Assembly: GCF_005405385.1 (NCBI RefSeq)
Contig: NZ_BJDY01000004.1
Span: forward strand, 248,001-312,000
DNA length: 64,000 nucleotides
Direction: 5' to 3'
From: Lactiplantibacillus mudanjiangensis
GTDB taxonomy: Bacteria > Bacillota > Bacilli > Lactobacillales > Lactobacillaceae
Shown here one piece after another: positions 1 through 64,000 of the stretch; position 1 is the first letter of the stretch; every line of letters begins with the position of its first letter. The notes under the pieces are model-generated. The model saw nothing but the letters and a program-made list of their open reading frames with translations, ran no database searches and was not told where the DNA came from. The position numbers and the translations under genes were made by a program.

Positions 1-249
1 CCGATTATGATGTTGTCTTGTGCGCTACTCATGCCGAGTTCGGCGATTAACTTTATTCGTCGTGATCGGGTGGATTACCGCGGGTTGTTCGGCATTATTT
101 TTGGTGGCATTATCGGAGTGATTTTAGCGGCAACGGTCGTTAAATCCTTATCGTTAACGGCGTTAAGTTGGTTAATTGTGGTGGTGAGTCTATGGACCGC
201 TACCTCGTTAGCACGCGCTGCAAGCCGGAAAAAGGGATTAACTCAATAG
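1..249 (+). CDS. TauE/SafE-family permease, C-terminal part (cut by window start)
   Basis: The reading frame is open from base 1 to the TAG at 247-249, so only the last 82 residues are seen and the true start lies outside the window. The fragment has two hydrophobic helices separated by a short basic loop (IRRDR) and ends in a charged tail, as in the C-terminal half of TauE/SafE (DUF81) membrane permeases, which export sulfur-containing or organic anions. A second, complete family member lies at 2609-3343 on the other strand. Family assignment rests on a short fragment, and other small permeases are possible. Confidence 0.6.
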   Translation, partial: PIMMLSCALLMPSSAINFIRRDRVDYRGLFGIIFGGIIGVILAATVVKSLSLTALSWLIVVVSLWTATSLARAASRKKGLTQ

Positions 250-254
250 ATGTT

Positions 255-286
255 AGAGTTTGGGACAAAACCCGAACTCTTTTTTG
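255..286 (+). terminator. Rho-independent terminator of the truncated permease gene
   Basis: Stem agagtttggg / cccgaactct (one G-U) with loop acaaaa, followed by a run of six T. It starts six bases after the stop codon. Confidence 0.85.
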
Positions 287-304
287 CATCTCCGAATATT
301 TATA

Positions 305-426
305 GTCGAAACGTGCGACAAAAGACTAACGATGCAACCGAGCTACGGAATACAAACGATTGAAAGTACACAATCATTCGTATTCCTAGGCTATGCTCGG
401 TAGCAAATCGTCTTTTGTCCCACTCT
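305..426 (+). repeat. 122-bp long-hairpin repeat, copy 1
   Basis: First of five copies (others at 12996-13116, 15534-15655, 37695-37816 reverse, 50264-50385). It begins gtcgaaacgtg and ends cccactct. The two halves are imperfectly complementary along their length: outer arms gcgacaaaagac / gtcttttgtccc, then a conserved middle (gctacgg / cctaggctatgctcgg), then inner arms ggaatac / gtattcc and an apical acgattg / caatcatt. A T-run follows the copy. No convincing gene lies inside; an 85-codon antisense frame across it is a by-product of the repeat. Confidence 0.85.
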
Positions 427-462
427 CTTTTTTTCGAAGATTTTCTGAAAATAATGTTGGAC

Positions 463-493
463 TTTACAAAACTATACAGTGTGCTGTATAGTT
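463..493 (+). promoter_or_regulatory. marR promoter with perfect 10-bp inverted-repeat operator
   Basis: TTTACA at 463-468 and TATAGT at 487-492, 18 bp apart, form a plausible promoter. A perfect inverted repeat AACTATACAG-tgtg-CTGTATAGTT (470-493) fills the spacer and covers the -10. This is the expected arrangement for a MarR repressor shutting off its own operon; the identity of the binding protein is inferred from position. Confidence 0.8.
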
Positions 494-511
494 TAAGCAT
501 GAGGTGAGCAG

Positions 512-937
512 ATGAATAATGATGAAATGATTGCGCGGCAGCTATTAGTATTAGCACGTAAAATTAAACAGCGTCGAAATTTACATATTCAAGATTTGAA
601 TTTAACGACCGGCCAAGCCGATGCGTTGAAGTATTTTGCTGATCATCCTAATCAAACGATTGCCATGTTTAAGGATTATCAAGAAATTACCCATCAAACC
701 GCACGGGTTATCGTGCAACATTTGGTGACTTTAGGCGTGGTGACTTTAGCACCGAACCCTAATGATGGTCGTGCGAAATTAGTGGTGGTGACACCTTTAG
801 GCTTGACCAAACGCGCCCAGTTAAATGAGCATGGCTGGCGAACAAGTGAAGAACTCTTTGCCGGCTTTACAGCCGAGGAGCAACAACAATTTTTAGCATT
901 AGTGCGGCGTGCCAATGCGAATTTAGAAGGGGAATGA
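512..937 (+). CDS. MarR-family transcriptional regulator
   Basis: A 141-residue winged-helix protein, the usual MarR length. The central part (about residues 30-100) has the helix-turn-helix and wing pattern, with GVVTLAPNPNDGRAKLVVVTPLG matching the family's beta-hairpin wing (D-x-R-A/S-K signature). ATG at 512 is preceded by gaggtgag. The gene is followed six bases later by an MFS transporter, the classic pair in which a MarR repressor senses a toxic ligand and derepresses an efflux pump. The palindrome over its promoter at 470-493 fits autoregulation. The ligand cannot be read from sequence. Confidence 0.9.
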   Translation: MNNDEMIARQLLVLARKIKQRRNLHIQDLNLTTGQADALKYFADHPNQTIAMFKDYQEITHQTARVIVQHLVTLGVVTLAPNPNDGRAKLVVVTPLGLTKRAQLNEHGWRTSEELFAGFTAEEQQQFLALVRRANANLEGE

Positions 938-943
938 CCTAGC

Positions 944-2095
944 GTGAGTACGCGTTTATATACCAAAGATGTGAAATTAGTTTTAGCAGCAAGTTTCTTT
1001 TATTTAATGAGTCCGATGTTGATTAATCCGGTCATTGCCGGATTTGCGGCCAATATTGGGGCCAGCAGTATTTTAGCCGGAGTCGTTGCCGGCGCGATGA
1101 ACTTAACCTCGCTAGTTTTACGGCCACTAGCTGGTAATTTAACCGACCGCGTGTCTAAATATCACTTAACGTTTGCTGGTGGTGTGCTGATTTTATTAGC
1201 GAGTTTAGGCTATAGTTTGACAACCAATGTGGCATTAATCTTAGTATGTCGGGTGATTAACGGCTTGGGTTACACATTATGCTCAGTTTGCATGGCAACG
1301 TGGATGGCCAGTTTATTACCAGCTGATCGGATTGGCTCTGGAATGGGGATCTATGGGTTAGCCAATGCGTTAGGGATGGCGGTTGGCCCGGCGGTTAGTG
1401 TTTATTTGTATCAGCATTACAGTTACCAAAGTGTGTTTTGGTTAGCGGCAGCGTTTAGTTTGTTAATGTTGATCGTGATTCAATTTGTTGGCAATCGGAG
1501 TGTTCCTAGTGCTAATTATCAACAGACGACGACTAAAAAGTTACGTTTAGTTCAACTAAAGGTCGTACCAGTGGCATTAATTTTAATGTTATTCTCGTTA
1601 CCGTATTTTGCCACCCAAACGTATATCGTGAGTTATATTGCACATCGCCACTTTGCTGTATCGGCCGGCATCTTTTTTCCGATTTACGCCACCATTTTGT
1701 TGGTGATGCGGTTAGTCTTACGTGATGCCTTTGATCATGTGCCATTCAAAAAGTTCATTTGGCTTTGCTTAGGGTTCAACTTGTTAGGGTTAATTGGATT
1801 AACCGATTTAAGTAATTGGTTCATGCTGTTAGTTGGAGCGTTCGGTTTGGCAGCCGGTTATGGGCTCATGTTTTCAATTTGCCAAGCTAAAGCGTTAATG
1901 CTGGTACCCGAAGCCGATCACGGTTTGGCAAATAGTACGTTTTACATTGGCGTTGATCTTGGCATGTCATGTGGGCCGATGTTGGCTGGGGTCATTACCA
2001 CTGTTTTACCATGGGCCTGGTTTTATCCAGTCATGATGCTAACCTTACCATTAATTGTGATTGTTTATTGGAGCAGTCGTCGGTTACTCGCTTAA
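944..2095 (+). CDS. MFS-type transporter (drug efflux-like)
   Basis: A 383-residue integral membrane protein with about twelve hydrophobic segments. The loop between helices 2 and 3 carries the MFS motif A equivalent (RPLAGNLTDRVSKYH, around residues 64-78), and a G-rich helix around residue 140 (GLANALGMAVGPAVS) resembles motif C of drug:proton antiporters. The chosen start is GTG at 944 with gaagggga upstream. It sits six bases behind the MarR gene, so both are probably one operon controlled by the 470-493 operator. A stable terminator closes the unit. Substrate unknown; proton-driven efflux of a small hydrophobic compound is the likely role. Confidence 0.88.
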   Translation: MSTRLYTKDVKLVLAASFFYLMSPMLINPVIAGFAANIGASSILAGVVAGAMNLTSLVLRPLAGNLTDRVSKYHLTFAGGVLILLASLGYSLTTNVALILVCRVINGLGYTLCSVCMATWMASLLPADRIGSGMGIYGLANALGMAVGPAVSVYLYQHYSYQSVFWLAAAFSLLMLIVIQFVGNRSVPSANYQQTTTKKLRLVQLKVVPVALILMLFSLPYFATQTYIVSYIAHRHFAVSAGIFFPIYATILLVMRLVLRDAFDHVPFKKFIWLCLGFNLLGLIGLTDLSNWFMLLVGAFGLAAGYGLMFSICQAKALMLVPEADHGLANSTFYIGVDLGMSCGPMLAGVITTVLPWAWFYPVMMLTLPLIVIVYWSSRRLLA

Positions 2096-2103
2096 TCAAA
2101 TAA

Positions 2104-2138
2104 CCCCGTTCAGCAATAGTCGGCTGAACGGGTTTTTA
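2104..2138 (+). terminator. Terminator of the MarR-MFS operon
   Basis: Stem cccgttcagc / gctgaacggg with loop aatagtcg, followed by five T, nine bases after the MFS stop codon. Confidence 0.9.
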
Positions 2139-2618
2139 GTTAAACATTTAAAAGTTGGAAGTTAAGCATGACGGTAAAAGGTGTACTAGAATTGATTTAA
2201 GTCATACTAAATTGATCACCTACGCCAGTCAGCGATTCTGCCGGATGTGGGACCGGCTTCCGCCTCGCTTTTGAGCCAAGCTAAGACCGCTGCTTTCACG
2301 GCCGGCGCCATCACTGGCTGACTCCAGTTATCTTGTGGATCAATTTAGTGATTATCAGTGTAACCGTGAGTGAGCTCACATTGAGCCCAGCCGTGGAAGA
2401 CTCTTAGCGATTTATCGCTTAGAGTCTGGCGCTTTTGAAACACGGGTTTGGTGGTTCAAAACGACGGTTCAGACCGCATTTTGGCTGAAGCGTTCCGCCC
2501 ACAGCGTTCCGGCTCAAGGTGGGCGAACGGCAGGTGGCAAGCAAATCTACTTTTAATCAGTAGCCCCCGCCGTATCAACGATTATTACTAAAAAGTAGCT
2601 TTCAACCTTTAGATAAAC
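2139..2618. repeat. Modular terminal-inverted-repeat element, copy 1 (modules A and B)
   Basis: A non-coding stretch of about 480 bp. Its ends form an imperfect inverted repeat (left aaaagttggaagtt, right ctttcaaccttta). Module A (about 2218-2336, containing cacctacgccagtcag and ggccggcgccatcac) and module B (about 2360-2545, containing gtgagctcacattgagccc and cgcccacagcgttccgg) recur separately or together at 6321, 7499 and 60457. The right end overlaps the stop codon of the permease gene at 2609. Confidence 0.85.
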
Positions 2619-3343
2619 ATTTTAATCCCAAAATAAATAATCAATAAGCCTAAAAATGGGGTTAACACACGATTAACGCGATTTAAGTCAAGACGGCGAA
2701 TGACGAGCGGGGTGGCAATGGCCCCAATAATCGCCCCAAGCATTAATAACCAACCCGCTTGCCAAGCAAAAGTACTGGTGAATAAATGTCCAACGAGACT
2801 GATTGCGGACATCGTGGTTAAGACATAAGTAGCGGTGCCGGCTGCTTGAACGGCCGTCAACCCAAGAATAGCGAGTCCAGCCGCAGTGGTCGCGCCACCA
2901 CTAAGACCACCAATTCCGACCATCAAGCCACTGAGTAAGCCAAAGCCTCGTGCTGCCCAAACTGACTGATTGGCGGCAGGTTTAGTTGATTTCCGAAATG
3001 CTTTTAGTAAAACCATGCCGCCCATAATTAGGAAAATGGTGCCGACAATCCAGTTGTATAATTTTTGGGGAATGAACTGACTGCTCAGCGTTCCAACGAT
3101 AATTCCGGGAATCGCGGCTAAAATCATTTGGTTACCAACATGCCAATTAATATTTTTAATGTGCATTTGGGTTAAAAAACCAAAAAACAAAGCGGGTAAG
3201 GCGACCACTAATGACGTGGGCACCGCTACGGCCGTTGCTAAACCTAGTTGACTTGTCAGGACACCTAAGTATAGTGCGGCCCCACCGCCGCCAATTAAAC
3301 TAATAAAAATACCAATGGCTAAGCCGTAAATTAAAATCAACAT
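2609..3343 (-). CDS. TauE/SafE-family membrane permease
   Basis: A 244-residue protein with about eight hydrophobic helices. The glycine-rich start (GIFISLIGGGGAALYLGVL) and the repeat of the same motif in the second half (GLMVGIGGLSGGATTAAGL) are the two internal repeats of TauE/SafE permeases. The ATG at 3343 is chosen over an upstream frame because the complement of 3351-3358 gives an AGAAGG-type binding site at the right distance. It is divergent from a TetR gene with which it shares a control region. Its stop codon lies inside the terminal repeat of the element at 2139-2618. Substrate unknown; sulfite or organosulfur export is typical of the family. Confidence 0.85.
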   Translation of the reverse strand: MLILIYGLAIGIFISLIGGGGAALYLGVLTSQLGLATAVAVPTSLVVALPALFFGFLTQMHIKNINWHVGNQMILAAIPGIIVGTLSSQFIPQKLYNWIVGTIFLIMGGMVLLKAFRKSTKPAANQSVWAARGFGLLSGLMVGIGGLSGGATTAAGLAILGLTAVQAAGTATYVLTTMSAISLVGHLFTSTFAWQAGWLLMLGAIIGAIATPLVIRRLDLNRVNRVLTPFLGLLIIYFGIKMFI

Positions 3344-3374
3344 ATTGAGACCTTCTTCATGAGATGTTAGTTTA

Positions 3375-3404
3375 AATATAAACGGAGTCGGCTCCACTTG
3401 TCAA
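3375..3404 (-). promoter_or_regulatory. Promoter of the TauE permease with palindrome in the spacer
   Basis: On the minus strand TTGACA (3404-3399) and TATATT (3380-3375) are 18 bp apart. The spacer contains the symmetrical GGAG-ccga-CTCC (3384-3395), a plausible operator for the divergent TetR protein. Confidence 0.7.
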
Positions 3405-3454
3405 GCGAGTGTTTTTAGCGTATGGTAAAAAAAGAAGTTCTGGGGGTGAGGGAC

Positions 3455-4024
3455 ATGCGTAAAGATGCGCAACAAAATCGTGATAAAATTTTAACCGCAG
3501 CCGTTCACTTATTTGAAAGTCAGTCGGTTGAGACAGTGAGTATGAAAGATATTGCGACGGCGGCCGGCATTGGGCCAGGGACATTATATCGGAACTATCC
3601 GAATAAGAGTGCGTTATGTTTGGACGTCTCGTTGGTGGATATTCAGGCCTTTGTTGATGATGCTCACGACTACTTGGCTCAAACAACTGACACGGCAATC
3701 GCTCAGTTTGAACAAGTTTTAACGCGATATTTGCAATTTCGTGAACGTCGGTTACAGTTGCTGGCATCGATTGAAAATGGCGCAACGGTGATGGCAACGT
3801 ATTATCAAAGTGACCTGTATCAACAATTAGTAGCGGTTTTTATGCAAGTCCTTAAGCCATTAAGTGGCGACCTAAAAATTGGCGAATTGAAATTTCGGGC
3901 GGATATGTTATTGGCGATGCTGAAGAGCAATAGTTATGCCTACCAACGGCAGCAAGGCTTGACTCGCGCAGATTTATTGGCGAATTTAAGTCGATTGATG
4001 ATCAAAAAAGGTACTCAAAATTAA
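3455..4024 (+). CDS. TetR/AcrR-family transcriptional regulator
   Basis: A 189-residue protein with a typical N-terminal TetR helix-turn-helix: NRDKILTAAVHLFES, then VSMKDIATAAGIGPGTLYR, then YFPNK-like NYPNKSAL (residues about 8-58). The C-terminal 130 residues are the all-helical ligand domain. ATG at 3455 is preferred to the upstream ATG at 3422 because of the strong gggggtgaggg site and because it places the HTH at the usual position. It is divergent from the TauE permease, which it most likely represses through the palindrome at 3384-3395. Effector unknown. Confidence 0.88.
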   Translation: MRKDAQQNRDKILTAAVHLFESQSVETVSMKDIATAAGIGPGTLYRNYPNKSALCLDVSLVDIQAFVDDAHDYLAQTTDTAIAQFEQVLTRYLQFRERRLQLLASIENGATVMATYYQSDLYQQLVAVFMQVLKPLSGDLKIGELKFRADMLLAMLKSNSYAYQRQQGLTRADLLANLSRLMIKKGTQN

Positions 4025-4047
4025 TCACTAATTTTGAGTACCTTTTT
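4006..4047. terminator. Bidirectional terminator between tetR and hflX
   Basis: A perfect 17-bp stem (aaaggtactcaaaatta / taattttgagtaccttt) with loop atcac, A-rich on the left and T-rich on the right. It overlaps the TetR stop codon and lies nine bases past the hflX stop on the other strand. Confidence 0.92.
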
Positions 4048-4055
4048 GTTATGAT

Positions 4056-5342
4056 TTAAGCGGGTGTCACCGCGTATTTGGCATAGCGTTGGGCATCAAC
4101 GGTGTTGAGTTCAACGGTTAATTGCGTCCCGTCGGCGAGATAATCGGTTTTTAAGATGTTAGCATGGTCATTCAAGTAGGCCACGACATCACCATCATTA
4201 AATGGAATCAAGAGGGTGGTCGTCACGAAATCCTTGAAGACTTTGGCCTTGATCATCTTCGTTAAGGCTTGGATCGAGGCTTCATCGCGCGCCGCATAGA
4301 TTAATTGATCATCTTGTTGGTTAGGATAGTTAGCTTCGGTCAAATCAGCTTTATTGTAAGCATAGAGCATTGGCACATCGTGAACGCCAATGGCCTTTAA
4401 CGTTTCCTCAGTAGTCGCCATCATTTCTTTGTAATGTGGATCAGCGTAATCAATCACTTGAATTAAGAGATCAGCGCTGGCCGCTTCAGCTAATGTGGAA
4501 CGGAAGGCGTTAATTAAGTTATGTGGCAAATTGCTGACAAACCCAACCGTATCACTTAACAATAATTGTTTGTTGTCAGGGAAAGTTAGTTGGCGAATGC
4601 TTGTATCTAAAGTGGCAAACAACATGTTCTTTTCAAACACTTGCTTGTCTTCACCTTTACCAAATAATTTAACTAAGCCATTCATGGTCGTTGATTTACC
4701 AGCATTGGTGTAACCAACTAAAGCCACATTTGGTAGGCCAGCCTTTTCACGGGCTGAACGGCGGACTTCAGCGTCCTTGTTTAATTCTTTGAGTTCATGC
4801 TTGGCATGGCTGATTCGGTCTTGGATCGTCCGGCGATTTAATTCAAGTTGGGTTTCACCAGAACCACGGTTGGTAAAGCCACCGCCACCACCAGCAGCGG
4901 CCCCAGCTTGTTGATCAAGCCGGTTAGCGATGCTGGTCCGTAGCCGTGGTAATTGGTATTGTAATTGGGCGATCTTGACTTGTAACTTGGCTTCTTTACT
5001 GCGAGCACGGTTACCAAAGATTTCCAAAATTAATCCGGTTCGGTCGATAATTTGTAAGCCAGTTTCGGTTTCCAAGTTACGGACTTGACTAGGGGTTAAA
5101 TCGGCATTGACGACCATGACGTTTAAGTCTTCGGCTTCGGCCATTTCTTTGATTTCAACGACTTTCCCTTTACCGAAATAAGTGGCAGGGTTGGGTTTTT
5201 CTAAGCTTTGATCAATGCGCAGTTCCGCATGCATATTGTTCGCTTCAACTAACGCTTCTAGCTCGGACATGGCGTAGTCGTAATTAGCGACGGTTTTAGA
5301 CATGCCGGCGATGATGACTGGTTGTACCATTGGTTCGGACAT
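4056..5342 (-). CDS. hflX: Ribosome-associated GTPase HflX
   Basis: A 428-residue protein of usual HflX length. The N-terminal subdomain contains the glycine-rich segment with the RGSGETQLE motif (about residues 158-170) and a helical coiled segment. The GTPase domain follows with G1 GYTNAGKST, G3 DTVGF and G4 NKAD. HflX binds the 50S subunit and splits stalled or heat-damaged ribosomes. The ATG at 5342 has gaggagtg upstream. It is convergent with the TetR gene and divergent from a Nudix gene. No unusual residues are seen. Confidence 0.96.
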   Translation of the reverse strand: MSEPMVQPVIIAGMSKTVANYDYAMSELEALVEANNMHAELRIDQSLEKPNPATYFGKGKVVEIKEMAEAEDLNVMVVNADLTPSQVRNLETETGLQIIDRTGLILEIFGNRARSKEAKLQVKIAQLQYQLPRLRTSIANRLDQQAGAAAGGGGGFTNRGSGETQLELNRRTIQDRISHAKHELKELNKDAEVRRSAREKAGLPNVALVGYTNAGKSTTMNGLVKLFGKGEDKQVFEKNMLFATLDTSIRQLTFPDNKQLLLSDTVGFVSNLPHNLINAFRSTLAEAASADLLIQVIDYADPHYKEMMATTEETLKAIGVHDVPMLYAYNKADLTEANYPNQQDDQLIYAARDEASIQALTKMIKAKVFKDFVTTTLLIPFNDGDVVAYLNDHANILKTDYLADGTQLTVELNTVDAQRYAKYAVTPA

Positions 5343-5430
5343 TCAATCACACTCCTCGTGTTATAGTTATCCTAAGTATAACATGTCTAATCTAAATATT
5401 AGTGATTTAGAGATTGTGGAGGTGAGATCA

Positions 5431-5868
5431 ATGGGCTACGTGTTAGATTTGCGACAACAAGTTGGTCATCAACCGTTAGTGGTCGTTGGGGCCGCACTAC
5501 TTGCAACGAATGCGGTGGGACAATTGTTGTTGGTTAAGCGAACGGATAATCAGTGCTGGGGACTGCCAGCTGGTTCGACCGAGCCAGGCGAAACGACTGA
5601 ACAAACGGCACAACGAGAGTTACGTGAAGAAACGGGATTAACGGTAGCTAAGGTGCAGTTGGTCCAAGTTTTCAGTGGACCCAAGATGCATTATACCTAT
5701 CCAAATGGTGATGTGATTGATAGCGTCACTATTTTGTATCGCGGTGTGGTTAGTGGTGGGCAGTTGATGTCGACCACGAATGAAACTTCGGCGGCCATGT
5801 TTTTTGATCGCGATCAGTTACCAACGCCATTAACGCCAATTACCGCGTATATGCTGTCAAGTCTGTGA
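5431..5868 (+). CDS. Nudix hydrolase
   Basis: A 145-residue protein carrying a full Nudix box (GSTEPGETTEQTAQRELREE plus TGL, about residues 53-75), which binds Mg2+ and cleaves nucleoside diphosphates linked to another moiety. ATG at 5431 is preceded by gtggaggtgag; a longer frame back to 5302 would overlap hflX and lacks a good start. The N-terminal VVVGAALLATNAVGQLLLVKR is the usual first strand. It stands alone between hflX and the SMR exporter. The substrate cannot be told; Nudix proteins of this type often act as housecleaning or MutT-like enzymes. Confidence 0.9.
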   Translation: MGYVLDLRQQVGHQPLVVVGAALLATNAVGQLLLVKRTDNQCWGLPAGSTEPGETTEQTAQRELREETGLTVAKVQLVQVFSGPKMHYTYPNGDVIDSVTILYRGVVSGGQLMSTTNETSAAMFFDRDQLPTPLTPITAYMLSSL

Positions 5869-5870
5869 AC

Positions 5871-5990
5871 TTGACGGGATAATTGAGATTTGCTAAAGTA
5901 AAGTTATTCAAATAGTAAACTGTCGCCGGACAGTAGTTGGTCACTTCCATAGGTCATAGCGGAAGTGAACGCTACTGGTCGGCTTTTTTG
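5871..5990 (+). promoter_or_regulatory. Promoter and switch-like structured leader of the SMR exporter
   Basis: TTGACG (5871-5876) and TAAAGT (5894-5899) are 17 bp apart, giving a leader of about 105 nt before the ATG at 6011. The leader contains a perfect hairpin ACTGTC-gccg-GACAGT (5919-5934), a central hairpin tcacttcc / ggaagtga (5941-5968), and a long terminator in which gccggacagtag (5925-5936) pairs with ctactggtcggc (5972-5983) followed by six T. The first hairpin and the terminator use the same bases, so they exclude each other. That is the hallmark of a transcription-attenuating riboswitch. The next gene is a guanidinium exporter type, so guanidine is the obvious candidate ligand; I cannot assign a known class by eye. 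Confidence 0.65.
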
Positions 5991-6010
5991 TTTAAGGAGG
6001 ATGTTTTAAC

Positions 6011-6325
6011 ATGACATGGGTTTATTTAATTGTTGCTGGTTTGTTTGAAGTTGTTTGGGCGACTACTATGAAGTTGAGTAATGGGTTTAGCCAATTTGGG
6101 TATGCGGCCGCGACTGTTATTGGCATGGTGTTGAGTTTTGGCTTTTTAGCTTTAGCAACGAAGCACTTACCGTTAAGTATTGCTTATCCAATCTGGACGG
6201 GCGTTGGCGCGGTTGGTTCAATTATTGTCGGGGTATTGTTGTTCAAAGATACGCTCGCGCCGATTACGTGGGTCTTTGTGGCCTTGCTCGTGATTGGGAT
6301 TGTTGGAATTAAGGTGACTAGTTAA
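6011..6325 (+). CDS. sugE: SMR-family exporter, Gdx/SugE type (probable guanidinium exporter)
   Basis: A 104-residue protein with four transmembrane helices, the standard small multidrug resistance size. The essential membrane glutamate lies in AGLFEVVWATTMKLS, and the following K-x-S-x-GF matches the Gdx/SugE subgroup rather than EmrE. Gdx proteins work as antiparallel dimers exchanging guanidinium for protons. The start has a strong aaggagg site. A single SMR gene, rather than a pair, fits the homodimeric Gdx form. Control is probably by the attenuator-like leader directly upstream. The stop codon touches the start of a repeat element. Confidence 0.85.
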   Translation: MTWVYLIVAGLFEVVWATTMKLSNGFSQFGYAAATVIGMVLSFGFLALATKHLPLSIAYPIWTGVGAVGSIIVGVLLFKDTLAPITWVFVALLVIGIVGIKVTS

Positions 6326-6660
6326 CTAAAGATTGAAAGATAAATAGGACGGTGAAAGCTTTGCCAGAATTGACTTAAATGATGTTAAATTGGTCACCTA
6401 CGCCAGTCAGTGATTCTGCCGGCTGTGGGGATCGGTTCCAGCCAAAAAGCGGGGTTCCACCTCGCTTTTAAGCCTAGCCCAAACCGCTAGTCTCAAAAGT
6501 CGTCCATATCGTAAGCTCGGGAAAACCACCCGAACTAACGATATTTTCACAGCTGGCGCCATCATTGACTGACTCCGGTTTGTGACCATTTTTGACTGTT
6601 GAACACTTGTCATGTCAACGAAGGTTGTAAAAAATAACGTTCAACCTTTAGCCGGTTAAC
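6321..6660. repeat. Modular terminal-inverted-repeat element, copy 2 (module A only)
   Basis: Ends gttaactaaagattgaaag and ttcaacctttagccggttaac are inverted repeats of each other. The interior holds module A (cacctacgccagtcagtg through ggcgccatcattgactgac) with an extra internal hairpin around tcgggaaaaccacccga that copy 1 lacks. Module B is absent: the sequence jumps from module A to the common right end. It begins at the SMR stop codon. Confidence 0.85.
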
Positions 6661-6670
6661 GAAGCGTATG

Positions 6671-6707
6671 AAAAATGGGCTCAGCACAATGACTGAGTCC
6701 ATTTTTT
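6671..6707. terminator. Bidirectional terminator before the small-paralogue gene
   Basis: Stem aaaaatgggctcag / ctgagtccattttt with loop cacaatga, A-run and T-run on the two sides. It lies just past the stop of the minus-strand gene at 6709. Confidence 0.85.
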
Positions 6708-6708
6708 G

Positions 6709-7011
6709 TTAGACCGTAATATCGGAATATCTAGTATAGAGACCGATCAACAGGTGAGGCTCGCACCCCTTGTCAGTAAGCGTCGTGACATCAAAGGCTA
6801 GGCCATTTTGCCACACCCAATCAGGAATTCGCGCAAAGTCGAAATGATCTAGCCAGTATCTTTCGTAGGTGAATCCTTCTTCTGGATCAACCAGCGTTTC
6901 AGTTTCAATGGCAACACCTAAATCTGTTTTGACGCCATTGATCATGAGAGCTTGTCCCACCACTTTGGCTTCACGTAAGGCTGTATCTTTGAATTCTAGT
7001 TCTATTTTCAT
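6709..7011 (-). CDS. Small uncharacterised protein, paralogue of the next gene
   Basis: About 100 residues, acidic, no membrane segment or signal peptide. I do not recognise the family. It is clearly related to the protein at 7167-7463: both start M-K-(I/M)-E-L-x-F and share an YWxxHFDxxRIP core around residues 55-70, an ETE/DTE segment and a similar C-terminal LIG/IIID strand. The ATG at 7011 is preferred to GTG at 7020 by analogy with the paralogue. The pair is bracketed by two repeat elements (6321-6660 and 7499-7861). Function unknown; tandem diverged copies suggest recent duplication. Confidence 0.7.
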   Translation of the reverse strand: MKIELEFKDTALREAKVVGQALMINGVKTDLGVAIETETLVDPEEGFTYERYWLDHFDFARIPDWVWQNGLAFDVTTLTDKGCEPHLLIGLYTRYSDITV

Positions 7012-7166
7012 CACAATCACACACCAATCTATTGATAATGATCAGACTAAATGGCGTAACCAATTAGCTGATCATTTTGATTCTAGCACCAGAAATAAGT
7101 TGACTGGTAAAGTGTTCCGTTTATGCGCCGGTGTGTGAAAAAAGACGAGTTAACGATGAGTGATGA

Positions 7167-7463
7167 TCAGTAGGCCCTGTCTGGTTTAGGCATGTCTATG
7201 ATGATGCAACCAAGCGTTTCGGCATTGTTACCAGCCTGTTTAATATAAAAAGACATGTTGTACTTCAGCATATATTCAGGGATTCTGCCATAGTCAAAGT
7301 GGGTTATCCAATATCTGGGATAAGTATCGCCTTCATTTTTGTCAGGAATTTGTTCAGTGTCGACGGTAATTCCTAAATTATTGCCATCTATGAAGACTTT
7401 ATGATCAATGACTTTGTAGTTTTCAAGTGCGAAGTTTGCGAAATCAAGCTCCATTTTCATCAT
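7167..7463 (-). CDS. Small uncharacterised protein, paralogue of the previous gene
   Basis: 98 residues, mixed alpha/beta in appearance, no signal peptide. The complement of 7468-7474 gives aggtga five bases before the ATG, supporting the start; a second in-frame ATG lies one codon on. The YWITHFDYGRIPEY core matches YWLDHFDFARIPDW of the neighbour at 6709-7011. The 155-bp gap between the two genes holds no obvious terminator, so they may be co-transcribed. No function can be assigned; the strict conservation of the aromatic/histidine core between otherwise diverged copies points to a binding or structural site. Confidence 0.7.
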   Translation of the reverse strand: MMKMELDFANFALENYKVIDHKVFIDGNNLGITVDTEQIPDKNEGDTYPRYWITHFDYGRIPEYMLKYNMSFYIKQAGNNAETLGCIIIDMPKPDRAY

Positions 7464-7498
7464 GTATTCACCTGCTAAATTTATTTATAATTCTGATA

Positions 7499-7861
7499 GT
7501 TAACTAAAGATTGAAAGTTAATGATGGCAATGGAAACTGTACTGATACTGGCTGGATCCGATTATTTTGCAGACACTAATCAATCTAGTGATCACCGATA
7601 TAACCGAGAGTGAGCTCACATTGAGCCCAGCCGTGGGAGGCTCTTAGCGATTCATCGCTTAGAGCCTGGCGTTTTTGAAACACGGGCTTGGTGGTCCAAA
7701 ACGATGGTTCAGACCGCTTTTTGGCTGAACCGGTCCGCCCACAGCGTTCCGGCTCAAGGTGGGCGAACGGCAGGTGGCAAGTAAGTCTACTTTTGATCGG
7801 TGAACATTTGCCATATCAACGATTATTGCTAAAAAGTAACGTTCAACCTTCAGTGGTTAAA
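7499..7861. repeat. Modular terminal-inverted-repeat element, copy 3 (module B only)
   Basis: Left end gttaactaaagattgaaag and right end taacgttcaacctt are inverted repeats, as in copy 2. Between them is only module B (gtgagctcacattgagccc through ggcgaacggcaggtggcaag), including the near-palindrome ctcttagcgattcatcgcttagag. Module A is missing. Copies 2 and 3 therefore carry complementary halves of the full element seen at 2139 and 60457. Confidence 0.85.
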
Positions 7862-7903
7862 TAAAAAGTGCACACTACCGATTAAGTCAGTTAGCGTGCA
7901 CTT
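7862..7903 (-). terminator. Terminator of the phosphatase pair
   Basis: On the minus strand, aagtgcac pairs with gtgcactt across a 20-base loop that itself contains complementary segments, followed by five T. It is six bases past the stop at 7909. Confidence 0.75.
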
Positions 7904-7908
7904 AGGTA

Positions 7909-8562
7909 TTAAATTAAATCTTCTGCATAACTGACGACTTTAATTGTATCACCATCAACGTCTAAACGGGTTAAACTCCCGTTTTTGGGACCGGTAGTAA
8001 TATCCATGTCAGGAGCGAAGTGTGAAACGATGCTACGAATCGTGGTACCGTGAGTGACGACTAAGACCTTGTCACCATTATCATGATGGGCTTTCAGATA
8101 ATCAAAGCCTGCATTCAAACGGGTCCAATAAGTCGCATTATCTTCGGCTTCATGAGTCGGATCGATGGTTTTCATCATATCGCGGGTTTGTTCAATGTTG
8201 ATGTGTTCCAGCAATTCATGCAAGCTGGTGACACCATATTGCTTACCCACAAGTGACCAAACGCGGCTACAGTCATCACCTTCGTAGTAGCCGTAAAAGA
8301 CTTCCCGAAAGTTAGGTAGGGTAGTTAAGTCATCGGTAGCTTGCTTAGCTTCACGCTTAATCAAGTTAGCAGTATCCATCGCCCGTTTGGAGTCACTAGA
8401 ATAGTAGTGGCTAAAAGGCACGTCAGCCAATGCTTGACCAACTTTAGTGGCGACGTTGATGCCGTTATCCGTTAAGGGTGAATCTGACCAACCTTGCATC
8501 CGATTATAAAGATTAAAGTACGTCTGGCCGTGCCGGACGAAGTAAATTGAAAATTTTGACAT
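7909..8562 (-). CDS. Histidine phosphatase (phosphoglycerate mutase-like) family protein
   Basis: 217 residues. The phosphohistidine motif VRHGQTYFN sits at residues 9-17 (His11), the second catalytic histidine at His171 (VVTHGTT), and an intermediate SSDSKRAMDTA holds the conserved arginine. This is the branch 1 histidine phosphatase fold. A 2,3-bisphosphoglycerate-dependent mutase would normally be longer and carry different lid residues, so a small-molecule phosphatase is likelier. It lies 11 bp behind a 217-residue paralogue (8574-9227) with the same architecture, so the two are a tandem duplication in one transcript. Substrate unknown. Confidence 0.88.
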   Translation of the reverse strand: MSKFSIYFVRHGQTYFNLYNRMQGWSDSPLTDNGINVATKVGQALADVPFSHYYSSDSKRAMDTANLIKREAKQATDDLTTLPNFREVFYGYYEGDDCSRVWSLVGKQYGVTSLHELLEHINIEQTRDMMKTIDPTHEAEDNATYWTRLNAGFDYLKAHHDNGDKVLVVTHGTTIRSIVSHFAPDMDITTGPKNGSLTRLDVDGDTIKVVSYAEDLI

Positions 8563-8573
8563 GTTAACTCCTA

Positions 8574-9227
8574 TTAGTCGATGTGATCTTTTTTGCCGAG
8601 ATAGTCTAACTGAATATCGTCATCGGTCACGGTAAACTTCGTGACACTCCCGTTTTGAGGGCGGGCTGGTGACGTTAAGTTTGCGATTTCCGCCGCAATA
8701 CTATAAATGGTATTGCCATGACTGACGAGCAAAATTTTGTCACCGTCATGTGACTTTTCGCGTAATTCAGCTAAGCCACCGTTAACGCGTTCCCAGAATT
8801 CAGCGTTGTTTTCTGCGTGATGGAACGGATCGGCTTCTTTGGCGAAGTCCTTGGCTTTATGAATCCCATATTTTTCAATGATCTCCGATAAGCTTGGCGC
8901 TTGATGGGGCGCACCAATTTCAAACCAAGTTTGCGAGGTATCATCGCCTTCGAAGTAACCATAAAACGCTTCGCGGAAAGCGGGCATCGGGGTAACGGTT
9001 AAGCCATCGTTACCACTGTTTGGCAAAATTAACTTTGCCGTGTTCATGGCCCGGGGCATATCACTGGCGTACGCTGCATCAAAATGAACGTGTTGTAACA
9101 TCTTACCAGCATTGATGGCATCTTGTTCACCAACTTCGGTGAGTGGTGAATCACACCAGCCTTGCATCCGGCGGTATTTATTAAAGTAAGTTTGACCATG
9201 ACGAATCATGTAAATTGAGAAAGACAT
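8574..9227 (-). CDS. Histidine phosphatase family protein, tandem paralogue
   Basis: 217 residues, the same length as its downstream neighbour. Motifs are IRHGQTYFN near residue 8 and VSHGNTIYS near residue 170, with MPRAMNTAKL supplying the conserved arginine. The insert containing FREAFYGYFEGDD matches FREVFYGYYEGDD in the paralogue, showing common origin. A good AGGAG site precedes ATG 9227. A TGnTAAAAT extended -10 within the end of the antiporter gene could drive the pair separately. Keeping two diverged copies suggests different phosphomonoester substrates. Confidence 0.88.
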   Translation of the reverse strand: MSFSIYMIRHGQTYFNKYRRMQGWCDSPLTEVGEQDAINAGKMLQHVHFDAAYASDMPRAMNTAKLILPNSGNDGLTVTPMPAFREAFYGYFEGDDTSQTWFEIGAPHQAPSLSEIIEKYGIHKAKDFAKEADPFHHAENNAEFWERVNGGLAELREKSHDGDKILLVSHGNTIYSIAAEIANLTSPARPQNGSVTKFTVTDDDIQLDYLGKKDHID

Positions 9228-9290
9228 GCTTTAACTCCTTATTAGGTCGTATTTCATTAAGTTTCAAGCCAACGCTATTATTTTAGCATA

Positions 9291-11147
9291 CTAATTGGCG
9301 GTTGCGAGTGCTTGACGAATCCGTGGGGCATCTTGCTTGCTTCCTGTGAAAATGAGGCGATCACCGTATTGAATGGTCGTACTCCCATTAGGGACAATGA
9401 TTTTGCGGTTACGGATGACCTGACTGATGGTAATATCTTGGGCAAATTGTAAGTTCTTAATCTGCACATTAGTGTATAAGTGGTTCACAACTTTGACTTC
9501 GTAGATACTGTTTTCCGTGTCACGTAACATGAGCAAGGTTGATGGTGATTCAATCAATGACCGGAGTAACGTAATGTTGGCTTCGGGCGTGTTGTAAACT
9601 TCAATGCCGAGATCACGAAGTTCGTCTTCGTGTTCATTGAGCACGTTACGGTCTTCAAAGCGGACGATAATTCGTTTAACCCCATATTCTTGGGCGGCTT
9701 TAGCCAACTGATAGTTGCGTTCGGCGTCAATATGACCAAGCACTAAAATATCGGTGTCAAAGACGCTATGGTCTTCCAAATCAACGGGTGTAAAGTTTTC
9801 CATCAATTCGACCGGTACTTGGGCGTGGTAGGTCTGATAGTTTTCCGGATGGTTGGTGTACATTTGCACATCGTACCAGCCTTTACGAAGTTGTTGGGCA
9901 ACGGGCACAGTACTCAAGTTTGCGCCAATAAAGTGAACCGACGTCTTAACCAAGTCTTCTTTTTCAGCCGAATAGAACTTATTGAAAAGTAGTGGCGAAA
10001 TGATACAAGTCAGTAACGCGGCCAATAAGAAGGCGCCTGACTGATCGGTTGTGATCGTCTTCATGGATTTAGCGACCCGTAAAACGGCTAAGACCATCGT
10101 CATGGTCGTGGCGGTTAATGCCGTTCCAGCAAAGGCATTCTTGGCTTTGAAACGTAACTTTAAGATCCAAATACTGCCCATTTTTGCGACCATGTAAGCG
10201 ATGAAGAACAATGGGATCAATAGCAATGTTTTGCCACTTGTTAGTAAGGTCCGTAAGTTTAGATCAACGCCGGTGGAAATAAAGAAGATTGGGATGAAAA
10301 AGCCGTAACCGATTGAATCTAAACGTTCACGAGTACTGTCACTAGGCTGTAGAAGTTTTAACACAATCCCAGCTACGAAAGCGCCCAAAATATTTTCGGC
10401 ACCCACGGATTCAGCGACGGTGACCATCGTGACAATTAAGAAAAAGGCCAACCGAATATCTAATTGCGTGGTGGATTTATTGATATTTTGATAAAACTGG
10501 AAGAACGGTTTGAACCGCAAGAGCATCAGTGCGGCAACCGCTAAGATTAGCAGCAATAACCACAAACTCTTCGAATCACTGCCATAGACTGAGGCGTATA
10601 ACGTTAACCCCATCATCGGGATCAATTCCCCGAAAACTGAGATGAGCAGGACCGTTTGACCAAAGGCTTTACTGAGCAGTTCTTTTTCTTTTAAGGCGGC
10701 AATCACGATCCCGAGTGAAATCGTGCCGAATAAAATCGTTGCGAGCCAGAAATCACTGAATAAGCCGGTAATTTTAAACATCGCTGCTAATAAGAGTGAC
10801 AAGACAATCACCGTTCCATAGCCGTAAACGGCCAAGCGGACTGGTGAGTATTTTGGCAAGTTAACGGCGTGTTTCTTTTCGAGTGGCGTTAACGCAGCGC
10901 GGCGCTTTTTGAATAAACTAAAGTCAATTTCAAGTCCACTTAAGAATAAGAGGACAATCACGCCGATGGTTGAGAGCTGTGAGATGGAACTGTTCATGCT
11001 GACGATGTTAAAGACGCTGGGGCCTAACACAATCCCGATAATAATTTCCATGACTGCAGTTGGTAAACTGTTGATTTTGAATTTGGCCATGACTAGTGGT
11101 ACTAGTAAGGCGGCAAATAAAATAATGACTAATGAAACTTGATCCAT
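9291..11147 (-). CDS. CPA2-type monovalent cation:proton antiporter with RCK domains (KefB-like)
   Basis: 618 residues. Residues about 1-390 form twelve to thirteen hydrophobic segments of a Na+/H+ exchanger domain, with the LGAFVAGIVLKL and FFISTGVDLNL signatures. Then come an RCK-N/TrkA-N-like domain (VHFIGANLSTVPVAQQLRKG, about 405-530, a modified Rossmann motif) and an RCK-C/TrkA-C domain at the end (KIIVPNGSTTIQYGDRLIFTG). Such proteins export K+ or Na+ under nucleotide or ligand control. It is the third gene of a probable minus-strand run: GrpB-Nudix (19 bp upstream), antiporter, two phosphatases. The ion cannot be decided from sequence. Confidence 0.9.
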   Translation of the reverse strand: MDQVSLVIILFAALLVPLVMAKFKINSLPTAVMEIIIGIVLGPSVFNIVSMNSSISQLSTIGVIVLLFLSGLEIDFSLFKKRRAALTPLEKKHAVNLPKYSPVRLAVYGYGTVIVLSLLLAAMFKITGLFSDFWLATILFGTISLGIVIAALKEKELLSKAFGQTVLLISVFGELIPMMGLTLYASVYGSDSKSLWLLLLILAVAALMLLRFKPFFQFYQNINKSTTQLDIRLAFFLIVTMVTVAESVGAENILGAFVAGIVLKLLQPSDSTRERLDSIGYGFFIPIFFISTGVDLNLRTLLTSGKTLLLIPLFFIAYMVAKMGSIWILKLRFKAKNAFAGTALTATTMTMVLAVLRVAKSMKTITTDQSGAFLLAALLTCIISPLLFNKFYSAEKEDLVKTSVHFIGANLSTVPVAQQLRKGWYDVQMYTNHPENYQTYHAQVPVELMENFTPVDLEDHSVFDTDILVLGHIDAERNYQLAKAAQEYGVKRIIVRFEDRNVLNEHEDELRDLGIEVYNTPEANITLLRSLIESPSTLLMLRDTENSIYEVKVVNHLYTNVQIKNLQFAQDITISQVIRNRKIIVPNGSTTIQYGDRLIFTGSKQDAPRIRQALATAN

Positions 11148-11165
11148 AACAAATACCTCAATTCA

Positions 11166-12077
11166 TTAATAAAGCTGTAATTGGTTATCAGCGTTGCCCC
11201 AGAAAGCTTCGTTGATAGCTGGTTGGGTAAAAACTTGAAGAATTTCTGCGATTCCCGGCGCGAGTTTATCCGGTGTTAAGCTGTTTAGTGGTAGCCAGCT
11301 AATGGCGCCTTCATAAGAGCCTGGTAACAAGTCACCGGAATAATCGGTCGTTGTATATAACGTACCTAATGAGACATCACCAGCCGCATTTTCGACCCAG
11401 GTGACGGTTCCGACCAGTTGTAAGTGATTGACAGTGAGACCTGTTTCTTCTAGCACTTCCCGTTTCATCGCGTGGACTTGCGATTCGCCTGGATCAACGT
11501 GCCCACCAGGAAAGGTTAAGCCAGTCCATTTGGCGTCGATCTTGTTTTCAACAACGACCTCGTTAGTTTCCGGGTTGCGAATCAAACACATGTTAACGAG
11601 TTCAGCACGGACGGTCCGGTCGTGATGTTCGTGCTGGTCTTTAGTAGTGAGCCATTCAGTGGCTTTGTCGTTGATCCCGCTAATAAAGTCAGCTTTAGCC
11701 GCAGCTTGGTTACTTTGACGAACAACCGTATATTTACGATTATCGGTGCGATGAGCATTCAAATAATCGCGGAAATTAATCATCGTTTGATAGGCCGTGT
11801 TATCGGTGGTCAAGATCACGTGAAAGGGGTGTTCGTGCCAAGTTAGTTGATAAGTTGTGGCTGAGACCAGCGTTGCGTTTAAAGCATTGGCGGCTGTTTC
11901 AACGTCGACGACCAGCACCGCAATATCGATCATCGGTCGCGCTAAACCTTGCGGCATGGCGGTACTGCCGACATGGCTACTGGCTTTGAAGCCGGGTAGT
12001 GTGGTTAAGGTTGCTTGAAAATCAGTGGCTAACGCTTGCCACTGTGGGTCATAATTGGTTAGTTGGGGCTTGGTCAT
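11166..12077 (-). CDS. GrpB-domain and Nudix-domain fusion protein
   Basis: 303 residues. The N-terminal half (about 1-155) is a GrpB/UPF0157 domain of the nucleotidyltransferase superfamily: NYDPQW near the start, SSHVGSTAMPQGLARPMIDIAV and a central FRDYLNAH. The C-terminal half (about 165-295) is a Nudix hydrolase with the box GGHVDPGESQVHAMKREVLE plus ETGL. ATG 12077 has a perfect ggaggtg site; a frame extending 44 codons further upstream lacks one. The fusion suggests sequential handling of a nucleotide-linked substrate, which is inference. It precedes the antiporter by 19 bp. Confidence 0.85.
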   Translation of the reverse strand: MTKPQLTNYDPQWQALATDFQATLTTLPGFKASSHVGSTAMPQGLARPMIDIAVLVVDVETAANALNATLVSATTYQLTWHEHPFHVILTTDNTAYQTMINFRDYLNAHRTDNRKYTVVRQSNQAAAKADFISGINDKATEWLTTKDQHEHHDRTVRAELVNMCLIRNPETNEVVVENKIDAKWTGLTFPGGHVDPGESQVHAMKREVLEETGLTVNHLQLVGTVTWVENAAGDVSLGTLYTTTDYSGDLLPGSYEGAISWLPLNSLTPDKLAPGIAEILQVFTQPAINEAFWGNADNQLQLY

Positions 12078-12163
12078 AAAAGTACACCTCCGTTGGTTAA
12101 TCCTATGAAAGAATACACTTTTTAAGCGGATTTTGAAAGAATTTACATGACTTTCAGGAATAA

Positions 12164-12193
12164 AAAAAGTTTGAGCCATCGCCCAAACTTTGA
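12164..12193 (-). terminator. Terminator of the dedA gene
   Basis: On the minus strand aaagtttgggc pairs with gctcaaacttt around a short loop and is followed by seven T, 17 bp after the dedA stop. It separates dedA from the GrpB-Nudix gene. Confidence 0.85.
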
Positions 12194-12210
12194 TAAATGT
12201 TATTTTCAAC

Positions 12211-12849
12211 TTAACGTGCCATTGGTCGTTGACGCAACGCTTTAACCAAGGTAATGGTTGCCGCTGGAATTAGAGCCGCAGCCATGATGCCTAAGAAACA
12301 CAGCGAAAGATGCGTTTGAACGAAACTGATTGACCCAAAGAAGTAGCCGAGTGAACAACCCACGGCGACCCAAATGCCGACACCAACGAGGTTCCAAACG
12401 GCAAAGGAACGCGCTGGCATTTTGGCACCGCCCGCTGATAGTGGGACAAACGTCCGAATTAAGGGCACGAAGCGACCGAACATAACGGCCTTACTGCCAT
12501 ATTTGGCAAAGAACTGCTGCGCTTTGACTTGTTTATCTTGCGGTAAGTGTCGTTGTAACCAAGGGAGTCGAATCAAATGGCGGCCAATTTCAAAGTTAAC
12601 GGTATCGCCGATGACGGCGGCCACAAAAAAGACGGGTACTAAAATTTGAATGTCTAAGCTGGTATGCGTAGCGGCCATCGTGCTGGCGAGAAAAATTAGC
12701 GATTCGCCGGGTAAGAATGGGAAGATGACCATGCCGGTTTCTAAAAAGATGACGGCAAACAGCAGAATGTAGCTCCAACTGCCAAGGGTGGTCAATAATG
12801 GGCCGATAACTTGTTCTAAATGGGTGAAAATAAACATGATTTGGTCCAA
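12211..12849 (-). CDS. DedA-family membrane protein
   Basis: About 212 residues with four to five hydrophobic segments. The family pattern is clear: ETGMVIFPFLPGESLIFLA, then GDTVNFEIGRHL, then FGRFVPLIRTFVPLSAGGAKM with the conserved arginines and prolines. DedA/SNARE-associated proteins flip or transport polyprenyl or phospholipids and support envelope homeostasis. Start choice is uncertain: a GGAGG site lies eight bases before TTG 12849, whereas ATG 12837 is 20 bases away, so TTG is preferred. The gene is divergent from helD, with a 122-bp hairpin repeat between them. Confidence 0.88.
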   Translation of the reverse strand: MDQIMFIFTHLEQVIGPLLTTLGSWSYILLFAVIFLETGMVIFPFLPGESLIFLASTMAATHTSLDIQILVPVFFVAAVIGDTVNFEIGRHLIRLPWLQRHLPQDKQVKAQQFFAKYGSKAVMFGRFVPLIRTFVPLSAGGAKMPARSFAVWNLVGVGIWVAVGCSLGYFFGSISFVQTHLSLCFLGIMAAALIPAATITLVKALRQRPMAR

Positions 12850-12995
12850 CGTGACCACCTCCAAATTGTTACTTTCATTTTAGCGGTAAATCGCGTTAAA
12901 TAAAAGATGTAATCGCTAACATTATAGCTGATTTAATCGAATCTTACTGAAGATAATAAAATATTCATGCTTTTGTCATGTTACTGACCAAACTT

Positions 12996-13116
12996 GTCGA
13001 AACGTGCGCTAAAAGACTGCTTTCTCCGCTTAGCTACGGAATCTGAAGGATTGAAACCCCCAATCATTCAGGTTCCTAGGCTATGCACGAAAGCAACCCG
13101 TCTTTTAGCCCACTCT
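12996..13116 (+). repeat. 122-bp long-hairpin repeat, copy 2
   Basis: Outer arms gcgctaaaagac / gtcttttagccc differ from copy 1 but remain complementary. Inner arms ggaatctgaa / ttcaggttcc also changed together. The middle gcttagctacgg / cctaggctatgc is conserved. It sits in the divergent dedA-helD gap (12850-13183); a TATAAT at 13118-13123 abuts its right edge and could be the helD -10. Nothing else is seen in this gap beyond weak dedA promoter elements. Confidence 0.85.
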
Positions 13117-13183
13117 ATATAATTGTGTCAGGGCGCGGATAGTGCTAAAATTATTGTTCGATATTTATGAATGGAGGACTGAA

Positions 13184-15490
13184 ATGGCTAAGTCGATTAA
13201 AGCTTTAGAACAAGCCCATCTCGATGACGTGGTGGCTAAGATTCGGGTCGCGGAGGATCAACAAAGTGAGACGATTCAACGTTCCGAACAAGATCAAGCG
13301 GATATTAAGCAGAATTTTTATAATGATGTCAATATTAAGACCGACAGTTACGAAGGCATGATGGAAACCGGGTTGTCAGTACGTCAACAACAACAAATGT
13401 TGGATGAACGTCAAAACAGCTGGCAACATGCGACCAAGCAATTATCGACGTTGAAGAAACTCGAAAAGAATGCTTATTTTGCACGCTTGGATTTCCACGA
13501 ACACGGGGAACCTAAGACTGAAACCATCTATATTGGCCTGAGTTCATTTTCAGACAGTCCTGACCATTTCTTGATTTATGACTGGCGGGCGCCAATTTCT
13601 AGTATTTATTACGATGGTGGTTTAGGTAACGTGACGTACCAAACGCCAGATGGTCCGCAAGCAGTCGACGTCAAACTCAAACGACAATTGATGATTCAAG
13701 ACGGGGAACTTGTGACCGTCTATGATACGGAAGAAGCGGTTGGGGATTCGATGCTACTTGAAGTCTTGGATGAAAAATCTGACGTTAAGATGAAGAGTAT
13801 CGTCACGACGATTCAAAAAGAACAAAATACGATTATTCGAGATACGAGTTCCGACTTGTTATTCGTCCAAGGGGCCGCGGGTTCCGGAAAAACGTCTTCG
13901 GTCTTACAACGGGTGGCCTACTTGCTATATCGTTACCGGGGCAATTTAACCGCGGGGCAAGTGATGCTGTTTTCACCTAACCAATTATTTAATGATTATA
14001 TTAATCAAGTGTTGCCCGAATTGGGTGAACAAAACATGGTCCAAATGACGTATTACCAATATGCGTCTTATCGGTTGCCACACATGCAAGTGGAAACTTT
14101 GCAACAACGGTTTGAAACCGAAAATACCGCGGACATGGCCGCGATTACCAAAATGGAAGGTAGCCTAGCCTTCTTTAATGCAGTGACGGCTTATGGGCGG
14201 CATTTGGAACAAGCCGACATGCGTTTTCGGAATATCACGTTGAACGATGAAGTTTTGATTCCACGTGACAAGATTCGCGAAATTTATTATTCATTTAATG
14301 AAAACTATCATTTAGCAAACCGGTTATCGGCTACTAAAGAAGCGTTGATTAAAATTTTAAATCGCAAAGTCGGCGCCGAAATGCGGTCGAAGTGGGTTGA
14401 AGAAGCGGTTCAAGATTTATCACGCGAAGAAATCAATGAATTCTATGGCAATCAACCACGCGAGTTTAAGAATGGCGATGAAGAGTTTAAGTTCTTGGCG
14501 CGTAAGATTGTCATGCAACATTTGGGCAACGCCCGGACGCAGATTGTGCGGCAACGGTTCTTAAGCATTAACATGCAATACGCACACTTTTTGAAACATG
14601 TGCCAGACTTGCTGAAATTAGAAAAATACGGTGTCACACGTGACGCTTGGGACGCGGCTGTTGAAACAAAATTAGCCGCCATCAAAGAACGGCACATTTC
14701 GTTAACAACTGTGTCGGCGTATATGTATCTGTATGACTTGATGACCGGTAAACGCGGCCAACGTGACATGCGCTTTGTCTTCTTGGATGAAATTCAAGAT
14801 TACAATGCGTTCCAATTAGCGTTCTTAAAATACAGTTTTCCAAATGCGCGTTTTACGATGCTCGGGGATTTAAACCAAGCGATCTTTACTAAGGAAAACA
14901 GTCATACGTTGATTGGTGAATTGGAAACGTTATTCGATCCTGAAAAGACGCGCGTCGTCCAATTGACGAAGTCTTATCGGTCAACGCAACAGATCACTGA
15001 TTTCACAAAAGAAATTTTAGTTAATGGCGAAGCGGTCACGGCGTTTAACCGCCAAGGCGACTTGCCAAATGTTGAAGTCACCGCTGATTTTGAAACTGGT
15101 GTGGATCAAGTTGTGGACCAGTTGGCCTTAAACGATTCTGATCGTGATACCACCGCAATTATTGGCAAGACGTTAGCCGAATGTGAACGATTGACGGAAG
15201 CGTTGACAGCTCGCGGTGAAAAGGTCACGTTGATTCGGACTGAAAATCAACGATTAGCCCCCGGCGCGATTGTGGTGCCATCATTCTTAGCCAAAGGGCT
15301 GGAATTTGATGCGGTGATTGTTTGGAATGCGAATGCCGATAACTATCAACGTGAAGATGAACGACAATTACTCTACACGATTTGCTCACGGGCGATGCAT
15401 GAATTGACCGTGGTGGCGATTGGTGAATTATCACCATTATTAAATCGCGTGGATCAAAGTTTGTATACGATGAATGAAGCGACAGTTTAG
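13184..15490 (+). CDS. helD: HelD-like RNA polymerase recycling helicase
   Basis: 768 residues, close to Bacillus HelD. A charged, coiled-coil N-terminal arm (about 1-80) is followed by a UvrD/Rep-type superfamily 1 ATPase: Walker A GAAGSGKTSS (about residues 228-237), Walker B FLDEIQDYN, then GDLNQAIF and the late motifs TKSYRST and SFLAKGLEFDAVIVWN. HelD enters the RNA polymerase primary channel and strips polymerase from DNA. ATG 13184 has atggagga upstream and is preferred to GTG 13142. It is monocistronic with its own terminator. A different SF1 role cannot be excluded, but the N-terminal arm and length favour HelD. Confidence 0.85.
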   Translation: MAKSIKALEQAHLDDVVAKIRVAEDQQSETIQRSEQDQADIKQNFYNDVNIKTDSYEGMMETGLSVRQQQQMLDERQNSWQHATKQLSTLKKLEKNAYFARLDFHEHGEPKTETIYIGLSSFSDSPDHFLIYDWRAPISSIYYDGGLGNVTYQTPDGPQAVDVKLKRQLMIQDGELVTVYDTEEAVGDSMLLEVLDEKSDVKMKSIVTTIQKEQNTIIRDTSSDLLFVQGAAGSGKTSSVLQRVAYLLYRYRGNLTAGQVMLFSPNQLFNDYINQVLPELGEQNMVQMTYYQYASYRLPHMQVETLQQRFETENTADMAAITKMEGSLAFFNAVTAYGRHLEQADMRFRNITLNDEVLIPRDKIREIYYSFNENYHLANRLSATKEALIKILNRKVGAEMRSKWVEEAVQDLSREEINEFYGNQPREFKNGDEEFKFLARKIVMQHLGNARTQIVRQRFLSINMQYAHFLKHVPDLLKLEKYGVTRDAWDAAVETKLAAIKERHISLTTVSAYMYLYDLMTGKRGQRDMRFVFLDEIQDYNAFQLAFLKYSFPNARFTMLGDLNQAIFTKENSHTLIGELETLFDPEKTRVVQLTKSYRSTQQITDFTKEILVNGEAVTAFNRQGDLPNVEVTADFETGVDQVVDQLALNDSDRDTTAIIGKTLAECERLTEALTARGEKVTLIRTENQRLAPGAIVVPSFLAKGLEFDAVIVWNANADNYQREDERQLLYTICSRAMHELTVVAIGELSPLLNRVDQSLYTMNEATV

Positions 15491-15497
15491 TCGTGAG

Positions 15498-15530
15498 AAG
15501 CGTTTGGGATAAAACCCAGACGCTTTTTTA
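15498..15530 (+). terminator. Terminator of helD
   Basis: Stem aagcgtttggg / cccagacgctt with loop ataaaa and a T-run. The 122-bp repeat copy 3 begins four bases later. Confidence 0.9.
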
Positions 15531-15533
15531 GTT

Positions 15534-15655
15534 GTCGAAACGTGCGGACACTGACTGCGACCTGTGCTTAGCTACGTCAAACTAACGATTGGAAAAGCAC
15601 AATCATTAGCTTGACTAGGCTATGCTCGGTCGCAACCCGTCAGTGCCCGCACTCT
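15534..15655 (+). repeat. 122-bp long-hairpin repeat, copy 3
   Basis: This copy has the most different arms yet keeps pairing: outer gcggacactgac / gtcagtgcccgc, inner gtcaaacta / tagcttgac. The conserved core tgcttagctacg / ctaggctatgctcggtcgcaa and the apical acgattg / caatcatt are intact. It lies between the helD terminator and the coaA promoter. Confidence 0.87.
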
Positions 15656-15667
15656 TGATTGGATTTA

Positions 15668-15676
15668 TGCTATAAT
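15668..15676 (+). promoter_or_regulatory. Extended -10 promoter of coaA
   Basis: TGCTATAAT is a perfect extended -10 element 36 bp upstream of the coaA ATG. No good -35 is seen, which extended -10 promoters tolerate. Confidence 0.7.
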
Positions 15677-15711
15677 ACGCCTATTAATTTAGTGATGGTG
15701 GCAGACAGATT

Positions 15712-16635
15712 ATGGAAGAGCAATTAAACTATTATCGCTTCTCACGTGATCAGTGGAAGCGATTCTATCGTAATGGCCATGTGCCGTTAACCGCGGAAAA
15801 TTTACGGGAGATCAAAGCCTTTAATGACCGCATTAGTATTGAAGATGTGCGTGAAATTTATTTACCAGTCGCCCATTTATTACAAGCAAAGTTTGAACAT
15901 TACTTGTCATGGCGCGAGACGGAATCCGTCTTTTTACAACGACAAAATAAACAATCCCCATTTATCATTGGGGTTTCTGGGAGCGTTGCGGTCGGGAAAA
16001 CCACCACGGCGCGTTTGTTAGAACTGTTATTTAAATATTTATATCCGGATCGCCGGACGCAACTGATTACGACTGATGGGTTCTTGTATCCTAACGCCGT
16101 GTTAAAAAAGAAACAGTTGATGGATCGCAAAGGGTTTCCTGAAAGTTACGATATGCCACAACTGATTCAATTTTTAAATGATGTGAAGAGTGGCAAGCCA
16201 CTGGCTAAGTCGCCGGTGTATTCGCATCAAACGTATGATATCGTCCCGAATCGATTTAACGTGATTACACATCCTGATATTTTAATTATCGAAGGAATTA
16301 ACGTGCTGCAATTGCCAAGTAACCAACGAATCTATATTAGTGACTTTACGGATTTTTCCGTATATGTGGATGCCGATGCGGATTTAGTGGAAACGTGGTA
16401 TTTGGATCGGTTTGAGGCGCTGATGAAGACGGCCTTCCAAGATCCGAAGAACTATTTTTACCCATGGGCGATCGGGGATCATGCCGAAGCGATTCGAATG
16501 GCAAAGCGCGTTTGGCGTGATGTCGACTTGAAAAACTTGAATGATTATATCTTACCAACCCGAAATCGTGCGGATTTGATTTTGCATAAGGTGGCGCACC
16601 ATGTTATCGATGCGGTCTACTTCCGTAAGTATTAA
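15712..16635 (+). CDS. coaA: Pantothenate kinase, type I
   Basis: 307 residues, the standard type I (CoaA) length. It phosphorylates pantothenate with ATP, the first step of coenzyme A synthesis. The P-loop is GVSGSVAVGKTTTAR (about residues 84-98), followed by TTDGFLYPN and LPTRNRADLILHK near the C-terminus, all typical of CoaA. The start ATG at 15712 follows tggtggcaga. It is transcribed from the extended -10 at 15668, and guaA follows with its own promoter. Nothing unusual is seen in the active site. Confidence 0.97.
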   Translation: MEEQLNYYRFSRDQWKRFYRNGHVPLTAENLREIKAFNDRISIEDVREIYLPVAHLLQAKFEHYLSWRETESVFLQRQNKQSPFIIGVSGSVAVGKTTTARLLELLFKYLYPDRRTQLITTDGFLYPNAVLKKKQLMDRKGFPESYDMPQLIQFLNDVKSGKPLAKSPVYSHQTYDIVPNRFNVITHPDILIIEGINVLQLPSNQRIYISDFTDFSVYVDADADLVETWYLDRFEALMKTAFQDPKNYFYPWAIGDHAEAIRMAKRVWRDVDLKNLNDYILPTRNRADLILHKVAHHVIDAVYFRKY

Positions 16636-16661
16636 GGCGGTTAAGAATTTTCTCATAATCA

Positions 16662-16690
16662 TTGACCGAACGTTAAGAAATCAGTATCAT
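16662..16690 (+). promoter_or_regulatory. guaA promoter with PurBox-like CCGAAC
   Basis: TTGACC (16662-16667) and TATCAT (16685-16690) are 17 bp apart. The overlapping ttgaCCGAACgtta (16662-16675) fits the PurBox core CCGAAC used by PurR in lactic acid bacteria. Purine-responsive control of guaA is therefore likely; only one box is seen. Confidence 0.65.
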
Positions 16691-16730
16691 AGACCTATTA
16701 AGCAAGAATTAAACCAAAGGAGTGAACAAC

Positions 16731-18287
16731 TTGGCAAAAACGAACACTGCGGCTTTTGATTCAATCTTAGTATTGGATTTTGGGAGTCAATATAACCAAT
16801 TGATTACCCGCCGCATTCGTGATTTCGGTGTGTATTCAGAATTATTGCCGAATACGATTACCGCTGAAGAAATCAAAGCACGCCACCCGAAAGGGATTGT
16901 CTTTTCTGGTGGTCCGAATAGTGTTTACGATGATGGCGCCTTTCGGGTTGATCCAGAAATCTTTAAGTTGGGCTTACCAATTTTAGGGATTTGTTACGGG
17001 ATGCAACTGATGACTTATTCACTGGACGGTGGGAAAGTGGAATCAGCTGATAACCGTGAATATGGGAAGGCTGATATCCAAGTAACCAACGAAAATGCGG
17101 TCCTATTCAAGGATACGCCGCGTGAACAATCCGTTTGGATGAGTCATGGTGACTTGGTAACCCAAGCACCAGATGGTTTTGATGTTGTCGCAACGTCGAA
17201 GAACTGTCCAATCGCCGCCATTCAAAATGTTGACAAAAAAATGTATGGGATTCAATTCCATGCCGAAGTTCGGAATACCGACTTTGGTAATGACATTTTG
17301 CGGCACTTTGCGTTTGATGTTTGCCAAGCGGAAGCTAACTGGTCAATGGATGATTTCATTGATATGCAAATTGACAAGATTCGCGAAAAAGTTGGCGACA
17401 AAAAAGTCTTACTCGGCCTTTCTGGTGGGGTTGACTCAAGTGTTGTTGGGGTCTTATTGCACAAGGCGATTGGCTCACAATTAACCAGTATCTTCGTTGA
17501 TCATGGTTTGTTGCGTAAAGGTGAAGCTGATCAAGTCATGGCTAGTTTGGAAGGCAAGTTCGGCTTGAACATCATCAAAGTTGATGCTAAAGACCGTTTC
17601 TTGAGTAAATTAGCTGGCGTCAGTGATCCTGAAAAGAAACGTAAGATCATTGGTAACGAATTTATCCAAGTCTTCGATGCCGAAGCAACCAAGTTAAATG
17701 GGATGGAATTCTTAGCGCAAGGGACGTTGTATACCGACGTTATCGAAAGTGGGACTTCCACGGCGCAAACAATTAAATCTCATCATAACGTTGGTGGGTT
17801 GCCAGAAGACATGCAATTTAAGTTGATCGAACCATTGCGGACTTTGTTTAAAGATGAAGCGCGTGAATTGGGTGAAAAGCTAGGCATGCCTTCCGAACTC
17901 GTTTGGCGGCAACCATTCCCTGGTCCCGGTCTCGGGATTCGGGTGATTGGTGAAATTACTGAAGATAAGTTAGAAATCGTGCGCGATAGTGACTTCATCT
18001 TACGTGATGAAATCAAAAAAGCTGGCTTAGACCGCGAAATCTGGCAATACTTTACTGTCTTGCCAGGGATCAAGAGTGTCGGTGTCATGGGTGATGGTCG
18101 GACTTACGACTACACTGTCGGCATTCGGGCGGTCACCTCAATTGATGGGATGACAGCGGACTTTGCTCGCATTCCATGGGATGTCTTACAAAAGATTTCG
18201 GTACGGATCGTCAATGAAGTCGATCACGTTAACCGCATCGTGTATGACGTTACGAGTAAGCCACCTTCGACTATTGAATGGGAATAG
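16731..18287 (+). CDS. guaA: GMP synthase (glutamine-hydrolysing)
   Basis: 518 residues. Converts XMP to GMP with glutamine and ATP. The N-terminal class I amidotransferase domain has the catalytic cysteine in GICYGMQ and the His-x-Glu in FHAEV. The ATP-pyrophosphatase domain carries the P-loop [12 protein letters not shown], and the C-terminal dimerisation domain ends in the typical [11 protein letters not shown] 16731 is the best start: aaaggag lies eight bases upstream, whereas GTG 16722 touches the binding site. The 3' end of guaA is a known integration site for islands in several bacteria; here the downstream block is accessory in character, but I found no duplicated guaA end. Confidence 0.97.
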
Positions 18288-18390
18288 AAGCTAAACAAAT
18301 TAGAAGAGGAAAACCTAGTTTAACGGTGTTTAGTAGAACGGACCAACAGCCAATTTAGACGAAGATGTCTACTGAAAACTTGCTTTCTAA

Positions 18391-18425
18391 CCTCACTGGA
18401 GTGTAAATTCTGGTGAGGCTTTTTT
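18391..18425 (+). terminator. Terminator downstream of guaA
   Basis: Stem cctcac / gtgagg with a 16-base loop, followed by cttttttatt. It lies about 100 nt past the guaA stop. Confidence 0.75.
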
Positions 18426-18675
18426 ATTGAAAAATTAAATTGATTATACAAATGTATTATGAATTTGGTGATCTTATATGATTGACTATTGCATATAAGT
18501 TTGCGTGAGTGGATAATCAGTAAGTGAAGTATTCCTCTGTTAACTTCAAAAATTTATACGATACGGGCGTGTGGATGGAGAATGTGTGCCAATTTTTTTG
18601 AAACATCGGAATGCTTTCTTTATATAATGGTTTTATCCTGGTAATAATTCAATTATAGAATAGAGGTTTTTGTTG
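18426..18675 (+). promoter_or_regulatory. AT-rich intergenic region with ATPase promoter and an inverted repeat
   Basis: This gap starts the AT-rich block. It holds a perfect 8-bp inverted repeat CTTATATG / CATATAAG (18473-18480 and 18492-18499) and a promoter-like TTGAAA (18598-18603) with TATAAT (18623-18628), 19 bp apart, 48 bp upstream of the ATPase ATG. No gene is seen. Confidence 0.55.
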
Positions 18676-20898
18676 ATGGATGAGATAAAAATTGACTTGT
18701 CAGAGCATCAATTTTTGGATGGAATTAGTGTGTTTAAGCAACCCGCAGTAGAAATTAAACATAAAAATTTTGTTTTTGCGAAGAATGGATCAGGTAAATC
18801 TACATTTGCGTCAATAGTTGATCAAGAACTTTCGAAAAAATTTGATGTTCGTATTTATAATGGATTCGATACTATGTTGGGAGAAAATGAGAATCTTAAT
18901 GCGTTTGCTTTATCGGTTAATGCAAATGCGAACGAAAAATTGATTGAAGAAAAGCAGAAGAGCCTTAATACACAAAATATAGAATTGAGTCGAGTTCTAT
19001 CAGAAATTGGCGAGTCTAGTGCTGATGATCAGGATAAGAAAAATCTGAGTAAGAGACTACAAGAGGCGAATAAACGGGTTGCTGAAAAACAAAAAGTGAT
19101 TGAGGATTTTTATACAGTATCGGCGGCAGAAATAAAAAATATGAGTGATCCGCAGATCTCTGGCACAGCATATAATAAAAATAATTTTAAAAATGAAATA
19201 CGTGTGGCTGCGAAATTGCAGGACGATGATATTTCTTTGCTTAAGGAGACGGTGAAGACAGATGAAAAGGTAGCTAAACGCATCACTTGGCAAGAACTGA
19301 ATCTAGCTGGTTACCTGAATAGTACTAATGATATTTTGGAAAGTAAAGTTGAAGAAAAAACACGAATTTTACGTTTTAATAACGATCAAGATAAAATTAA
19401 CTTTGCAGAGAGCGGTTTAAAAATTCATGAGCATAGGGAAGGGGAACTCTGCGTCTTTTGTGGAAATCCGATTTCAAAAGAAACTTTCGAGGAATTGGAA
19501 GCCTATTTTAGTGCAGATGAAGTGGAACAATTAAAGGAACGTATTGAACTTGGAAAAAAGAAAATTAGTAATTTGGTTGCTGATGTGCATAATATAAGCA
19601 ACGAGTCATCGGACTTTTACCCAGATTTTCGTACAAAAGCTGTTAGTCTTTGGGATCAAGTATCAGTGCAAAAACAGGAAGTTATACATTTTTGTGAGGT
19701 CCTTGAAAATTCATTAAGTGATAAAGAAAGAAATCTTTTTGATAAACAAGAACCTGTCTCTATCTCGGTTCCAGAAAATGTTGACGTTTCGGAATATAAC
19801 AGTTTAGTTGAAGAAAATAATGCGTTTGGAAAAGATCTAGATAAGGAAAAGAATGAAGCAAAAGTTAAGCTCCGAAAGAGTGCTATTAAAAGAATGCTTG
19901 ACGATTTTCACTTTGATGTAAAAAAGTCTGAATTAGGTAGCATGCAGGAGATACGAAATAATGTTCAAAAAGAAATTCATGAAAAAGAGCAGGAAAAAGC
20001 ATCGATTCAAAATGTAATTAAATCACTTGAGAATGAAATCGATGCTTTGAAGCCTAAGGCAGAGAAGCAGGCAATTAACCATATCAATCAAAAACTTAGT
20101 GGATCTGTGTCTTGGAAGCTAGATTATTACGAAGAAAGTGATGAGTCTGGTTATTATTGGGTTTCACAGAAGTGTGAGGACGGAAGAATTGCACATCGAG
20201 GAGTAAAGGAACTTTCTACAGGCGAAAAAAATATTATTGCTTTATTATATTTTCTAGAAAAATTAGAAGAAACAGGTGAGGCAAATGATAAATTGCCGAA
20301 AGTGATTTTATTTGATGACCCTATGAATTCAAATGATGCTGGAATGCAATATTTAATCATCACGGAGCTTCAAAAGCTTTATCAAGGAAAATTTAGCAAG
20401 CGATATAATCCTCAAAAAGATTATATTGTTATTATGACTCATAATGTTCATTTTTATCTTAATGTGCCACCTCATGGAGCATTTAAGGATGAGAATGGAA
20501 AGACCAAATATGATAAGAACAATTTTTACAGCATTAGACGAGGTCATTTTATTCAGATTGAAAATGAAAAGCAGGATTTCAAGACAAATTATGATGCTCT
20601 GTGGTCTGAACTTCAAGATTTATCCGAGAATAATTTAACTAATTCGATGCTTAACTCGATGAGAAGAATAATTGAAACATACATTGAGTTTACGGGAATT
20701 TCTCAAAACGATTTTTATAAAAACAACGAACAATATCTTAAATTATTTAATGTTAATTCACATTCTGCCATTGATAGTGTATCTGCTGAAGCGTTTACGG
20801 AAAGTTCGCAAGAATTAGTGGCTAGTTTTCATCAGATCTTTAAGGATAATAATGCTGAAGCACATTTTAAAAGTCATTGGAATGTAGAATCTAAGTAG
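18676..20898 (+). CDS. AAA_13 / RloC-like ATPase with zinc-hook CxxC (candidate anticodon nuclease)
   Basis: 740 residues, AT-rich. Walker A is AKNGSGKST (35-43); a long charged coiled-coil region (about 70-480) is interrupted near its middle by a zinc-hook-like CVFCGNP (Cys259, Cys262); the ABC signature ELSTGEKN follows near 512, Walker B VILFDDPMNS near 541 and the switch histidine in IMTHNVHF near 585. This is the AAA_13 layout shared by PrrC and RloC. In the C-terminal tail, Arg663, Glu667 and His696 are spaced much like the Arg-x3-Glu...His triad of PrrC, suggesting an anticodon nuclease; that is inference, because such residues also occur in nuclease-free relatives. ATG 18676 follows agagg. 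Confidence 0.7.
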   Translation: MDEIKIDLSEHQFLDGISVFKQPAVEIKHKNFVFAKNGSGKSTFASIVDQELSKKFDVRIYNGFDTMLGENENLNAFALSVNANANEKLIEEKQKSLNTQNIELSRVLSEIGESSADDQDKKNLSKRLQEANKRVAEKQKVIEDFYTVSAAEIKNMSDPQISGTAYNKNNFKNEIRVAAKLQDDDISLLKETVKTDEKVAKRITWQELNLAGYLNSTNDILESKVEEKTRILRFNNDQDKINFAESGLKIHEHREGELCVFCGNPISKETFEELEAYFSADEVEQLKERIELGKKKISNLVADVHNISNESSDFYPDFRTKAVSLWDQVSVQKQEVIHFCEVLENSLSDKERNLFDKQEPVSISVPENVDVSEYNSLVEENNAFGKDLDKEKNEAKVKLRKSAIKRMLDDFHFDVKKSELGSMQEIRNNVQKEIHEKEQEKASIQNVIKSLENEIDALKPKAEKQAINHINQKLSGSVSWKLDYYEESDESGYYWVSQKCEDGRIAHRGVKELSTGEKNIIALLYFLEKLEETGEANDKLPKVILFDDPMNSNDAGMQYLIITELQKLYQGKFSKRYNPQKDYIVIMTHNVHFYLNVPPHGAFKDENGKTKYDKNNFYSIRRGHFIQIENEKQDFKTNYDALWSELQDLSENNLTNSMLNSMRRIIETYIEFTGISQNDFYKNNEQYLKLFNVNSHSAIDSVSAEAFTESSQELVASFHQIFKDNNAEAHFKSHWNVESK

Positions 20899-20906
20899 CT
20901 TTGGTT

Positions 20907-20943
20907 AACGGCTTTCCGGATTCAATCTAGAAAGCCGTTTTTT
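20907..20943 (+). terminator. Terminator of the AAA_13 ATPase gene
   Basis: Perfect stem aacggctttc / gaaagccgtt with a 13-base loop and a six-T run, eight bases past the stop codon. It separates the ATPase from the nucleoid protein gene. Confidence 0.9.
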
Positions 20944-20979
20944 ACATGGAATAGTTGATAACCATGGAAGGAATAATTA

Positions 20980-21966
20980 ATGAGAATCTTAAATATTATT
21001 GATCATATCTTGGACAAAGATTCCGGCAACGTTGTGTTATCACAAAAAGAAATTCCTAAGGACAATCTTGAGATTTCAAAGTACGTTGAAAAAGTCATCG
21101 AGAAGGTTTGGAAAAGTGAGTATCTGGAACTTGATTTGCAACGAATCCCACTATTAGAACAATTCTGGAATAGTAGTGATGATTTTCAACAGATCACTGA
21201 AAAGTTTGCACTTGATTATTTTGACTCAATCAAAGTCCATGAAGAAATTCCCGGCGGTGACTTGCTGTTCTTTAACGTTGAACTGGATGATTTAAGCCGA
21301 GTTATTGGAATTGCGAAACTAGACTATACGCAACGGTATATCCACAATGTAGAGTATGACGATGATGTCTTGGTCAACAATATCGTCAAGAATAACAGCA
21401 TTCTACCGTCTCCCGGGCAAGGTGTTAAAAATGTGATTCTAATCGATAAAGAGAAAGTCAAGTTGCGTGAACAACAATACACTGGTGCTAGCGGTAAGTG
21501 GTTGATGTCCAAGGACTTTCTTCAAATAGCGGCAGTGCCTTCAAAAGTTTCCGCTGATGTTAAGCAAATCAAGAAATCTATTCAAAAAATTTCTGAAAAA
21601 TATGATGACGACGATTTTGCGGTAACGTCCACGACGCAACAAGCTATTCATGATAGCATCGAAAAAGATGGCGTCATTGATAATGATTTTATTGCCAATG
21701 TGGTGTTTGAGAATAAGGAAGAGGCCAAAGAAGAGTTCAAAGATCAACTGGCTAAAAAAGCGATTGAACCAGTAGTTACCGTGCCGAATGCCAATTATTT
21801 TGAAAAGAAATATGAACGCCAAAAGATCAAATTGGATAATGGGATTGAAATCAATGTACCCATTAGTTTGTTGAAGAATCGAGATGCGATTGAGTTTGAG
21901 ACCAATCCTGATGGTAGCACTTCAGTGGTGATTAAGAATGTTGGTAGTTTGAAGAGTAATTTTTAG
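20980..21966 (+). CDS. NdpA/YejK-like nucleoid-associated protein
   Basis: 328 residues. The profile is that of the 37-kDa nucleoid-associated family (NA37): an N-terminal segment opening with LNIIDHILDKDSGNVVLSQ, the mid-region FFNVELDDLSRVIGIAKLDY, and a charged C-terminal part ending in a basic/hydrophobic beta region. These proteins bind DNA or nucleoids; in firmicutes they often lie in mobile or defence neighbourhoods. ATG 20980 has ggaagga upstream. Base composition is less AT-rich than the ATPase before it, so the two may have arrived separately. Function here unproven. Confidence 0.78.
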   Translation: MRILNIIDHILDKDSGNVVLSQKEIPKDNLEISKYVEKVIEKVWKSEYLELDLQRIPLLEQFWNSSDDFQQITEKFALDYFDSIKVHEEIPGGDLLFFNVELDDLSRVIGIAKLDYTQRYIHNVEYDDDVLVNNIVKNNSILPSPGQGVKNVILIDKEKVKLREQQYTGASGKWLMSKDFLQIAAVPSKVSADVKQIKKSIQKISEKYDDDDFAVTSTTQQAIHDSIEKDGVIDNDFIANVVFENKEEAKEEFKDQLAKKAIEPVVTVPNANYFEKKYERQKIKLDNGIEINVPISLLKNRDAIEFETNPDGSTSVVIKNVGSLKSNF

Positions 21967-22055
21967 ATGATGAGTATATTTTATTTTGATTATAGCTTAA
22001 AATAACTAATTGGAGCATCATCAAAAAAGACACAACGTTAAGGGGAGTTTGACAC

Positions 22056-22472
22056 ATGAAAAAGGTATGGTTATCAGTAGCGGCAATGGCATTGTTAACA
22101 CCAATGGTCGCAGAAACACAAACAGCGCAAGCGGCTAGTTGGCACAATGGAACACCAAAAGCAATGCGGGGAAAGTATCAAGCAAAGAAACACAGTGCAG
22201 CGCAAGGCTTTGGCGATATGTATCATATTACCGCTAAGACCTATACTTACGATGCATCTGGAATGCCACAAGTTAAGGCGACTAAACTACGGTATAAGAA
22301 GATTAGTGCGCATACTTGGCGGTTGCAAGGTAAGGTCAAAACGAGTGCTGCCGTTCGGTTTAGTAAATTAGATGAAAAAATTTATTGTAAAAGTAAGAAG
22401 TTCGCGGCTACTGATTATGGTAGTAAGTTTAGCAAATTAAGTTGGGCAACGAAGGTTTCTAAGTTTAAATAA
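22056..22472 (+). CDS. Small secreted protein
   Basis: 138 residues with a clear Sec signal peptide: MKK, a hydrophobic core, and a cleavage site after QAA or AQA (about residue 27). The mature part is basic (pI well above 9 by eye) and begins SWHNGTPKAMRGKY, an opening found in small secreted proteins of lactobacilli. The rest is lysine- and tyrosine-rich beta-strand-like sequence. aaggggag precedes the ATG. No LPxTG anchor, transmembrane tail or enzyme motif is seen. Function unknown; a wall-associated or extracellular role is inferred. Confidence 0.75.
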   Translation: MKKVWLSVAAMALLTPMVAETQTAQAASWHNGTPKAMRGKYQAKKHSAAQGFGDMYHITAKTYTYDASGMPQVKATKLRYKKISAHTWRLQGKVKTSAAVRFSKLDEKIYCKSKKFAATDYGSKFSKLSWATKVSKFK

Positions 22473-22519
22473 ACCTTGTTGCTGATAGGTTCGCAATTAA
22501 CAAAATATGTAGTACGACA

Positions 22520-22559
22520 GAGGTTTCTAATCAAAATGTGATTAGAGGCCTTTTATTTT
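22520..22559 (+). terminator. Terminator of the secreted-protein gene
   Basis: Stem aggtttctaatc / gattagaggcct with loop aaaatgt, followed by ttttatttt. Confidence 0.85.
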
Positions 22560-22655
22560 GTCACTGAAAGAATTGTTTTTAACGATTACTATTGAAGTGG
22601 ATCGTAATCTTTTAGATAATAGTAATAATAAATACATAGAGGGGGACATAACACT

Positions 22656-24470
22656 TTGGATGAAACTAAATCAATTGAACCAGCAATCGATGTTAAACCA
22701 ATTGTGGATGTGGTTCCTTATAATGTTGATTATAAAAAAGCCCTAGAGGAAAAAAGTGGCGACGATGAACTAATTTTTGAGTATCCTACTGTTTATGTGA
22801 TTGCTGATAAGCAAGATAAAAAGAAAGACGCGGTCCCTCAGTTCACGGCTTATGTTGGTGAGACGAGTGACATCAGTCAACGTACGCGGCAACATTTAGA
22901 TAGTGATACTAAAATTCGGGATGATTGGCAACAGCTAAAGGACAGCGATAATGCTGAAATGATGGTTATTGGTGATCATTACTTCAATAAGTCGCTGACC
23001 TTAGATATTGAAAATCGACTGATGATGTACTTATTGGGTGTCGATCACATCAAACATTTGAATAACCGTCGTACAAATCCACAACGTAAGTATTTTATGT
23101 CAGATCAATTTGATCAAATATTTACGAGTGTTTGGTCAGAATTACGGAAGAAAAAGCCTGAGTTATTCCCAGTACAAAGTGATGTTGAAAGTTCAGCTAT
23201 TTTCAAAGCATCACCCTTTCACGCCTTAAATGAAAAACAACTCGAAGGTAAAAATAAGATTTTTAATCGTGTTGAACAAGTTTTAATAAATACGAAGCAA
23301 GTTGATAATCAAGAAGCGGCGGTTATTTTTATTGCGGGTCAAGCGGGAACTGGGAAAACTGTCTTGTTGAGTAATCTATTTAATGATTTAGTAAACAGTA
23401 ATTTAACTGGCGATAATGCGGTGAATTTATTAGTTAATCATGACCAGCAGTTAATTGTTTATAAACAGATTGCGCATAAATTAGGACTAGATCGTGATAA
23501 TGATGATGTGGTGTGTAAGCCAACACGTTTTATCAATGAACATCAAAAGCCAGGGGCTAGAAAAGCAGATGTCATTTTGGTTGATGAAGCGCATTTGTTA
23601 TGGACCCATGGTAAACAGTCTTATCGAGGTCAAAACCAACTACAAGATTTATTGAAATTAGCCAAAGTTGTGATTATCGTGTTCGATAAATATCAGATTC
23701 TGACGACGGATGAATATTTAGACGATGAGGAGATTAATCGATTAGAACGAGTGGCTTCGCGAACTGGTAATACCATTACGTTGAAAGATCAAGAGCGAAT
23801 GGATGCAAGTGTTGAGACAATCGATTGGCTACATGATTTTGCGATTAACCAGCAACTGGGATTGATTCCAGATGATGATCGATACGAATTAAAGGTTGCC
23901 CGAAATCCAGCTACCATGTATCAAAAGATTAAGGTATTGGATCAACAAAAAGGAAAGAATCCAGCTAGTCTGGCACGAATGTTGGCGACGTTTGATTGGA
24001 AATTCGTGAGCGCCAAACGACCAGATGGTGATCGCGACAAAACTTGGAATGTGACAGTGGGTGATTGGTCCTTGCCTTGGAACTTGCAATTGAAGGTGCC
24101 ACGTAAACAAAAAAAGAAGAACCAGACGTTAGCGTGGGCGGAACAGTCCCAAACCATTGATGAAATTGGTTCAACTTATACCATTCAAGGTTTTGACCTT
24201 AACTATGCAGGATTGATTATTGGACCATCGGTAACCTATCGGGATGGCAAGATTGTTTTCAATCCAAGTGCTAGTATGAATAAACGGGCAACGAATAAGC
24301 GAACCTGGAAGGGTGAGAAAATTGATGTTGCTAAAGAATTGTTACGTAACGAGTTAAATGTATTATTGACACGTGGTGTGCATGGCCTATTTATTTATGC
24401 AGTCGATGAAGAATTACAACAAGCTTTATTAGCTGCGGCTGGTACGACACATATTCTGGGGGAGAATTAG
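22656..24470 (+). CDS. GIY-YIG nuclease domain fused to DUF2075 (Schlafen-like) P-loop ATPase
   Basis: 604 residues. An N-terminal GIY-YIG-like nuclease domain (about 44-145) has VYVI (46-49), YVGETSD (66-72), basic RTRQH (76-80), the expected catalytic glutamate Glu119 in DIENRL and an asparagine in LNNRR. The DUF2075 ATPase/helicase part follows with Walker A GQAGTGKT (228-235), Walker B ILVDEAHLLW (about 307-316) and a late DEIGSTYTIQGFD helicase-type motif. Start is TTG 22656, ten bases after gaggggg. The stop codon is immediately followed by the ATG of a MazG-like gene, so the two are translationally coupled. A nucleic-acid-attacking defence role is inferred. Confidence 0.82.
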   Translation: MDETKSIEPAIDVKPIVDVVPYNVDYKKALEEKSGDDELIFEYPTVYVIADKQDKKKDAVPQFTAYVGETSDISQRTRQHLDSDTKIRDDWQQLKDSDNAEMMVIGDHYFNKSLTLDIENRLMMYLLGVDHIKHLNNRRTNPQRKYFMSDQFDQIFTSVWSELRKKKPELFPVQSDVESSAIFKASPFHALNEKQLEGKNKIFNRVEQVLINTKQVDNQEAAVIFIAGQAGTGKTVLLSNLFNDLVNSNLTGDNAVNLLVNHDQQLIVYKQIAHKLGLDRDNDDVVCKPTRFINEHQKPGARKADVILVDEAHLLWTHGKQSYRGQNQLQDLLKLAKVVIIVFDKYQILTTDEYLDDEEINRLERVASRTGNTITLKDQERMDASVETIDWLHDFAINQQLGLIPDDDRYELKVARNPATMYQKIKVLDQQKGKNPASLARMLATFDWKFVSAKRPDGDRDKTWNVTVGDWSLPWNLQLKVPRKQKKKNQTLAWAEQSQTIDEIGSTYTIQGFDLNYAGLIIGPSVTYRDGKIVFNPSASMNKRATNKRTWKGEKIDVAKELLRNELNVLLTRGVHGLFIYAVDEELQQALLAAAGTTHILGEN

Positions 24471-24779
24471 ATGAATTATCAAGATGTTGAACAAGCGTTA
24501 ATCGCATTTCGCGATAAAAAAGGTTGGCAAAAGTATCATAACTTGAAGGATTTAGCGGTGTCGTTGAACCTAGAAGCCAGTGAAGTGTTAGAAATTTTTC
24601 AATGGCAACCAAGTGATCATGAATTGAGCGACGATGAACGGCAACATTTAGAAGAAGAGTTAGCGGATACGTTGATTTATACGTTTTACATGTGTGAAAA
24701 ATTAGGTGTCAATCCGTTAGATATTGTGGCTAATAAGATGCAATTTAATAAATCACGGCATTGGAAAACTGAAGAATAA
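24471..24779 (+). CDS. MazG-like nucleotide pyrophosphohydrolase
   Basis: 102 residues, a single MazG/dCTP-pyrophosphatase-type helical domain. The metal-binding acidic pairs are seen in LNLEASEVLE (ExxE) and EEELADTLIY (ExxD). Such enzymes hydrolyse (d)NTPs or (p)ppGpp-like nucleotides to monophosphates. ATG 24471 directly follows the TAG of the GIY-YIG/DUF2075 gene with no gap, which implies coupled translation and a joint function. A strong terminator follows. Whether it depletes nucleotides during infection or cleans modified nucleotides is not decidable here. Confidence 0.88.
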   Translation: MNYQDVEQALIAFRDKKGWQKYHNLKDLAVSLNLEASEVLEIFQWQPSDHELSDDERQHLEEELADTLIYTFYMCEKLGVNPLDIVANKMQFNKSRHWKTEE

Positions 24780-24787
24780 TTTTGGAA

Positions 24788-24823
24788 GCTGTTATCACTA
24801 TTTATAAGTGATAGCAGTTTTTT
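24788..24823 (+). terminator. Terminator of the DUF2075-mazG operon
   Basis: Stem ctgttatcact / agtgatagcag with loop atttata and six T, eight bases past the stop. Confidence 0.9.
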
Positions 24824-24854
24824 ATTTTGGCACACCAAGGGTGCCAAAATAAAA
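24820..24854. promoter_or_regulatory. Perfect 14-bp inverted repeat upstream of the PTS operon
   Basis: ttttattttggcac and gtgccaaaataaaa (24820-24833 and 24841-24854) are exact inverted repeats with a seven-base spacer accaagg. It could be an operator for the PRD regulator at 28396 or a reverse-direction terminator. Confidence 0.7.
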
Positions 24855-24868
24855 TGTAACCGCATTCA
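24854..24868 (+). promoter_or_regulatory. cre site (CcpA operator) of the cellobiose-type PTS operon
   Basis: atgtaaccgcattca matches the consensus WTGNAANCGNWNNCW at every defined position. A -10-like GATAAT (24881-24886) follows, so the site lies in the -35 area. Catabolite repression of the operon is expected. Confidence 0.75.
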
Positions 24869-24931
24869 TCTATCAACTAAGATAATAACTGTAAAGAAAA
24901 ACAACAAGACAATTACTGGGAGGTAATTAAC

Positions 24932-25240
24932 ATGAGTAAAAATATTCTATTGATTTGTGGTTCCGGTGCTTCATCTGGTTTCATGGCAGCGAACATGCGT
25001 AAGGCGGTTAAAAAGGCCGGCTTAGATTACAAGATCAAGGCGCGGAGTGAATCTGAACTAGGGGATTACTTGGATGAAATCGATGCGTTAATGGTTGGAC
25101 CACATTTAAAGGCGGAATTCGATGCGATTAAAGATCGTGTCCCTGAAAACGTTACGGCGATTCTGATGCATCCTGATTACTATTCGATCTTGGATGGTAA
25201 AGGTGCAATTGAACATTTACGATCAGAATTGGGCGATTAG
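24932..25240 (+). CDS. PTS lactose/cellobiose family EIIB component
   Basis: 102 residues. The phosphorylated cysteine lies in LLICGSGASSGFMA near the N-terminus, the typical IIB P-loop of the lactose/cellobiose family. It passes phosphate from IIA to the incoming beta-glucoside. gggaggt precedes the ATG. First gene of the order IIB-IIC-IIA-GH1-regulator, all on the plus strand with short gaps, hence one operon controlled by the upstream cre and palindrome. Confidence 0.93.
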   Translation: MSKNILLICGSGASSGFMAANMRKAVKKAGLDYKIKARSESELGDYLDEIDALMVGPHLKAEFDAIKDRVPENVTAILMHPDYYSILDGKGAIEHLRSELGD

Positions 25241-25278
25241 TTATCGGTATCACGATTAAACAGTGAGGTGGATCAAAA

Positions 25279-26517
25279 ATGGATAAGTTTATGGATTTCC
25301 TCAACAATAAGTTTGCACCGAAAGCACAAGTTGTTGGGAATAACCAATGGGTCGTTACATTAAAGAATTCAGTACTTGAAGTTTTACCATTTATTTTGGT
25401 TGGTTCTGTCGTCAGTCTGTTAAATATTCCAGGTAACTTCTGGAAATGGTGGCCTGATTTTACACCGGTTAGCAGTTTTACTTTTGGCTTATTATCAATC
25501 TTTGTGGCCTTCTTAGTGCCATTCAACTTTATGGAATATAAGAAGTTGAAGAAGCAGCGAATCATCGCTGGGTTAACTTCAATTGCCTTATTTCTCATGT
25601 TATTAAATCCTAAATTTTCGGCATCAGGAACGACAGCGTCATTTCAATTTAGTGAATTTGGTGCTGGTGGGATGTTTGTCGCAATCATTGTAGCTATCTT
25701 TGTTAGCTTAATTCTTGAAGCGTTTGGACGTTTCTCCTTCTTCAGTGAAGATACAGTCATTCCAGACTTTGTAACGTCTTGGTTTGACTCGATGTTACCT
25801 ATTGGCATCGTCATTGCCATTGGATGGATTTTAGTGGATATTTGCCATTTTAATATGTATAACGCGATCCAAATGCTATTCTCGCCACTAGCCAATGGGG
25901 CTGAAACCATTTATGGTTTTACATTTATCTTGTTTATCGATTGTTTTATTTATTCGATGGGGATTTCTGGTTGGGTTTTGGCGCCAGTAACGCAACCGTT
26001 AATGTTAGGTGGGATTGCAGCTAACATTGCGGCGCTCGCTGCTAGCAAACCGGCGACGCATGTCTTTACGAGTGAAGTCATTTACAGTGGCTGGGCCTGG
26101 ATCGGTGGTGTTGGTTGTACGATGCCATTAGTATTGATGATGTTGTTTATGGCTAAATCACAACGCTTAAAAGCATTAAGTAAAGCTTGTATCGTCCCAT
26201 CGCTATTCAATATTAATGAGCCGCTAGTCTTTGGGACAATTGTTTGGAACCCCTATTTGATGATTCCATTGTGGATTAATGGGCTGGTGATTCCAATTAT
26301 TACTTGGGTTGGCTTAAAAGCTGGTTTAGCAGCTATTCCAAGTGCATTAATGCAAATGTGGTATATTCCGTTTCCAATTTCGACTTGGCTAGTTAGCCCA
26401 TCAGTGGGGGCGTTGATCTTAATGATCGTCATTTTCGCGGTTTCATGGGTCATTTGGTTCCCATTCTTCAAAGTTTATGATGGTCAAGTCGTTAAAGAAG
26501 AAGCCGCAACTGATTAA
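25279..26517 (+). CDS. PTS lactose/cellobiose family EIIC permease
   Basis: 412 residues, about ten hydrophobic segments, standard IIC length. The family's sugar-site region is visible in PSLFNINEPLVFGTIVWNPYLMIP (NEP motif, about residues 310-333). It binds and translocates the sugar while IIB phosphorylates it. The start ATG 25279 has gtgaggtgg upstream. It lies 38 bp behind IIB and 29 bp before IIA. The substrate is probably a beta-glucoside such as cellobiose or an aryl glucoside, from the family and the GH1 gene two positions on. Confidence 0.93.
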   Translation: MDKFMDFLNNKFAPKAQVVGNNQWVVTLKNSVLEVLPFILVGSVVSLLNIPGNFWKWWPDFTPVSSFTFGLLSIFVAFLVPFNFMEYKKLKKQRIIAGLTSIALFLMLLNPKFSASGTTASFQFSEFGAGGMFVAIIVAIFVSLILEAFGRFSFFSEDTVIPDFVTSWFDSMLPIGIVIAIGWILVDICHFNMYNAIQMLFSPLANGAETIYGFTFILFIDCFIYSMGISGWVLAPVTQPLMLGGIAANIAALAASKPATHVFTSEVIYSGWAWIGGVGCTMPLVLMMLFMAKSQRLKALSKACIVPSLFNINEPLVFGTIVWNPYLMIPLWINGLVIPIITWVGLKAGLAAIPSALMQMWYIPFPISTWLVSPSVGALILMIVIFAVSWVIWFPFFKVYDGQVVKEEAATD

Positions 26518-26546
26518 TTTATCAAAGAGATTGAAGGGGATTAATG

Positions 26547-28356
<1,810 letters not shown>

Positions 28357-28395
28357 ATAACAGTAACCAGTAGCATGTTACGGGGGTTGAAAATT

Positions 28396-30285
28396 TTGCA
28401 AAAAGACCATAAGGCTGAATTATGGCGTTACCTGCAAGCCAATCCTGGTTGGCATACAACTAGCGAATTAGCCGTCGTACTAGGCATATCGGTACGAAGT
28501 ATTCGACGCTATGCTAAAGAACTCATTGAGACTGAAGCAATCTTAACTAGTCGGCAAGGTTATCAGAGTAATCAGGCTAAGAAAAGCGAATCACCAGCGA
28601 CTACAACGAGTTATACCAATATTCAACGAGTGATTGTCAACGAGCTCACTCAAAATCAGCAGTTAAATATTTACGATTTAACAGAACGTTTTTATTTAAG
28701 TGAATCGACATTAGTTAAATTACTGCATCGCATTCAAAAATATGTTCATTCATTTGATTTGAAATTAGTTCAGGCTGGTGATAACTGGTCATTGCAAGGT
28801 CGTGAATTGGATAAACGGCGTGTGATTAGTGATATTTTATATCAAGAATCGGAGCAAACCTTTATTGGGACTGAGGCAATTCAAGCTAGTTTTCCCGATG
28901 TTAGTGTCGTCAAAATTGCGACTAACTTAAAGGCATTGGCTAGACAGGCTAATATCTATTTAAATGTTTTTGACTTTAACAATATTTTATTACATGTGGC
29001 GATTGCGACTCATCGAACTAAGGAAGGCTATCAGCCGATTAGTGAGGTTGATCAGTTGAAAAAGCCAGTGGCTAAGGCGACACAATTGGCATTTACGCAA
29101 CAGCTAATTGCATCAATTGAGAAAAGTGAACAAGTCCAGTTTTCGTCGGCTGAACGAGATAGCTTATGTTTAATTATTCAGTTTTCAATTACACGCCAGC
29201 ACGTTGATCTGGACGATAATGTGCAGCCGACAACGATGGCGTTAGTTGATGATTTAATTAAGTATGTCAATACAATGCTCAATATTGATTTACGAGTATT
29301 GAACTTTCGGGAGCAGTTTGCGATTCATATTCAACGATTATTAGTTCGTTCGTCACAAGGTTATGTTGAGCGTAATCCAATGACGGCCCGAATTAGAAAA
29401 TCTTCACCGATTATTTATGAATGTGCGGTGCTCATTTCTAATCGATTGGCTAAGCTTAATGGTGTCACGATTGAAGATGATGAAATTGCCTATATTGCGA
29501 TGCATATCGGCAATGCAGTATCGGAATATATTAATGACCTACACAAGTTGTATGTCGTTGTTTTGATGCCAGATTATCAAGGTGATAATGAAAATTTTAT
29601 CAGTCGATTGGAACGGTTGTTTAGCCAAGACATTGTGATTGGCAAGCTGGTCCATACTCCGGAACAGCTACAACAGTATGATTATCCACGGTCAATTGAT
29701 TTTGTGGTACAGGTGAATTCTGAGTATACACTACCAGCTGTTCGTTATACGAATATCTCACAGTTTTTAACACAAGCAGACTATCGCCGAGTTGAACGAC
29801 TCGTGGCAGACATCAAGCACACACAAGAAAAGTTGACGTTTACTGCTAATTTGCGCGAATTCTTTCCAGCAGATAACTTCTTGATATTAGATCAAGAATG
29901 CTCTCGTGATCAATTATTTAAGACGGTTTGCGAGCAGTTAGTTCGGAAACAAGTTGTCACTAATAGTTTCGTTCAACAATTGATTGAGCGTGAGCAACTG
30001 TCCAGTACAGCTTTTGGACGCGTTGCGATCCCACATTCCTTACAAATGAGTGCTTTAAAAACGCAGGGCTATGTTATTTTGGCGCCGAATGGCATTCAAT
30101 GGGGTGACCACGGCACTGAAGTTAATGTCGTTTTCTTGTTGGCGGTGAATCAGGCTCACAAACAAGCTTATCGAAATATTTTTGATGATTTGTCACAAGT
30201 TGCGGTCGATCCTAAAAATATTGCTGAATTGATTAAGATGACTAGTTATGAGGACTTTATTGGAAGGTTAGCAGCGTTGCTGTAA
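28396..30285 (+). CDS. PRD-domain transcriptional activator (LicR/MtlR-like) with EIIB- and EIIA-like domains
   Basis: About 629 residues. Order: N-terminal DeoR-type HTH (about 1-55, SELAVVLGISVRSIRRYAKEL), a second HTH (about 75-130), PRD1 and PRD2 (about 165-385, with the regulatory histidines in LHVAIATH and IAYIAMHIGN), an EIIB-like segment, and a C-terminal fructose-type EIIA domain (RVAIPHSLQM). Phosphorylation by HPr and the local PTS adjusts its activity. It is the last gene of the PTS operon. An upstream ATG (28375) lacks a binding site, whereas TTG 28396 has cggggg nine bases ahead, so TTG is chosen. Confidence 0.88.
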   Translation: MQKDHKAELWRYLQANPGWHTTSELAVVLGISVRSIRRYAKELIETEAILTSRQGYQSNQAKKSESPATTTSYTNIQRVIVNELTQNQQLNIYDLTERFYLSESTLVKLLHRIQKYVHSFDLKLVQAGDNWSLQGRELDKRRVISDILYQESEQTFIGTEAIQASFPDVSVVKIATNLKALARQANIYLNVFDFNNILLHVAIATHRTKEGYQPISEVDQLKKPVAKATQLAFTQQLIASIEKSEQVQFSSAERDSLCLIIQFSITRQHVDLDDNVQPTTMALVDDLIKYVNTMLNIDLRVLNFREQFAIHIQRLLVRSSQGYVERNPMTARIRKSSPIIYECAVLISNRLAKLNGVTIEDDEIAYIAMHIGNAVSEYINDLHKLYVVVLMPDYQGDNENFISRLERLFSQDIVIGKLVHTPEQLQQYDYPRSIDFVVQVNSEYTLPAVRYTNISQFLTQADYRRVERLVADIKHTQEKLTFTANLREFFPADNFLILDQECSRDQLFKTVCEQLVRKQVVTNSFVQQLIEREQLSSTAFGRVAIPHSLQMSALKTQGYVILAPNGIQWGDHGTEVNVVFLLAVNQAHKQAYRNIFDDLSQVAVDPKNIAELIKMTSYEDFIGRLAALL

Positions 30286-30378
30286 AAAGTCTACTTAGTT
30301 GTGAATAGTTATTTGATCCAAATAAATAATTGATTGTGGGATAATGGTAATCAATTATAATATTGGAGGTCAAAAGCT

Positions 30379-30879
30379 ATGTCATCAATCCAAACACAAC
30401 TCGTCATCATCCGCGGCAACTCTGGCAGTGGCAAAACGACGTTAGCTAAAGCATTGCAAGATAGGTTAGGCGCTGATGCTTTAATTGTCCAACAAGATGA
30501 AATTCGCTTGCGTATGTTGCATGTCAAGGACCGACCAGATAATCTAGCCATCGATTTAATCGAGCAAATTGCGCAATATGGTAATCATCGCGTAAAAGTT
30601 GTGATTGTCGAAGGCATTCTCGCTAAGTCGATGTATCAAGTGATGTTACAACGATTAATGGCTAGTTTTGATCAAAGCTGGGTTTATTATTTTGATATAC
30701 CATTGGCAGAAACGTTGAAACGGCACCAACAACGAGCTAAAGCGGTTAAATTTACATCGGCTGACCTAAAACGTTGGTGGCTAGGCGATGATCGCTTACA
30801 AGTGGTCAACGAACAGATCTTTACAAGCGCCGATACCTTACAATCAGAAATTGACCAGGTTTTGCATCAACTAAACTGA
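30379..30879 (+). CDS. P-loop kinase-like protein (zeta-toxin/AAA_33 type)
   Basis: 166 residues. The Walker A is IIRGNSGSGKTTLAK (about residues 10-24), followed by VQQDEIRLRML and a Walker B-like VVIVEGIL, with a C-terminal KRWWLGDDRL lid-like region. This is the small nucleotide kinase fold that includes shikimate/gluconate kinases and zeta-like toxins; no antitoxin gene is adjacent. gcagg-free but good ttggaggtc lies before the ATG. It stands alone with a bidirectional terminator behind it. Substrate unknown. Confidence 0.8.
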   Translation: MSSIQTQLVIIRGNSGSGKTTLAKALQDRLGADALIVQQDEIRLRMLHVKDRPDNLAIDLIEQIAQYGNHRVKVVIVEGILAKSMYQVMLQRLMASFDQSWVYYFDIPLAETLKRHQQRAKAVKFTSADLKRWWLGDDRLQVVNEQIFTSADTLQSEIDQVLHQLN

Positions 30880-30890
30880 ATCTGAATCAA

Positions 30891-30937
30891 AAAATACACG
30901 GCAACAGAATCTAAAAATTCTGCTACTGTGTATTTTT
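30891..30937. terminator. Bidirectional terminator between the kinase and lactonase genes
   Basis: Arms aaaatacac-ggca-acagaat and attctg-ctac-tgtgtatttt pair imperfectly, with A- and T-runs at the ends. The two flanking genes converge on it. Confidence 0.8.
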
Positions 30938-30953
30938 GTCATTTAAACAAGTA

Positions 30954-32093
30954 TTACTTTAAAAAGTCCGTTGCTTCCAATACTCGTACACAAGCATCAT
31001 GTTTAATCCCGCGTTGTGCCACACTCAAGTAACCAGTCTCAACATCGCGATGATACAAGATCAAATCATTGGTGTTCTGGTTGGCACAAAGCAAAAAGTC
31101 ATTGTTCTTGCTCAAACTAAAGTCTCGTGGAAAGACGCCTTCAGTTTTAATCTGTTGGATCTTTTCCAAACGGCGACCACCATCTATGATCTGGTAAACG
31201 GCCAATGAGTTGTGACCACGGTTAGAAACGTATAAGAAGCGTTCATCCGCAGATAAGCGAATCGCAGCGGAACCGTTATGACCGACATAACCTTCGGGCA
31301 CATTATCGTAATCGCCAAGCCAAGTAAGTTTGCCACTATCATGATCGTATTCAGCGACACCCACGCGACTGGCAACTTCACCTAAGACATAAATGTAGTT
31401 AGATTTTTGCGCAATGGCGAGTTGTCGTGGGCCAAAGCCAGGTTTCGTATCGAAGACCGAAACGGGCGTTAATTGGCCGTCGTCAGCAACATCGTAGATC
31501 AACAATTGATCACAGCCTAAGCCACAGACTATTAAGCGGCCATCTGGTAATAAGCGGGTGAAGTGAATGTGGGCATGATCTTGTTCGACTTGGGGACCAT
31601 GACCTTCGATTGGATAACGGTAACTGGCTTTAATCTGCCAGTTATCGCCCAGCTTAAAGGTATGAATGGCATTGGTATTGTAGTTGGCGCCAAAGACAAT
31701 CTTACGAGTGGCATCTAAGTAAACGTAAGAAGGCACCGTATAACTTAATTCATTCCAGAAATACCGGTTAGTGGCGGCATCATAAGCTTCGTAAGCGGGG
31801 GTGACGCCCGTTCGATCAAGCATCTTAGTACTTAACACCTTACCACGTTGATTAGCGTCAGCATCGATAATGGCGATGCCACCGGTATTCTCATTTTGAG
31901 TACAAACGGTCACGATCTTTTTAGCGACCGGATCAAAATTCAAAAATGCGGGATTATCGATTTGACTCATGAGTTCAATTTTGGTAATTTTAGCCTTTTC
32001 GGTGTCTAAAGTCGCAACGTAAATTCCCTCTGATTGGTTATTAGGCGTGTAATTATCACTCGTATAACCACCTAACAAAAACTGATCTAACAT
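30954..32093 (-). CDS. Lactonase-fold beta-propeller protein (6-phosphogluconolactonase-like, YkgB/Pgl type)
   Basis: 379 residues, a seven-bladed propeller of the Lactonase family (PF10282): repeated strands with GEGHGP-like IEGHGPQVEQDHAHIHFTRLLPDGR, GFGPRQLAIA, and SNRGHNSLAVY near the end. Family members hydrolyse sugar-acid lactones. agaaagga precedes ATG 32093. It is 15 bp downstream of the enolase-superfamily dehydratase gene, so a lactone from a sugar dehydrogenase could be opened here and the acid dehydrated by the neighbour. The specific sugar is unknown. Confidence 0.85.
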   Translation of the reverse strand: MLDQFLLGGYTSDNYTPNNQSEGIYVATLDTEKAKITKIELMSQIDNPAFLNFDPVAKKIVTVCTQNENTGGIAIIDADANQRGKVLSTKMLDRTGVTPAYEAYDAATNRYFWNELSYTVPSYVYLDATRKIVFGANYNTNAIHTFKLGDNWQIKASYRYPIEGHGPQVEQDHAHIHFTRLLPDGRLIVCGLGCDQLLIYDVADDGQLTPVSVFDTKPGFGPRQLAIAQKSNYIYVLGEVASRVGVAEYDHDSGKLTWLGDYDNVPEGYVGHNGSAAIRLSADERFLYVSNRGHNSLAVYQIIDGGRRLEKIQQIKTEGVFPRDFSLSKNNDFLLCANQNTNDLILYHRDVETGYLSVAQRGIKHDACVRVLEATDFLK

Positions 32094-32108
32094 GACAAAG
32101 CTTCCTTT

Positions 32109-33323
32109 CTATTTAACGGTAAAGATTTGACATTTAGCAATGGTTTCAGGGGTCAATTCTTGGCCCAAACCGGGACGATCAGGCACTTTGAAGACGCCGC
32201 GTTCTGGTTGATAGTCATATAAACAAGTTTGACGATCGTGTTCATTCAAGGCCCGTTGATATTCTTCATGAATAACGAAGTTTGGAATTGCGGCTTCAAT
32301 TTGCAACGCAGCTGCGGTCGCAATGGGACTACCACAGACATGGATTTGGGCGTTGATGTCATAGACTTCTGCCATGTCACAAATTTTCTTAGCTTCACTC
32401 AACCCACCACAGAGACAGAGGTCTGGTTGGACGACCTTAATGGCCCGTTTTTCAAAGAGTTCTCGGAAGCCCCAACGCGTGAAGACCCGTTCGCCAGCGG
32501 CAATCGGAATATTGACGTTTTGGGCAACTTCTAAAGTATTGTCTGGATTCAAGGGACTAACGGGTTCTTCGTAATACCAGATCCGCAGCGGTTCCAGCAT
32601 TTTGCCGACTTGAATAGCCGCGGTAGTATCAGTGTTGGCATGCATATCAACGATAATATCGAGGTCGTCACCACCGGCATCACGCATCGCTTTAACCCGG
32701 TCATAAGTCGTTTGGAGGACTCTAGTGGTTAGTGGCCCAGTCGTTGGCCAATCACCGCCACCATCAGCTTGATTACTAAAGATGATAGGATCAAATTTCA
32801 AAGCATCAAAGCCTTCTGCCATGACCCGCTTTGTCACTTCAGCGTAATCTTCAGGCGTTAATAAACGTTCTTTTTCAATATGGGCGCCCCAGTTATACTG
32901 CAACTGACTGGCGTATGTCCGTAAGTTATCGTTAGTTTTACCACCTAATAAGTTGTAAATCGGGGTGTTATAGTATTTACCTTTGATATCCCATAAGGCA
33001 ATATCAATGGCACTGATCGCCGCATTGACGGCGGTCCCGCCGGCTAGACCCCAATAGGTGGTTGTCTGTAGTTGATGCCAAATTTTTTCAATATTTAACG
33101 GATTTTCACCAATAATCACGTGACAGAAATCTTGTAACATCCCGAGACCGCCGCGCCAGCCTTTGCCGTAAGCGAGCCCAGCTTCACCAAACCCACTAAT
33201 ACCTTCATCCGTATTTAAGCGTAAGACGATCGGGGACCAATCTTCGGTTGAACCCTTTGAGTTACCACTAAAGCTAGGATCAGCACTTGGTACTTGCATC
33301 ACATCCGCACTAATAATTTTCAT
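32109..33323 (-). CDS. Enolase-superfamily sugar-acid dehydratase (galactonate/mannonate dehydratase-like)
   Basis: 404 residues. The N-terminal capping domain is followed by a barrel with the metal ligands DMHAN (Asp), YYEEPV (Glu) and AAGERVF (Glu), and a histidine in HVCGSPIATAAA. The Asp-x-His pair in DMHAN resembles galactonate and mannonate dehydratases rather than muconate cycloisomerases. It would convert an aldonate to a 2-keto-3-deoxy acid. The gene leads an operon with the lactonase and is divergent from a GntP permease; a near-perfect cre-like palindrome lies between. Exact substrate not determinable by eye. Confidence 0.85.
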   Translation of the reverse strand: MKIISADVMQVPSADPSFSGNSKGSTEDWSPIVLRLNTDEGISGFGEAGLAYGKGWRGGLGMLQDFCHVIIGENPLNIEKIWHQLQTTTYWGLAGGTAVNAAISAIDIALWDIKGKYYNTPIYNLLGGKTNDNLRTYASQLQYNWGAHIEKERLLTPEDYAEVTKRVMAEGFDALKFDPIIFSNQADGGGDWPTTGPLTTRVLQTTYDRVKAMRDAGGDDLDIIVDMHANTDTTAAIQVGKMLEPLRIWYYEEPVSPLNPDNTLEVAQNVNIPIAAGERVFTRWGFRELFEKRAIKVVQPDLCLCGGLSEAKKICDMAEVYDINAQIHVCGSPIATAAALQIEAAIPNFVIHEEYQRALNEHDRQTCLYDYQPERGVFKVPDRPGLGQELTPETIAKCQIFTVK

Positions 33324-33359
33324 TAGATAACCTCACTAGTTCTATAGTTAATTTGTTTT

Positions 33360-33373
33360 GGAAAACGTTTTCA
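33360..33373. promoter_or_regulatory. cre-like palindrome in the dehydratase-GntP divergent region
   Basis: ggaaaacgttttca is a near-symmetrical LacI/CcpA-type operator with one mismatch to the ideal cre. It is flanked by a distant inverted repeat aacctcacta (33329-33338) / tagtgaggtt (33384-33393), whose left arm includes the dehydratase ribosome binding site. Confidence 0.7.
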
Positions 33374-33581
33374 ATTCTGATTATAGTGAGGTTGTGAATA
33401 AGTGTACAGGTATGAAACGGACTTCAGGGGAACCAAAATGTCCTGTGTTATTTGGACTAAAGACCATAAAATTAAACTAACGGTTCAATGAACTAAACTG
33501 AGGAACTTGCCGTTAAGTCGTGGCCTAAATTTTTTTAACAATTTAAGTGAAAAAGGTCACATAGCTGAAGGAGTGGTTCAA

Positions 33582-34916
33582 ATGCCAATTTTCATTATTG
33601 CGATCGGTGTCGTGATTCTGGTCTTATTGATTGTTAAATTAAAATTGAATACGTTCGTGTCACTGATTATTGTGTCCTTATTAGTTGGTGCTGGTCTGGG
33701 TATTCCAATGACCAAGCTGAGTGATGTTATTGAAACAGGGATTGGTGATCAGATTGGCGGGTTAGCAATTGTTTTTGGGCTTGGATCAATGCTCGGTCGT
33801 TTAATTGCTGATTCTGGGGCGGGGTATCGCATTGCGCTCGTACTTAGTCGGAAGTTTGGGCGGCGCTATATTGAGTGGGCAGTTGTTTTAGCGGCATTCA
33901 TCATTGGGTTGGCATTATTCTTTGAAGTCGGTCTCGTGGTACTTTTACCGATTGTGTTTGTGATTGCTAATGAACTGGGGATTGCGATGCTTTATTTAGC
34001 GATCCCAATGGCGGCGGCATTAAATGTGGCACATGCATTTTTGCCACCACACCCAGCACCGGTTGCGATTGCGGGGATTTTAAATGCGCCACTTGGGCAA
34101 GTCTTATTATTAGGATGTTTAGCCGCGATTCCGACTGTGATTATTACTGGGCCACTATATAATCACGTGTTGTATCGTTTATACCCATCGGCCTATCACT
34201 TAGAAACGAAGAGTCGGGTGTTAGGCGACTTTAAAACCTTTGATGAGCACGAGATTCCAAGTTTTAAAATCAGCTTAGTCACTGCACTAATGCCGGTCAT
34301 TTTGATCGCATTAGCCACCCTAACCAAATATGGGTTAGCGGCAACGAGTCATTTACGACAGGTGGTCGACTTTATCGGCACGCCTGATATTGCTATGATA
34401 ATTTCGCTAATTCTAGCAATTTATACGTTAGGCTTGCGGCGACATGTGACGATGAAAAAGATAGGACGGTCGATGCAAGCCGCGATTAGTCAAATTGCGA
34501 TGATGTTATTTATCATCGGTGGCGGTGGCGCCTTTAAACAAGTCTTGATTACTGGTGGGGTGGCTAAATATGTCAGTCAATTATTCACGAATTTAAATTG
34601 GTCACCGTTACTAGCGGCTTGGTTGATCACCGCTGTTTTACGAATCTGTATTGGCTCAACCACAGTCGCGGCGTTAACGGGTGCTGGGCTTGCAGTACCG
34701 TTGTTACAACAAGCGGGAGTTAATCCCGCTTTGATGGTTTTGGTGGTTGGTGCGGGTTCAGTCTTCTGTGACCATGTCAATGGCGCCGGTTTCTGGATGA
34801 TTAAACAATATTTTGGATTAAGCTTGAAAGAGACGTTGCTTACTTGGACACCGTTAACAATGCTGATGTCCGTTGTTGGTTTAGGATGTGTATTGGGATT
34901 ATCGTTGGTTTTCTAG
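33582..34916 (+). CDS. GntP-family gluconate/sugar-acid:H+ symporter
   Basis: 444 residues with about twelve to fourteen hydrophobic segments, the GntP size. Family marks include FGLGSMLGRLIADSGAG, FLPPHPAPVAIAG and GSTTVAALTGAG in the second half. It imports gluconate-like acids with protons. ATG 33582 is preceded by gaaggagtgg; the frame extends 25 codons upstream without a good site. It is divergent from the dehydratase-lactonase pair, so uptake and breakdown of one sugar acid may be jointly controlled from the shared region. A terminator follows. Confidence 0.9.
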   Translation: MPIFIIAIGVVILVLLIVKLKLNTFVSLIIVSLLVGAGLGIPMTKLSDVIETGIGDQIGGLAIVFGLGSMLGRLIADSGAGYRIALVLSRKFGRRYIEWAVVLAAFIIGLALFFEVGLVVLLPIVFVIANELGIAMLYLAIPMAAALNVAHAFLPPHPAPVAIAGILNAPLGQVLLLGCLAAIPTVIITGPLYNHVLYRLYPSAYHLETKSRVLGDFKTFDEHEIPSFKISLVTALMPVILIALATLTKYGLAATSHLRQVVDFIGTPDIAMIISLILAIYTLGLRRHVTMKKIGRSMQAAISQIAMMLFIIGGGGAFKQVLITGGVAKYVSQLFTNLNWSPLLAAWLITAVLRICIGSTTVAALTGAGLAVPLLQQAGVNPALMVLVVGAGSVFCDHVNGAGFWMIKQYFGLSLKETLLTWTPLTMLMSVVGLGCVLGLSLVF

Positions 34917-34931
34917 TACTAAATAAGTTGA

Positions 34932-34971
34932 TAAAACCGCTGTTAATCGAAACGGATTAGCAGCGGTTTTT
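34932..34971 (+). terminator. Terminator of the GntP gene
   Basis: Stem aaaaccgctgttaatc / gattagcagcggtttt with loop gaaacg and T-run. Confidence 0.9.
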
Positions 34972-35133
34972 GTCTAGCCAATTGTTGGTGTTAACATTGG
35001 GTTTAGCCGTCTAGTTTAAACCACCGTCACGTGCCAGTCAGTGGCAGTTAAAGGGTATCGGTTACCTTGGACCAATAGTCAAAAAATCGCGTTAAAACGC
35101 CAATCTAGGGCCATTTAAAATGCCAAAATTAAG

Positions 35134-35165
35134 CAAAAAAATACGCTAGCTACAGCTAACGCATT
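35134..35165 (-). terminator. Terminator of the dehydrogenase-DASS operon
   Basis: On the minus strand atgcgttagc pairs with gctagcgtat around tgta and is followed by seven T. Between it and the GntP terminator are about 160 bp with no gene. Confidence 0.85.
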
Positions 35166-35178
35166 TTCAGTATTCGGA

Positions 35179-36576
35179 TTAAGCTAAGCCAAGTAATTGC
35201 CAGATTGGCACGCAGAGTAGTAAGCCAACAATGTTAATAACCATGTAACCGAGCGATGATTTCGCTAAGGCGGCTTTGGACGTCATGCTGTTATTAACAG
35301 CTGCTGATCCAGTTAAGAATGGGGCATCCATGTAAGATAACATCCAAATGTTGACACTAGTGGTGACAATCAACACGATAATGGCTGGGCTGAAATTCAT
35401 GGTTGAGAAGAATGGCAATAACGCAATGATAATCAAGGTCCCAGTTGAAATCAAGGAAACCACAACGAACTTACACAAGTAAATGATGATTGGTAAGGCA
35501 ATCACAGTAATCCATATGTTGCCGAGGATTGGACTGATAATGGGTTTTAAGATGACTCGTAACCAAGTCGTCAAGCCGACCGTTTGCATGACATTTCCTA
35601 ACGCCATGACGGTCCCAATAAAGATAATCGTGTTCCAACTCAAACGGGTCTTGAAGTCTTCTGGTGTTAAGACTTTTGTGGCAACTAAAACACTAACCCC
35701 AACTAAGGCCGTGACGGCGGCGGGGATGTTGACAGTGGATTCAAGAATCCAAAAGACGATGGACACGAGAATAACTGCGCCAGTGATCTTCTCTTCACGA
35801 GACATTGCGCCTAAATCATCTAATTGTTGTTTGATAAACGTTTTTTCGATGGTTTTATCGTTTTTAGGTTTAAATAGAAACCGAAGTAAGAAGAAGCCGG
35901 CGACTAAAACAATAATTGTCCAAGGTAACATCATAATGAACCAGTTGCCCCAACTTAAAACGGATTGCGCTTTGTGGGGAAGTAAGCCTTTAAACGCATA
36001 ATTTTGCGCAGTCGCACTTAGAAAACTAGCTTCCATGACTAAGAATCCCCAGATAGCGGCTAAGAATAGTCCGGAACTCCCTTTACTCCGTGGTTTGTAG
36101 CCAAGGGCATTACTAATCCCTTGAGCAATAGGCGTACTCATCGCTGTTTTAGGATGGGCACTGGGAATCATTGGCGAAATAATGGTTCCGGCAGTAAATA
36201 ACGCTAATGTTTGGCCGCTAAAGTTAGCCGGAAACCAGGACATAATTTTCAGGGCAATCCGATTAATTAACCCGGTTTTGGTGGCAGCAGCCCCTAAACC
36301 TAAGCCCCCGATGATGATCCACATGGTTGTCGTTGAGAAAATGTTGAACGCGGTCGGAAAGTCGGTGGCACCTAAGATCACCCAAGACGATAACATCAAT
36401 AACCCAGTGGCAAAGCTTGGAATCACATTAAAAATCCAAAAAATATTGGCAGTAACTAATGATGCTAAGACGACCATCCCAGCATGAGCTAACCCACTAG
36501 GCGTTGGAATGGCAAATGCAATGATTAAGCCTAGAACAATTCCGACTAGGCCAGCGATTAATTTTGAATGACGCAT
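35179..36576 (-). CDS. DASS-family (SLC13) dicarboxylate/anion:cation symporter
   Basis: 465 residues with about eleven to twelve hydrophobic segments. The two inverted repeats carry the family's substrate and sodium motifs (SPMIPSAHPKTAMSTP near residue 140 and the second-half LLPFFSTMNFSPA). DASS carriers take up C4-C6 di- and tricarboxylates. It is 15 bp behind a 2-hydroxyacid dehydrogenase and near gudD, so an aldarate such as glucarate or galactarate, or a related diacid, is the likely substrate; this is inference from context. Confidence 0.87.
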   Translation of the reverse strand: MRHSKLIAGLVGIVLGLIIAFAIPTPSGLAHAGMVVLASLVTANIFWIFNVIPSFATGLLMLSSWVILGATDFPTAFNIFSTTTMWIIIGGLGLGAAATKTGLINRIALKIMSWFPANFSGQTLALFTAGTIISPMIPSAHPKTAMSTPIAQGISNALGYKPRSKGSSGLFLAAIWGFLVMEASFLSATAQNYAFKGLLPHKAQSVLSWGNWFIMMLPWTIIVLVAGFFLLRFLFKPKNDKTIEKTFIKQQLDDLGAMSREEKITGAVILVSIVFWILESTVNIPAAVTALVGVSVLVATKVLTPEDFKTRLSWNTIIFIGTVMALGNVMQTVGLTTWLRVILKPIISPILGNIWITVIALPIIIYLCKFVVVSLISTGTLIIIALLPFFSTMNFSPAIIVLIVTTSVNIWMLSYMDAPFLTGSAAVNNSMTSKAALAKSSLGYMVINIVGLLLCVPIWQLLGLA

Positions 36577-36591
36577 AAGTGAGCCCCTCTT

Positions 36592-37569
36592 TTAGTTGTC
36601 AAAAACGGTTGGATTAACAGGAAATTCTGGCATTTGACCGTTACTAAAGTCAATAATGGCTTGTGCCGCACCGGTTCCCAATGCTGCGTTGGCTTCCTGA
36701 GTGGTACCGGCGATATGACTAGTGACAATCGTATGCTTGCTAGTGAAGAGTGGATTATCAGCGGCTGGTGGTTCTGGATTGAAGGAGTCAATGGCAGCCC
36801 CAGCTAATTGATCGGCATTTAACGCGGCTGCTAAGTCAGCTTCGTTGATAATGCCACCACGAGCAGAGTTGATAATGTAAGCTGATGACTTCATCAAGCC
36901 TAATTCTTTGCTCGTAATCATGTTCTTGGTTTCAGGCGTTAGTGGCATGTTGATTGACAAGAAATCAGCGATTGGATAAATGTCGGTTAAGCTATCATAT
37001 AGCTTAACTGGCGCGTCTTTTAAGTAAGGGTCGTAACCGATGACGTTCATGCCAAATGCTTGAGCTAACTTGACGAGCACTTGTCCGATTTTACCCAAGC
37101 CTAAGATGGCTAAGGTTTTACCACGGAGTTCATGACCATTTAAGTTGTTAGCGGTAGCAAACCCAGGTAAAGAAACACCGGCTAATTCAGTTTTGTGATC
37201 GCGCAACGTTTGGTCGGTTTCGGCAATTCGACGGCTGAGCATCAACATGGTTGTCATCACATATTCAGCAACCGAAAAGGCATTGGCGCCGTTGACTTTA
37301 GCCACTAAGACATGTTGCTTGGTGGCGGCATCAACGTCGACATTATTGATCCCAGTCCCATTACGAGAAATGATTTTCAGTTGTTTACCAGCAGCAATGA
37401 CTTCGGCCGGTAATTGTGATGACCGCATAATAACGGCATAGGCATCCGCAATAGCAGCTTTCATTGAGTCAACATCTGTATCTGGGGCGACGGTGACGTC
37501 AAAACCGTTTTGTTTTAAAAGATCGATCCCAGCATCGTCAATTTTTTCACTTAATAAGACTTTTTTCAT
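36592..37569 (-). CDS. D-2-hydroxyacid dehydrogenase (3-phosphoglycerate dehydrogenase-like)
   Basis: 325 residues. The NAD-binding Rossmann fold has GLGKIGQVLVKLAQAF (about 150-165). The catalytic arginine, glutamate and histidine are seen in NSARGGIINE, SFNPEPPA and TSHIAGTTQEA. There is no C-terminal ACT domain, so it is not a full-length SerA. The product is probably reduction or oxidation of a 2-keto or 2-hydroxy acid arising from the neighbouring aldarate pathway. It heads the operon with the DASS transporter. The upstream region holds a GGAC/GTCC inverted repeat (37651-37689). Confidence 0.88.
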   Translation of the reverse strand: MKKVLLSEKIDDAGIDLLKQNGFDVTVAPDTDVDSMKAAIADAYAVIMRSSQLPAEVIAAGKQLKIISRNGTGINNVDVDAATKQHVLVAKVNGANAFSVAEYVMTTMLMLSRRIAETDQTLRDHKTELAGVSLPGFATANNLNGHELRGKTLAILGLGKIGQVLVKLAQAFGMNVIGYDPYLKDAPVKLYDSLTDIYPIADFLSINMPLTPETKNMITSKELGLMKSSAYIINSARGGIINEADLAAALNADQLAGAAIDSFNPEPPAADNPLFTSKHTIVTSHIAGTTQEANAALGTGAAQAIIDFSNGQMPEFPVNPTVFDN

Positions 37570-37650
37570 GTGAAGATTCCTCCTAGATTAATGACTAATT
37601 TAAATCGCTTACAAATTCATTCTAGTGATTTACTTCACGAAAGCACAGTA

Positions 37651-37689
37651 CCTAAATGGACAGCTGGTGAACTAATTTGTCCAAATAGG
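37651..37689. promoter_or_regulatory. Inverted-repeat operator candidate upstream of the dehydrogenase operon
   Basis: cctaaatggac (37651-37661) and gtccaaatagg (37679-37689) form a 9/11 inverted repeat with a 17-bp spacer. A similar gtccatttgg half-site occurs at 38802-38811 near the LysR start, which hints at a common LysR binding motif. Confidence 0.55.
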
Positions 37690-37694
37690 AAAAA

Positions 37695-37816
37695 AGAGTG
37701 TGAGAAAAGATGGGTTGCTACCGAGCATAGCCTAGGAAGACTAATGATTGTGGGCTTGCAATCGTTAGTCTTTCGTAGCTAAGCGGAGGGAGCAGTCTTT
37801 TATCACACGTTTCGAC
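37695..37816 (-). repeat. 122-bp long-hairpin repeat, copy 4 (reverse orientation)
   Basis: Read on the minus strand it begins gtcgaaacgtgtgataaaaga and ends ttctcacactct, with inner arms gaaagacta / tagtcttcc and the conserved gcttagctacg / cctaggctatgctcggtagcaa core. It lies between the LysR terminator and the dehydrogenase promoter. Confidence 0.85.
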
Positions 37817-37819
37817 CAT

Positions 37820-37853
37820 AAAAAAAGCGCCCGGAATCGTTATTCCAGGCGTT
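37820..37853 (-). terminator. Terminator of the LysR gene
   Basis: On the minus strand aacgcctggaat pairs with attccgggcgct around aacg, followed by seven T. Confidence 0.85.
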
Positions 37854-37856
37854 AAA

Positions 37857-38753
37857 CTAACGTTGTGCCAATTGAGCAAGCAACGCTTTTAAGACTTTAT
37901 TTTGATTGTTTTTTTGGTAGTAGAGCGTTGCGGCATAGGCTTTGTTAACCGCGTCCGTGATTGGTAAGAACTTAATTAACGGATTCTTTTGGCGTTCTAG
38001 GTCTAAGAACGGGCTTGGATAAAAGCCAATCCCTTGATCTGCCGCGATCAACACATCACGTAACTCTAAAGATGACACGCGGTTAATGTTTCTTTCAGGA
38101 AAAACTTCTTCAAATTTTTTGTAGAAAGTTTTCTTCAAATAGACGGAAGCATAAGGACTGTAGTAGAGAACTTGTAAGTGGCGCAGTTGTTTTAACGTGA
38201 CTGTTGCTTGTTGCGATAACGGATTTAGCGTGCTGATTCCAACCATTAATTCACCTTTTAGGAGTTCAATCTTGGCTAAGGCCGTCGCCTCGTTGGTGTC
38301 TAAGTAGTAGTAAGGCGAAATCGCAATATCAATACTGCCGTGTTCCACTAAGTCTTGTAGACGTTGACCACTTTCTTGTCGAAATTCCAGTTTGATTTGG
38401 GGGTCCTTTTTGAGCAGTGGCATGAGGACTTTTTGTAAGGTGATCTCTTGATTTGAAGAGGAAAACCCAATACGGAGCTTTTGTTCTTTAGCTTGTTGCT
38501 CACTTTGAATACGAATCAACTCGTCGTTATATGTATTCACGATGTCTTCAGCAGCAACGACAAATTTACTACCCGTAAAAGTGAGTTCAGTGTTATTGTG
38601 CTTACGAATAAACAACTTAACGCCAAGTTCATTTTCCAACTGATCCATTTGCTTTGAAACCGCGCGGGGAGATAAGAAGAGCAGTTCTGCGGCAGACTTA
38701 AAACTGCCATTTTTGGCGATTACTAAAAATGTTTTTAATCGATTAATTTCCAA
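37857..38753 (-). CDS. LysR-family transcriptional regulator
   Basis: 298 residues, the normal LysR length. The N-terminal winged HTH is evident (EINRLKTFLVIAKNGS, AELLFLSPRAVSKQMDQLE, ELGVKLFIRKH), followed by a two-lobed periplasmic-binding-like effector domain. TTG 38753 follows aaggagg by eight bases and is preferred to an ATG 54 bases upstream. It is divergent from gudD, so it probably activates glucarate use in response to an aldarate. A GAACA-N9-TGTTC repeat lies in the shared region. Confidence 0.9.
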   Translation of the reverse strand: MEINRLKTFLVIAKNGSFKSAAELLFLSPRAVSKQMDQLENELGVKLFIRKHNNTELTFTGSKFVVAAEDIVNTYNDELIRIQSEQQAKEQKLRIGFSSSNQEITLQKVLMPLLKKDPQIKLEFRQESGQRLQDLVEHGSIDIAISPYYYLDTNEATALAKIELLKGELMVGISTLNPLSQQATVTLKQLRHLQVLYYSPYASVYLKKTFYKKFEEVFPERNINRVSSLELRDVLIAADQGIGFYPSPFLDLERQKNPLIKFLPITDAVNKAYAATLYYQKNNQNKVLKALLAQLAQR

Positions 38754-38821
38754 AAGGCGGACCTCCTTGCGTGATAAAATGCTCGCGAGTTGAACGAAAA
38801 AGTCCATTTGGTTCAGGTCGG

Positions 38822-38864
38822 GAACATTTTGGTACTGTTCTAATTATTAATCGAACCATATAAT
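38822..38864. promoter_or_regulatory. gudD promoter region with LysR-type inverted repeat
   Basis: gaaca (38822-38826) and tgttc (38836-38840), nine bases apart, overlap the expected -35 of gudD. A perfect TATAAT lies at 38859-38864 with no good -35, as expected for an activator-dependent promoter. Confidence 0.65.
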
Positions 38865-38913
38865 AAAGTCAATTCATGATTGTTACTTAAATCACAAAAA
38901 AGAGGTTATTAAA

Positions 38914-40242
38914 ATGAGTATTCCTAAAATTGTTGAAATGTTGGTTTATCCCGTTGCAGGCTATGACAGTATGCTATTGAATTTAAGTGGTGCCCATGGG
39001 CCGTTCTTCACGCGTAACATTGTTATTTTGAAAGCGGATAACGGCCAAGTTGGGGTCGGTGAAGTTCCTGGCGGTGAAAAAATCACGGCAACCTTGGAAT
39101 CAGCTAAAGAACTGGTCATCGGTGCAACGTTAGGCGAATATAAGAGCGTTCTCCAAAAGATTCAAGCGAAGTTTTCATACTTAGACCAAGGTGGTCGTGG
39201 TAACCAAACTTTTGATCAACGGATTATGGTTCATGCGCTGACCGCAGTTGAAACCGCTTTTTTGGACTTGTTGGGGAAACATTTACACGTCCCTGTAGCT
39301 GCACTATTAGGTGACGGTCAACAACGCGAAAAAGTCGGGGTTTTAGGTTACTTGTTCTGGGTTGGCGATACGAGTAAGACGGATTTACCATACTTACAAG
39401 ATGATGATGATAGTAGTGATTGGGGTAAGTTGCGTCGTAAACCAACAATGGATGCCGATTCTTTGGTTAAATTAGCTCAAGCGGCGTACGACAAATACGG
39501 TTTTAAGACCTTTAAACTTAAAGGCGGCGTCTTCGATGGTGAAACCGAAGTGGCTGCGATGAAAGCTTTACACAAGGCCTTCCCAGATGCAAAGTTGGAT
39601 CTTGATCCTAATGGTGCCTGGTCATTGGAACAAGCCTTACATTATGCAGACGAAATGAAAGATGTTTTACATTATATTGAAGATCCATGTGGCGCTGAAA
39701 AAGGCTTCTCTGGTCGGGAAGTGTTGGCCGAATTCCAACAATTAACTCATATGCCAACTGCCACGAACATGGTTGATACCGATTGGCGGCAAATGTCACA
39801 CGCTTTGGCTTTAAATGCCGTGTCAATTCCATTAGCTGATCCACATTTCTGGACAATGGAAGGGGCCGTTCGTGTTGCGCAACTTTGCCATGAATTTAAT
39901 TTAAACTGGGGTGTTCATTCTAATAATCACTTTGATATTTCATTAGCAATGGTTGCCAATGCCGCCGCAGCCGCACCTGGCAATGTCTATGATGTGGATA
40001 CCCATTGGATCTGGCAAGATGGTCAAAACTTGACCAAGAATCCTTATGAAATTAAGGATGGCCAGTTGACGGTGCCAACGACTAATGAAGGTTTAGGCGT
40101 TGAAGTGGATATGGATGCGATTGAAAAAGCCCATCAATTGTATGTCGACAATAATTTAGGTGCGCGGGATGACGCCGCTGCGATGCAATTCTTGATTCCT
40201 GATTGGAAATTTGATGCTAAGAAACCGGCTTTGGTTCGGTAA
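38914..40242 (+). CDS. gudD: Glucarate dehydratase
   Basis: 442 residues, the size of GudD enzymes of the enolase superfamily. The lysine pair lies in FKTFKLKGG, metal ligands in DLDPNGAW and IEDPCG, the conserved asparagine in ATNMVD, and the catalytic histidine in [10 protein letters not shown]. It removes water from D-glucarate (or L-idarate) to give 5-keto-4-deoxyglucarate. No aldolase for that product is in the window. It is divergent from the LysR gene. aaagaggtt precedes the ATG. Galactarate as alternative substrate is possible. Confidence 0.88.
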
Positions 40243-40273
40243 AAGGTTAAATAATGTAATTTGTTTTGATATG

Positions 40274-40325
40274 AAACGCTTATATATGTTAGACGGATTT
40301 GTCTGATAGATACAGGCGTTTTTTC
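40274..40325 (+). terminator. Terminator of gudD
   Basis: aaacgc and gcgttt close a long imperfect hairpin with an inner ttagac / gtctga stem, followed by a T-run. Confidence 0.7.
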
Positions 40326-40366
40326 TATATTGTTATGTATTATTTTAGTTTAAATGATTTTTTGAA

Positions 40367-40441
40367 TTTAAAAGTATTAAATGCCAGATACTTTTAAATA
40401 GTGGTTGATTTGATTATGATATATAATGAGAACGTACGTTC
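40367..40441 (+). promoter_or_regulatory. Control region of the AbiG operon with two palindromes
   Basis: Perfect inverted repeat tttaaaagtat / atacttttaaa (40367-40377 and 40388-40398), a TATAAT at 40422-40427, and a perfect 12-bp palindrome gaacgtacgttc (40430-40441) right behind it, near the expected start of transcription. Autoregulation by the antitoxin is a reasonable inference. Confidence 0.65.
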
Positions 40442-40475
40442 AAATGTGGGAGATCTTGATAGGAGAAAATTACTA

Positions 40476-41321
40476 ATGTCAAAAGTGACTAAAACGAAAA
40501 GTATTAATTTTTTAGCTGAAAGAAATCAGCATGTTGATAAAGTAAATCCACAGTATTTTAACGAAAGTGCAAATACATTGTTTAACTTTATGAAACGTTT
40601 TGAGTTTTTAGAAATGGTGATTAGAAACCTTAGAATTGTTCCAAGATATAGTGTTGAAGATATCAGTTATTTGAATTTAAAGTCTGAAGTAAATATTTCG
40701 AATATCGCGATGCCCATGCTTTGTTTCTGTGATATTAATTTACATCAAATTCAGACTCATATTACTAGTTATGGTTCCTTTGGTATTGGCATAAGCAAAC
40801 AATGGGGAAGCGAAGTATGTGGTATTCAACCAGTTAATTATATTAATCCCGCATCTCCATTAAGGGATGATATGAGATTGGGTTTACAAGAGGTTTTTCG
40901 CGAGCATTCCGCGTCGGAAGATGCTAATGCGCTATTAACGCAGTTGAAATTTTCAAAGCCATTATATGGAAAAATGAGAGGAGTAGGTGATAAAAACTTT
41001 CATGATGAACATGAATGGCGATATATTCCTAAGATAGATGGGCCGGAAGCGTATAATTTTCTTCATGATGGTGCTGAGTACTATGGTAAGTGGATGAAGG
41101 ATGATAGCATTATGGACAGGCTTTCTGATGGGTTAAGAGATTTAAAAAGAGACTGTAGTATAAGACTGACCCCAGATGCGATTAATTATATATTTGTGGA
41201 GAATAATGACTTTGCTGTAAAAATAATTGAAGATATTGATGAGCTTAATATTGAAAAAGAAACAAAACATTTGTTGATGAGTAAGATTATAAATCTCGAA
41301 CAATTGAAGGGAGATTGGTAA
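40476..41321 (+). CDS. abiGi: AbiGi-family abortive infection protein (antitoxin component)
   Basis: 281 residues, AT-rich. The family signature is readable: FNFMKRFEFLEMVIRN, then IVPRYSVEDISYLN, then PMLCFCDINLHQI, then HITSYGSFGIGISKQWG and PVNYINP. These match the AbiGi antitoxin of the lactococcal AbiG phage-exclusion system. ATG 40476 follows aggag by ten bases; an in-frame GTG at 40401 lacks a site. The stop is one base before the AbiGii start. The low GC content compared with gudD and pepN on either side indicates recent acquisition. Confidence 0.82.
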   Translation: MSKVTKTKSINFLAERNQHVDKVNPQYFNESANTLFNFMKRFEFLEMVIRNLRIVPRYSVEDISYLNLKSEVNISNIAMPMLCFCDINLHQIQTHITSYGSFGIGISKQWGSEVCGIQPVNYINPASPLRDDMRLGLQEVFREHSASEDANALLTQLKFSKPLYGKMRGVGDKNFHDEHEWRYIPKIDGPEAYNFLHDGAEYYGKWMKDDSIMDRLSDGLRDLKRDCSIRLTPDAINYIFVENNDFAVKIIEDIDELNIEKETKHLLMSKIINLEQLKGDW

Positions 41322-41322
41322 C

Positions 41323-42510
41323 ATGTTTTCAAATGCTAGAGATGAATTATTTCCAGAGAATAGAACTAATTTAATACCAAGTACAATATTGGATGGATTG
41401 CTCCCGGAAAGCTTGAGAGACACCAAGGTACACTATAAAGGGATTAGCCAGAATAGTGCAATTCTTGTTAGCGAATTAGAGAAGGTCGATTTTGAATTTG
41501 GTGGAGATATTGTTAAGAGAGTAATTGAAAAAGTAACATCCCAATATCCTAATTTATCTGAGAAAGAGGTAGCTGATAATCTAGATAAGGTCCTTTTTAG
41601 AACACAGACAAAATTGACTATAAATCCACAAGATGAAATTTATGTTGCAGGAGTAAAGATAGCAGCAAAAGATTTAGTGAAGAATGTTGTTAGCGGGGAA
41701 GGACTGATTGAGTTTGTTATCGGTCCTGGAAACTTTAGGGATCCGGTGGAAATAAAACTAACAATTTCAGGAGAACCAGTTAGTTTCATGCTACAACAAC
41801 AAGTATATCCGTCTGTTGAGAAGCAGGTTTTTGATACGATAAATAGAAAAATATTAAAATTGAAGTTAATTATTCCTGATAATAAGAAGGAGGGAGTTTC
41901 GGTTCAATTTAACATAGATTTAGAGGCAGCGTCTAGTATTGAAGAAATTATTGAGATAGAACCTTTAATAACTATGCTGATTGAAAAAGGTGATGTTGCC
42001 TTGGGTGGAAAACAGCTTCCAATGAATGAAAATGGTTTATCAAGTTTAAAGCCAATCTTGGCACAATTAGAGATTTATAAAATGATGAATACAGTTGGAC
42101 TAGCTTACAAGAAAGAGTTTCCTGTTAGATGGAAATTAACGGATGATGAGCTTAATAATCTTCAAATGCTGTACATTTCAATAACTAAGAATACTTTTTT
42201 TGAAATGCAGGCCTATAATTTTACTTTCCAAGCAAATGATATAGAAAAATTTAATAATAATTCAGAAGATGAGGTTAGCATAACGACAACGGGTCTAGAG
42301 AATATTAAAATTGCCCATCATCATTTTGAAGGTTTAAATATAATACGTGTTTATCATAAATATAGATTGAAAAGTGTTGATTCTGGTAAGGCCAGATTTA
42401 TACGCACCCCTAACAGCAAAATATTGGTTAAAGTAATTAGGGACGATGAACGTATCGATAATAAAAAAGTAGCAGAATTAATTAATAATTATGAGAATAA
42501 TGGTTCTTAA
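41323..42510 (+). CDS. abiGii: AbiGii-like partner protein (putative toxin)
   Basis: 395 residues, very close to the length recalled for lactococcal AbiGii. It directly follows abiGi with a one-base gap and an aagggag site, so both are co-translated. The sequence is soluble, mixed alpha/beta, with an unusual central region (SGEPVSFMLQQQVYP, GNFRDPVEIKL) and no nucleotidyltransferase or nuclease motif that I can identify. The AbiGii call rests on position and length more than on motifs. In the lactococcal system the pair blocks phage RNA synthesis. Confidence 0.68.
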   Translation: MFSNARDELFPENRTNLIPSTILDGLLPESLRDTKVHYKGISQNSAILVSELEKVDFEFGGDIVKRVIEKVTSQYPNLSEKEVADNLDKVLFRTQTKLTINPQDEIYVAGVKIAAKDLVKNVVSGEGLIEFVIGPGNFRDPVEIKLTISGEPVSFMLQQQVYPSVEKQVFDTINRKILKLKLIIPDNKKEGVSVQFNIDLEAASSIEEIIEIEPLITMLIEKGDVALGGKQLPMNENGLSSLKPILAQLEIYKMMNTVGLAYKKEFPVRWKLTDDELNNLQMLYISITKNTFFEMQAYNFTFQANDIEKFNNNSEDEVSITTTGLENIKIAHHHFEGLNIIRVYHKYRLKSVDSGKARFIRTPNSKILVKVIRDDERIDNKKVAELINNYENNGS

Positions 42511-42741
42511 AGTGATTTAAAAATATGTTTTAGTTGTTAATTCTAATTAATTAAATATCAGTTAAACACTAAAGGATTGTAGTATCCGGGCGACGTATTA
42601 CATGATAGCATGTTGCATTGTTTTTTCGTTAGAAAGATAATGCCAAGATTTGATGAAAATTTTATTCTTGAACGATCAAAGCGGCATTGACCACGCAAAT
42701 GACGTATAATGAAATCATTCTAACAATTCAAGGAGAAACTC

Positions 42742-45276
42742 ATGGCAGAATTAACCCATTTTTACCAATTGTTCCAACCAGAACATTACGATATTTATCT
42801 CGATATTAATCGTGCAACGAAGACGATCAGTGGTCAAACTAAGATCACTGGTGACGCCCAAACAGCGTCAATCGCCATTCATCAAAAGGACTTAGCCGTT
42901 TCGGCCGTTCAAGCTGATGGCCAAGACGTCCCATTCAAGCTGGACGCTGACAATGATGCGATTCGCATTGACCTAGCCAAGGCTGGGAAGACCACGTTAA
43001 CAATCACTTACACTGCACCATTAACGGACACGATGATGGGGATCTATCCATCATACTACGAAGTTAACGGTGAAAAGAAACAAATCATCGGGACGCAATT
43101 TGAAACTAATGCAGCCCGCCAAGCGTTCCCAAGTGTCGATGAACCAGAAGCTAAGGCCACCTTTGACTTAGCCATCAAGTTCGACGAACAAGCTGGCGAA
43201 ACGATTTTAAGCAACATGCCTGAAATCAAGACGGAAAATGGGGTGCACTACTTTGACACGACCGTTAAGATGTCGACTTATTTAATCGCTTTTGCCTTCG
43301 GGGATTTACAAGGCAAAGAAACGACGACTAAGAGTGGTGTGAAAGTTGGCGTCTTCGGGACCAAAGCGCATCAAGCTAACGAATTAGATTTCGCCTTAGA
43401 TATTGCCAAACGATCAATCGAATTCTATGAAGACTTCTATCAAACACCATATCCACTCCCACATTCATGGCAACTTGCTTTACCGGACTTTTCGGCCGGC
43501 GCCATGGAAAACTGGGGCTTAGTGACTTATCGGGAAGCCTACTTATTACTTGATCCTGACAACACGGCTTTAGATATGAAGCAACGGGTTGCGACGGTCA
43601 TTGCCCACGAATTGGCCCATCAATGGTTCGGGGATCTCGTTACGATGAAGTGGTGGGATGATCTCTGGTTAAACGAAAGTTTTGCCAACATGATGGAATA
43701 TGTGGCGATCGATGCCTTAGAACCTGACTGGCACATTTGGGAAACGTTCCAAACTTCCGAAGCTGCGGCTGCTTTACAACGTGATGCGACCGATGGTGTG
43801 CAATCGGTTCACGTTCAAGTTGAAAATCCAGCGGAAATCGATGCCTTATTTGATGGCGCGATTGTTTACGCTAAGGGTGCGCGGATGTTAGTTATGGCGC
43901 GGGCTTTAGTTGGTGACGATGCGTTACGTAAAGGCTTGAAGGCTTACTTCAAAGCCCATCAATACGGCAATGCTCAAGGGAAAGACTTGTGGGCCGCTTT
44001 CGGCGCCGCTTCGGGGATCGACGTTGGCGCAATTATGAATTCATGGCTCGAACAACCCGGTTATCCAGTGGTCACGGCTAGTGTTGTGGATGGTCAATTG
44101 ACTTTGAAACAACAACAATTCTTTATCGGCGATGGCAAGGATGCTGGCCGTCAATGGCAAATTCCATTGAATAGCAACTATGATGCCGCACCAGAAATCT
44201 TGGCTGAAACGACTGCTAAATTAGGTGATTATGCCGAATTACGTTCAGCTAATGGCAAGCCATTCCGCTTAAATGTCGGCAACAATTCTCACTTTATCGT
44301 CAAATACGATCAAACGTTATTAGATGACATTTTAGCGAACTTAGATCAATTGAATGCGATCGATCAACTCCAATTGTTGCAAGACTTACGCTTATTGGCT
44401 GAAGGTCGTCAAATTTCATACGCAACGATTGTGCCATTGCTCAGTCGGTTTGCAGCGAGTCAATCAACGGTGGTTAACGATGCGTTGTATCGGGTTGCCG
44501 GTGACTTGAAGAAGTTCGTCATGCCAGACTCTAAGGAAGAAGCTGCCTTACGCCAATTATTTGATCAATTAAGTGCCGATCAAGTGGTGCGTTTAGGTTG
44601 GGCGCCAAAGGCTAGTGATTCTAACGATGATCAATTAACACGTCCATACGTCTTGAGTGCAGCTTTGTATGCGAAGAATGCGAAGGCAATTGCCGATGCT
44701 CACCAATTGTTTGTGGACAATCGTGATCAATTAGCCACTTTACCAGCTGATACGCGGGTCTTCGTCTTACGGAATGAAGTTCAAAACTATGGTAGTGAAG
44801 ACTTGTTCAATGCATTATTAGCGGAATCACGGCAAACAGCCGATGCTAGCTACAAGGCTGACATTTGCGCTGCTTTGACGAGTACGCAAGATGCCAAATT
44901 AATTGCCCAGTTGATTGAGAAATTCGAAGATGCCGATACGATCAAACCACAGGATTTACGGGCTTGGTTCCGTGGCGTGCTTGCTAATGATGCCGGTCAA
45001 CAAGCTGCTTGGGACTGGATTCGTAATGACTGGGCTTGGTTAGAAGCTACGGTCGGTGGGGATATGGAATTCACCACCTACATTACGGTCATTGCCGGAA
45101 TCTTCCGGACCGCTGATCGTTTGGCTGAATTCAAAGCCTTCTTTGAACCTAAGTTGAATACGCCAGGGTTAACCCGGGAAATTCAAATGGATACAAAAGT
45201 TATCACGAGTCGGGTTGCGTTAATTGAAGCTGAACAAGCTGCGGTTAATGCTGCCGTAGCGACAGTTGTTAAATAA
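42742..45276 (+). CDS. pepN: Aminopeptidase N (M1 family)
   Basis: 844 residues, the length of lactobacillus PepN. The exopeptidase motif GAMENWGL and the zinc site HELAHQWFGDLVTMKWWDDL with NESFA (about residues 289-315) are intact. Cytoplasmic zinc aminopeptidase cleaving N-terminal residues from peptides derived from casein or other proteins. tcaaggag precedes the ATG and a TATAAT lies at 42705-42710. Monocistronic with a strong terminator. Its base composition is typical of the chromosome, in contrast to the AbiG genes just upstream. Confidence 0.97.
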   Translation: MAELTHFYQLFQPEHYDIYLDINRATKTISGQTKITGDAQTASIAIHQKDLAVSAVQADGQDVPFKLDADNDAIRIDLAKAGKTTLTITYTAPLTDTMMGIYPSYYEVNGEKKQIIGTQFETNAARQAFPSVDEPEAKATFDLAIKFDEQAGETILSNMPEIKTENGVHYFDTTVKMSTYLIAFAFGDLQGKETTTKSGVKVGVFGTKAHQANELDFALDIAKRSIEFYEDFYQTPYPLPHSWQLALPDFSAGAMENWGLVTYREAYLLLDPDNTALDMKQRVATVIAHELAHQWFGDLVTMKWWDDLWLNESFANMMEYVAIDALEPDWHIWETFQTSEAAAALQRDATDGVQSVHVQVENPAEIDALFDGAIVYAKGARMLVMARALVGDDALRKGLKAYFKAHQYGNAQGKDLWAAFGAASGIDVGAIMNSWLEQPGYPVVTASVVDGQLTLKQQQFFIGDGKDAGRQWQIPLNSNYDAAPEILAETTAKLGDYAELRSANGKPFRLNVGNNSHFIVKYDQTLLDDILANLDQLNAIDQLQLLQDLRLLAEGRQISYATIVPLLSRFAASQSTVVNDALYRVAGDLKKFVMPDSKEEAALRQLFDQLSADQVVRLGWAPKASDSNDDQLTRPYVLSAALYAKNAKAIADAHQLFVDNRDQLATLPADTRVFVLRNEVQNYGSEDLFNALLAESRQTADASYKADICAALTSTQDAKLIAQLIEKFEDADTIKPQDLRAWFRGVLANDAGQQAAWDWIRNDWAWLEATVGGDMEFTTYITVIAGIFRTADRLAEFKAFFEPKLNTPGLTREIQMDTKVITSRVALIEAEQAAVNAAVATVVK

Positions 45277-45290
45277 GATAAGTGCTAATA

Positions 45291-45329
45291 AGACCTCCAC
45301 TGACAATTGTTGTCGGTGGAGGTCTTTTT
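45291..45329 (+). terminator. Terminator of pepN
   Basis: Stem agacctccactgaca / tgtcggtggaggtct with T-run. Confidence 0.92.
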
Positions 45330-45470
45330 GACATCTAACGTGATTGACGTTTTGCTTTGAAAGCCTGAATTAGGTCACTTGTAGCGAATACAAGATTAAT
45401 GGCGGCCATTAGAAGTTGTAGTTGATTGAATCGATGACGAAATTTTGATGATTTTTGCGTATTGAACACC

Positions 45471-45497
45471 TACTTTAGTTGATATTTAGCTAAAGTA
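45471..45497. promoter_or_regulatory. Inverted repeat upstream of the DsbA-like gene
   Basis: tactttag and ctaaagta are perfect 8-bp inverted repeats with an 11-bp spacer, about 95 bp before the ATG. The rest of the 45330-45589 gap shows no gene. Confidence 0.5.
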
Positions 45498-45589
45498 TGG
45501 CACAAGTTGCTTATGATTGCCTGCAAAAAGACGTTGCATGGATATTTAAATCTGTTTAAACTAAAGAAAAAGAAAGTCGATGACTGAAT

Positions 45590-46081
45590 ATGAATTTTAA
45601 TTTAACTGATCAATATACGTTAAACTTTGGACGCGACGATGCCCCACACGAGCTGATTGCTATCTTAAATCTCGGTTGTGTGGATACCCAAGAATGGTGG
45701 TTGCCCAATGAAGCCGATTTATTGGCGGCCATTGATAACGGCCAGCTCAACGCACATTTTAAATTTTGGAATAAAGTCAAACCAGCATTAGCCAACGGCA
45801 ATATCGCGAATGGTTATCTGGATTATCAACATCCGACCCAAGCATTAGCATGGGCGAAACAAGTTTTCCATGATCAACTGGCCTTGCGGGAGGCAACGGA
45901 TGTGCCGGATTATTTGACTACGACTTATGGCATACAACCGTATGCACAAGCTGAAATCGTTAAAAAGCAGATCGATGCGGAGGTTTCCGCGAACCACATT
46001 ACGAGTGTCCCCACGATTATTTTTGATGGTCAGGCGGCTGATGAGGAAAATTTGCGATCAATTAACCAATTATTGGCCTAA
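45590..46081 (+). CDS. DsbA/thioredoxin-fold protein lacking the CxxC motif
   Basis: 163 residues. The helical insertion and the cis-proline segment ITSVPTIIFDG near the C-terminus match DsbA-type thioredoxin folds of the cytoplasmic FrnE/YjbH-like group. The usual CxxC is replaced by GCVDTQEWW, a single cysteine followed by V-D-T, so a dithiol cycle is not possible; it may act as an adaptor or a mono-thiol protein. The binding site before ATG 45590 is weak (aaagaaag). The gene has its own terminator. Role unknown. Confidence 0.65.
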   Translation: MNFNLTDQYTLNFGRDDAPHELIAILNLGCVDTQEWWLPNEADLLAAIDNGQLNAHFKFWNKVKPALANGNIANGYLDYQHPTQALAWAKQVFHDQLALREATDVPDYLTTTYGIQPYAQAEIVKKQIDAEVSANHITSVPTIIFDGQAADEENLRSINQLLA

Positions 46082-46105
46082 TTTAAAATGGTGTTAAATC
46101 AAGGA

Positions 46106-46142
46106 TTAGCGCGTATCAACCATGAGTTGATTGCGCTTTTTT
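46106..46142 (+). terminator. Terminator of the DsbA-like gene
   Basis: Stem agcgc-gt-atcaac / gttgat-t-gcgct with loop catga and T-run. Confidence 0.85.
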
Positions 46143-46188
46143 AGGGGAATCCGTACGCTAGGAGTAGTTAAGCGGGGAGATGAGTGTC

Positions 46189-46959
46189 ATGCGGTTACAA
46201 GAGTTATTAAAACAACAGCGATTACAAAATCACTATACGCAAGCCCAATTGGCCGAGAAATTATTTGTGTCAACACAGGCGGTTTCAAAATGGGAACATG
46301 GTCAGTCGGTGCCGACAATTGATAATTTATTAATGTTATCTGATCTGTATAATTTGTCGATAGATGAATTAGTTCAAGGGAGTCCATTTTTTAAGAAACC
46401 TTATGTCGTTGGTCATCGGTATCGGCGAAGTCGGGTTATCATGTTCATGATTGGCTGGCTCATCGTCAGTGTTATCTTTAGTGGACTTAATCCTAAAACG
46501 TGGTATGTTTTTGCCATTACGCTCATGTTTATTGCTGGATTTTTACTGCCATTAATGACTAAAGACTATTGGATCATTGAACGAGATGAGCTAACGATTC
46601 GGCAATATGGACAGGGATTTACGTTTCAAAAATTATTGGCTAAGGATCAACATCTACAGCACGTGCGTTATGACGATTTAGCACAAGTCACGATTAAGTA
46701 CCTATCTCGTGAGCACATTACGGTCTTTGACTTTGCTCCAGACTCATTCAAAATGTGGGTAACGGCGAAGGATGGTCGTCAGTGGGCCTTAGACTTTGGG
46801 GCCCATGTTCAAGATTTTCTACCACAGTTCGTTAATTACTTGCAGCGTCAAGGTGTCACGGTCAATGATGATCAACAGATTGTGGACTTATTGTTACGGG
46901 GAGAATCGTTATACAATCATTTTAATGCGGGGAAGAGTGGCGCGACTAAGGCGAACTAA
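46189..46959 (+). CDS. XRE-family regulator with transmembrane and PH-like domain
   Basis: 256 residues. An N-terminal XRE/Cro helix-turn-helix (NHYTQAQLAEKLFVSTQAVS, about residues 14-33) is followed by two hydrophobic helices (about 85-125) and a C-terminal beta-rich, PH-like domain (DYWIIERDELTIRQYG onward). Membrane-anchored XRE regulators of this kind are common in firmicutes. ATG 46189 is nine bases from ggggag; the ATG at 46180 is too close. A nearly identical second copy follows directly but is frameshifted. Signal and targets unknown. Confidence 0.85.
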   Translation: MRLQELLKQQRLQNHYTQAQLAEKLFVSTQAVSKWEHGQSVPTIDNLLMLSDLYNLSIDELVQGSPFFKKPYVVGHRYRRSRVIMFMIGWLIVSVIFSGLNPKTWYVFAITLMFIAGFLLPLMTKDYWIIERDELTIRQYGQGFTFQKLLAKDQHLQHVRYDDLAQVTIKYLSREHITVFDFAPDSFKMWVTAKDGRQWALDFGAHVQDFLPQFVNYLQRQGVTVNDDQQIVDLLLRGESLYNHFNAGKSGATKAN

Positions 46960-46974
46960 CGGGGGATGTGTCTG

Positions 46975-47741
46975 ATGCGATTACAAGACTTGTTAAAACA
47001 GCAGCGGTTACAAAATCATTACACGCAAGCGCAATTGGCCGAGAAATTATTTGTGTCAACACAGGCGGTTTCAAAATGGGAACACGGTCAGTCGGTTCCT
47101 ACTATCGATAATTTATTGATGCTATCAGACCTTTATAATTTGTCGTTAGATGAATTGGTTCAAGGAAGTCCGTTTTTAAGAAACTTTATATCGTTGGTCA
47201 TCGGTATCGACGGAGTCGCGTCATCATACTGCTTATTGGGTGGTTAGTAGTCAGTATTCTCGCATGTGGACTTAACTTACAAGTAGGGCTGGTCTTTGTC
47301 ATGATTCCCGTATTGACCACGGGGTGTTTACTGCTGGGAATGACAAAAGATTATTGGATTATTGAGCAAGATGGTTTGACCATTCAGCAATATGGTCGGG
47401 GATTCATTTTGCCAAAACTATTGGCTAAAGATCAGCATTTACAGCATATTTGCTATGCTGATTTGGCACAGGTGACCCTTAACTATCAGGTTTATTACCA
47501 TATCTCAGCTTTTGATTTTGGCCCCGACTCATTTAAGTTAGGGTTAACCGCGAAGGATGGTCGGCAATGGACTTTAGATTTCAGCACGCGCGTGAAAGAC
47601 TTTTTACCACAATTCGTGAATTATTTAGAACGCCAAGGTGTGCCCGTCAATGATGACCAACAGATTATGGCTGTGGTGTTACGGGGGGAGTCGTTGTACG
47701 ATCATTTTAATGAAAGTAGTAATACGACCAAAGCGAATTAG
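46975..47741 (+). pseudogene. Tandem copy of the XRE/PH-like regulator, frameshifted at a T-run
   Basis: The first 66 codons (to about 47172) repeat the HTH of the previous gene almost exactly. The T-run at 47173-47177 has five T where the first copy has six, shifting the frame and giving a stop at 47247. Read one base back, the rest is open to the TAG at 47741 and encodes the matching hydrophobic and PH-like parts (VGHRYRRSRVIILLIGWLV, then TKDYWIIEQDGLTIQQYG). A single homopolymer slip separates it from function, so it could be phase-variable or a sequencing artefact. Confidence 0.85.
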
Positions 47742-47823
47742 CAGTTGCGTATCAGATACCTTGGTGCTTTAGATCGATGCAAACTAGAGCTAAGTAAGTG
47801 CATTAAAGCAGTGTCTATGTTAT

Positions 47824-47856
47824 TATCTAAAAAGTAATAATTACTATTTAGATAAC
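47824..47856. promoter_or_regulatory. 33-bp near-perfect palindrome
   Basis: ttatctaaaaagtaat and attactatttagataa (47824-47839, 47841-47856) are inverted repeats with one mismatch and a one-base spacer, directly before the ribosome binding site of a broken micro-gene. Probably a repressor operator or promoter element. Confidence 0.75.
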
Positions 47857-47873
47857 GATGGGGGACAGTCAAA

Positions 47874-47989
47874 TGGAAAAATCAGATTTAGCGAGTGCTC
47901 GGCGACGGATGCAAAGCCGTAATCTTAAAACACGTAAACGTGCTTTGAAAACCTTGCGAGATGCGCAACGCCGTCTCAACAACAAATAA
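47874..47989 (+). pseudogene. Broken micro-gene for a 38-residue basic peptide
   Basis: ATG 47874 follows gggggac at ideal spacing but reads only MENQI before a stop. If the four-A run at 47878-47881 had five A, the frame would encode a 38-residue strongly basic peptide (MEKSDLASARRRMQ... ending RRLNNK) and stop at 47989. An own palindromic promoter region and a perfect terminator flank it, so the unit is transcribed as a small RNA in any case. It could instead be a non-coding RNA. Confidence 0.5.
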
Positions 47990-47994
47990 AGCAA

Positions 47995-48026
47995 CGCCCA
48001 CTTCAGTGATGAAGTGGGCGTTTTTT
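47995..48026 (+). terminator. Terminator of the micro-gene
   Basis: Perfect stem cgcccacttc / gaagtgggcg with loop agtgat and six T. Confidence 0.92.
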
Positions 48027-48103
48027 GTTGCGATAATTGGCAACTTGTCGCTATAATTTTGGCAGCAACTAGCCGAGAAAGCTTGATGATTCAAGGCTGC
48101 TAC

Positions 48104-48349
48104 GCGGCGTTGCGGTTATTAAAACGATTAGTAACAATTCATTGGGCCACAAATCAAAAATATCGAGTTCGTCACGATTGGTCACAGCGAGTCTTAACAC
48201 CGAAACTAAATGTGACGCGGCAAACAATTTCGAAGTGGGAGTTAGATAAAAGTTATCCCGATCTTGAAAGTTTGATTCGCTTGAGTGACTTGTTTGCGGT
48301 TTCGACTAATTTTTGCTTAACATTGGTAAAACAAAATGCCAGTGACTAA
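48104..48349 (+). pseudogene. Decayed XRE helix-turn-helix regulator remnant
   Basis: The reading frame contains a good C-terminal half of an XRE HTH (KLNVTRQTISKWELDKSYPD followed by LESLIRLSDLFAVST), but the N-terminal half is scrambled (RLVTIHWATNQKYRVRHDWSQRVL) and there is no start codon with a binding site. The ligand part is missing. I read it as a truncated relic of a regulator of the same type as the genes at 46189 and 46975. Confidence 0.65.
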
Positions 48350-48389
48350 GCCAACTTGGTGGATGTGGTTCTACAGGAGGAAGCAGTCG

Positions 48390-48686
48390 ATGACAAAAGG
48401 TAAATGGTATGCTGGTGGTCAAGAACGGGCGCAAGTGGCAGTTGGATTGCTTGTGGAGTTAGTCAAAAATTTAACGGCACCCAATGAACGCCCGTTACAA
48501 GAATTATTGGCGAAATATTACCAAGAGTTAGTCGCGCAAAAATCAGGTTCTAATCTATATGTTTTTGACCGGATGGAGTTGGCCGTTTCGCAATGTATGC
48601 GGACTAATGGGATTGTCTTAAATGATGATAATCGCCAACGAATGACTGATCTGTTGGCGCTCAGTCACGTTTACTATGGTCGTTAA
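48390..48686 (+). CDS. Bacteriocin immunity protein-like (enterocin A immunity fold)
   Basis: 98 residues, predicted four-helix bundle. The pattern of LLVELVKNL, then LQELLAKYYQELVAQ, then VFDRMELAVSQCMRTNGIVL, then MTDLLALS matches the EntA_Immun family that protects against class IIa bacteriocins. acaggagg precedes ATG 48390. No bacteriocin precursor, ABC exporter or inducing-peptide gene is nearby, so it is an orphan. It follows the decayed XRE genes. A different small helical protein is possible. Confidence 0.68.
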   Translation: MTKGKWYAGGQERAQVAVGLLVELVKNLTAPNERPLQELLAKYYQELVAQKSGSNLYVFDRMELAVSQCMRTNGIVLNDDNRQRMTDLLALSHVYYGR

Positions 48687-48699
48687 ATCATTACAATAT

Positions 48700-48741
48700 A
48701 AAAAGGCGATCACCGCGCAATTTGCGTGATGATCGCCTTTA
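48700..48741. terminator. Bidirectional terminator between the immunity-like gene and asnA
   Basis: Arms aaaaggcgatca and tgatcgccttt close an imperfect hairpin over ccgcgcaatttgcgtga. The two flanking genes converge on it. Confidence 0.85.
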
Positions 48742-48774
48742 ACCTATTTATTTTATGAAGGGTAGTAATTGTAA

Positions 48775-49782
48775 TTAAAGTAAATGAATCCCAGCGGCTT
48801 CACATTTTTTAACCATTTCATCAGGCCATAATGCGGTTTGAACTTCACCAACATGCGCTTTACCAAGTAATAACATGCATAAGCGTGATTGACCGATCCC
48901 ACCACCGATCGTGAATGGGACGTCTTCGTTTAAGACCATTTGGTGATAAGGTAAGTCTAAGCGGTCTTCGGCATCGGCAATCTTCAATTGCTTCTTCATT
49001 GATTCAGCGTCAACCCGAATTCCCATGCTGGAGATTTCAATGGCTTGGTCTAATGGTTCGTACCAGAACATGATATCACCGTTTAATGACCAGTCATCGT
49101 AGTCGGGTGCGCGGCCATCGTGACGTTTGCCACTGAGTAATTGACCACCGATCTTCATAATGAAGACACAGCCGAGTTCTTTCGTAATGGCGTTTTCGCG
49201 TTCGCGAGGGGTCTTATCTGGCCAACGATCTTCCAATTCTTGGGTTGTGATGAAGTGAATTTCGTCAGGCAAATGATGAACAGCTTTAGGGAACTTGTAC
49301 CAAACTTCGTGTTCCATATGCTTGATCACTTTGAAAATTTGTTTAACGGTTTTTTGTAAGTAGTCGATGGTCCGGTCTTCGCGAGCGATGACTTTTTCCC
49401 AATCCCATTGATCAACGTAAGCAGAATGGTAGTTGTCTAAATCTTCGTCTTTACGGATGGCGTTCATGTTCGTGTATAAGCCTTCATGCATGTCAAAGCC
49501 ATAACGTTTCAAGGCAACTCGTTTCCACTTAGCTAATGAGTGGACGATTTCGATCGTTTCATCGCCCATGTCTTGCATGGTAAATGACACTGGTTTTTCA
49601 ACGCCGTTCAAGTTATCGTTCAAACCGGTTTTCTTTTCAACAAACATTGGGGCTGAAATCCGTGATAAGTTCAATTGCTTCCCGAATTCTTCTTGGAACG
49701 TTTCCCGAATGTACCGAATAGCGGTTTGCGTTTCACGAACAGACAACTTTGGATCGTATGACTTTGGAATAATTAAATGCAT
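48775..49782 (-). CDS. asnA: Aspartate-ammonia ligase (asparagine synthetase A)
   Basis: 335 residues. It makes asparagine from aspartate, ammonia and ATP. The fold is that of class II aminoacyl-tRNA synthetases; conserved segments include [18 protein letters not shown] at the N-terminus, [10 protein letters not shown]-like [11 protein letters not shown], and [16 protein letters not shown] near the end. ATG 49782 follows ccaaaggag. The gene has an asparagine-type T-box leader, so it is induced when uncharged tRNA-Asn accumulates. Length and motifs are normal. Confidence 0.97.
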
Positions 49783-50133
49783 AATATTGAGCTCCTTTGG
49801 CTTTTTAAGCCGGACGAAAAAAGTCTTCCATCCCATGAATTTATCAAGGGACGAAAGACTTTTTTCGCGGTACCACCCAAGTTGTTTACCTAAAGTAAAC
49901 CAGCTTTTACAGAGTACAAACATACTCCACCGATGATAACGTACCGGTCAACGACTAATCCTACTTTCAAAAAGATTTCAGTTAGCAACTAAGAAAGTGT
50001 TTTTCAGAAATTTCAAGCACCGATTGGGTTCGCACTAGGTCCCAACTCACTGACAGGTTGAAAAGACTTACTCCTCTTTCCTACGTTTTTTATCTTGTGA
50101 CATTTATATTAGCACTCATTTTAAAAATGTAAA
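49783..50133 (-). promoter_or_regulatory. T-box riboswitch and promoter of asnA
   Basis: On the minus strand, TTTACA (50133-50128) and TAATAT (50111-50106) with a 16-bp spacer form the promoter; transcription would start near 50099. The T-box sequence TGGTACCGCG (complement of 49866-49875) precedes a terminator hairpin (about 49817-49865). The 5' part contains the AGTAagtc and GAACCC-type stem I elements; a candidate asparagine specifier codon AAC is seen at 50001-49999 in gaaAACac. Uncharged tRNA-Asn would stabilise the antiterminator. Confidence 0.9.
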
Positions 50134-50213
50134 CCCTAAATTTAATTTGTTGCTCATTATTCTGTTAGGTAATAAACACTAATTACTTATTAAATGACCT
50201 GATTTTAGGTTGC

Positions 50214-50243
50214 AAAAAAAGAGCTAAAATAAATTAGCTCTTT
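50214..50243 (-). terminator. Terminator beyond the hairpin repeat, for the dipeptidase transcript
   Basis: aaagagctaa / ttagctcttt with loop aataaa; on the minus strand it is followed by a T-run. The 122-bp repeat copy 5 lies between it and the dipeptidase stop, so the repeat would be in the mRNA tail. Confidence 0.75.
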
Positions 50244-50263
50244 AGGTGCTCGGCTCATTAATA

Positions 50264-50385
50264 GCCGAAACGTGAAATAAAAGGCTGCTCCCTCCGCTTA
50301 GCTACGGAAGTCGAACGATTGAAAATGCACAATCATTCGATTTCCTAGGCTATGCTCGGTAGCAACTCGCCTTTTATTTCACTCT
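50264..50385 (+). repeat. 122-bp long-hairpin repeat, copy 5
   Basis: Outer arms gtgaaataaaaggc and gccttttatttcac are perfectly complementary and differ from the other copies. Inner arms ggaagtcgaa / ttcgatttcc changed together as well. The core gcttagctacgg / cctaggctatgctcggtagcaa is conserved. Confidence 0.88.
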
Positions 50386-50391
50386 TTTTAA

Positions 50392-51798
50392 CTAGTCGTT
50401 CAAGTTATAACGTAATTTCATTTGTTCAGAACCAGCGATGACCATGTCACCGAGTAACTTCGTTTGACGTTTCAAAGATTCGTCAGCTAATTGATTATTC
50501 GCAGCTTCCAAATAAGCAGTCACGTCAGTGTGGTTAGCTAAGTCAGCGTCGGTATTGTTTTGAATCAAGTGGTAAGCGCCCATGGCTTCAAGTTCAAAGC
50601 TATTCCGCATATCGACGTAGAAGTCATAGTCGGTGTCGCCGAGTAGGGCAGTCGTGCAGCTTAACCAGTACATATTGTTCAAGTCAAAGGTACCAGTGGC
50701 GTTCTTGTAGCAAGCAGGGGTGTCATTAACATTGGCGTAGAATGGTACAACCGTGTTAAACGTGTTGGCACCGAAGGCTAACCAGTGAATCCCCGCAATT
50801 TCGGCAGGGACGTTGTTCCGAATTTGTAAAATATGCACATCATGGTTCCGGTTAATCCCGATTGGGCGGAACAAGGTCTTATCAGCTTCTGAGCCGCTGC
50901 CGTAAACATCATATTTGGTGTTTTCGAAGTGAGAACTCAAGACAAATTTAACGTCTTCGATTGAGATTTTCCGGTTGGCGTGGCAAATGAATGGCAAGTC
51001 TTGTTCCATTGGATCTTGATCGACGTCTGGCGTAAAGTATTTTTGACCAAACCAAGCACGGGGGTTGTTATAAACCGTATCTTTGATGGAGGCACTACCG
51101 AAGATATGGCGTAAGTTATAACCGTCAAAGTCAGGATTTAAGTGATATTGGTCGATGATTGATTGTAAGTCGGCTGAGGCCATTGTGTCATCAGCGTCAA
51201 AGTCAAAGTCATCAATATTCATCCGGTTAGGGGCAACCACGTAGGCATCATCTGGAATGCGTTTAGCGGCCCAATGATGACCACCAATAGTTTCTAACCA
51301 CCAGATGCTATCGTTGTCAGAAAAGGCAATCCCGTTAGGTTCGTAAGTCCCATATTGTTCGAGGAGGGCACCTAAACGTTCGACCCCTTCTTTAGCACTG
51401 TGGATGTAAGGTAAGACCAAAGTTACCAAGTCTTCTTCACCAATTCCACCGGCGACAAGTGGGTCCATCCCGAGGACGCGAGAATTAGTCGTGATCGTTT
51501 CGGTCGCTGACATAGCGATGTTTTCACTGTTAATCCCAGCAGCAGGCCAAGTCCCATTAGTCAAAATTGAGTTAGGGATTGAAGTGTATCGCATTGGATT
51601 GTCTGGTAAATCGACCTTAACTTTACTAATCACTGATTGATAGTGCTTAGGTTGATCTGCTGGATTCACGACAACTAATCGTTCTGGATCGAGGGCTTCA
51701 TGACCATCATCGTTACGTGAAATGATGGTTGACCCATCGATTGAGGCCTTTTTACCAACTAAAATTGTGGTACATGAGCCTTTTATGCGTTTATTCAT
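50392..51798 (-). CDS. pepD: C69-family dipeptidase
   Basis: 468 residues, the size of lactobacillus PepD-type N-terminal nucleophile dipeptidases. The nucleophile cysteine is in [14 protein letters not shown] (Cys9), followed by the family's SRNDDGHE and a large alpha/beta body with PNRMNIDDF and [11 protein letters not shown]. It hydrolyses a broad range of dipeptides in the cytoplasm. ATG 51798 with aaaggagt upstream is preferred to an in-frame start 36 bases ahead. Its mRNA tail contains a 122-bp hairpin repeat. Confidence 0.92.
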
Positions 51799-51925
51799 GT
51801 GTAAAAAACACTCCTTTTTAGTTATTATGACCATTATACGCTTTCTGACTTAACGTCGTGGTACTAAAGGAAGTTCAGTTCTCAAAACAAGCTTTCAAAC
51901 TAAGCCTATCAAGATGTGTTCACTT

Positions 51926-53137
51926 TTATGAATTTGTAATTGGATGCTTTTTCAAAATGTAATTAACGCCACTAATGCTAATGCCGACGGTCGCGGCAAT
52001 CTCGCGATAAGTTTGCCCCGTTGATCGTAATTGATGAACGAGTTGGTATTTATGATCTTTGGTTTTAGGTGTCGGTAACGCCAAAGTTGGTGGTAGGGCG
52101 GGTGGTTGTGGTGCGGTTAAAACTTGAACGGGTTCAACCTTAAGCTGAGTTAATTTCTCAATGACATGATGGATCGTTAACGCGTCCCACAAGGCATTGT
52201 GTTGATGGGGATTAGCGATATTTAATAAGCCGGCCACACCGTTTAATGGTAAGAGATGTTGCCCTAAATTGGCCTGATGATTGGCCCGATTAATGACGGC
52301 ATCGGTATAGAGTTCACTATCAAACAGCTGGAAAGGTTGTTTGATCAGGCGATGTTCGTTGGCTGTTAATCGATCGTAATAAGTCGCCATCAACCAGCGT
52401 AAGCACTTTAAATCATAACGGGCATCCCAAAAAGCCAGTGGGCGATGACTGGCTAAAACTTGATTAATAAACGCCTTCAAGACCGTGACCGGGTTAGCTT
52501 GTTGTTGATACTCAACCAGAGTTAGTCCCGTCTCAGCCAGACCAGTCAATTGTTTTTCTGGCAAGAAATACGGATTGTCTAAGTAGTGATCGAAGAGCAG
52601 TTCAGTTTGATGATGAGCATCAAAACTCAATGCACTGAGCTGATAAATGCCCGTGTTCATCCCGTGAATTAATGCTGGTTGCCAGTTGCCAACGCCATGC
52701 TTTTTGAAAAAGGGACCAAACTCACAATCGACAGTAATATAGCGACTGGGAATCCGTTTGAGTTGTTGAAAATTAGTCAGACTCGTATCTAACCGGTTTT
52801 GAAATTGTTGATCCGTGGTTAAGTGCTGATCAAAATCAGGCACAAGTTGGTAGCCGTTAGTCTTAAGTAAGCTTTCTGGGTCAAGTTGGCCAGGATTGTC
52901 GTAAGTCTGGGCGACTTTTTTCTTAGTCAAGAGGAACGGCTGATTGGCACTAAATGTAATCCGGTAACGATTTTTACTATCAAGCGTTATTTGCGTGACA
53001 ATTCCAAATGACAACGCGCTGGCTAGTGGGGTCAACTGACGTTGTTCATCGACTGTACAAACGGGATAGTTCAGTAAATAAACTTGATTGGGGTGGTCAG
53101 GGATAATGCGTTCTAAAAAAGCTAACGTGGTCTGCAT
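51926..53137 (-). CDS. DEDDh exonuclease domain protein with C-terminal helix-turn-helix
   Basis: 403 residues. A DnaQ-like exonuclease domain spans about 140-320: ExoI motif VDCEFGPFF (Asp, Glu), middle motif FWDARYDLKCL (Asp) and ExoIII HNALWDALTIHH (His, Asp), so all four acidic residues and the histidine are present. The N-terminal 130 residues are not recognised. The last 50 residues form a helix-turn-helix (TYREIAATVGISISGVNYIL) like that of resolvases. ATG 53137 has cggaggc upstream. Exonuclease plus sequence-specific DNA-binding tail is an unusual combination; substrate unknown. Confidence 0.78.
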   Translation of the reverse strand: MQTTLAFLERIIPDHPNQVYLLNYPVCTVDEQRQLTPLASALSFGIVTQITLDSKNRYRITFSANQPFLLTKKKVAQTYDNPGQLDPESLLKTNGYQLVPDFDQHLTTDQQFQNRLDTSLTNFQQLKRIPSRYITVDCEFGPFFKKHGVGNWQPALIHGMNTGIYQLSALSFDAHHQTELLFDHYLDNPYFLPEKQLTGLAETGLTLVEYQQQANPVTVLKAFINQVLASHRPLAFWDARYDLKCLRWLMATYYDRLTANEHRLIKQPFQLFDSELYTDAVINRANHQANLGQHLLPLNGVAGLLNIANPHQHNALWDALTIHHVIEKLTQLKVEPVQVLTAPQPPALPPTLALPTPKTKDHKYQLVHQLRSTGQTYREIAATVGISISGVNYILKKHPITNS

Positions 53138-53215
53138 AAAAAACGCCTCCGAGTATGGGGTTCTATCAGTAGTTACGCAGTTAATCGCTGGAACCATTTT
53201 TTTAATGTCCTTAAA

Positions 53216-53473
53216 TTATCCAGCTAATTCGGCCGCACTAACGCGGACCATAAATTTAGTAATCACGAATTGATGGCGTTGGTTATAATGACCATACAAG
53301 GCTAGTGGTAAGTCTGGTTTGAGTTGATAAAACAGCGTTAAGGCGTGCTTGACAATGAGACAGTTAACGAGTTGACCATCAACCGTTTTGACTCGGAGAT
53401 AGAGTAGAAATGGATCATATTTTAGAATTTTCAATTGATTATCATAATAGCCAGATAAAGCTTGATTCGTCAT
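53216..53473 (-). CDS. Small uncharacterised protein
   Basis: 85 residues, no signal peptide or membrane helix. The sequence is beta-rich and aromatic (GYYDNQLKILKYDPFLLYLRVKTVDGQ), possibly a small OB- or SH3-like fold, but I do not recognise it. ATG 53473 with agaggtg fits better than GTG 53482. It precedes the exonuclease gene on the same strand by about 80 bp and may be co-transcribed with it. No function is proposed. Confidence 0.6.
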   Translation of the reverse strand: MTNQALSGYYDNQLKILKYDPFLLYLRVKTVDGQLVNCLIVKHALTLFYQLKPDLPLALYGHYNQRHQFVITKFMVRVSAAELAG

Positions 53474-53643
53474 AGTAGTCACCTCTAAAATTATTATACG
53501 AACAAACGTTCGATTTGGCTAGTAAAAAGATTTTTTAGTTAAAAGTGACGAAAATCTGTTAAATTTCAATCTTAAAGCTACAAATTAAGGCGAGATGTTG
53601 GTATGATAAAGCATGACGAAACTAACAGAGAGGGGACCTGACC

Positions 53644-53853
53644 ATGCAACGTGGACGCCGAGCAACTTATGAAGAACGATTGGCGATTGTTGATTATACA
53701 TTGACACATGCCAATAATTATCAAGAAGCTGCGGATAAATTTAATGTGTCGTATCCCCAGGTTTATACGTGGGTACGTAAATTTAAACAACAAGGCGCGG
53801 CTGGACTAGTAGACCACCGTGGCCGCCCAAAGCAAGTGAAACCAGAAAGTTAA
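53644..53853 (+). CDS. Solitary transposase-type helix-turn-helix protein
   Basis: 69 residues. It resembles the N-terminal HTH of IS3-type OrfA proteins: YEERLAIVDYTLTHANNYQE followed by AADKFNVSYPQVYTWVRKFK and GLVDHRGRP. There is no catalytic domain, no partner OrfB and no inverted repeats, so it is not an active insertion sequence. It has its own binding site (agaggggac) and terminator, which suggests a domesticated DNA-binding protein. Function unknown. Confidence 0.75.
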   Translation: MQRGRRATYEERLAIVDYTLTHANNYQEAADKFNVSYPQVYTWVRKFKQQGAAGLVDHRGRPKQVKPES

Positions 53854-53858
53854 TGACT

Positions 53859-53896
53859 AAAAAAGCAATCGCTGATTAATCGGCGGTTGCTTTTTT
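53859..53896. terminator. Bidirectional terminator between the HTH gene and the TetR gene
   Basis: aaaaagcaatcgc / gcggttgctttttt with loop tgattaatcg; the TetR stop codon lies at its right edge. Confidence 0.88.
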
Positions 53897-54488
53897 AATG
53901 GGCTAACAGTGCGGGCATGACGACATCATCGACCAGTTGGGTGATGTCATCGGTCGTTAACGATTGGTCTTCAACCATAAACCGATAACGAATTAATTGA
54001 AATAAGGCTAGTTGGGCATTATCACTTGGCTGATGGGTGAGCTCACCGGTTCGCTGCGCCAGTTTGATGACATAAGCCATCATGGCTAAGTTACCGGTTG
54101 TCATATCGATTAGTAGTTTATGAATTGCTTTAGGATGATTGTGCATTTCTGCGATCATCATATGTTGAAATTCCGGCAACATGCTGTTGCGGATCTGATT
54201 GAACTGAACACCAGTATAAATGACGTTGGCACGCAAGTTCCCCTTATCAAATTCAAAGTTGGGTAAGGTCGCATTGGTTTGTCGTAAATGATTGTGCATC
54301 GCGGCAAACATAATTTCGAACGCGTTGTCCCAGTGGCGGTAAAGGACCGAGCGACTAGTATTGGCAGCGGCGGCAATTTTTGACAGCGTGACTTCTTGGT
54401 AACGATGGGTCGACAAAAGTTCATAAGCGGCGTTATAAATCGCTTGTTCTAAATCGTCGCCACGGCGGCGATTGGGTGATGTGGTCAT
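53895..54488 (-). CDS. TetR-family transcriptional regulator
   Basis: 197 residues. N-terminal HTH: LEQAIYNAAYELLSTHRYQE, then VTLSKIAAAANTSRSVLYRHW (about residues 12-55). The remaining helical domain would bind a small molecule. aaaggggg precedes ATG 54488. It is divergent from an FAD-dependent oxidoreductase gene, and a perfect 19-bp inverted repeat (54536-54594) lies between them, so it very likely represses both genes. Inducer unknown. Confidence 0.88.
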   Translation of the reverse strand: MTTSPNRRRGDDLEQAIYNAAYELLSTHRYQEVTLSKIAAAANTSRSVLYRHWDNAFEIMFAAMHNHLRQTNATLPNFEFDKGNLRANVIYTGVQFNQIRNSMLPEFQHMMIAEMHNHPKAIHKLLIDMTTGNLAMMAYVIKLAQRTGELTHQPSDNAQLALFQLIRYRFMVEDQSLTTDDITQLVDDVVMPALLAH

Positions 54489-54535
54489 TAAAATTCCCCC
54501 TTTAAGGAACAGTATACTCGAAAGTGCGCCTTAAT

Positions 54536-54594
54536 TAAATAAGATACATCGTGTATGCTATTGAATTAATAGGCAACACGATGTATCTTATTTA
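54536..54594. promoter_or_regulatory. Perfect 19-bp inverted repeat between tetR and the oxidoreductase gene
   Basis: Arms 54536-54554 (taaataagatacatcgtgt) and 54576-54594 (acacgatgtatcttattta) are exact inverted repeats, 21 bp apart. The left arm contains the inner symmetry ATACA-tcg-TGTAT. This is a probable double TetR operator. Confidence 0.85.
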
Positions 54595-54638
54595 GTAATC
54601 ACCGGCTGATTAATTAAAAATTTAAAGAGGAATCAAAC

Positions 54639-55955
54639 ATGAAAATAATGATTATTGGGGCCGCACATGGCGGTCAAGCGGCGGTAACTGCGGCACAGGC
54701 ACAATATCCAACGGCTGAAATTAGTTGGATCGAACAACAAGCGATGACGCATTTGATGGGCTGGTCAGCGACCAAATTAGCGACTTATCAAGCGGAGTTA
54801 AAACGTCAGCATGTCACGCTAATTGATCAAACGCAAGTCGTCAAGTTACAACCAAGCCAGCATCAAGTTAACGTGCGCAATTTAGCAACTGGCCAATCGC
54901 AGACCTTAACTTATGACAAATTGATTTTAAGCGTAGGGGCTACAGCTCGACAATTACCGGTCGTGGGCAAAGAATTAACGGGGGTTGTCGGGTTACGCAG
55001 TCAAGCTGATATGCACTGGTTACGCGAACAAGCGACTAATCCGGCCGTGCAAAATGTGGTCGTGGTAGGCGCTGGTTATATTGGTATTGGCGCAGTTGGT
55101 ATTCTGTCAGCGGCTGGTAAAAACGTGACACTCGTTGATGTTAATGACCGGGTTTTAAGCAGCTATTTGGATATAGAATTAACGGAACCTTTAACAGCAA
55201 CTTTGCAAGCTGAAAAGGTGACGTTAGCCTTACCGGCACAGGTCACTGCACTAACTGGTGATGCGACCGATCACGTCATTGCTGTGCAAACCGATCAGGG
55301 AAGTTATCCGGCCGACCTAGTAGTCGTCTCAGTAGGTGCCCAGCCGAATACGGCGTGGTTAGCGGACACGTTGGCATTATTAACGAATGGGAGCATTCAA
55401 ACGGATGCGTATTTACAAACGAGTCAACCTGATATTTGGGCGATTGGCGATGCGGTACAAGTGCAATATGGCCCTACGGATCAACGTTTAAACGTGGCGT
55501 TAGCCAGTAACGCGCGCCGGCAAGCACGTTGGGCGGTTCAAAATTTAGTGACACCAACGAAAAAAATGGGAGCCGTGCAGGGAACGTCCGCGTTGAAATT
55601 AGGTGATTACTATTTTGCCTCAACGGGGTTAAATAGTACAACTGCGGCTCGTTGTGGGGTTGATTTAGCTAGCGTCGTGGTGACCCAACCAGTGACGATG
55701 CGTGAGGCGACCCCAGTAACCACTAAATTGTTTTATCAACCTAAGACCGGCAAGCTATTAGGTGCGCAACTGCTATCAAAAATGGATATTACCGCTAGTA
55801 TCAATGTGGTGGCGTTAGCGATGCAAGCCCAGTTTACGGTAGATCAGTTAGCCGATGCCGACTTTTTCTTTCAACCGTTATTTACCACGGCAACACACTT
55901 CTTAACGGCTGCAGCATTAGCGGCCCAACAAGCACGTGTTACGGTTACTAATTAA
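54639..55955 (+). CDS. FAD-dependent NAD(P)H oxidoreductase of the Nox/CoADR type, without the redox cysteine
   Basis: 438 residues. FAD-binding (IIGAAHGGQAAV at the N-terminus and DIWAIGDAVQ near 280), NAD-binding (VVVGAGYIGIGAV near 145) and the C-terminal dimerisation domain are all present, as in NADH oxidases and CoA-disulfide reductases. The usual SFLSCG segment with the catalytic cysteine (near residue 42) is replaced by MTHLMGWSATK, so Cys-based peroxide or disulfide chemistry is absent. It may be an H2O2-forming or quinone-type oxidase. It is controlled by the TetR and palindrome upstream. Confidence 0.85.
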   Translation: MKIMIIGAAHGGQAAVTAAQAQYPTAEISWIEQQAMTHLMGWSATKLATYQAELKRQHVTLIDQTQVVKLQPSQHQVNVRNLATGQSQTLTYDKLILSVGATARQLPVVGKELTGVVGLRSQADMHWLREQATNPAVQNVVVVGAGYIGIGAVGILSAAGKNVTLVDVNDRVLSSYLDIELTEPLTATLQAEKVTLALPAQVTALTGDATDHVIAVQTDQGSYPADLVVVSVGAQPNTAWLADTLALLTNGSIQTDAYLQTSQPDIWAIGDAVQVQYGPTDQRLNVALASNARRQARWAVQNLVTPTKKMGAVQGTSALKLGDYYFASTGLNSTTAARCGVDLASVVVTQPVTMREATPVTTKLFYQPKTGKLLGAQLLSKMDITASINVVALAMQAQFTVDQLADADFFFQPLFTTATHFLTAAALAAQQARVTVTN

Positions 55956-55966
55956 TCGGACGCAAC

Positions 55967-55996
55967 AAAAAAAAGACGTTGGTTGGCGTCTTTTTT
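55967..55996. terminator. Bidirectional terminator after the oxidoreductase gene
   Basis: aaaaagacg / cgtctttttt with loop ttggttgg; it serves both the oxidoreductase and the following TetR gene, which converge. Confidence 0.85.
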
Positions 55997-56001
55997 GATG
56001 T

Positions 56002-56649
56002 TTAGATTGTGATCAGCGCATAAGTGGCGCGAAACTCGGATAAAATGTTGGTCTTAACGGGTTCTAAGTCGTCGAGCTTGATGCTGCCCTGTGCATCAGG
56101 CGCTAAGATGGCGTCTAATTGGAATTGTAACGTCGCGACTAAATAAGTTTCCGCTTGGTCTAACGTTAAACTTTGATTTTCGACTTGAGTCAAGACACCG
56201 TTAATGAGCGTTTTAGCTTGGAAAATCAAATAGTCAGGTGTCAAATTAGTAACCACCATGCCGTTGGTTTGAGCGAGGGCTAAGTAAGCCTGTAAGGCCG
56301 TAAAGTATTGCGTGTACCCAGTTGCAAAACGTTGCGCTAAAGCTGGATAGGCGCGCTGTAGTTCGGTGGTAAACGTGGTGGTCGTTGAGCCCATTAATAA
56401 GAGCGCGTTCAACCAAGCTGGTAAAAATTCATCCGCAACAAAGGTTGTGGGCACCGGATATTTGTCGAAAAAGTCCAAATGTCGCTGAACTACGGCTTGG
56501 ACGAGCTCGTCCTTATTTTTAAAGGATAGATATAAGGTGGCTCGACTGACGTTAACGGCTTGAGCGAGTTTGCTCATGGACAATGTCTGAAACCCTTTAA
56601 TTAAAATCACGTGATTCAAGTTCATCACTAGTTGTTGTTTATCTATCAT
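56002..56649 (-). CDS. TetR-family transcriptional regulator
   Basis: 215 residues with an N-terminal HTH (FQTLSMSKLAQAVNVSRATL followed by YLSFKNKDELV, about residues 20-50) and a large helical ligand domain. The start ATG 56649 has a weak acgaggtaa upstream. It is divergent from an NAD-dependent epimerase-like gene, and TTAGACAA / TTGTCTAA in the gap is a likely operator. It probably represses both. No similarity in the operator to the TetR locus just upstream is seen, so the two systems are separate. Confidence 0.87.
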   Translation of the reverse strand: MIDKQQLVMNLNHVILIKGFQTLSMSKLAQAVNVSRATLYLSFKNKDELVQAVVQRHLDFFDKYPVPTTFVADEFLPAWLNALLLMGSTTTTFTTELQRAYPALAQRFATGYTQYFTALQAYLALAQTNGMVVTNLTPDYLIFQAKTLINGVLTQVENQSLTLDQAETYLVATLQFQLDAILAPDAQGSIKLDDLEPVKTNILSEFRATYALITI

Positions 56650-56692
56650 TTTTAATTACCTCGTAAAAATAGTATACAATAGTTTTACAAAT

Positions 56693-56721
56693 TAGACAAT
56701 GTGGTGTATTATTTGTCTAAA
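56693..56721. promoter_or_regulatory. TetR operator candidate between tetR and the epimerase-like gene
   Basis: TTAGACAA (56693-56700) and TTGTCTAA (56714-56721) are perfect inverted repeats with a 13-bp spacer. Confidence 0.7.
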
Positions 56722-56746
56722 TTAAAAAACAAACGAGGTTATTCAA

Positions 56747-57748
56747 ATGAAAAAAGTAGTAGTTACCGGTGGTTCAGGTTTTGTCGCAAGTTGGGTGATT
56801 GCAGAATTCTTAAATCAAGATTATGCCGTGGCTACGAGCTTACGGTCATTGGGCAAGGCCGATGCAATTAAAGCGGGACTTAGTCGGTACGTGACTGCCG
56901 AACGGTTGTCGCATCTTAGCTTCTTTGAAGCGGATTTAACAAGTGCCGATGGCTGGCAAGCTGGTCTAGCCGATGCTGATGGCGTGATTCATGTGGCATC
57001 GCCAATGGGAAACGGAACTGAAAGCACCGCTGAATTAGTTGAAGTGGCGACTAGTGGTGTTCGTGAAGTCTTTCAAGCCGCGGCTGCTGCCGGGGTAAAA
57101 CGTCTCGTCATGACGAGTTCACAGGCGGCTTCCACGCCAGCTAGTTCATTTACCGGGACCTTGGATGAAAGTTTTTGGACTGATCCTGAGAATCCTGAAT
57201 TAGATGCTTATCGGATTTCCAAAGTTCGCGCTGAACAAACCGCTTGGCAATTAGCAGATGAGTTGGAGCTGGATTTGACGACCATTTTACCAGGGGCAAT
57301 CTTTGGTCCAGTAATGACCAAGAATCTTAGTTCCAATGGGATTTTGTTACAATTATTGAAGGGACAACCCGCCTTGCCAAAAGTACCGTTAGAAATTAGT
57401 GACGTGCGCGACTTGGCTAACTTGCATCGCCTAGCGTTTGAACAAGATACGGCGATTGGCAAGCGTTATCTGGCCGCGTCACAAACGCTGACGATGTTAG
57501 CCGTTGGACGTTTGTATCAACAAAACTTCCCACAATTACATTTAAATGTACGACCATTACCTAACTGGGCGACGCGCTTACTAGCAAAACCAATGCCAAG
57601 TTTACGGTCATTAGTTCCGATGTTGAACCGACACTATCATCACAGTACCGCCGCTGCCGAAACTGATCTTGGGTGGCAACAACATGACCCTGAAACGACT
57701 GTGATTGACACCGCGCAACGGTTAATTAGTTTGGGACTAGTCAAGTAA
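56747..57748 (+). CDS. NAD(P)-dependent extended SDR (dihydroflavonol reductase-like)
   Basis: 333 residues. The Rossmann motif VVTGGSGFVASWV opens the protein, HVASPMGN and the active-site serine-tyrosine-lysine set (MTSSQAA, YRISKVRAE with Tyr/Lys) follow. The family of extended SDRs includes dihydroflavonol and aldehyde reductases; bacterial members reduce aldehydes or ketones in detoxification. acgaggtt precedes ATG 56747. It is divergent from a TetR gene, consistent with induction by its substrate. A perfect 23-bp hairpin terminator follows. Confidence 0.87.
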   Translation: MKKVVVTGGSGFVASWVIAEFLNQDYAVATSLRSLGKADAIKAGLSRYVTAERLSHLSFFEADLTSADGWQAGLADADGVIHVASPMGNGTESTAELVEVATSGVREVFQAAAAAGVKRLVMTSSQAASTPASSFTGTLDESFWTDPENPELDAYRISKVRAEQTAWQLADELELDLTTILPGAIFGPVMTKNLSSNGILLQLLKGQPALPKVPLEISDVRDLANLHRLAFEQDTAIGKRYLAASQTLTMLAVGRLYQQNFPQLHLNVRPLPNWATRLLAKPMPSLRSLVPMLNRHYHHSTAAAETDLGWQQHDPETTVIDTAQRLISLGLVK

Positions 57749-57758
57749 ATTGAAATGA

Positions 57759-57810
57759 AAAAGGCGATCATCAGAATTAAGCTTGGACTTAATTCTGATG
57801 ATCGCCTTTT
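57759..57810. terminator. Long perfect bidirectional terminator
   Basis: Arms 57759-57781 and 57788-57810 are perfectly complementary over 23 bp with loop cttgga; it begins aaaaggcgatcatcagaatt and ends in gcctttt. The SDR and membrane-protein genes converge on it. Confidence 0.92.
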
Positions 57811-57823
57811 ATCGGATAATGGG

Positions 57824-58219
57824 TTAATTTCTAATATTGTTCAAGATGGTTACTGAGAGTCTTAGAATGTTAATAATGGTCCAATAAAGAATGGCAATTA
57901 TCGCAATAATACCAATGACCAAATTTTCACCGTCAAATTGGTAAATGAGCATAAAAATAATAAAGAGGGTGAGCGATAACCATTCCATGATGGTGATGAC
58001 CTGATGATCGGCAAGTCGTTCGACATATTGATCACGCTCATCATCGTCAGGTTCGTTGAGATTGATTGCTTTGCTTTTAGAGATAGCAAGGAATAAACAA
58101 ATGACAACTATGAGAATATCCTTGAATAGGCTAAGCCAATTTGACCAGTCGCTAAAAGCAAAATAGAGAAAGAGTAATGATAAAATGCCCCAGAATATGA
58201 CACTAAGATTTTTTTTCAT
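57824..58219 (-). CDS. Small membrane protein, partner of the XRE regulator
   Basis: 131 residues with four hydrophobic helices and a charged loop (NLNEPDDDERDQYVERLADHQ) in the middle. It belongs to the poorly defined membrane partners often found next to small XRE regulators. ATG 58219 follows tggaggc and overlaps the end of the upstream XRE gene by 17 bp, so the two are translationally coupled. The membrane protein may sense a signal and modulate the regulator; this is inference. Confidence 0.7.
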   Translation of the reverse strand: MKKNLSVIFWGILSLLFLYFAFSDWSNWLSLFKDILIVVICLFLAISKSKAINLNEPDDDERDQYVERLADHQVITIMEWLSLTLFIIFMLIYQFDGENLVIGIIAIIAILYWTIINILRLSVTILNNIRN

Positions 58220-58430
58220 CTTTTTCAGCCTCCACATATGTTGCTAAATTAAACAGTGTTTCAATATCTGTGTGAAAAAGGGTAGCAAGTTTGTAGGCCA
58301 AAATTAATGATGGCTTATATTGGCCTTTTTCAATTGAGATGATGGTCCTTGACGTGACGTTGACGCGTTGGGCAACTTGAGATTGGGTTAAGTTGGCCTG
58401 TTTGCGATACTGTCGCAGTGAGTTGTTCAT
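58203..58430 (-). CDS. Small XRE-family transcriptional regulator
   Basis: 75 residues, almost only a helix-turn-helix: MNNSLRQYRKQANLTQSQVA followed by QRVNVTSRTIISIEKGQYKP. Such short regulators are typically autoregulatory. A perfect 18-bp palindrome lies at 58449-58466 just upstream. It overlaps the membrane-protein gene, forming a two-gene unit common in lactobacilli, often linked to stress or competence-like responses, though its role here is unknown. Confidence 0.88.
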   Translation of the reverse strand: MNNSLRQYRKQANLTQSQVAQRVNVTSRTIISIEKGQYKPSLILAYKLATLFHTDIETLFNLATYVEAEKDEKKS

Positions 58431-58448
58431 CCTGTCATCTCTTTTCTA

Positions 58449-58466
58449 TGTGAAGTTAACTTCACA
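58449..58466. promoter_or_regulatory. Perfect 18-bp palindrome upstream of the XRE/membrane pair
   Basis: tgtgaagttaacttcaca is fully symmetrical and lies 19 bp before the XRE start. Probable autoregulatory operator. Confidence 0.82.
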
Positions 58467-58662
58467 TTAACGCTTTTAGTTAGATTTTTCAATAATGCGA
58501 AAGCAAATTGTTGATAATTAACTATTTTCCGGTAGTAGTGTAGAGCTAACAATAATAGTAACCAAAAAAATTGAAATCATTTATAAGACCGTCAGTTGTA
58601 TCTCCCTTAAATTCTCGGTAGAATGGAAGCACTGATTTAATATAGAAGGAGTGGCAACGACG

Positions 58663-60456
58663 ATGGATTTAGCGGCGGCGCAACAAGTATTAAAAACGAC
58701 TTTTGGGTACGACGAGTTTCGGCCGGGACAAAAGGCCGTCATTGAACAAGTGTTAGCTGGGGAAAACACGTTGGCGGTTATGCCAACCGGTGGCGGTAAG
58801 TCGCTCTGTTATCAAATTCCAGCGTTACTATTTAATGGGTTGACGGTGGTCGTTTCGCCGTTGATTTCTTTAATGAAAGATCAAGTCGATGCGTTGAATG
58901 ATAATGGGATCGCGGCGACCTTTATTAACAGTTCGCTAGATTATCAAAGCATTCAACAACGCCTCAATGAATTGCGTGCTGGGGACTACACGTTACTCTA
59001 CATTGCACCAGAAAGACTAGATTCACCGCAGTTTATTCGTGATTTAGGGCAACTGCCAATTGATCTATTGGCGATTGATGAAGCGCATTGTATCTCACAA
59101 TGGGGGCATGATTTCCGGCCAAGTTATTTGGCTTTAAGTACGGCAATTGAGCAATTACCAACCCATCCACAAGTTTTAGCCTTAACGGCCACCGCGACGG
59201 AACAAGTCGCGCAAGATATTTGTGAACGGTTGTCGATTGCGCCAGATGATGAAGTGAATACGGGGTTTGCTCGTGATAATTTGGATTTGGCGGTGGTCAA
59301 GGACCAAGATACGGACCGTTATATTTTGGATTATTTAAAGGCCAATCAAGGTGAAGCCGGGATTATCTATGCCAGTACGCGTAAAGAAGTCGCTCGGATT
59401 ACCACTTTACTTCAACATAAGCAGATTAAAGCCACGATGTATCATGCGGGGTTAGATGACGAGGTGCGCCGGCAAAATCAAGAAGATTTCTTATTTGATC
59501 GGGTGCAAGTGATGGTCGCCACCAATGCCTTTGGGATGGGGATCGATAAAAGTAATGTGCGGTTTGTCATTCATGCCCAAGTTCCTGGGACGTTGGAAGC
59601 TTATTACCAAGAAGCCGGTCGGGCGGGACGAGATGGCTTACCAAGTGAAGCCATTTTGATGTTTCGGCCCAATGATATTCAACTCCAACATTTCTTTATT
59701 GATCAATCAGAGATGGATGATGAACATAAGCATCGAGCCTATCAAAAACTACAAGTGATGACCCAATATGCCAATACCCAAGGTTGTTTACAGCAATTTA
59801 TTTTGAACTATTTTGGGGAAAAGTCAGCACCTTGCCAGCGTTGTAGCAATTGTCGGGATGATCGCGAAGCGCAGGATATTACAACGAATGCGCAAAAAGT
59901 CTTGTCCTGTGTGGTCCGGGTGCATAGCCGTTTTGGTAAAGGGGTGATTGCGCAAGTTTTGACAGGGGCCAATAATCAACGGATTCGGGATTTAGATCTT
60001 AAAGGCTTGCCAACATATGGTATTATGGCTGATCAACGGCAGAAGAGTGTTACCGAGCTGGTCGACTTTTTAACGGCCGCGGGGTATTTACAAAGTATTG
60101 GTGGTCAGTATCCGACCTTAACAGTCACGAAAACTGGGGTTGGCGTCTTAAAAGGTGAAACCAAAGTGTACCGCAAAACGGCGCAAACCGTTAAAGCGGC
60201 TGCGCCAGTTAATGATGCGTTATTTGAACAACTACGAACATTGCGGCGTCAGTTAGCTGAAGACCAACAAGTGCCACCGTTTGTGATTTTTTCAGATAAA
60301 ACGTTACATTCAATGTGTGATCTATTGCCCGCGACCGATGCAGAATTTTTGAATGTTCGTGGAGTCGGTGCTAACAAGTTAGACAAATATGGTGAAACGT
60401 TTATGCAAACGATTCGCGCTTACGTTAATCAACCTGAAGCAACGACCGTTGATTAA
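58663..60456 (+). CDS. recQ: ATP-dependent DNA helicase RecQ
   Basis: 597 residues. Superfamily 2 motifs are complete: Q-motif FGYDEFRPGQ, Walker A MPTGGGKSLCYQ, DEAH box AIDEAHCISQWGHDF, and QEAGRAGRDG. A zinc-binding segment (CQRCSNCRD), a winged-helix RQC region and a C-terminal HRDC domain follow, the full RecQ layout. It unwinds DNA in recombination and repair. ATG 58663 follows gaaggag by 11 bases; the GTG at 58651 is too close. A repeat element begins right at its stop codon. Confidence 0.96.
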   Translation: MDLAAAQQVLKTTFGYDEFRPGQKAVIEQVLAGENTLAVMPTGGGKSLCYQIPALLFNGLTVVVSPLISLMKDQVDALNDNGIAATFINSSLDYQSIQQRLNELRAGDYTLLYIAPERLDSPQFIRDLGQLPIDLLAIDEAHCISQWGHDFRPSYLALSTAIEQLPTHPQVLALTATATEQVAQDICERLSIAPDDEVNTGFARDNLDLAVVKDQDTDRYILDYLKANQGEAGIIYASTRKEVARITTLLQHKQIKATMYHAGLDDEVRRQNQEDFLFDRVQVMVATNAFGMGIDKSNVRFVIHAQVPGTLEAYYQEAGRAGRDGLPSEAILMFRPNDIQLQHFFIDQSEMDDEHKHRAYQKLQVMTQYANTQGCLQQFILNYFGEKSAPCQRCSNCRDDREAQDITTNAQKVLSCVVRVHSRFGKGVIAQVLTGANNQRIRDLDLKGLPTYGIMADQRQKSVTELVDFLTAAGYLQSIGGQYPTLTVTKTGVGVLKGETKVYRKTAQTVKAAAPVNDALFEQLRTLRRQLAEDQQVPPFVIFSDKTLHSMCDLLPATDAEFLNVRGVGANKLDKYGETFMQTIRAYVNQPEATTVD

Positions 60457-60985
60457 GCTGGTTGAGTAAAGATTGAAAGCCAATGATGTACTAGCATTGG
60501 CTTGGATTATGCTACCTGCGTCAGCCAGTGATTCTGCCGGCTGTGGGGACCGGCTCCAGCCAAAGTACGGGCTTCCACCTCGCTTTTAAGCCTAGCCCAA
60601 ACCGCTAGTCTTAAAAGTCGTCCACATCGTAAAGTCCGGCAAAAGCATCCGGACTAACGATGTTTTCACGGCCGGCGCCATCACTGACTGACGCCGGTTA
60701 TACTGTAGATGTTAGTCATAATCATCATAACCGAGAGTGAGCTCACATTGAGCCCAGCCGTGGGAGACTCTTAGCGATTTATCGCTTAGAGCCTGGCGCT
60801 TTTGAAACGCGGTTTTGGCGGTTCAAAACGACGGTTCAGACTGCTTTTTGGCTGAGCCGGTCCGCCCACAGCGTTCCGGCTCAAGGTGGGCGAACGGTAG
60901 GTGGCAAGCCAGTCTGCTTCTAATTAGTAATGCTTGCCACATCAACGATTATTGCTAAAAGGTAGTTTTTACCCTTTAGCTTGTT
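60457..60985. repeat. Modular terminal-inverted-repeat element, copy 4 (modules A and B)
   Basis: It begins one base after the recQ stop (gagtaaagattgaaagcc) and ends within the serine hydrolase gene (ttttaccctttagc). Both module A (with the extra internal hairpin agtccgg / ccggact around 60633-60655) and module B (gtgagctcacattgagccc) are present, the longest form seen, filling the whole gap between two convergent genes. Confidence 0.87.
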
Positions 60986-62120
60986 GATTCAACAAAGTGT
61001 ATAACTGATTGTTGACGACGCCAAATGAGCGAATATTATTTTGGACATTTGACATCAAAACGATATACGTTTTACCAGTATGGGTGAAACTGTTCGAGAC
61101 ATTCCAGCCACTGACAATGCCGTGACTGTTATAAGTGCCTGGATCAACGTAAAAGCCCATGCCGTAGCCTGATGAACTACCGGCGGTGAGTAATTGCTGA
61201 CGCGCTTTAGTTGATAATAATTTACCTTGCATCAAGGCAGCATCAAACTTGTACATCTCGGTAACGGTCATCGCTAAGTTGCCAACGCCATAAAGTTGTG
61301 ATAAATCAGGTAAGGTGGGTGTCACGTATTTGCCGTCACTACTGATGCGGTAGCCGGTTGAGCGCTTAGGATCTTTGGCAAATTTTTGGTAAGTAAGTGG
61401 TGTCGCCATGTTGGCGGGATCAAAAACACGCTGTTGCAAGTAGGTCATTAATGGCTGGTGACTAAGTTTTTCGACTAAATAGGCTAAGACGGTATAATTA
61501 CTATCTAAATAGTGCCAAGTTCCTGGTTGGCTCGTAATACCTTGTTTTTCAATATCTTTGACGAGCTTAGCGGGGGTGGTGGCGGCGTTAACTTCTTGAT
61601 GACCAGCCAAACCAGACGTATGATTCAAGAGATTCTTCAACTTGATCTTATTGCCGTTAGGAAAATGTGGAAAATAGCGATTCACTGGATCTGTAATTTT
61701 CAGTTTGCCAGCACTTTGTAGCTGTAAAATGGCCGTCGCGATTAACGCCTTTTCGGTTGAACCGATGTAGTAGGGTGTGGCGAGTTCATTTTTAAGCTGT
61801 TGCTTACGATTACGCCAACCATATGCTTTACGCAGAATTACATGATTTTCACGCACGATTAAGGCCGTCCCCGTAAAGTGCTGTTGGGTTAAATAGCGAT
61901 CAATCGCGGTATCTTTGACGACGGTTGTGAGTGGTGTGGTAGGTTTCTTAATTGCTTTTTTCTTCGTGGGTGTTTTTTTCACGGTTAAACTAGTTTTCGG
62001 ATGAGCTGGTGTGGTGGACTGTGGCCACCAGTGGATTGTTAACCAAGCGGCGCCCCCCACGCCGATGAGTATAACTAAAAATAATCGTAAATGATAAAAT
62101 TTTCGATGTTGATAATGCAT
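60969..62120 (-). CDS. Membrane-anchored serine hydrolase (class C beta-lactamase/PBP4*-like)
   Basis: 383 residues. A short basic N-terminus and one transmembrane helix (about 11-28) anchor the protein outside the cell. The SxxK nucleophile motif is STEK in YIGSTEKALIATAI, the SxN-like second motif is in LDSNYTVLAYLV, and late HTGKTYIVLMSN is the KTG equivalent (H-T-G). Class C-type serine hydrolases of lactobacilli act on peptidoglycan peptides or D-amino esters. The stop codon lies within repeat copy 4. Substrate unknown. Confidence 0.87.
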   Translation of the reverse strand: MHYQHRKFYHLRLFLVILIGVGGAAWLTIHWWPQSTTPAHPKTSLTVKKTPTKKKAIKKPTTPLTTVVKDTAIDRYLTQQHFTGTALIVRENHVILRKAYGWRNRKQQLKNELATPYYIGSTEKALIATAILQLQSAGKLKITDPVNRYFPHFPNGNKIKLKNLLNHTSGLAGHQEVNAATTPAKLVKDIEKQGITSQPGTWHYLDSNYTVLAYLVEKLSHQPLMTYLQQRVFDPANMATPLTYQKFAKDPKRSTGYRISSDGKYVTPTLPDLSQLYGVGNLAMTVTEMYKFDAALMQGKLLSTKARQQLLTAGSSSGYGMGFYVDPGTYNSHGIVSGWNVSNSFTHTGKTYIVLMSNVQNNIRSFGVVNNQLYTLLNQQAKG

Positions 62121-62218
62121 GTAATCTCCCCCAAGGTCTTACAATATTAGCCCTACTATACCACGTCTGTACAAAAAAGAATGTTAAGATTTTGTCGCAT
62201 TTTAAAGGAGCCGCAAAA

Positions 62219-63100
62219 ATGGAATTTAGATGGCAACACACGGGTGAACCCGTTTCAATGAAACGCTTTTTAACTAAACATGGGATCAGCATGCGGCTGA
62301 TCAAGGCCATTAAGCATGGTGAGGGTGAGTTCCGGTTAGATGGGATTCCACACTTCGGTGAGATTACCGTGGAAAATGGTGATTATGCGGGTATTTGGTT
62401 ACCAGCCGAAGGGGCTGACCCTGAAGTTGCCGTGAGTTCGGTGCCAATTACTGTGTTATATGAAGATGATCATTGGTTAGTGGTCAATAAACCAGCCGGC
62501 TTAACGAGTGTGCCGGGTCCTACTAACCGTGAAGATACGTTGGTTAATCGGGTCAAAGGTTATTTGATGGCACAGCAAGCTGAAAATCAAAAGCCCCATT
62601 TGATTACCCGATTGGATCGTGATACGAGTGGCTTAGTGCTGGTAGCCAAGCATCGAGTCGCGCAAAGTATGACAACTTGGGAACCTGTTGCTAAAACGTT
62701 AAGAAAGACGTATTTAGCGTGGGTCGATGGGCAATTAACCCCAGCGCAAGGGACGATCACTGCGGCAATCGGGCGAGTCGGGACGAGTCCACGGCGTGAA
62801 GTTACGCCAGCGGGTCAAGATGCCACTACTAAATATTGGGTTGAACAGACTTTTGCCACGGCCACGCAAGTCAAACTGGAGCTGGTTACTGGACGAACCC
62901 ATCAAATTCGGGTACATCTAAGCCATTTGGGCCATCCGTTATTAGGCGATCAACTTTACGCGGGTCCGACGACGTTAATTCAACGGCAGGCGCTACATGC
63001 GGCGACATTGCAGTTCCATGATCCATTTACTGATCAGGATTTACAATGGCAAGCGCCACTACCTGAGGATTTAGAACAGTTAATTAATCAACTCAAATAA
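62219..63100 (+). CDS. RluA/RluD-family pseudouridine synthase
   Basis: 293 residues. The catalytic aspartate is in LITRLDRDTSGLVL, followed by KTYLAWVDG and RTHQIRVHLSHLGHPLLGDQLY at the C-terminus, all typical of the RluA/RluD family. It converts uridine to pseudouridine in 23S rRNA or tRNA. The N-terminal S4-like part is short. ATG 62219 follows aaaggag; an in-frame start 27 bases upstream has no site. The exact target cannot be told from sequence. Confidence 0.93.
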   Translation: MEFRWQHTGEPVSMKRFLTKHGISMRLIKAIKHGEGEFRLDGIPHFGEITVENGDYAGIWLPAEGADPEVAVSSVPITVLYEDDHWLVVNKPAGLTSVPGPTNREDTLVNRVKGYLMAQQAENQKPHLITRLDRDTSGLVLVAKHRVAQSMTTWEPVAKTLRKTYLAWVDGQLTPAQGTITAAIGRVGTSPRREVTPAGQDATTKYWVEQTFATATQVKLELVTGRTHQIRVHLSHLGHPLLGDQLYAGPTTLIQRQALHAATLQFHDPFTDQDLQWQAPLPEDLEQLINQLK

Positions 63101-63111
63101 AGTCTTAATCA

Positions 63112-63155
63112 AAAACCGGCGCCAATCCTCAAAAGTAGGATGGACGCCGGTTTTG
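63112..63155. terminator. Bidirectional terminator after the pseudouridine synthase gene
   Basis: aaaaccggcgccaatcct / aggatggacgccggtttt, with one internal mismatch and loop caaaagt; T-run on both strands. Confidence 0.9.
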
Positions 63156-63171
63156 TTGATGTTAACGCCAC

Positions 63172-63498
63172 TTACTTCGGCTGACTAGCTTCGAAGTCGG
63201 TAGTTAACGTGGTAAAGGTTGATTGTAATTGTTTTAAGGGTTCCGCTAAGGTGAGATAATAAATATGTTCCACCCCGTTGCTACGCATATCAATGACCCC
63301 AGCTTCACGCATTAAACGTAAATGATGTGAGACAGCTGGACGTGAAATGTTCACTAAAGCAGTAATTGCGGTGACGTTTAAGCCATCGCCACTATTCCCC
63401 AAGGCAATAATAATTTGTCGCCGAATGGTTTCGGCAAAAATGCCAATGAGTTGTGCACTCTCTGTTAGTGCGGTTGCTGATTTTTGATAGTTCGCCAT
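63172..63498 (-). CDS. ArsR-family transcriptional regulator
   Basis: 108 residues, winged-helix ArsR fold: IFAETIRRQIIIALGNSGDG, LNVTAITALVNISRPAVSHHL, then IYYLTL near the C-terminus. No metal-binding cysteine pair is seen, so it may sense a redox or organic signal rather than a metal. ATG 63498 follows aaagga. It is divergent from a probable flavin reductase at 63914, and perfect hairpins in the gap (63560-63587) could be its operator. Target genes are likely the reductase. Confidence 0.88.
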   Translation of the reverse strand: MANYQKSATALTESAQLIGIFAETIRRQIIIALGNSGDGLNVTAITALVNISRPAVSHHLRLMREAGVIDMRSNGVEHIYYLTLAEPLKQLQSTFTTLTTDFEASQPK

Positions 63499-63913
63499 GA
63501 CTGACCTAAGTCCTTTCAAATTCAATTGGTTGGCTTGATCGGATGATGCGTCCCCTTGATATCAATCTGGCCGCCACCAGATTGATACTAACGTGATCAA
63601 AGCCTCAGTTGACAACTCCGCCTAAAACTAGGTGGCTGTGATACTATTAACTGGTACACAATTAGTTCAACGAATTGCTTCGAATGAGTGAAGCGTTTCG
63701 AGTAACTTGTTAGTCCGTAAGTTGTCTAACGGGCGGGGCCATGGGATGGTTAGAAGCTTGGCTCTTGTCCTATTAAAACAACTCTGTAATTAATTGTCAA
63801 TTGTTTCTCGTTTTAACTATTCATAATTATAGTACTTAACGATTGTGGTTAGTTTAGTAAGTGCTTTTTGAATAACAATGATCGTTAACTTAATTTGATT
63901 GGAGGAGATCTGA
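63499..63913. promoter_or_regulatory. Structured divergent intergenic region (ArsR and reductase)
   Basis: About 415 bp without a gene. It holds a perfect 11-bp hairpin tatcaatctgg / ccagattgata (63560-63587), enclosed by ggcttgatc / gatcaaagcc; a closing stem cagttgacaa (63608-63617) / ttgtcaattg (near 63797-63806) bracketing about 180 nt with further small hairpins (ccgcctaaaactaggtgg, gcttcgaatgagtgaagc); and ttaacgat / atcgttaa close to the reductase start. It could encode a structured leader or small RNA. A promoter candidate TTGTCA...TATTCA lies near 63800-63825. Confidence 0.5.
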
Positions 63914-64000
63914 ATGTATGTGTTAGGACTCTTGGGATCGCAACGGCCAGATGGCGTTACGGCCCAAACGTTAAAGGCGGTTTTGAAAGGGGCCGCTAAA
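63914..64000 (+). CDS. Probable NADPH-dependent FMN reductase-like protein (cut by window end)
   Basis: Only 29 residues are visible, from ATG 63914 with ggaggag upstream. The start MYVLGLLGSQRPDG followed by a helix is typical of the flavodoxin-fold NAD(P)H-dependent oxidoreductases, in which the GS-x-R loop binds FMN phosphate. Divergent from an ArsR gene that may control it. The call is provisional because the body of the protein is outside the window. Confidence 0.6.
   Translation, partial: MYVLGLLGSQRPDGVTAQTLKAVLKGAAK

Follow-up and report, generated by a model that had tools for sequence, protein, structure and literature searches.

Type IV restriction enzymes destroy DNA that contains modified bases; to our knowledge, how cells keep such bases out of their own genome is hardly discussed, and nucleotides released from modified DNA could be salvaged by the cell. 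Nhi and AbiO are nuclease-helicase proteins that function in phage defence, GajA of the Gabija system is restrained by nucleotides, and dCTP deaminases and dGTPases are known kinds of defence. SauUSI, as described in the available text of PMC3874153, is an enzyme that cuts DNA containing m5C and hm5C. Moreover, the available text of PMC13092281 on DefensePredictor highlights a predicted defence system that contains a MazG NTP pyrophosphohydrolase; the partner genes are unnamed in that text, and identity with the gene pair described here is neither claimed nor excluded. As the original prediction had stated, a description of this pair was not found in the literature searched.

The window, i.e. 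the whole stretch of 64,000 nucleotides of Lactiplantibacillus mudanjiangensis DNA that was analysed, contains gene A (22656..24470, + strand, TTG start), which encodes a GIY-YIG nuclease-SF1 (Schlafen group 3) helicase candidate of 604 aa, and gene B (24471..24779, + strand, ATG start), which encodes a DCTPP1-type MazG-like pyrophosphohydrolase of 102 aa. The TAG stop codon of A is at 24468-24470 and the ATG of B starts at the very next base, 24471, confirming that the two genes abut; A and B are adjacent open reading frames and each is intact. The description of the two genes as translationally fused was too strong, because A has its own stop codon and B has a separate start with the ribosome-binding-like sequence GGGGGAG (24458..24464, + strand), which is within gene A and 6 nt ahead of the ATG; a translational fusion was thus ruled out. 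Rather, A and B are probably encoded on the same transcript and co-translated or translationally coupled. The neighbouring gene at 18670-20898 encodes an AAA_13 ATPase that matches the PADLOC candidate PDC-S06 (E 9e-247).

The helicase domain of A (23223..24467, + strand), supported by alignment, Pfam and Foldseek, matched PF09848 ("SLFN-g3_helicase"), which we take to be the former DUF2075, with an E value of 7e-90 and 302 bits versus a cut-off of 24, and contains an intact Walker A motif (GQAGTGKT, residues 228-235) and Walker B motif (VDEAH, residues 309-313). In Foldseek searches, the top structures were RecD, Upf1, Dna2 and SLFN11 (E 1e-8 to 1e-10; TM only ~0.3), with SLFN11 at rank 12. 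We conclude that A has the family match, motifs and fold of an SF1/Schlafen group 3 helicase. The GIY-YIG domain (residues ~40-145; 22773..23090, + strand) was supported by invariant residues and the predicted order of the fold. PF01541 scored 19.0 bits in A, which is below the cut-off of 22.6, but was above it in three divergent relatives (26.2, 26.4 and 29.3 bits). Moreover, Y47, Y66, G68, R76, H80 and E119 were invariant in 25/25 aligned homologues, and presumably represent the GIY-YIG catalytic pattern of two tyrosines, Arg and Glu; in the AlphaFold2 model of A (pLDDT 85.9), this region has the order strand-strand-helix-helix-strand-helix. Catalytic pattern and modelled fold order together support that A is a candidate GIY-YIG nuclease, and A is predicted to have nuclease as well as helicase activity.

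In PADLOC-DB 2.0, there was no strong full-length match, A matching only partially (best 1e-11) and B weakly (0.007). Nhi (E 1e-11) and AbiO (E 1e-9) resemble A in the N-terminal region of the helicase, residues ~190-387; however, this is only part of the helicase, and the GIY-YIG domain and the MazG partner lie outside of it, and A is a member of neither family. Like the pair, SauUSI has a nuclease and an ATP-driven helicase in a single chain, but its nuclease is PLDc, which is unrelated to GIY-YIG, its helicase is SF2 rather than SF1, and its C-terminal DUF3427 is absent from A. Pfam gave no match to PLDc or DUF3427 in A and a sub-threshold match to ResIII (18.6 vs 22.5 bits), arguing that A is not a member of the SauUSI family. 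Also, SauUSI is modification-dependent whereas modification dependence of A is only proposed, and Pfam recognised no modified-base-binding domain in A. Finally, A and the Schlafen group 3 helicases, including the helicase half of human SLFN11, belong to the same PF09848 family; by contrast, the Schlafen core RNase was not detected in A by Pfam, and in A a GIY-YIG domain precedes the helicase.

Protein B matched the MazG-like family PF12643 (E 1.2e-11; Pfam). Profile comparison (E 2.4e-18) and structural comparison (TM 0.87, rmsd 1.5 A) both linked it to DCTPP1/RS21-C6. In structure, DCTPP1 was a better match than iMazG or YpjD; in sequence, the archaeal pyrophosphatase 4qgp (AF1178) was closer to B than DCTPP1. 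W19, H23, E35, E38, W45, E63, D66, Y70, K89 and N93 were invariant in 21/21 homologues, and B has the helical fold, the ExxE ... ExxD metal site and the conserved Trp and His of a DCTPP1-type MazG. Thus, the composition originally predicted for the pair, i.e. GIY-YIG domain, DUF2075 P-loop ATPase and MazG enzyme, held. While B shares with DCTPP1/RS21-C6 the fold and the conserved acidic catalytic and several aromatic residues, it differs in being bacterial, only 102 aa long, tied to a nuclease-helicase, and in having a putative substrate. According to the available text of PMC7162842, DCTPP1 serves its host in house-cleaning and hydrolyses dCTP and, in vitro, also 5-methyl, 5-formyl and 5-halogenated dCTP. 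By analogy, the substrate of B would most likely be 5-modified dCTP. Phage kinases acting on 5-methyl- and 5-hydroxymethyl-dCMP are reported in the available text of PMC10742078.

Among the best 80 of at least 275 confirmed GTDB loci, MazG adjoined A in 62; because 18 of the 80 had no MazG nearby, including L108 in which the contig stops 54 nt past the helicase, the MazG partner is not obligatory. In two sets that overlap with this one and with each other, MazG was beside 36 of 48 order-level copies of A and beside 25 of 35 copies in relatives from 120 genomes; the 35 places were hand-picked from match rows as the GIY-YIG-length family, leaving out rows for a ~400-aa paralogue and two fragments and joining two G027 rows as one place. 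The two genes remain linked in bacteria that are only distantly related. In 60 unbroken pairs, MazG was downstream of A in 34, upstream in 20 and divergent in 6, and the trees of A and B co-varied (r 0.53 vs 0.15 for the best of 2000 permutations). As a control, the ~400-aa paralogue, which lacks GIY-YIG, was adjoined by MazG in 0/20 loci, contradicting that MazG accompanies any DUF2075 helicase. MazG was also found beside strongly diverged helicases that were 23-25% identical (L187, L188 and L197) and, in one Microcystis phage record, it adjoins a Schlafen group 3 helicase without a Pfam GIY-YIG match.

Defence islands gather unrelated genes, and MazG was found without this helicase in 22 of 47 places in the 120 genomes (two of the six inspected being beside divergent helicases) and in 156/335 genomes versus 48/335 for A; the two genes could, therefore, be adjacent by chance or hitch-hiking. 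However, the linkage persists through changes in gene order, with three arrangements among the 62 loci versus none among the 20 control loci, and helicase and MazG co-occurred in the 120 genomes with a Fisher p of 1e-9, kinship being ignored. Chance adjacency is thus excluded, and we regard this explanation as extremely improbable. Alternatively, B could mainly serve to keep A inactive, as a regulator or in the manner of an antitoxin, its nucleotide catalysis being incidental or removing a signal nucleotide, as would fit with the abutting genes, the ribosome-binding-like site inside the first gene, the co-divergence of A and B and an adjacency that survives changes in order. This explanation is very unlikely given that the acidic catalytic positions of B are invariant in all 21 homologues and that B is absent beside 12/48 A genes.

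A is carried by 8/20 congeners, on five plasmids and in islands; three of the five plasmid copies lack MazG, and megablast identified no plasmid with a close homologue of the 6.5-kb block. To characterise the surroundings, 236 eligible genes were sampled from 29 usable of 30 loci chosen from the 80, and 141 of these genes, from 18 loci, were compared after genes of at least 1500 aa and incomplete ORFs had been dropped. At E 1e-20, 79 PADLOC models matched among the 141 neighbour genes versus 33 among 140 control genes, a comparison that is qualitative since it counts models rather than genes and several models can match one gene. Among the matches listed, 25 families for each gene set, the neighbours included type I/IV restriction, DrmA/DrmB, Avs2, DRT, PD-T4-3 and AbiEii; a match to GajB could instead reflect a housekeeping helicase of the UvrD type. 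Moreover, type III-A CRISPR and a Cas9-like ORF (named by eye) were near copies of the pair. In total, the pair is accessory and its surroundings are defence-island-like with a qualitative over-representation of known defence genes, and this context points to a role in defence. Lack of co-conservation or of enrichment in defence islands had been named as grounds for abandoning the original prediction; neither applies because the pair is co-conserved and defence genes are nearby, the latter only qualitatively.

Neighbour clusters in the 80-locus set were named by eye, and a RarA-like recombination factor gene assigned in this way flanked 8 of these best 80 loci. Together with the RecD/Dna2-like SF1 helicase of A and the house-cleaning function of MazG and MutT-type enzymes (available text of PMC7162842 and PMC10742078), this could suggest accessory DNA repair and pool sanitation in which A processes damaged or stalled DNA while B and the neighbouring NUDIX enzyme remove damaged dNTPs during oxidative stress in lactic acid bacteria. 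However, the eight loci comprise six from Levilactobacillus and two from Companilactobacillus, so that insertion at a common site explains this more simply; the sporadic, plasmid- and island-borne distribution and the defence-type neighbours also argue against repair, which we consider unlikely.

The commonest defence-type neighbour, in 7 of the best 80 loci (five long alignments and two partial), was a PLDc-SF2 helicase-DUF3427 protein, i.e. the SauUSI architecture. A SauUSI-like gene was within 5 kb of the pair in 4/12 places in helicase-bearing genomes versus ~0.07 expected under a uniform model; genome-wide, there was no co-occurrence of helicase and SauUSI in the 120 genomes (11/35 vs 23/85) or in the 335 genomes (21/48 vs 100/287), and only close co-location is enriched. 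SauUSI relatives, several of which are near the pair, resemble it in having a small nucleotide pyrophosphohydrolase alongside, here a NUDIX enzyme (30/38 places). This partner matched MutT2, E. coli Orf135/2rrk and others; 2rrk appears in the available text of PMC5389931 as a 5-methyl-dCTP pyrophosphatase. It was closer to MutT 5x1x (5e-30) than to Orf135 (1.6e-14) and, therefore, 8-oxo-dGTP is equally possible as its substrate.

Because B is a DCTPP1-type MazG and a SauUSI-type protein with its own NUDIX enzyme is a recurrent neighbour, we favour the clearing of modified dCTP over depletion. Tentatively, we propose that the pair is a mobile two-gene anti-invader module in which B probably clears 5-modified dCTP and may thereby protect the cell itself. 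A, as an ATP-driven SF1 helicase with a GIY-YIG nuclease, would engage incoming or replicating foreign DNA, translocate along it and cut it, with modified cytosine as the putative trigger. B, made by translational coupling, would remove dCTP-class precursors, above all 5-modified dCTP, and in this way might keep the nuclease-provoking mark out of the cell's own DNA and withhold modified precursors from phages whose DNA contains modified cytosine.

The original prediction of an abortive or nucleotide-depleting defence was thus partly supported, i.e. the defence context stands while depletion is the weaker part. Under depletion, B would destroy dCTP upon infection, starving phage replication while A cuts DNA, or B would lower the nucleotides that restrain A, by analogy with GajA. 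Such defences are already known from dCTP deaminases and dGTPases, and the accessory distribution and defence neighbours are as expected. DCTPP1, whose fold B shares, also acts on canonical dCTP (available text of PMC7162842) but has a house-cleaning role in the host; moreover, Pfam recognised neither a sensor nor a switch domain in B, some related MazG genes stand alone (e.g. L140), and B is missing from 18 of the best 80 loci. We consider depletion rather unlikely.

A broader version of the pool-cleaning proposal, which we consider doubtful, is that pairings between modification-dependent nuclease-helicases and unrelated 5-modified-dCTP hydrolases have arisen repeatedly (GIY-YIG-SF1 with DCTPP1-type MazG; PLDc-SF2 with NUDIX), the hydrolase replacing the protective methyltransferase of classical restriction and keeping self unmarked. 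If so, self would not be marked and modified dCTP would be excluded from host DNA; and if two unrelated nuclease-helicases each gained the same class of nucleotide hydrolase, this would suggest a general and testable principle of self/non-self discrimination. More modestly, the pair is a candidate defence module, a widespread, order-shuffled and persistently linked nuclease-helicase/MazG unit in food and gut bacteria.

As avoidance of m5C methyltransferases would be expected of carriers of a modification-dependent restriction system, we also compared the occurrence of these enzymes by Fisher tests, which ignore kinship, in the overlapping sets of 120 and 335 genomes. In the 120 genomes, there was no avoidance by carriers of A (10/35 vs 28/85, p 0.67); helicases with MazG tended towards fewer methyltransferases (4/25 vs 34/95, p 0.09), and helicases without MazG went in the opposite direction (6/10 vs 28/85, p 0.16). 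This contrast was gone in the 335 genomes, in which helicase carriers did not differ with MazG adjacent or not (13/36 vs 3/12), and avoidance is therefore not used as support. Among the 335 genomes, the association with A was weak (16/48 vs 149/287, raw p 0.019), with p 0.046 when stratified by SauUSI and ~0.11 by a family split that had to be estimated, since unlisted genomes are unlabelled; in genomes without SauUSI, the figures were 14/27 vs 112/187 (p 0.53). SauUSI-like carriers in the same set clearly avoided m5C methyltransferases, which were present in 39/121 carriers versus 126/214 non-carriers (p 3e-6).

The original prediction had described the GIY-YIG helicase as translationally fused to a MazG-like enzyme. 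In the window, the gene for protein A (22656-24470, plus strand; TTG start, 604 codons) stops at a TAG (24468-24470), and the gene for protein B, the MazG (24471-24779, plus strand; 102 codons), begins with its own ATG at 24471, right after this stop. Thus, A and B are encoded by two separate genes rather than a fusion. A ribosome-binding-like GGGGGAG (24458-24464, plus strand) lies inside the 3' end of the protein A gene, and the genes are placed for translational coupling. Their G+C contents of 0.385 (A) and 0.356 (B), compared with 0.421 for the window and 0.446 for guaA, are as expected of acquired DNA. The genome comprises 3.29 Mb in 13 contigs, with the window at G000:C4:248001-312000; the nearest named homologue among the best 80 of 275 confirmed loci is from L. 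dongliensis (79% identical), which makes the host probably a Lactiplantibacillus.

Protein A matched the Schlafen group 3 helicase family PF09848 (E 7e-90), which we take to be the former DUF2075. Its AlphaFold2 model (pLDDT 85.9) matched RecD, Upf1, Dna2 and SLFN11 at E 1e-8 to 1e-10 in a structure search, with TM scores of only ~0.3. The N-terminal GIY-YIG domain is sub-threshold in Pfam (19.0 vs 22.6 bits) and above threshold in three divergent relatives (26.2, 26.4 and 29.3 bits); moreover, Y47, Y66, G68, R76, H80 and E119 are invariant in an alignment of 25/25 homologues. With the canonical GIY-YIG element order as yardstick, the strand-strand-helix-helix-strand-helix order of this region in the predicted model fits the GIY-YIG fold.

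The solved structure nearest to protein B in sequence is A. fulgidus AF1178 (4qgp), followed by DCTPP1/RS21-C6. By structure, mouse dCTPase (TM 0.87, rmsd 1.5 Å) and RS21-C6 rank above iMazG and YpjD, and the matches include 6sqw (mouse dCTPase with 5-Me-dCMP) and 2oig (RS21-C6 with dm5CTP). E35, E38, E63, D66, W19, H23, W45, Y70, K89 and N93 are invariant in 21/21 aligned sequences.

Relatives yielded 30 helicase loci of full or nearly full length, and MazG adjoins the helicase in 23 of them, following it in 16 and preceding it in 7. Among the best 80 of 275 confirmed loci from one-per-species genomes, which include Lactobacillales, Staphylococcus, Corynebacterium, Lachnospiraceae and Alloscardovia, MazG lies beside the helicase in 62: on the same strand within 300 nt in 54 (34 after, 20 before), divergently in 6, and in 2 (L070, L107) next to a helicase that spans two frames. 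No MazG was found near the helicase in 18, one of which (L108) has merely 54 nt of contig left after the helicase. Similarly, 36 of 48 helicases in 335 order-level genomes have an adjoining MazG. As a linkage control, the roughly 400-aa helicase paralogue lacking GIY-YIG, which is common in Lactobacillaceae (L002, L167-L186), had no MazG within ~2 kb in any of 20 loci. Across 120 genomes, 27 have both genes, 8 only the helicase, 15 only MazG and 70 neither (Fisher p 1e-9, ignoring kinship). For 60 pairs, the helicase and MazG trees correlate with r 0.53, which 2000 permutations did not approach (at most 0.15), and the side of MazG switches several times along the helicase tree.

In the 120 genomes, 22 of 47 MazG places are not beside a listed helicase; of six inspected, two are beside divergent helicases and four are not, one of the MazG genes preceding a hisS-like gene by eye. 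The formerly apparent orphan MazG genes in L187 and L188, as well as the MazG in L197, adjoin much diverged helicases of the protein A architecture (23-25% identity), in which GIY-YIG was detected by Pfam (L188, L197) or its motif read by eye (L187). Such divergent GIY-YIG-type/Schlafen group 3 helicases with adjoining MazG lie at L187:1781-3798, L188:4535-6630, L197:6039-9961 and L255:960-4861; L197 and L255 each hold a further helicase from this superfamily. The linkage of helicase and MazG is established. Selection thus holds the two genes together across layouts, but MazG also has uses outside the pair.

Full-length helicase copies occur in 8 of 20 relatives from the genus. In seven of nine carriers, window included, namely those with helicase and guaA on one contig, the helicase lies 4-35 kb downstream of guaA (16722-18287 in the window) and in the same direction. 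This shared position marks an accessory region and integration hotspot of the genus. Helicase relatives also occur on plasmids of L. fermentum, L. plantarum, L. salivarius, L. amylolyticus and F. sanfranciscensis, near type III-A CRISPR, DUF2357, and restriction or methylase genes; two of these five plasmids carry MazG. MazG was not found in the fetched stretches around more distant helicases on Paenibacillus and Lysinibacillus plasmids, or around a related helicase from a Streptomyces plasmid, in which Pfam detected no GIY-YIG. On a Lysinibacillus plasmid (L258), the GIY-YIG helicase lies ~2.3 kb before genes annotated as nucleotidyltransferase, E2/UBC and Mov34/MPN/PAD-1, which resemble a CBASS operon.

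At E 1e-20, 79 PADLOC models matched among 141 neighbour genes vs 33 among 140 control genes from 20 arbitrary chromosomal stretches, counting models, several of which may match one gene. Among the matches listed, neighbour families include type IV and I restriction, PDC-S07, PbeA, DrmA/DrmB, Avs2, GajB, DRT, PD-T4-3 and AbiEii, most of them represented by a single gene; control families are mostly DpdF, Cas12-like, DndA, SspA, Csn2 and mad3. In one locus (L030), a Cas9-like ORF, recognised by eye, follows the helicase. The defence context is good but qualitative, and we consider it probable that the pair serves defence of some kind. At 18670-21966, an AAA_13 ATPase matching PADLOC candidate PDC-S06 precedes an NA37-type nucleoid-associated protein. 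NA37 lies near the helicase in 4 of 9 carriers, window included, being within ~3.2 kb in G006 (L189), G014 (L191) and G018 (L196; 58 nt after the helicase), and may be a third partner. A small secreted-looking 138-aa protein (22056-22472) without a family match over the cut-off has a relative that likewise lies between NA37 and helicase in L189.

Of the neighbour clusters present in at least 4 of the 80 loci, a single one was recognised as defence, namely a PLDc-SF2 helicase-DUF3427 protein (7 loci; Pfam on one relative); judged by eye, the commoner clusters are housekeeping genes (a ROK-type regulator in 9 loci, an ABC transporter in 8, a RarA-like factor in 8). The PLDc-SF2 helicase-DUF3427 protein shares its architecture with SauUSI, which cleaves m5C and hm5C DNA according to a restriction review (PMC3874153). 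Long alignments were obtained for L040, L058, L066, L073 and L092, each of which also has a NUDIX gene; those for L059, at a contig edge, and for L097 (568 aa at 33%, 2.2 kb away) are partial. Of 12 possible places, 4 (G010, G012, G071, G098) have a SauUSI-like gene no more than 5 kb from the helicase, with a binomial p of 7e-7 if placement is uniform. In G010 and G012, helicase, MazG, NUDIX and SauUSI-like genes form one run in this order, with the SauUSI-like gene truncated at the end of the contig in G012; an L. plantarum plasmid is annotated in the order (deoxy)nucleoside triphosphate pyrophosphohydrolase, DEAD helicase, nucleotide pyrophosphohydrolase (MazG), GIY-YIG helicase. A NUDIX gene lies within 300 nt of the SauUSI-like gene, sometimes divergently, in 30 of 38 places (for example L193:10005-13338), and, conversely, 30 of the 31 NUDIX genes of this kind adjoin a SauUSI-like gene. 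The NUDIX protein matched MutT (5x1x, 5e-30), CTP pyrophosphohydrolase (3gwy), Orf135/2rrk and MutT2, of which 2rrk is listed as a 5-methyl-dCTP pyrophosphatase in PMC5389931; the word "nudix" does not occur in the restriction review (PMC3874153). Each of two nuclease-helicases that are unrelated to one another is thus accompanied by a pyrophosphohydrolase of plausible cytosine specificity, the two hydrolases being unrelated as well. On this pattern rests a tentative reading in which MazG clears 5-modified dCTP; less probable still is that such clearing serves self-protection.

Attack on m5C DNA by protein A would predict that genomes carrying it tend to lack m5C methyltransferases (PF00145). 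In the 335 genomes, SauUSI-like carriers show this avoidance (39/121 vs 126/214, p 3e-6; odds ratio ~0.34 after rough stratification), and the control thus works. For protein A carriers, PF00145 is present in 16/48 vs 149/287 (raw p 0.019; odds ratio 0.47, p 0.046 stratified by SauUSI; p ~0.11 stratified by estimated family split): 2/21 vs 37/100 in genomes with SauUSI (p 0.019) and 14/27 vs 112/187 in those without (p 0.53). MazG adjacency had no influence among these helicase carriers. In the 120 genomes, protein A carriers showed no avoidance (10/35 vs 28/85, p 0.67) and that of SauUSI was borderline (6/34 vs 32/86, p 0.05).

In a literature search short of most subscription papers, no paper joining DUF2075 with MazG, GIY-YIG or "defense" was found, and the five papers mentioning DUF2075 are unrelated by title. 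The earlier statement that no described system with this exact pair was known stands as far as the papers listed in combined searches reach. Neither GIY nor MazG occurs in a BREX survey (PMC12839542), and GIY-YIG and MazG are likewise absent from the restriction review (PMC3874153). Section 8 of the DefensePredictor paper (PMC13092281) singles out a predicted, as yet unvalidated system containing a MazG domain, does not name its partner genes, and notes that several highlighted domains had been predicted in defence earlier. Thus, MazG in defence is not a new idea; it is the pairing for which no description was found.

In L006 (G008:C29), MazG has an in-frame stop near its C terminus beside a helicase with an open frame. 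In a Microcystis record deposited as phage (L254:3846-8077), MazG lies between a TPR protein and a Schlafen group 3 helicase without a GIY-YIG match in Pfam. The RarA-like gene, recognised by eye, flanks L062, L067, L068, L076, L081, L082, L046 and L091 among the best 80 of 275 loci, six from Levilactobacillus and two from Companilactobacillus, and its recurrence probably reflects a shared insertion site.
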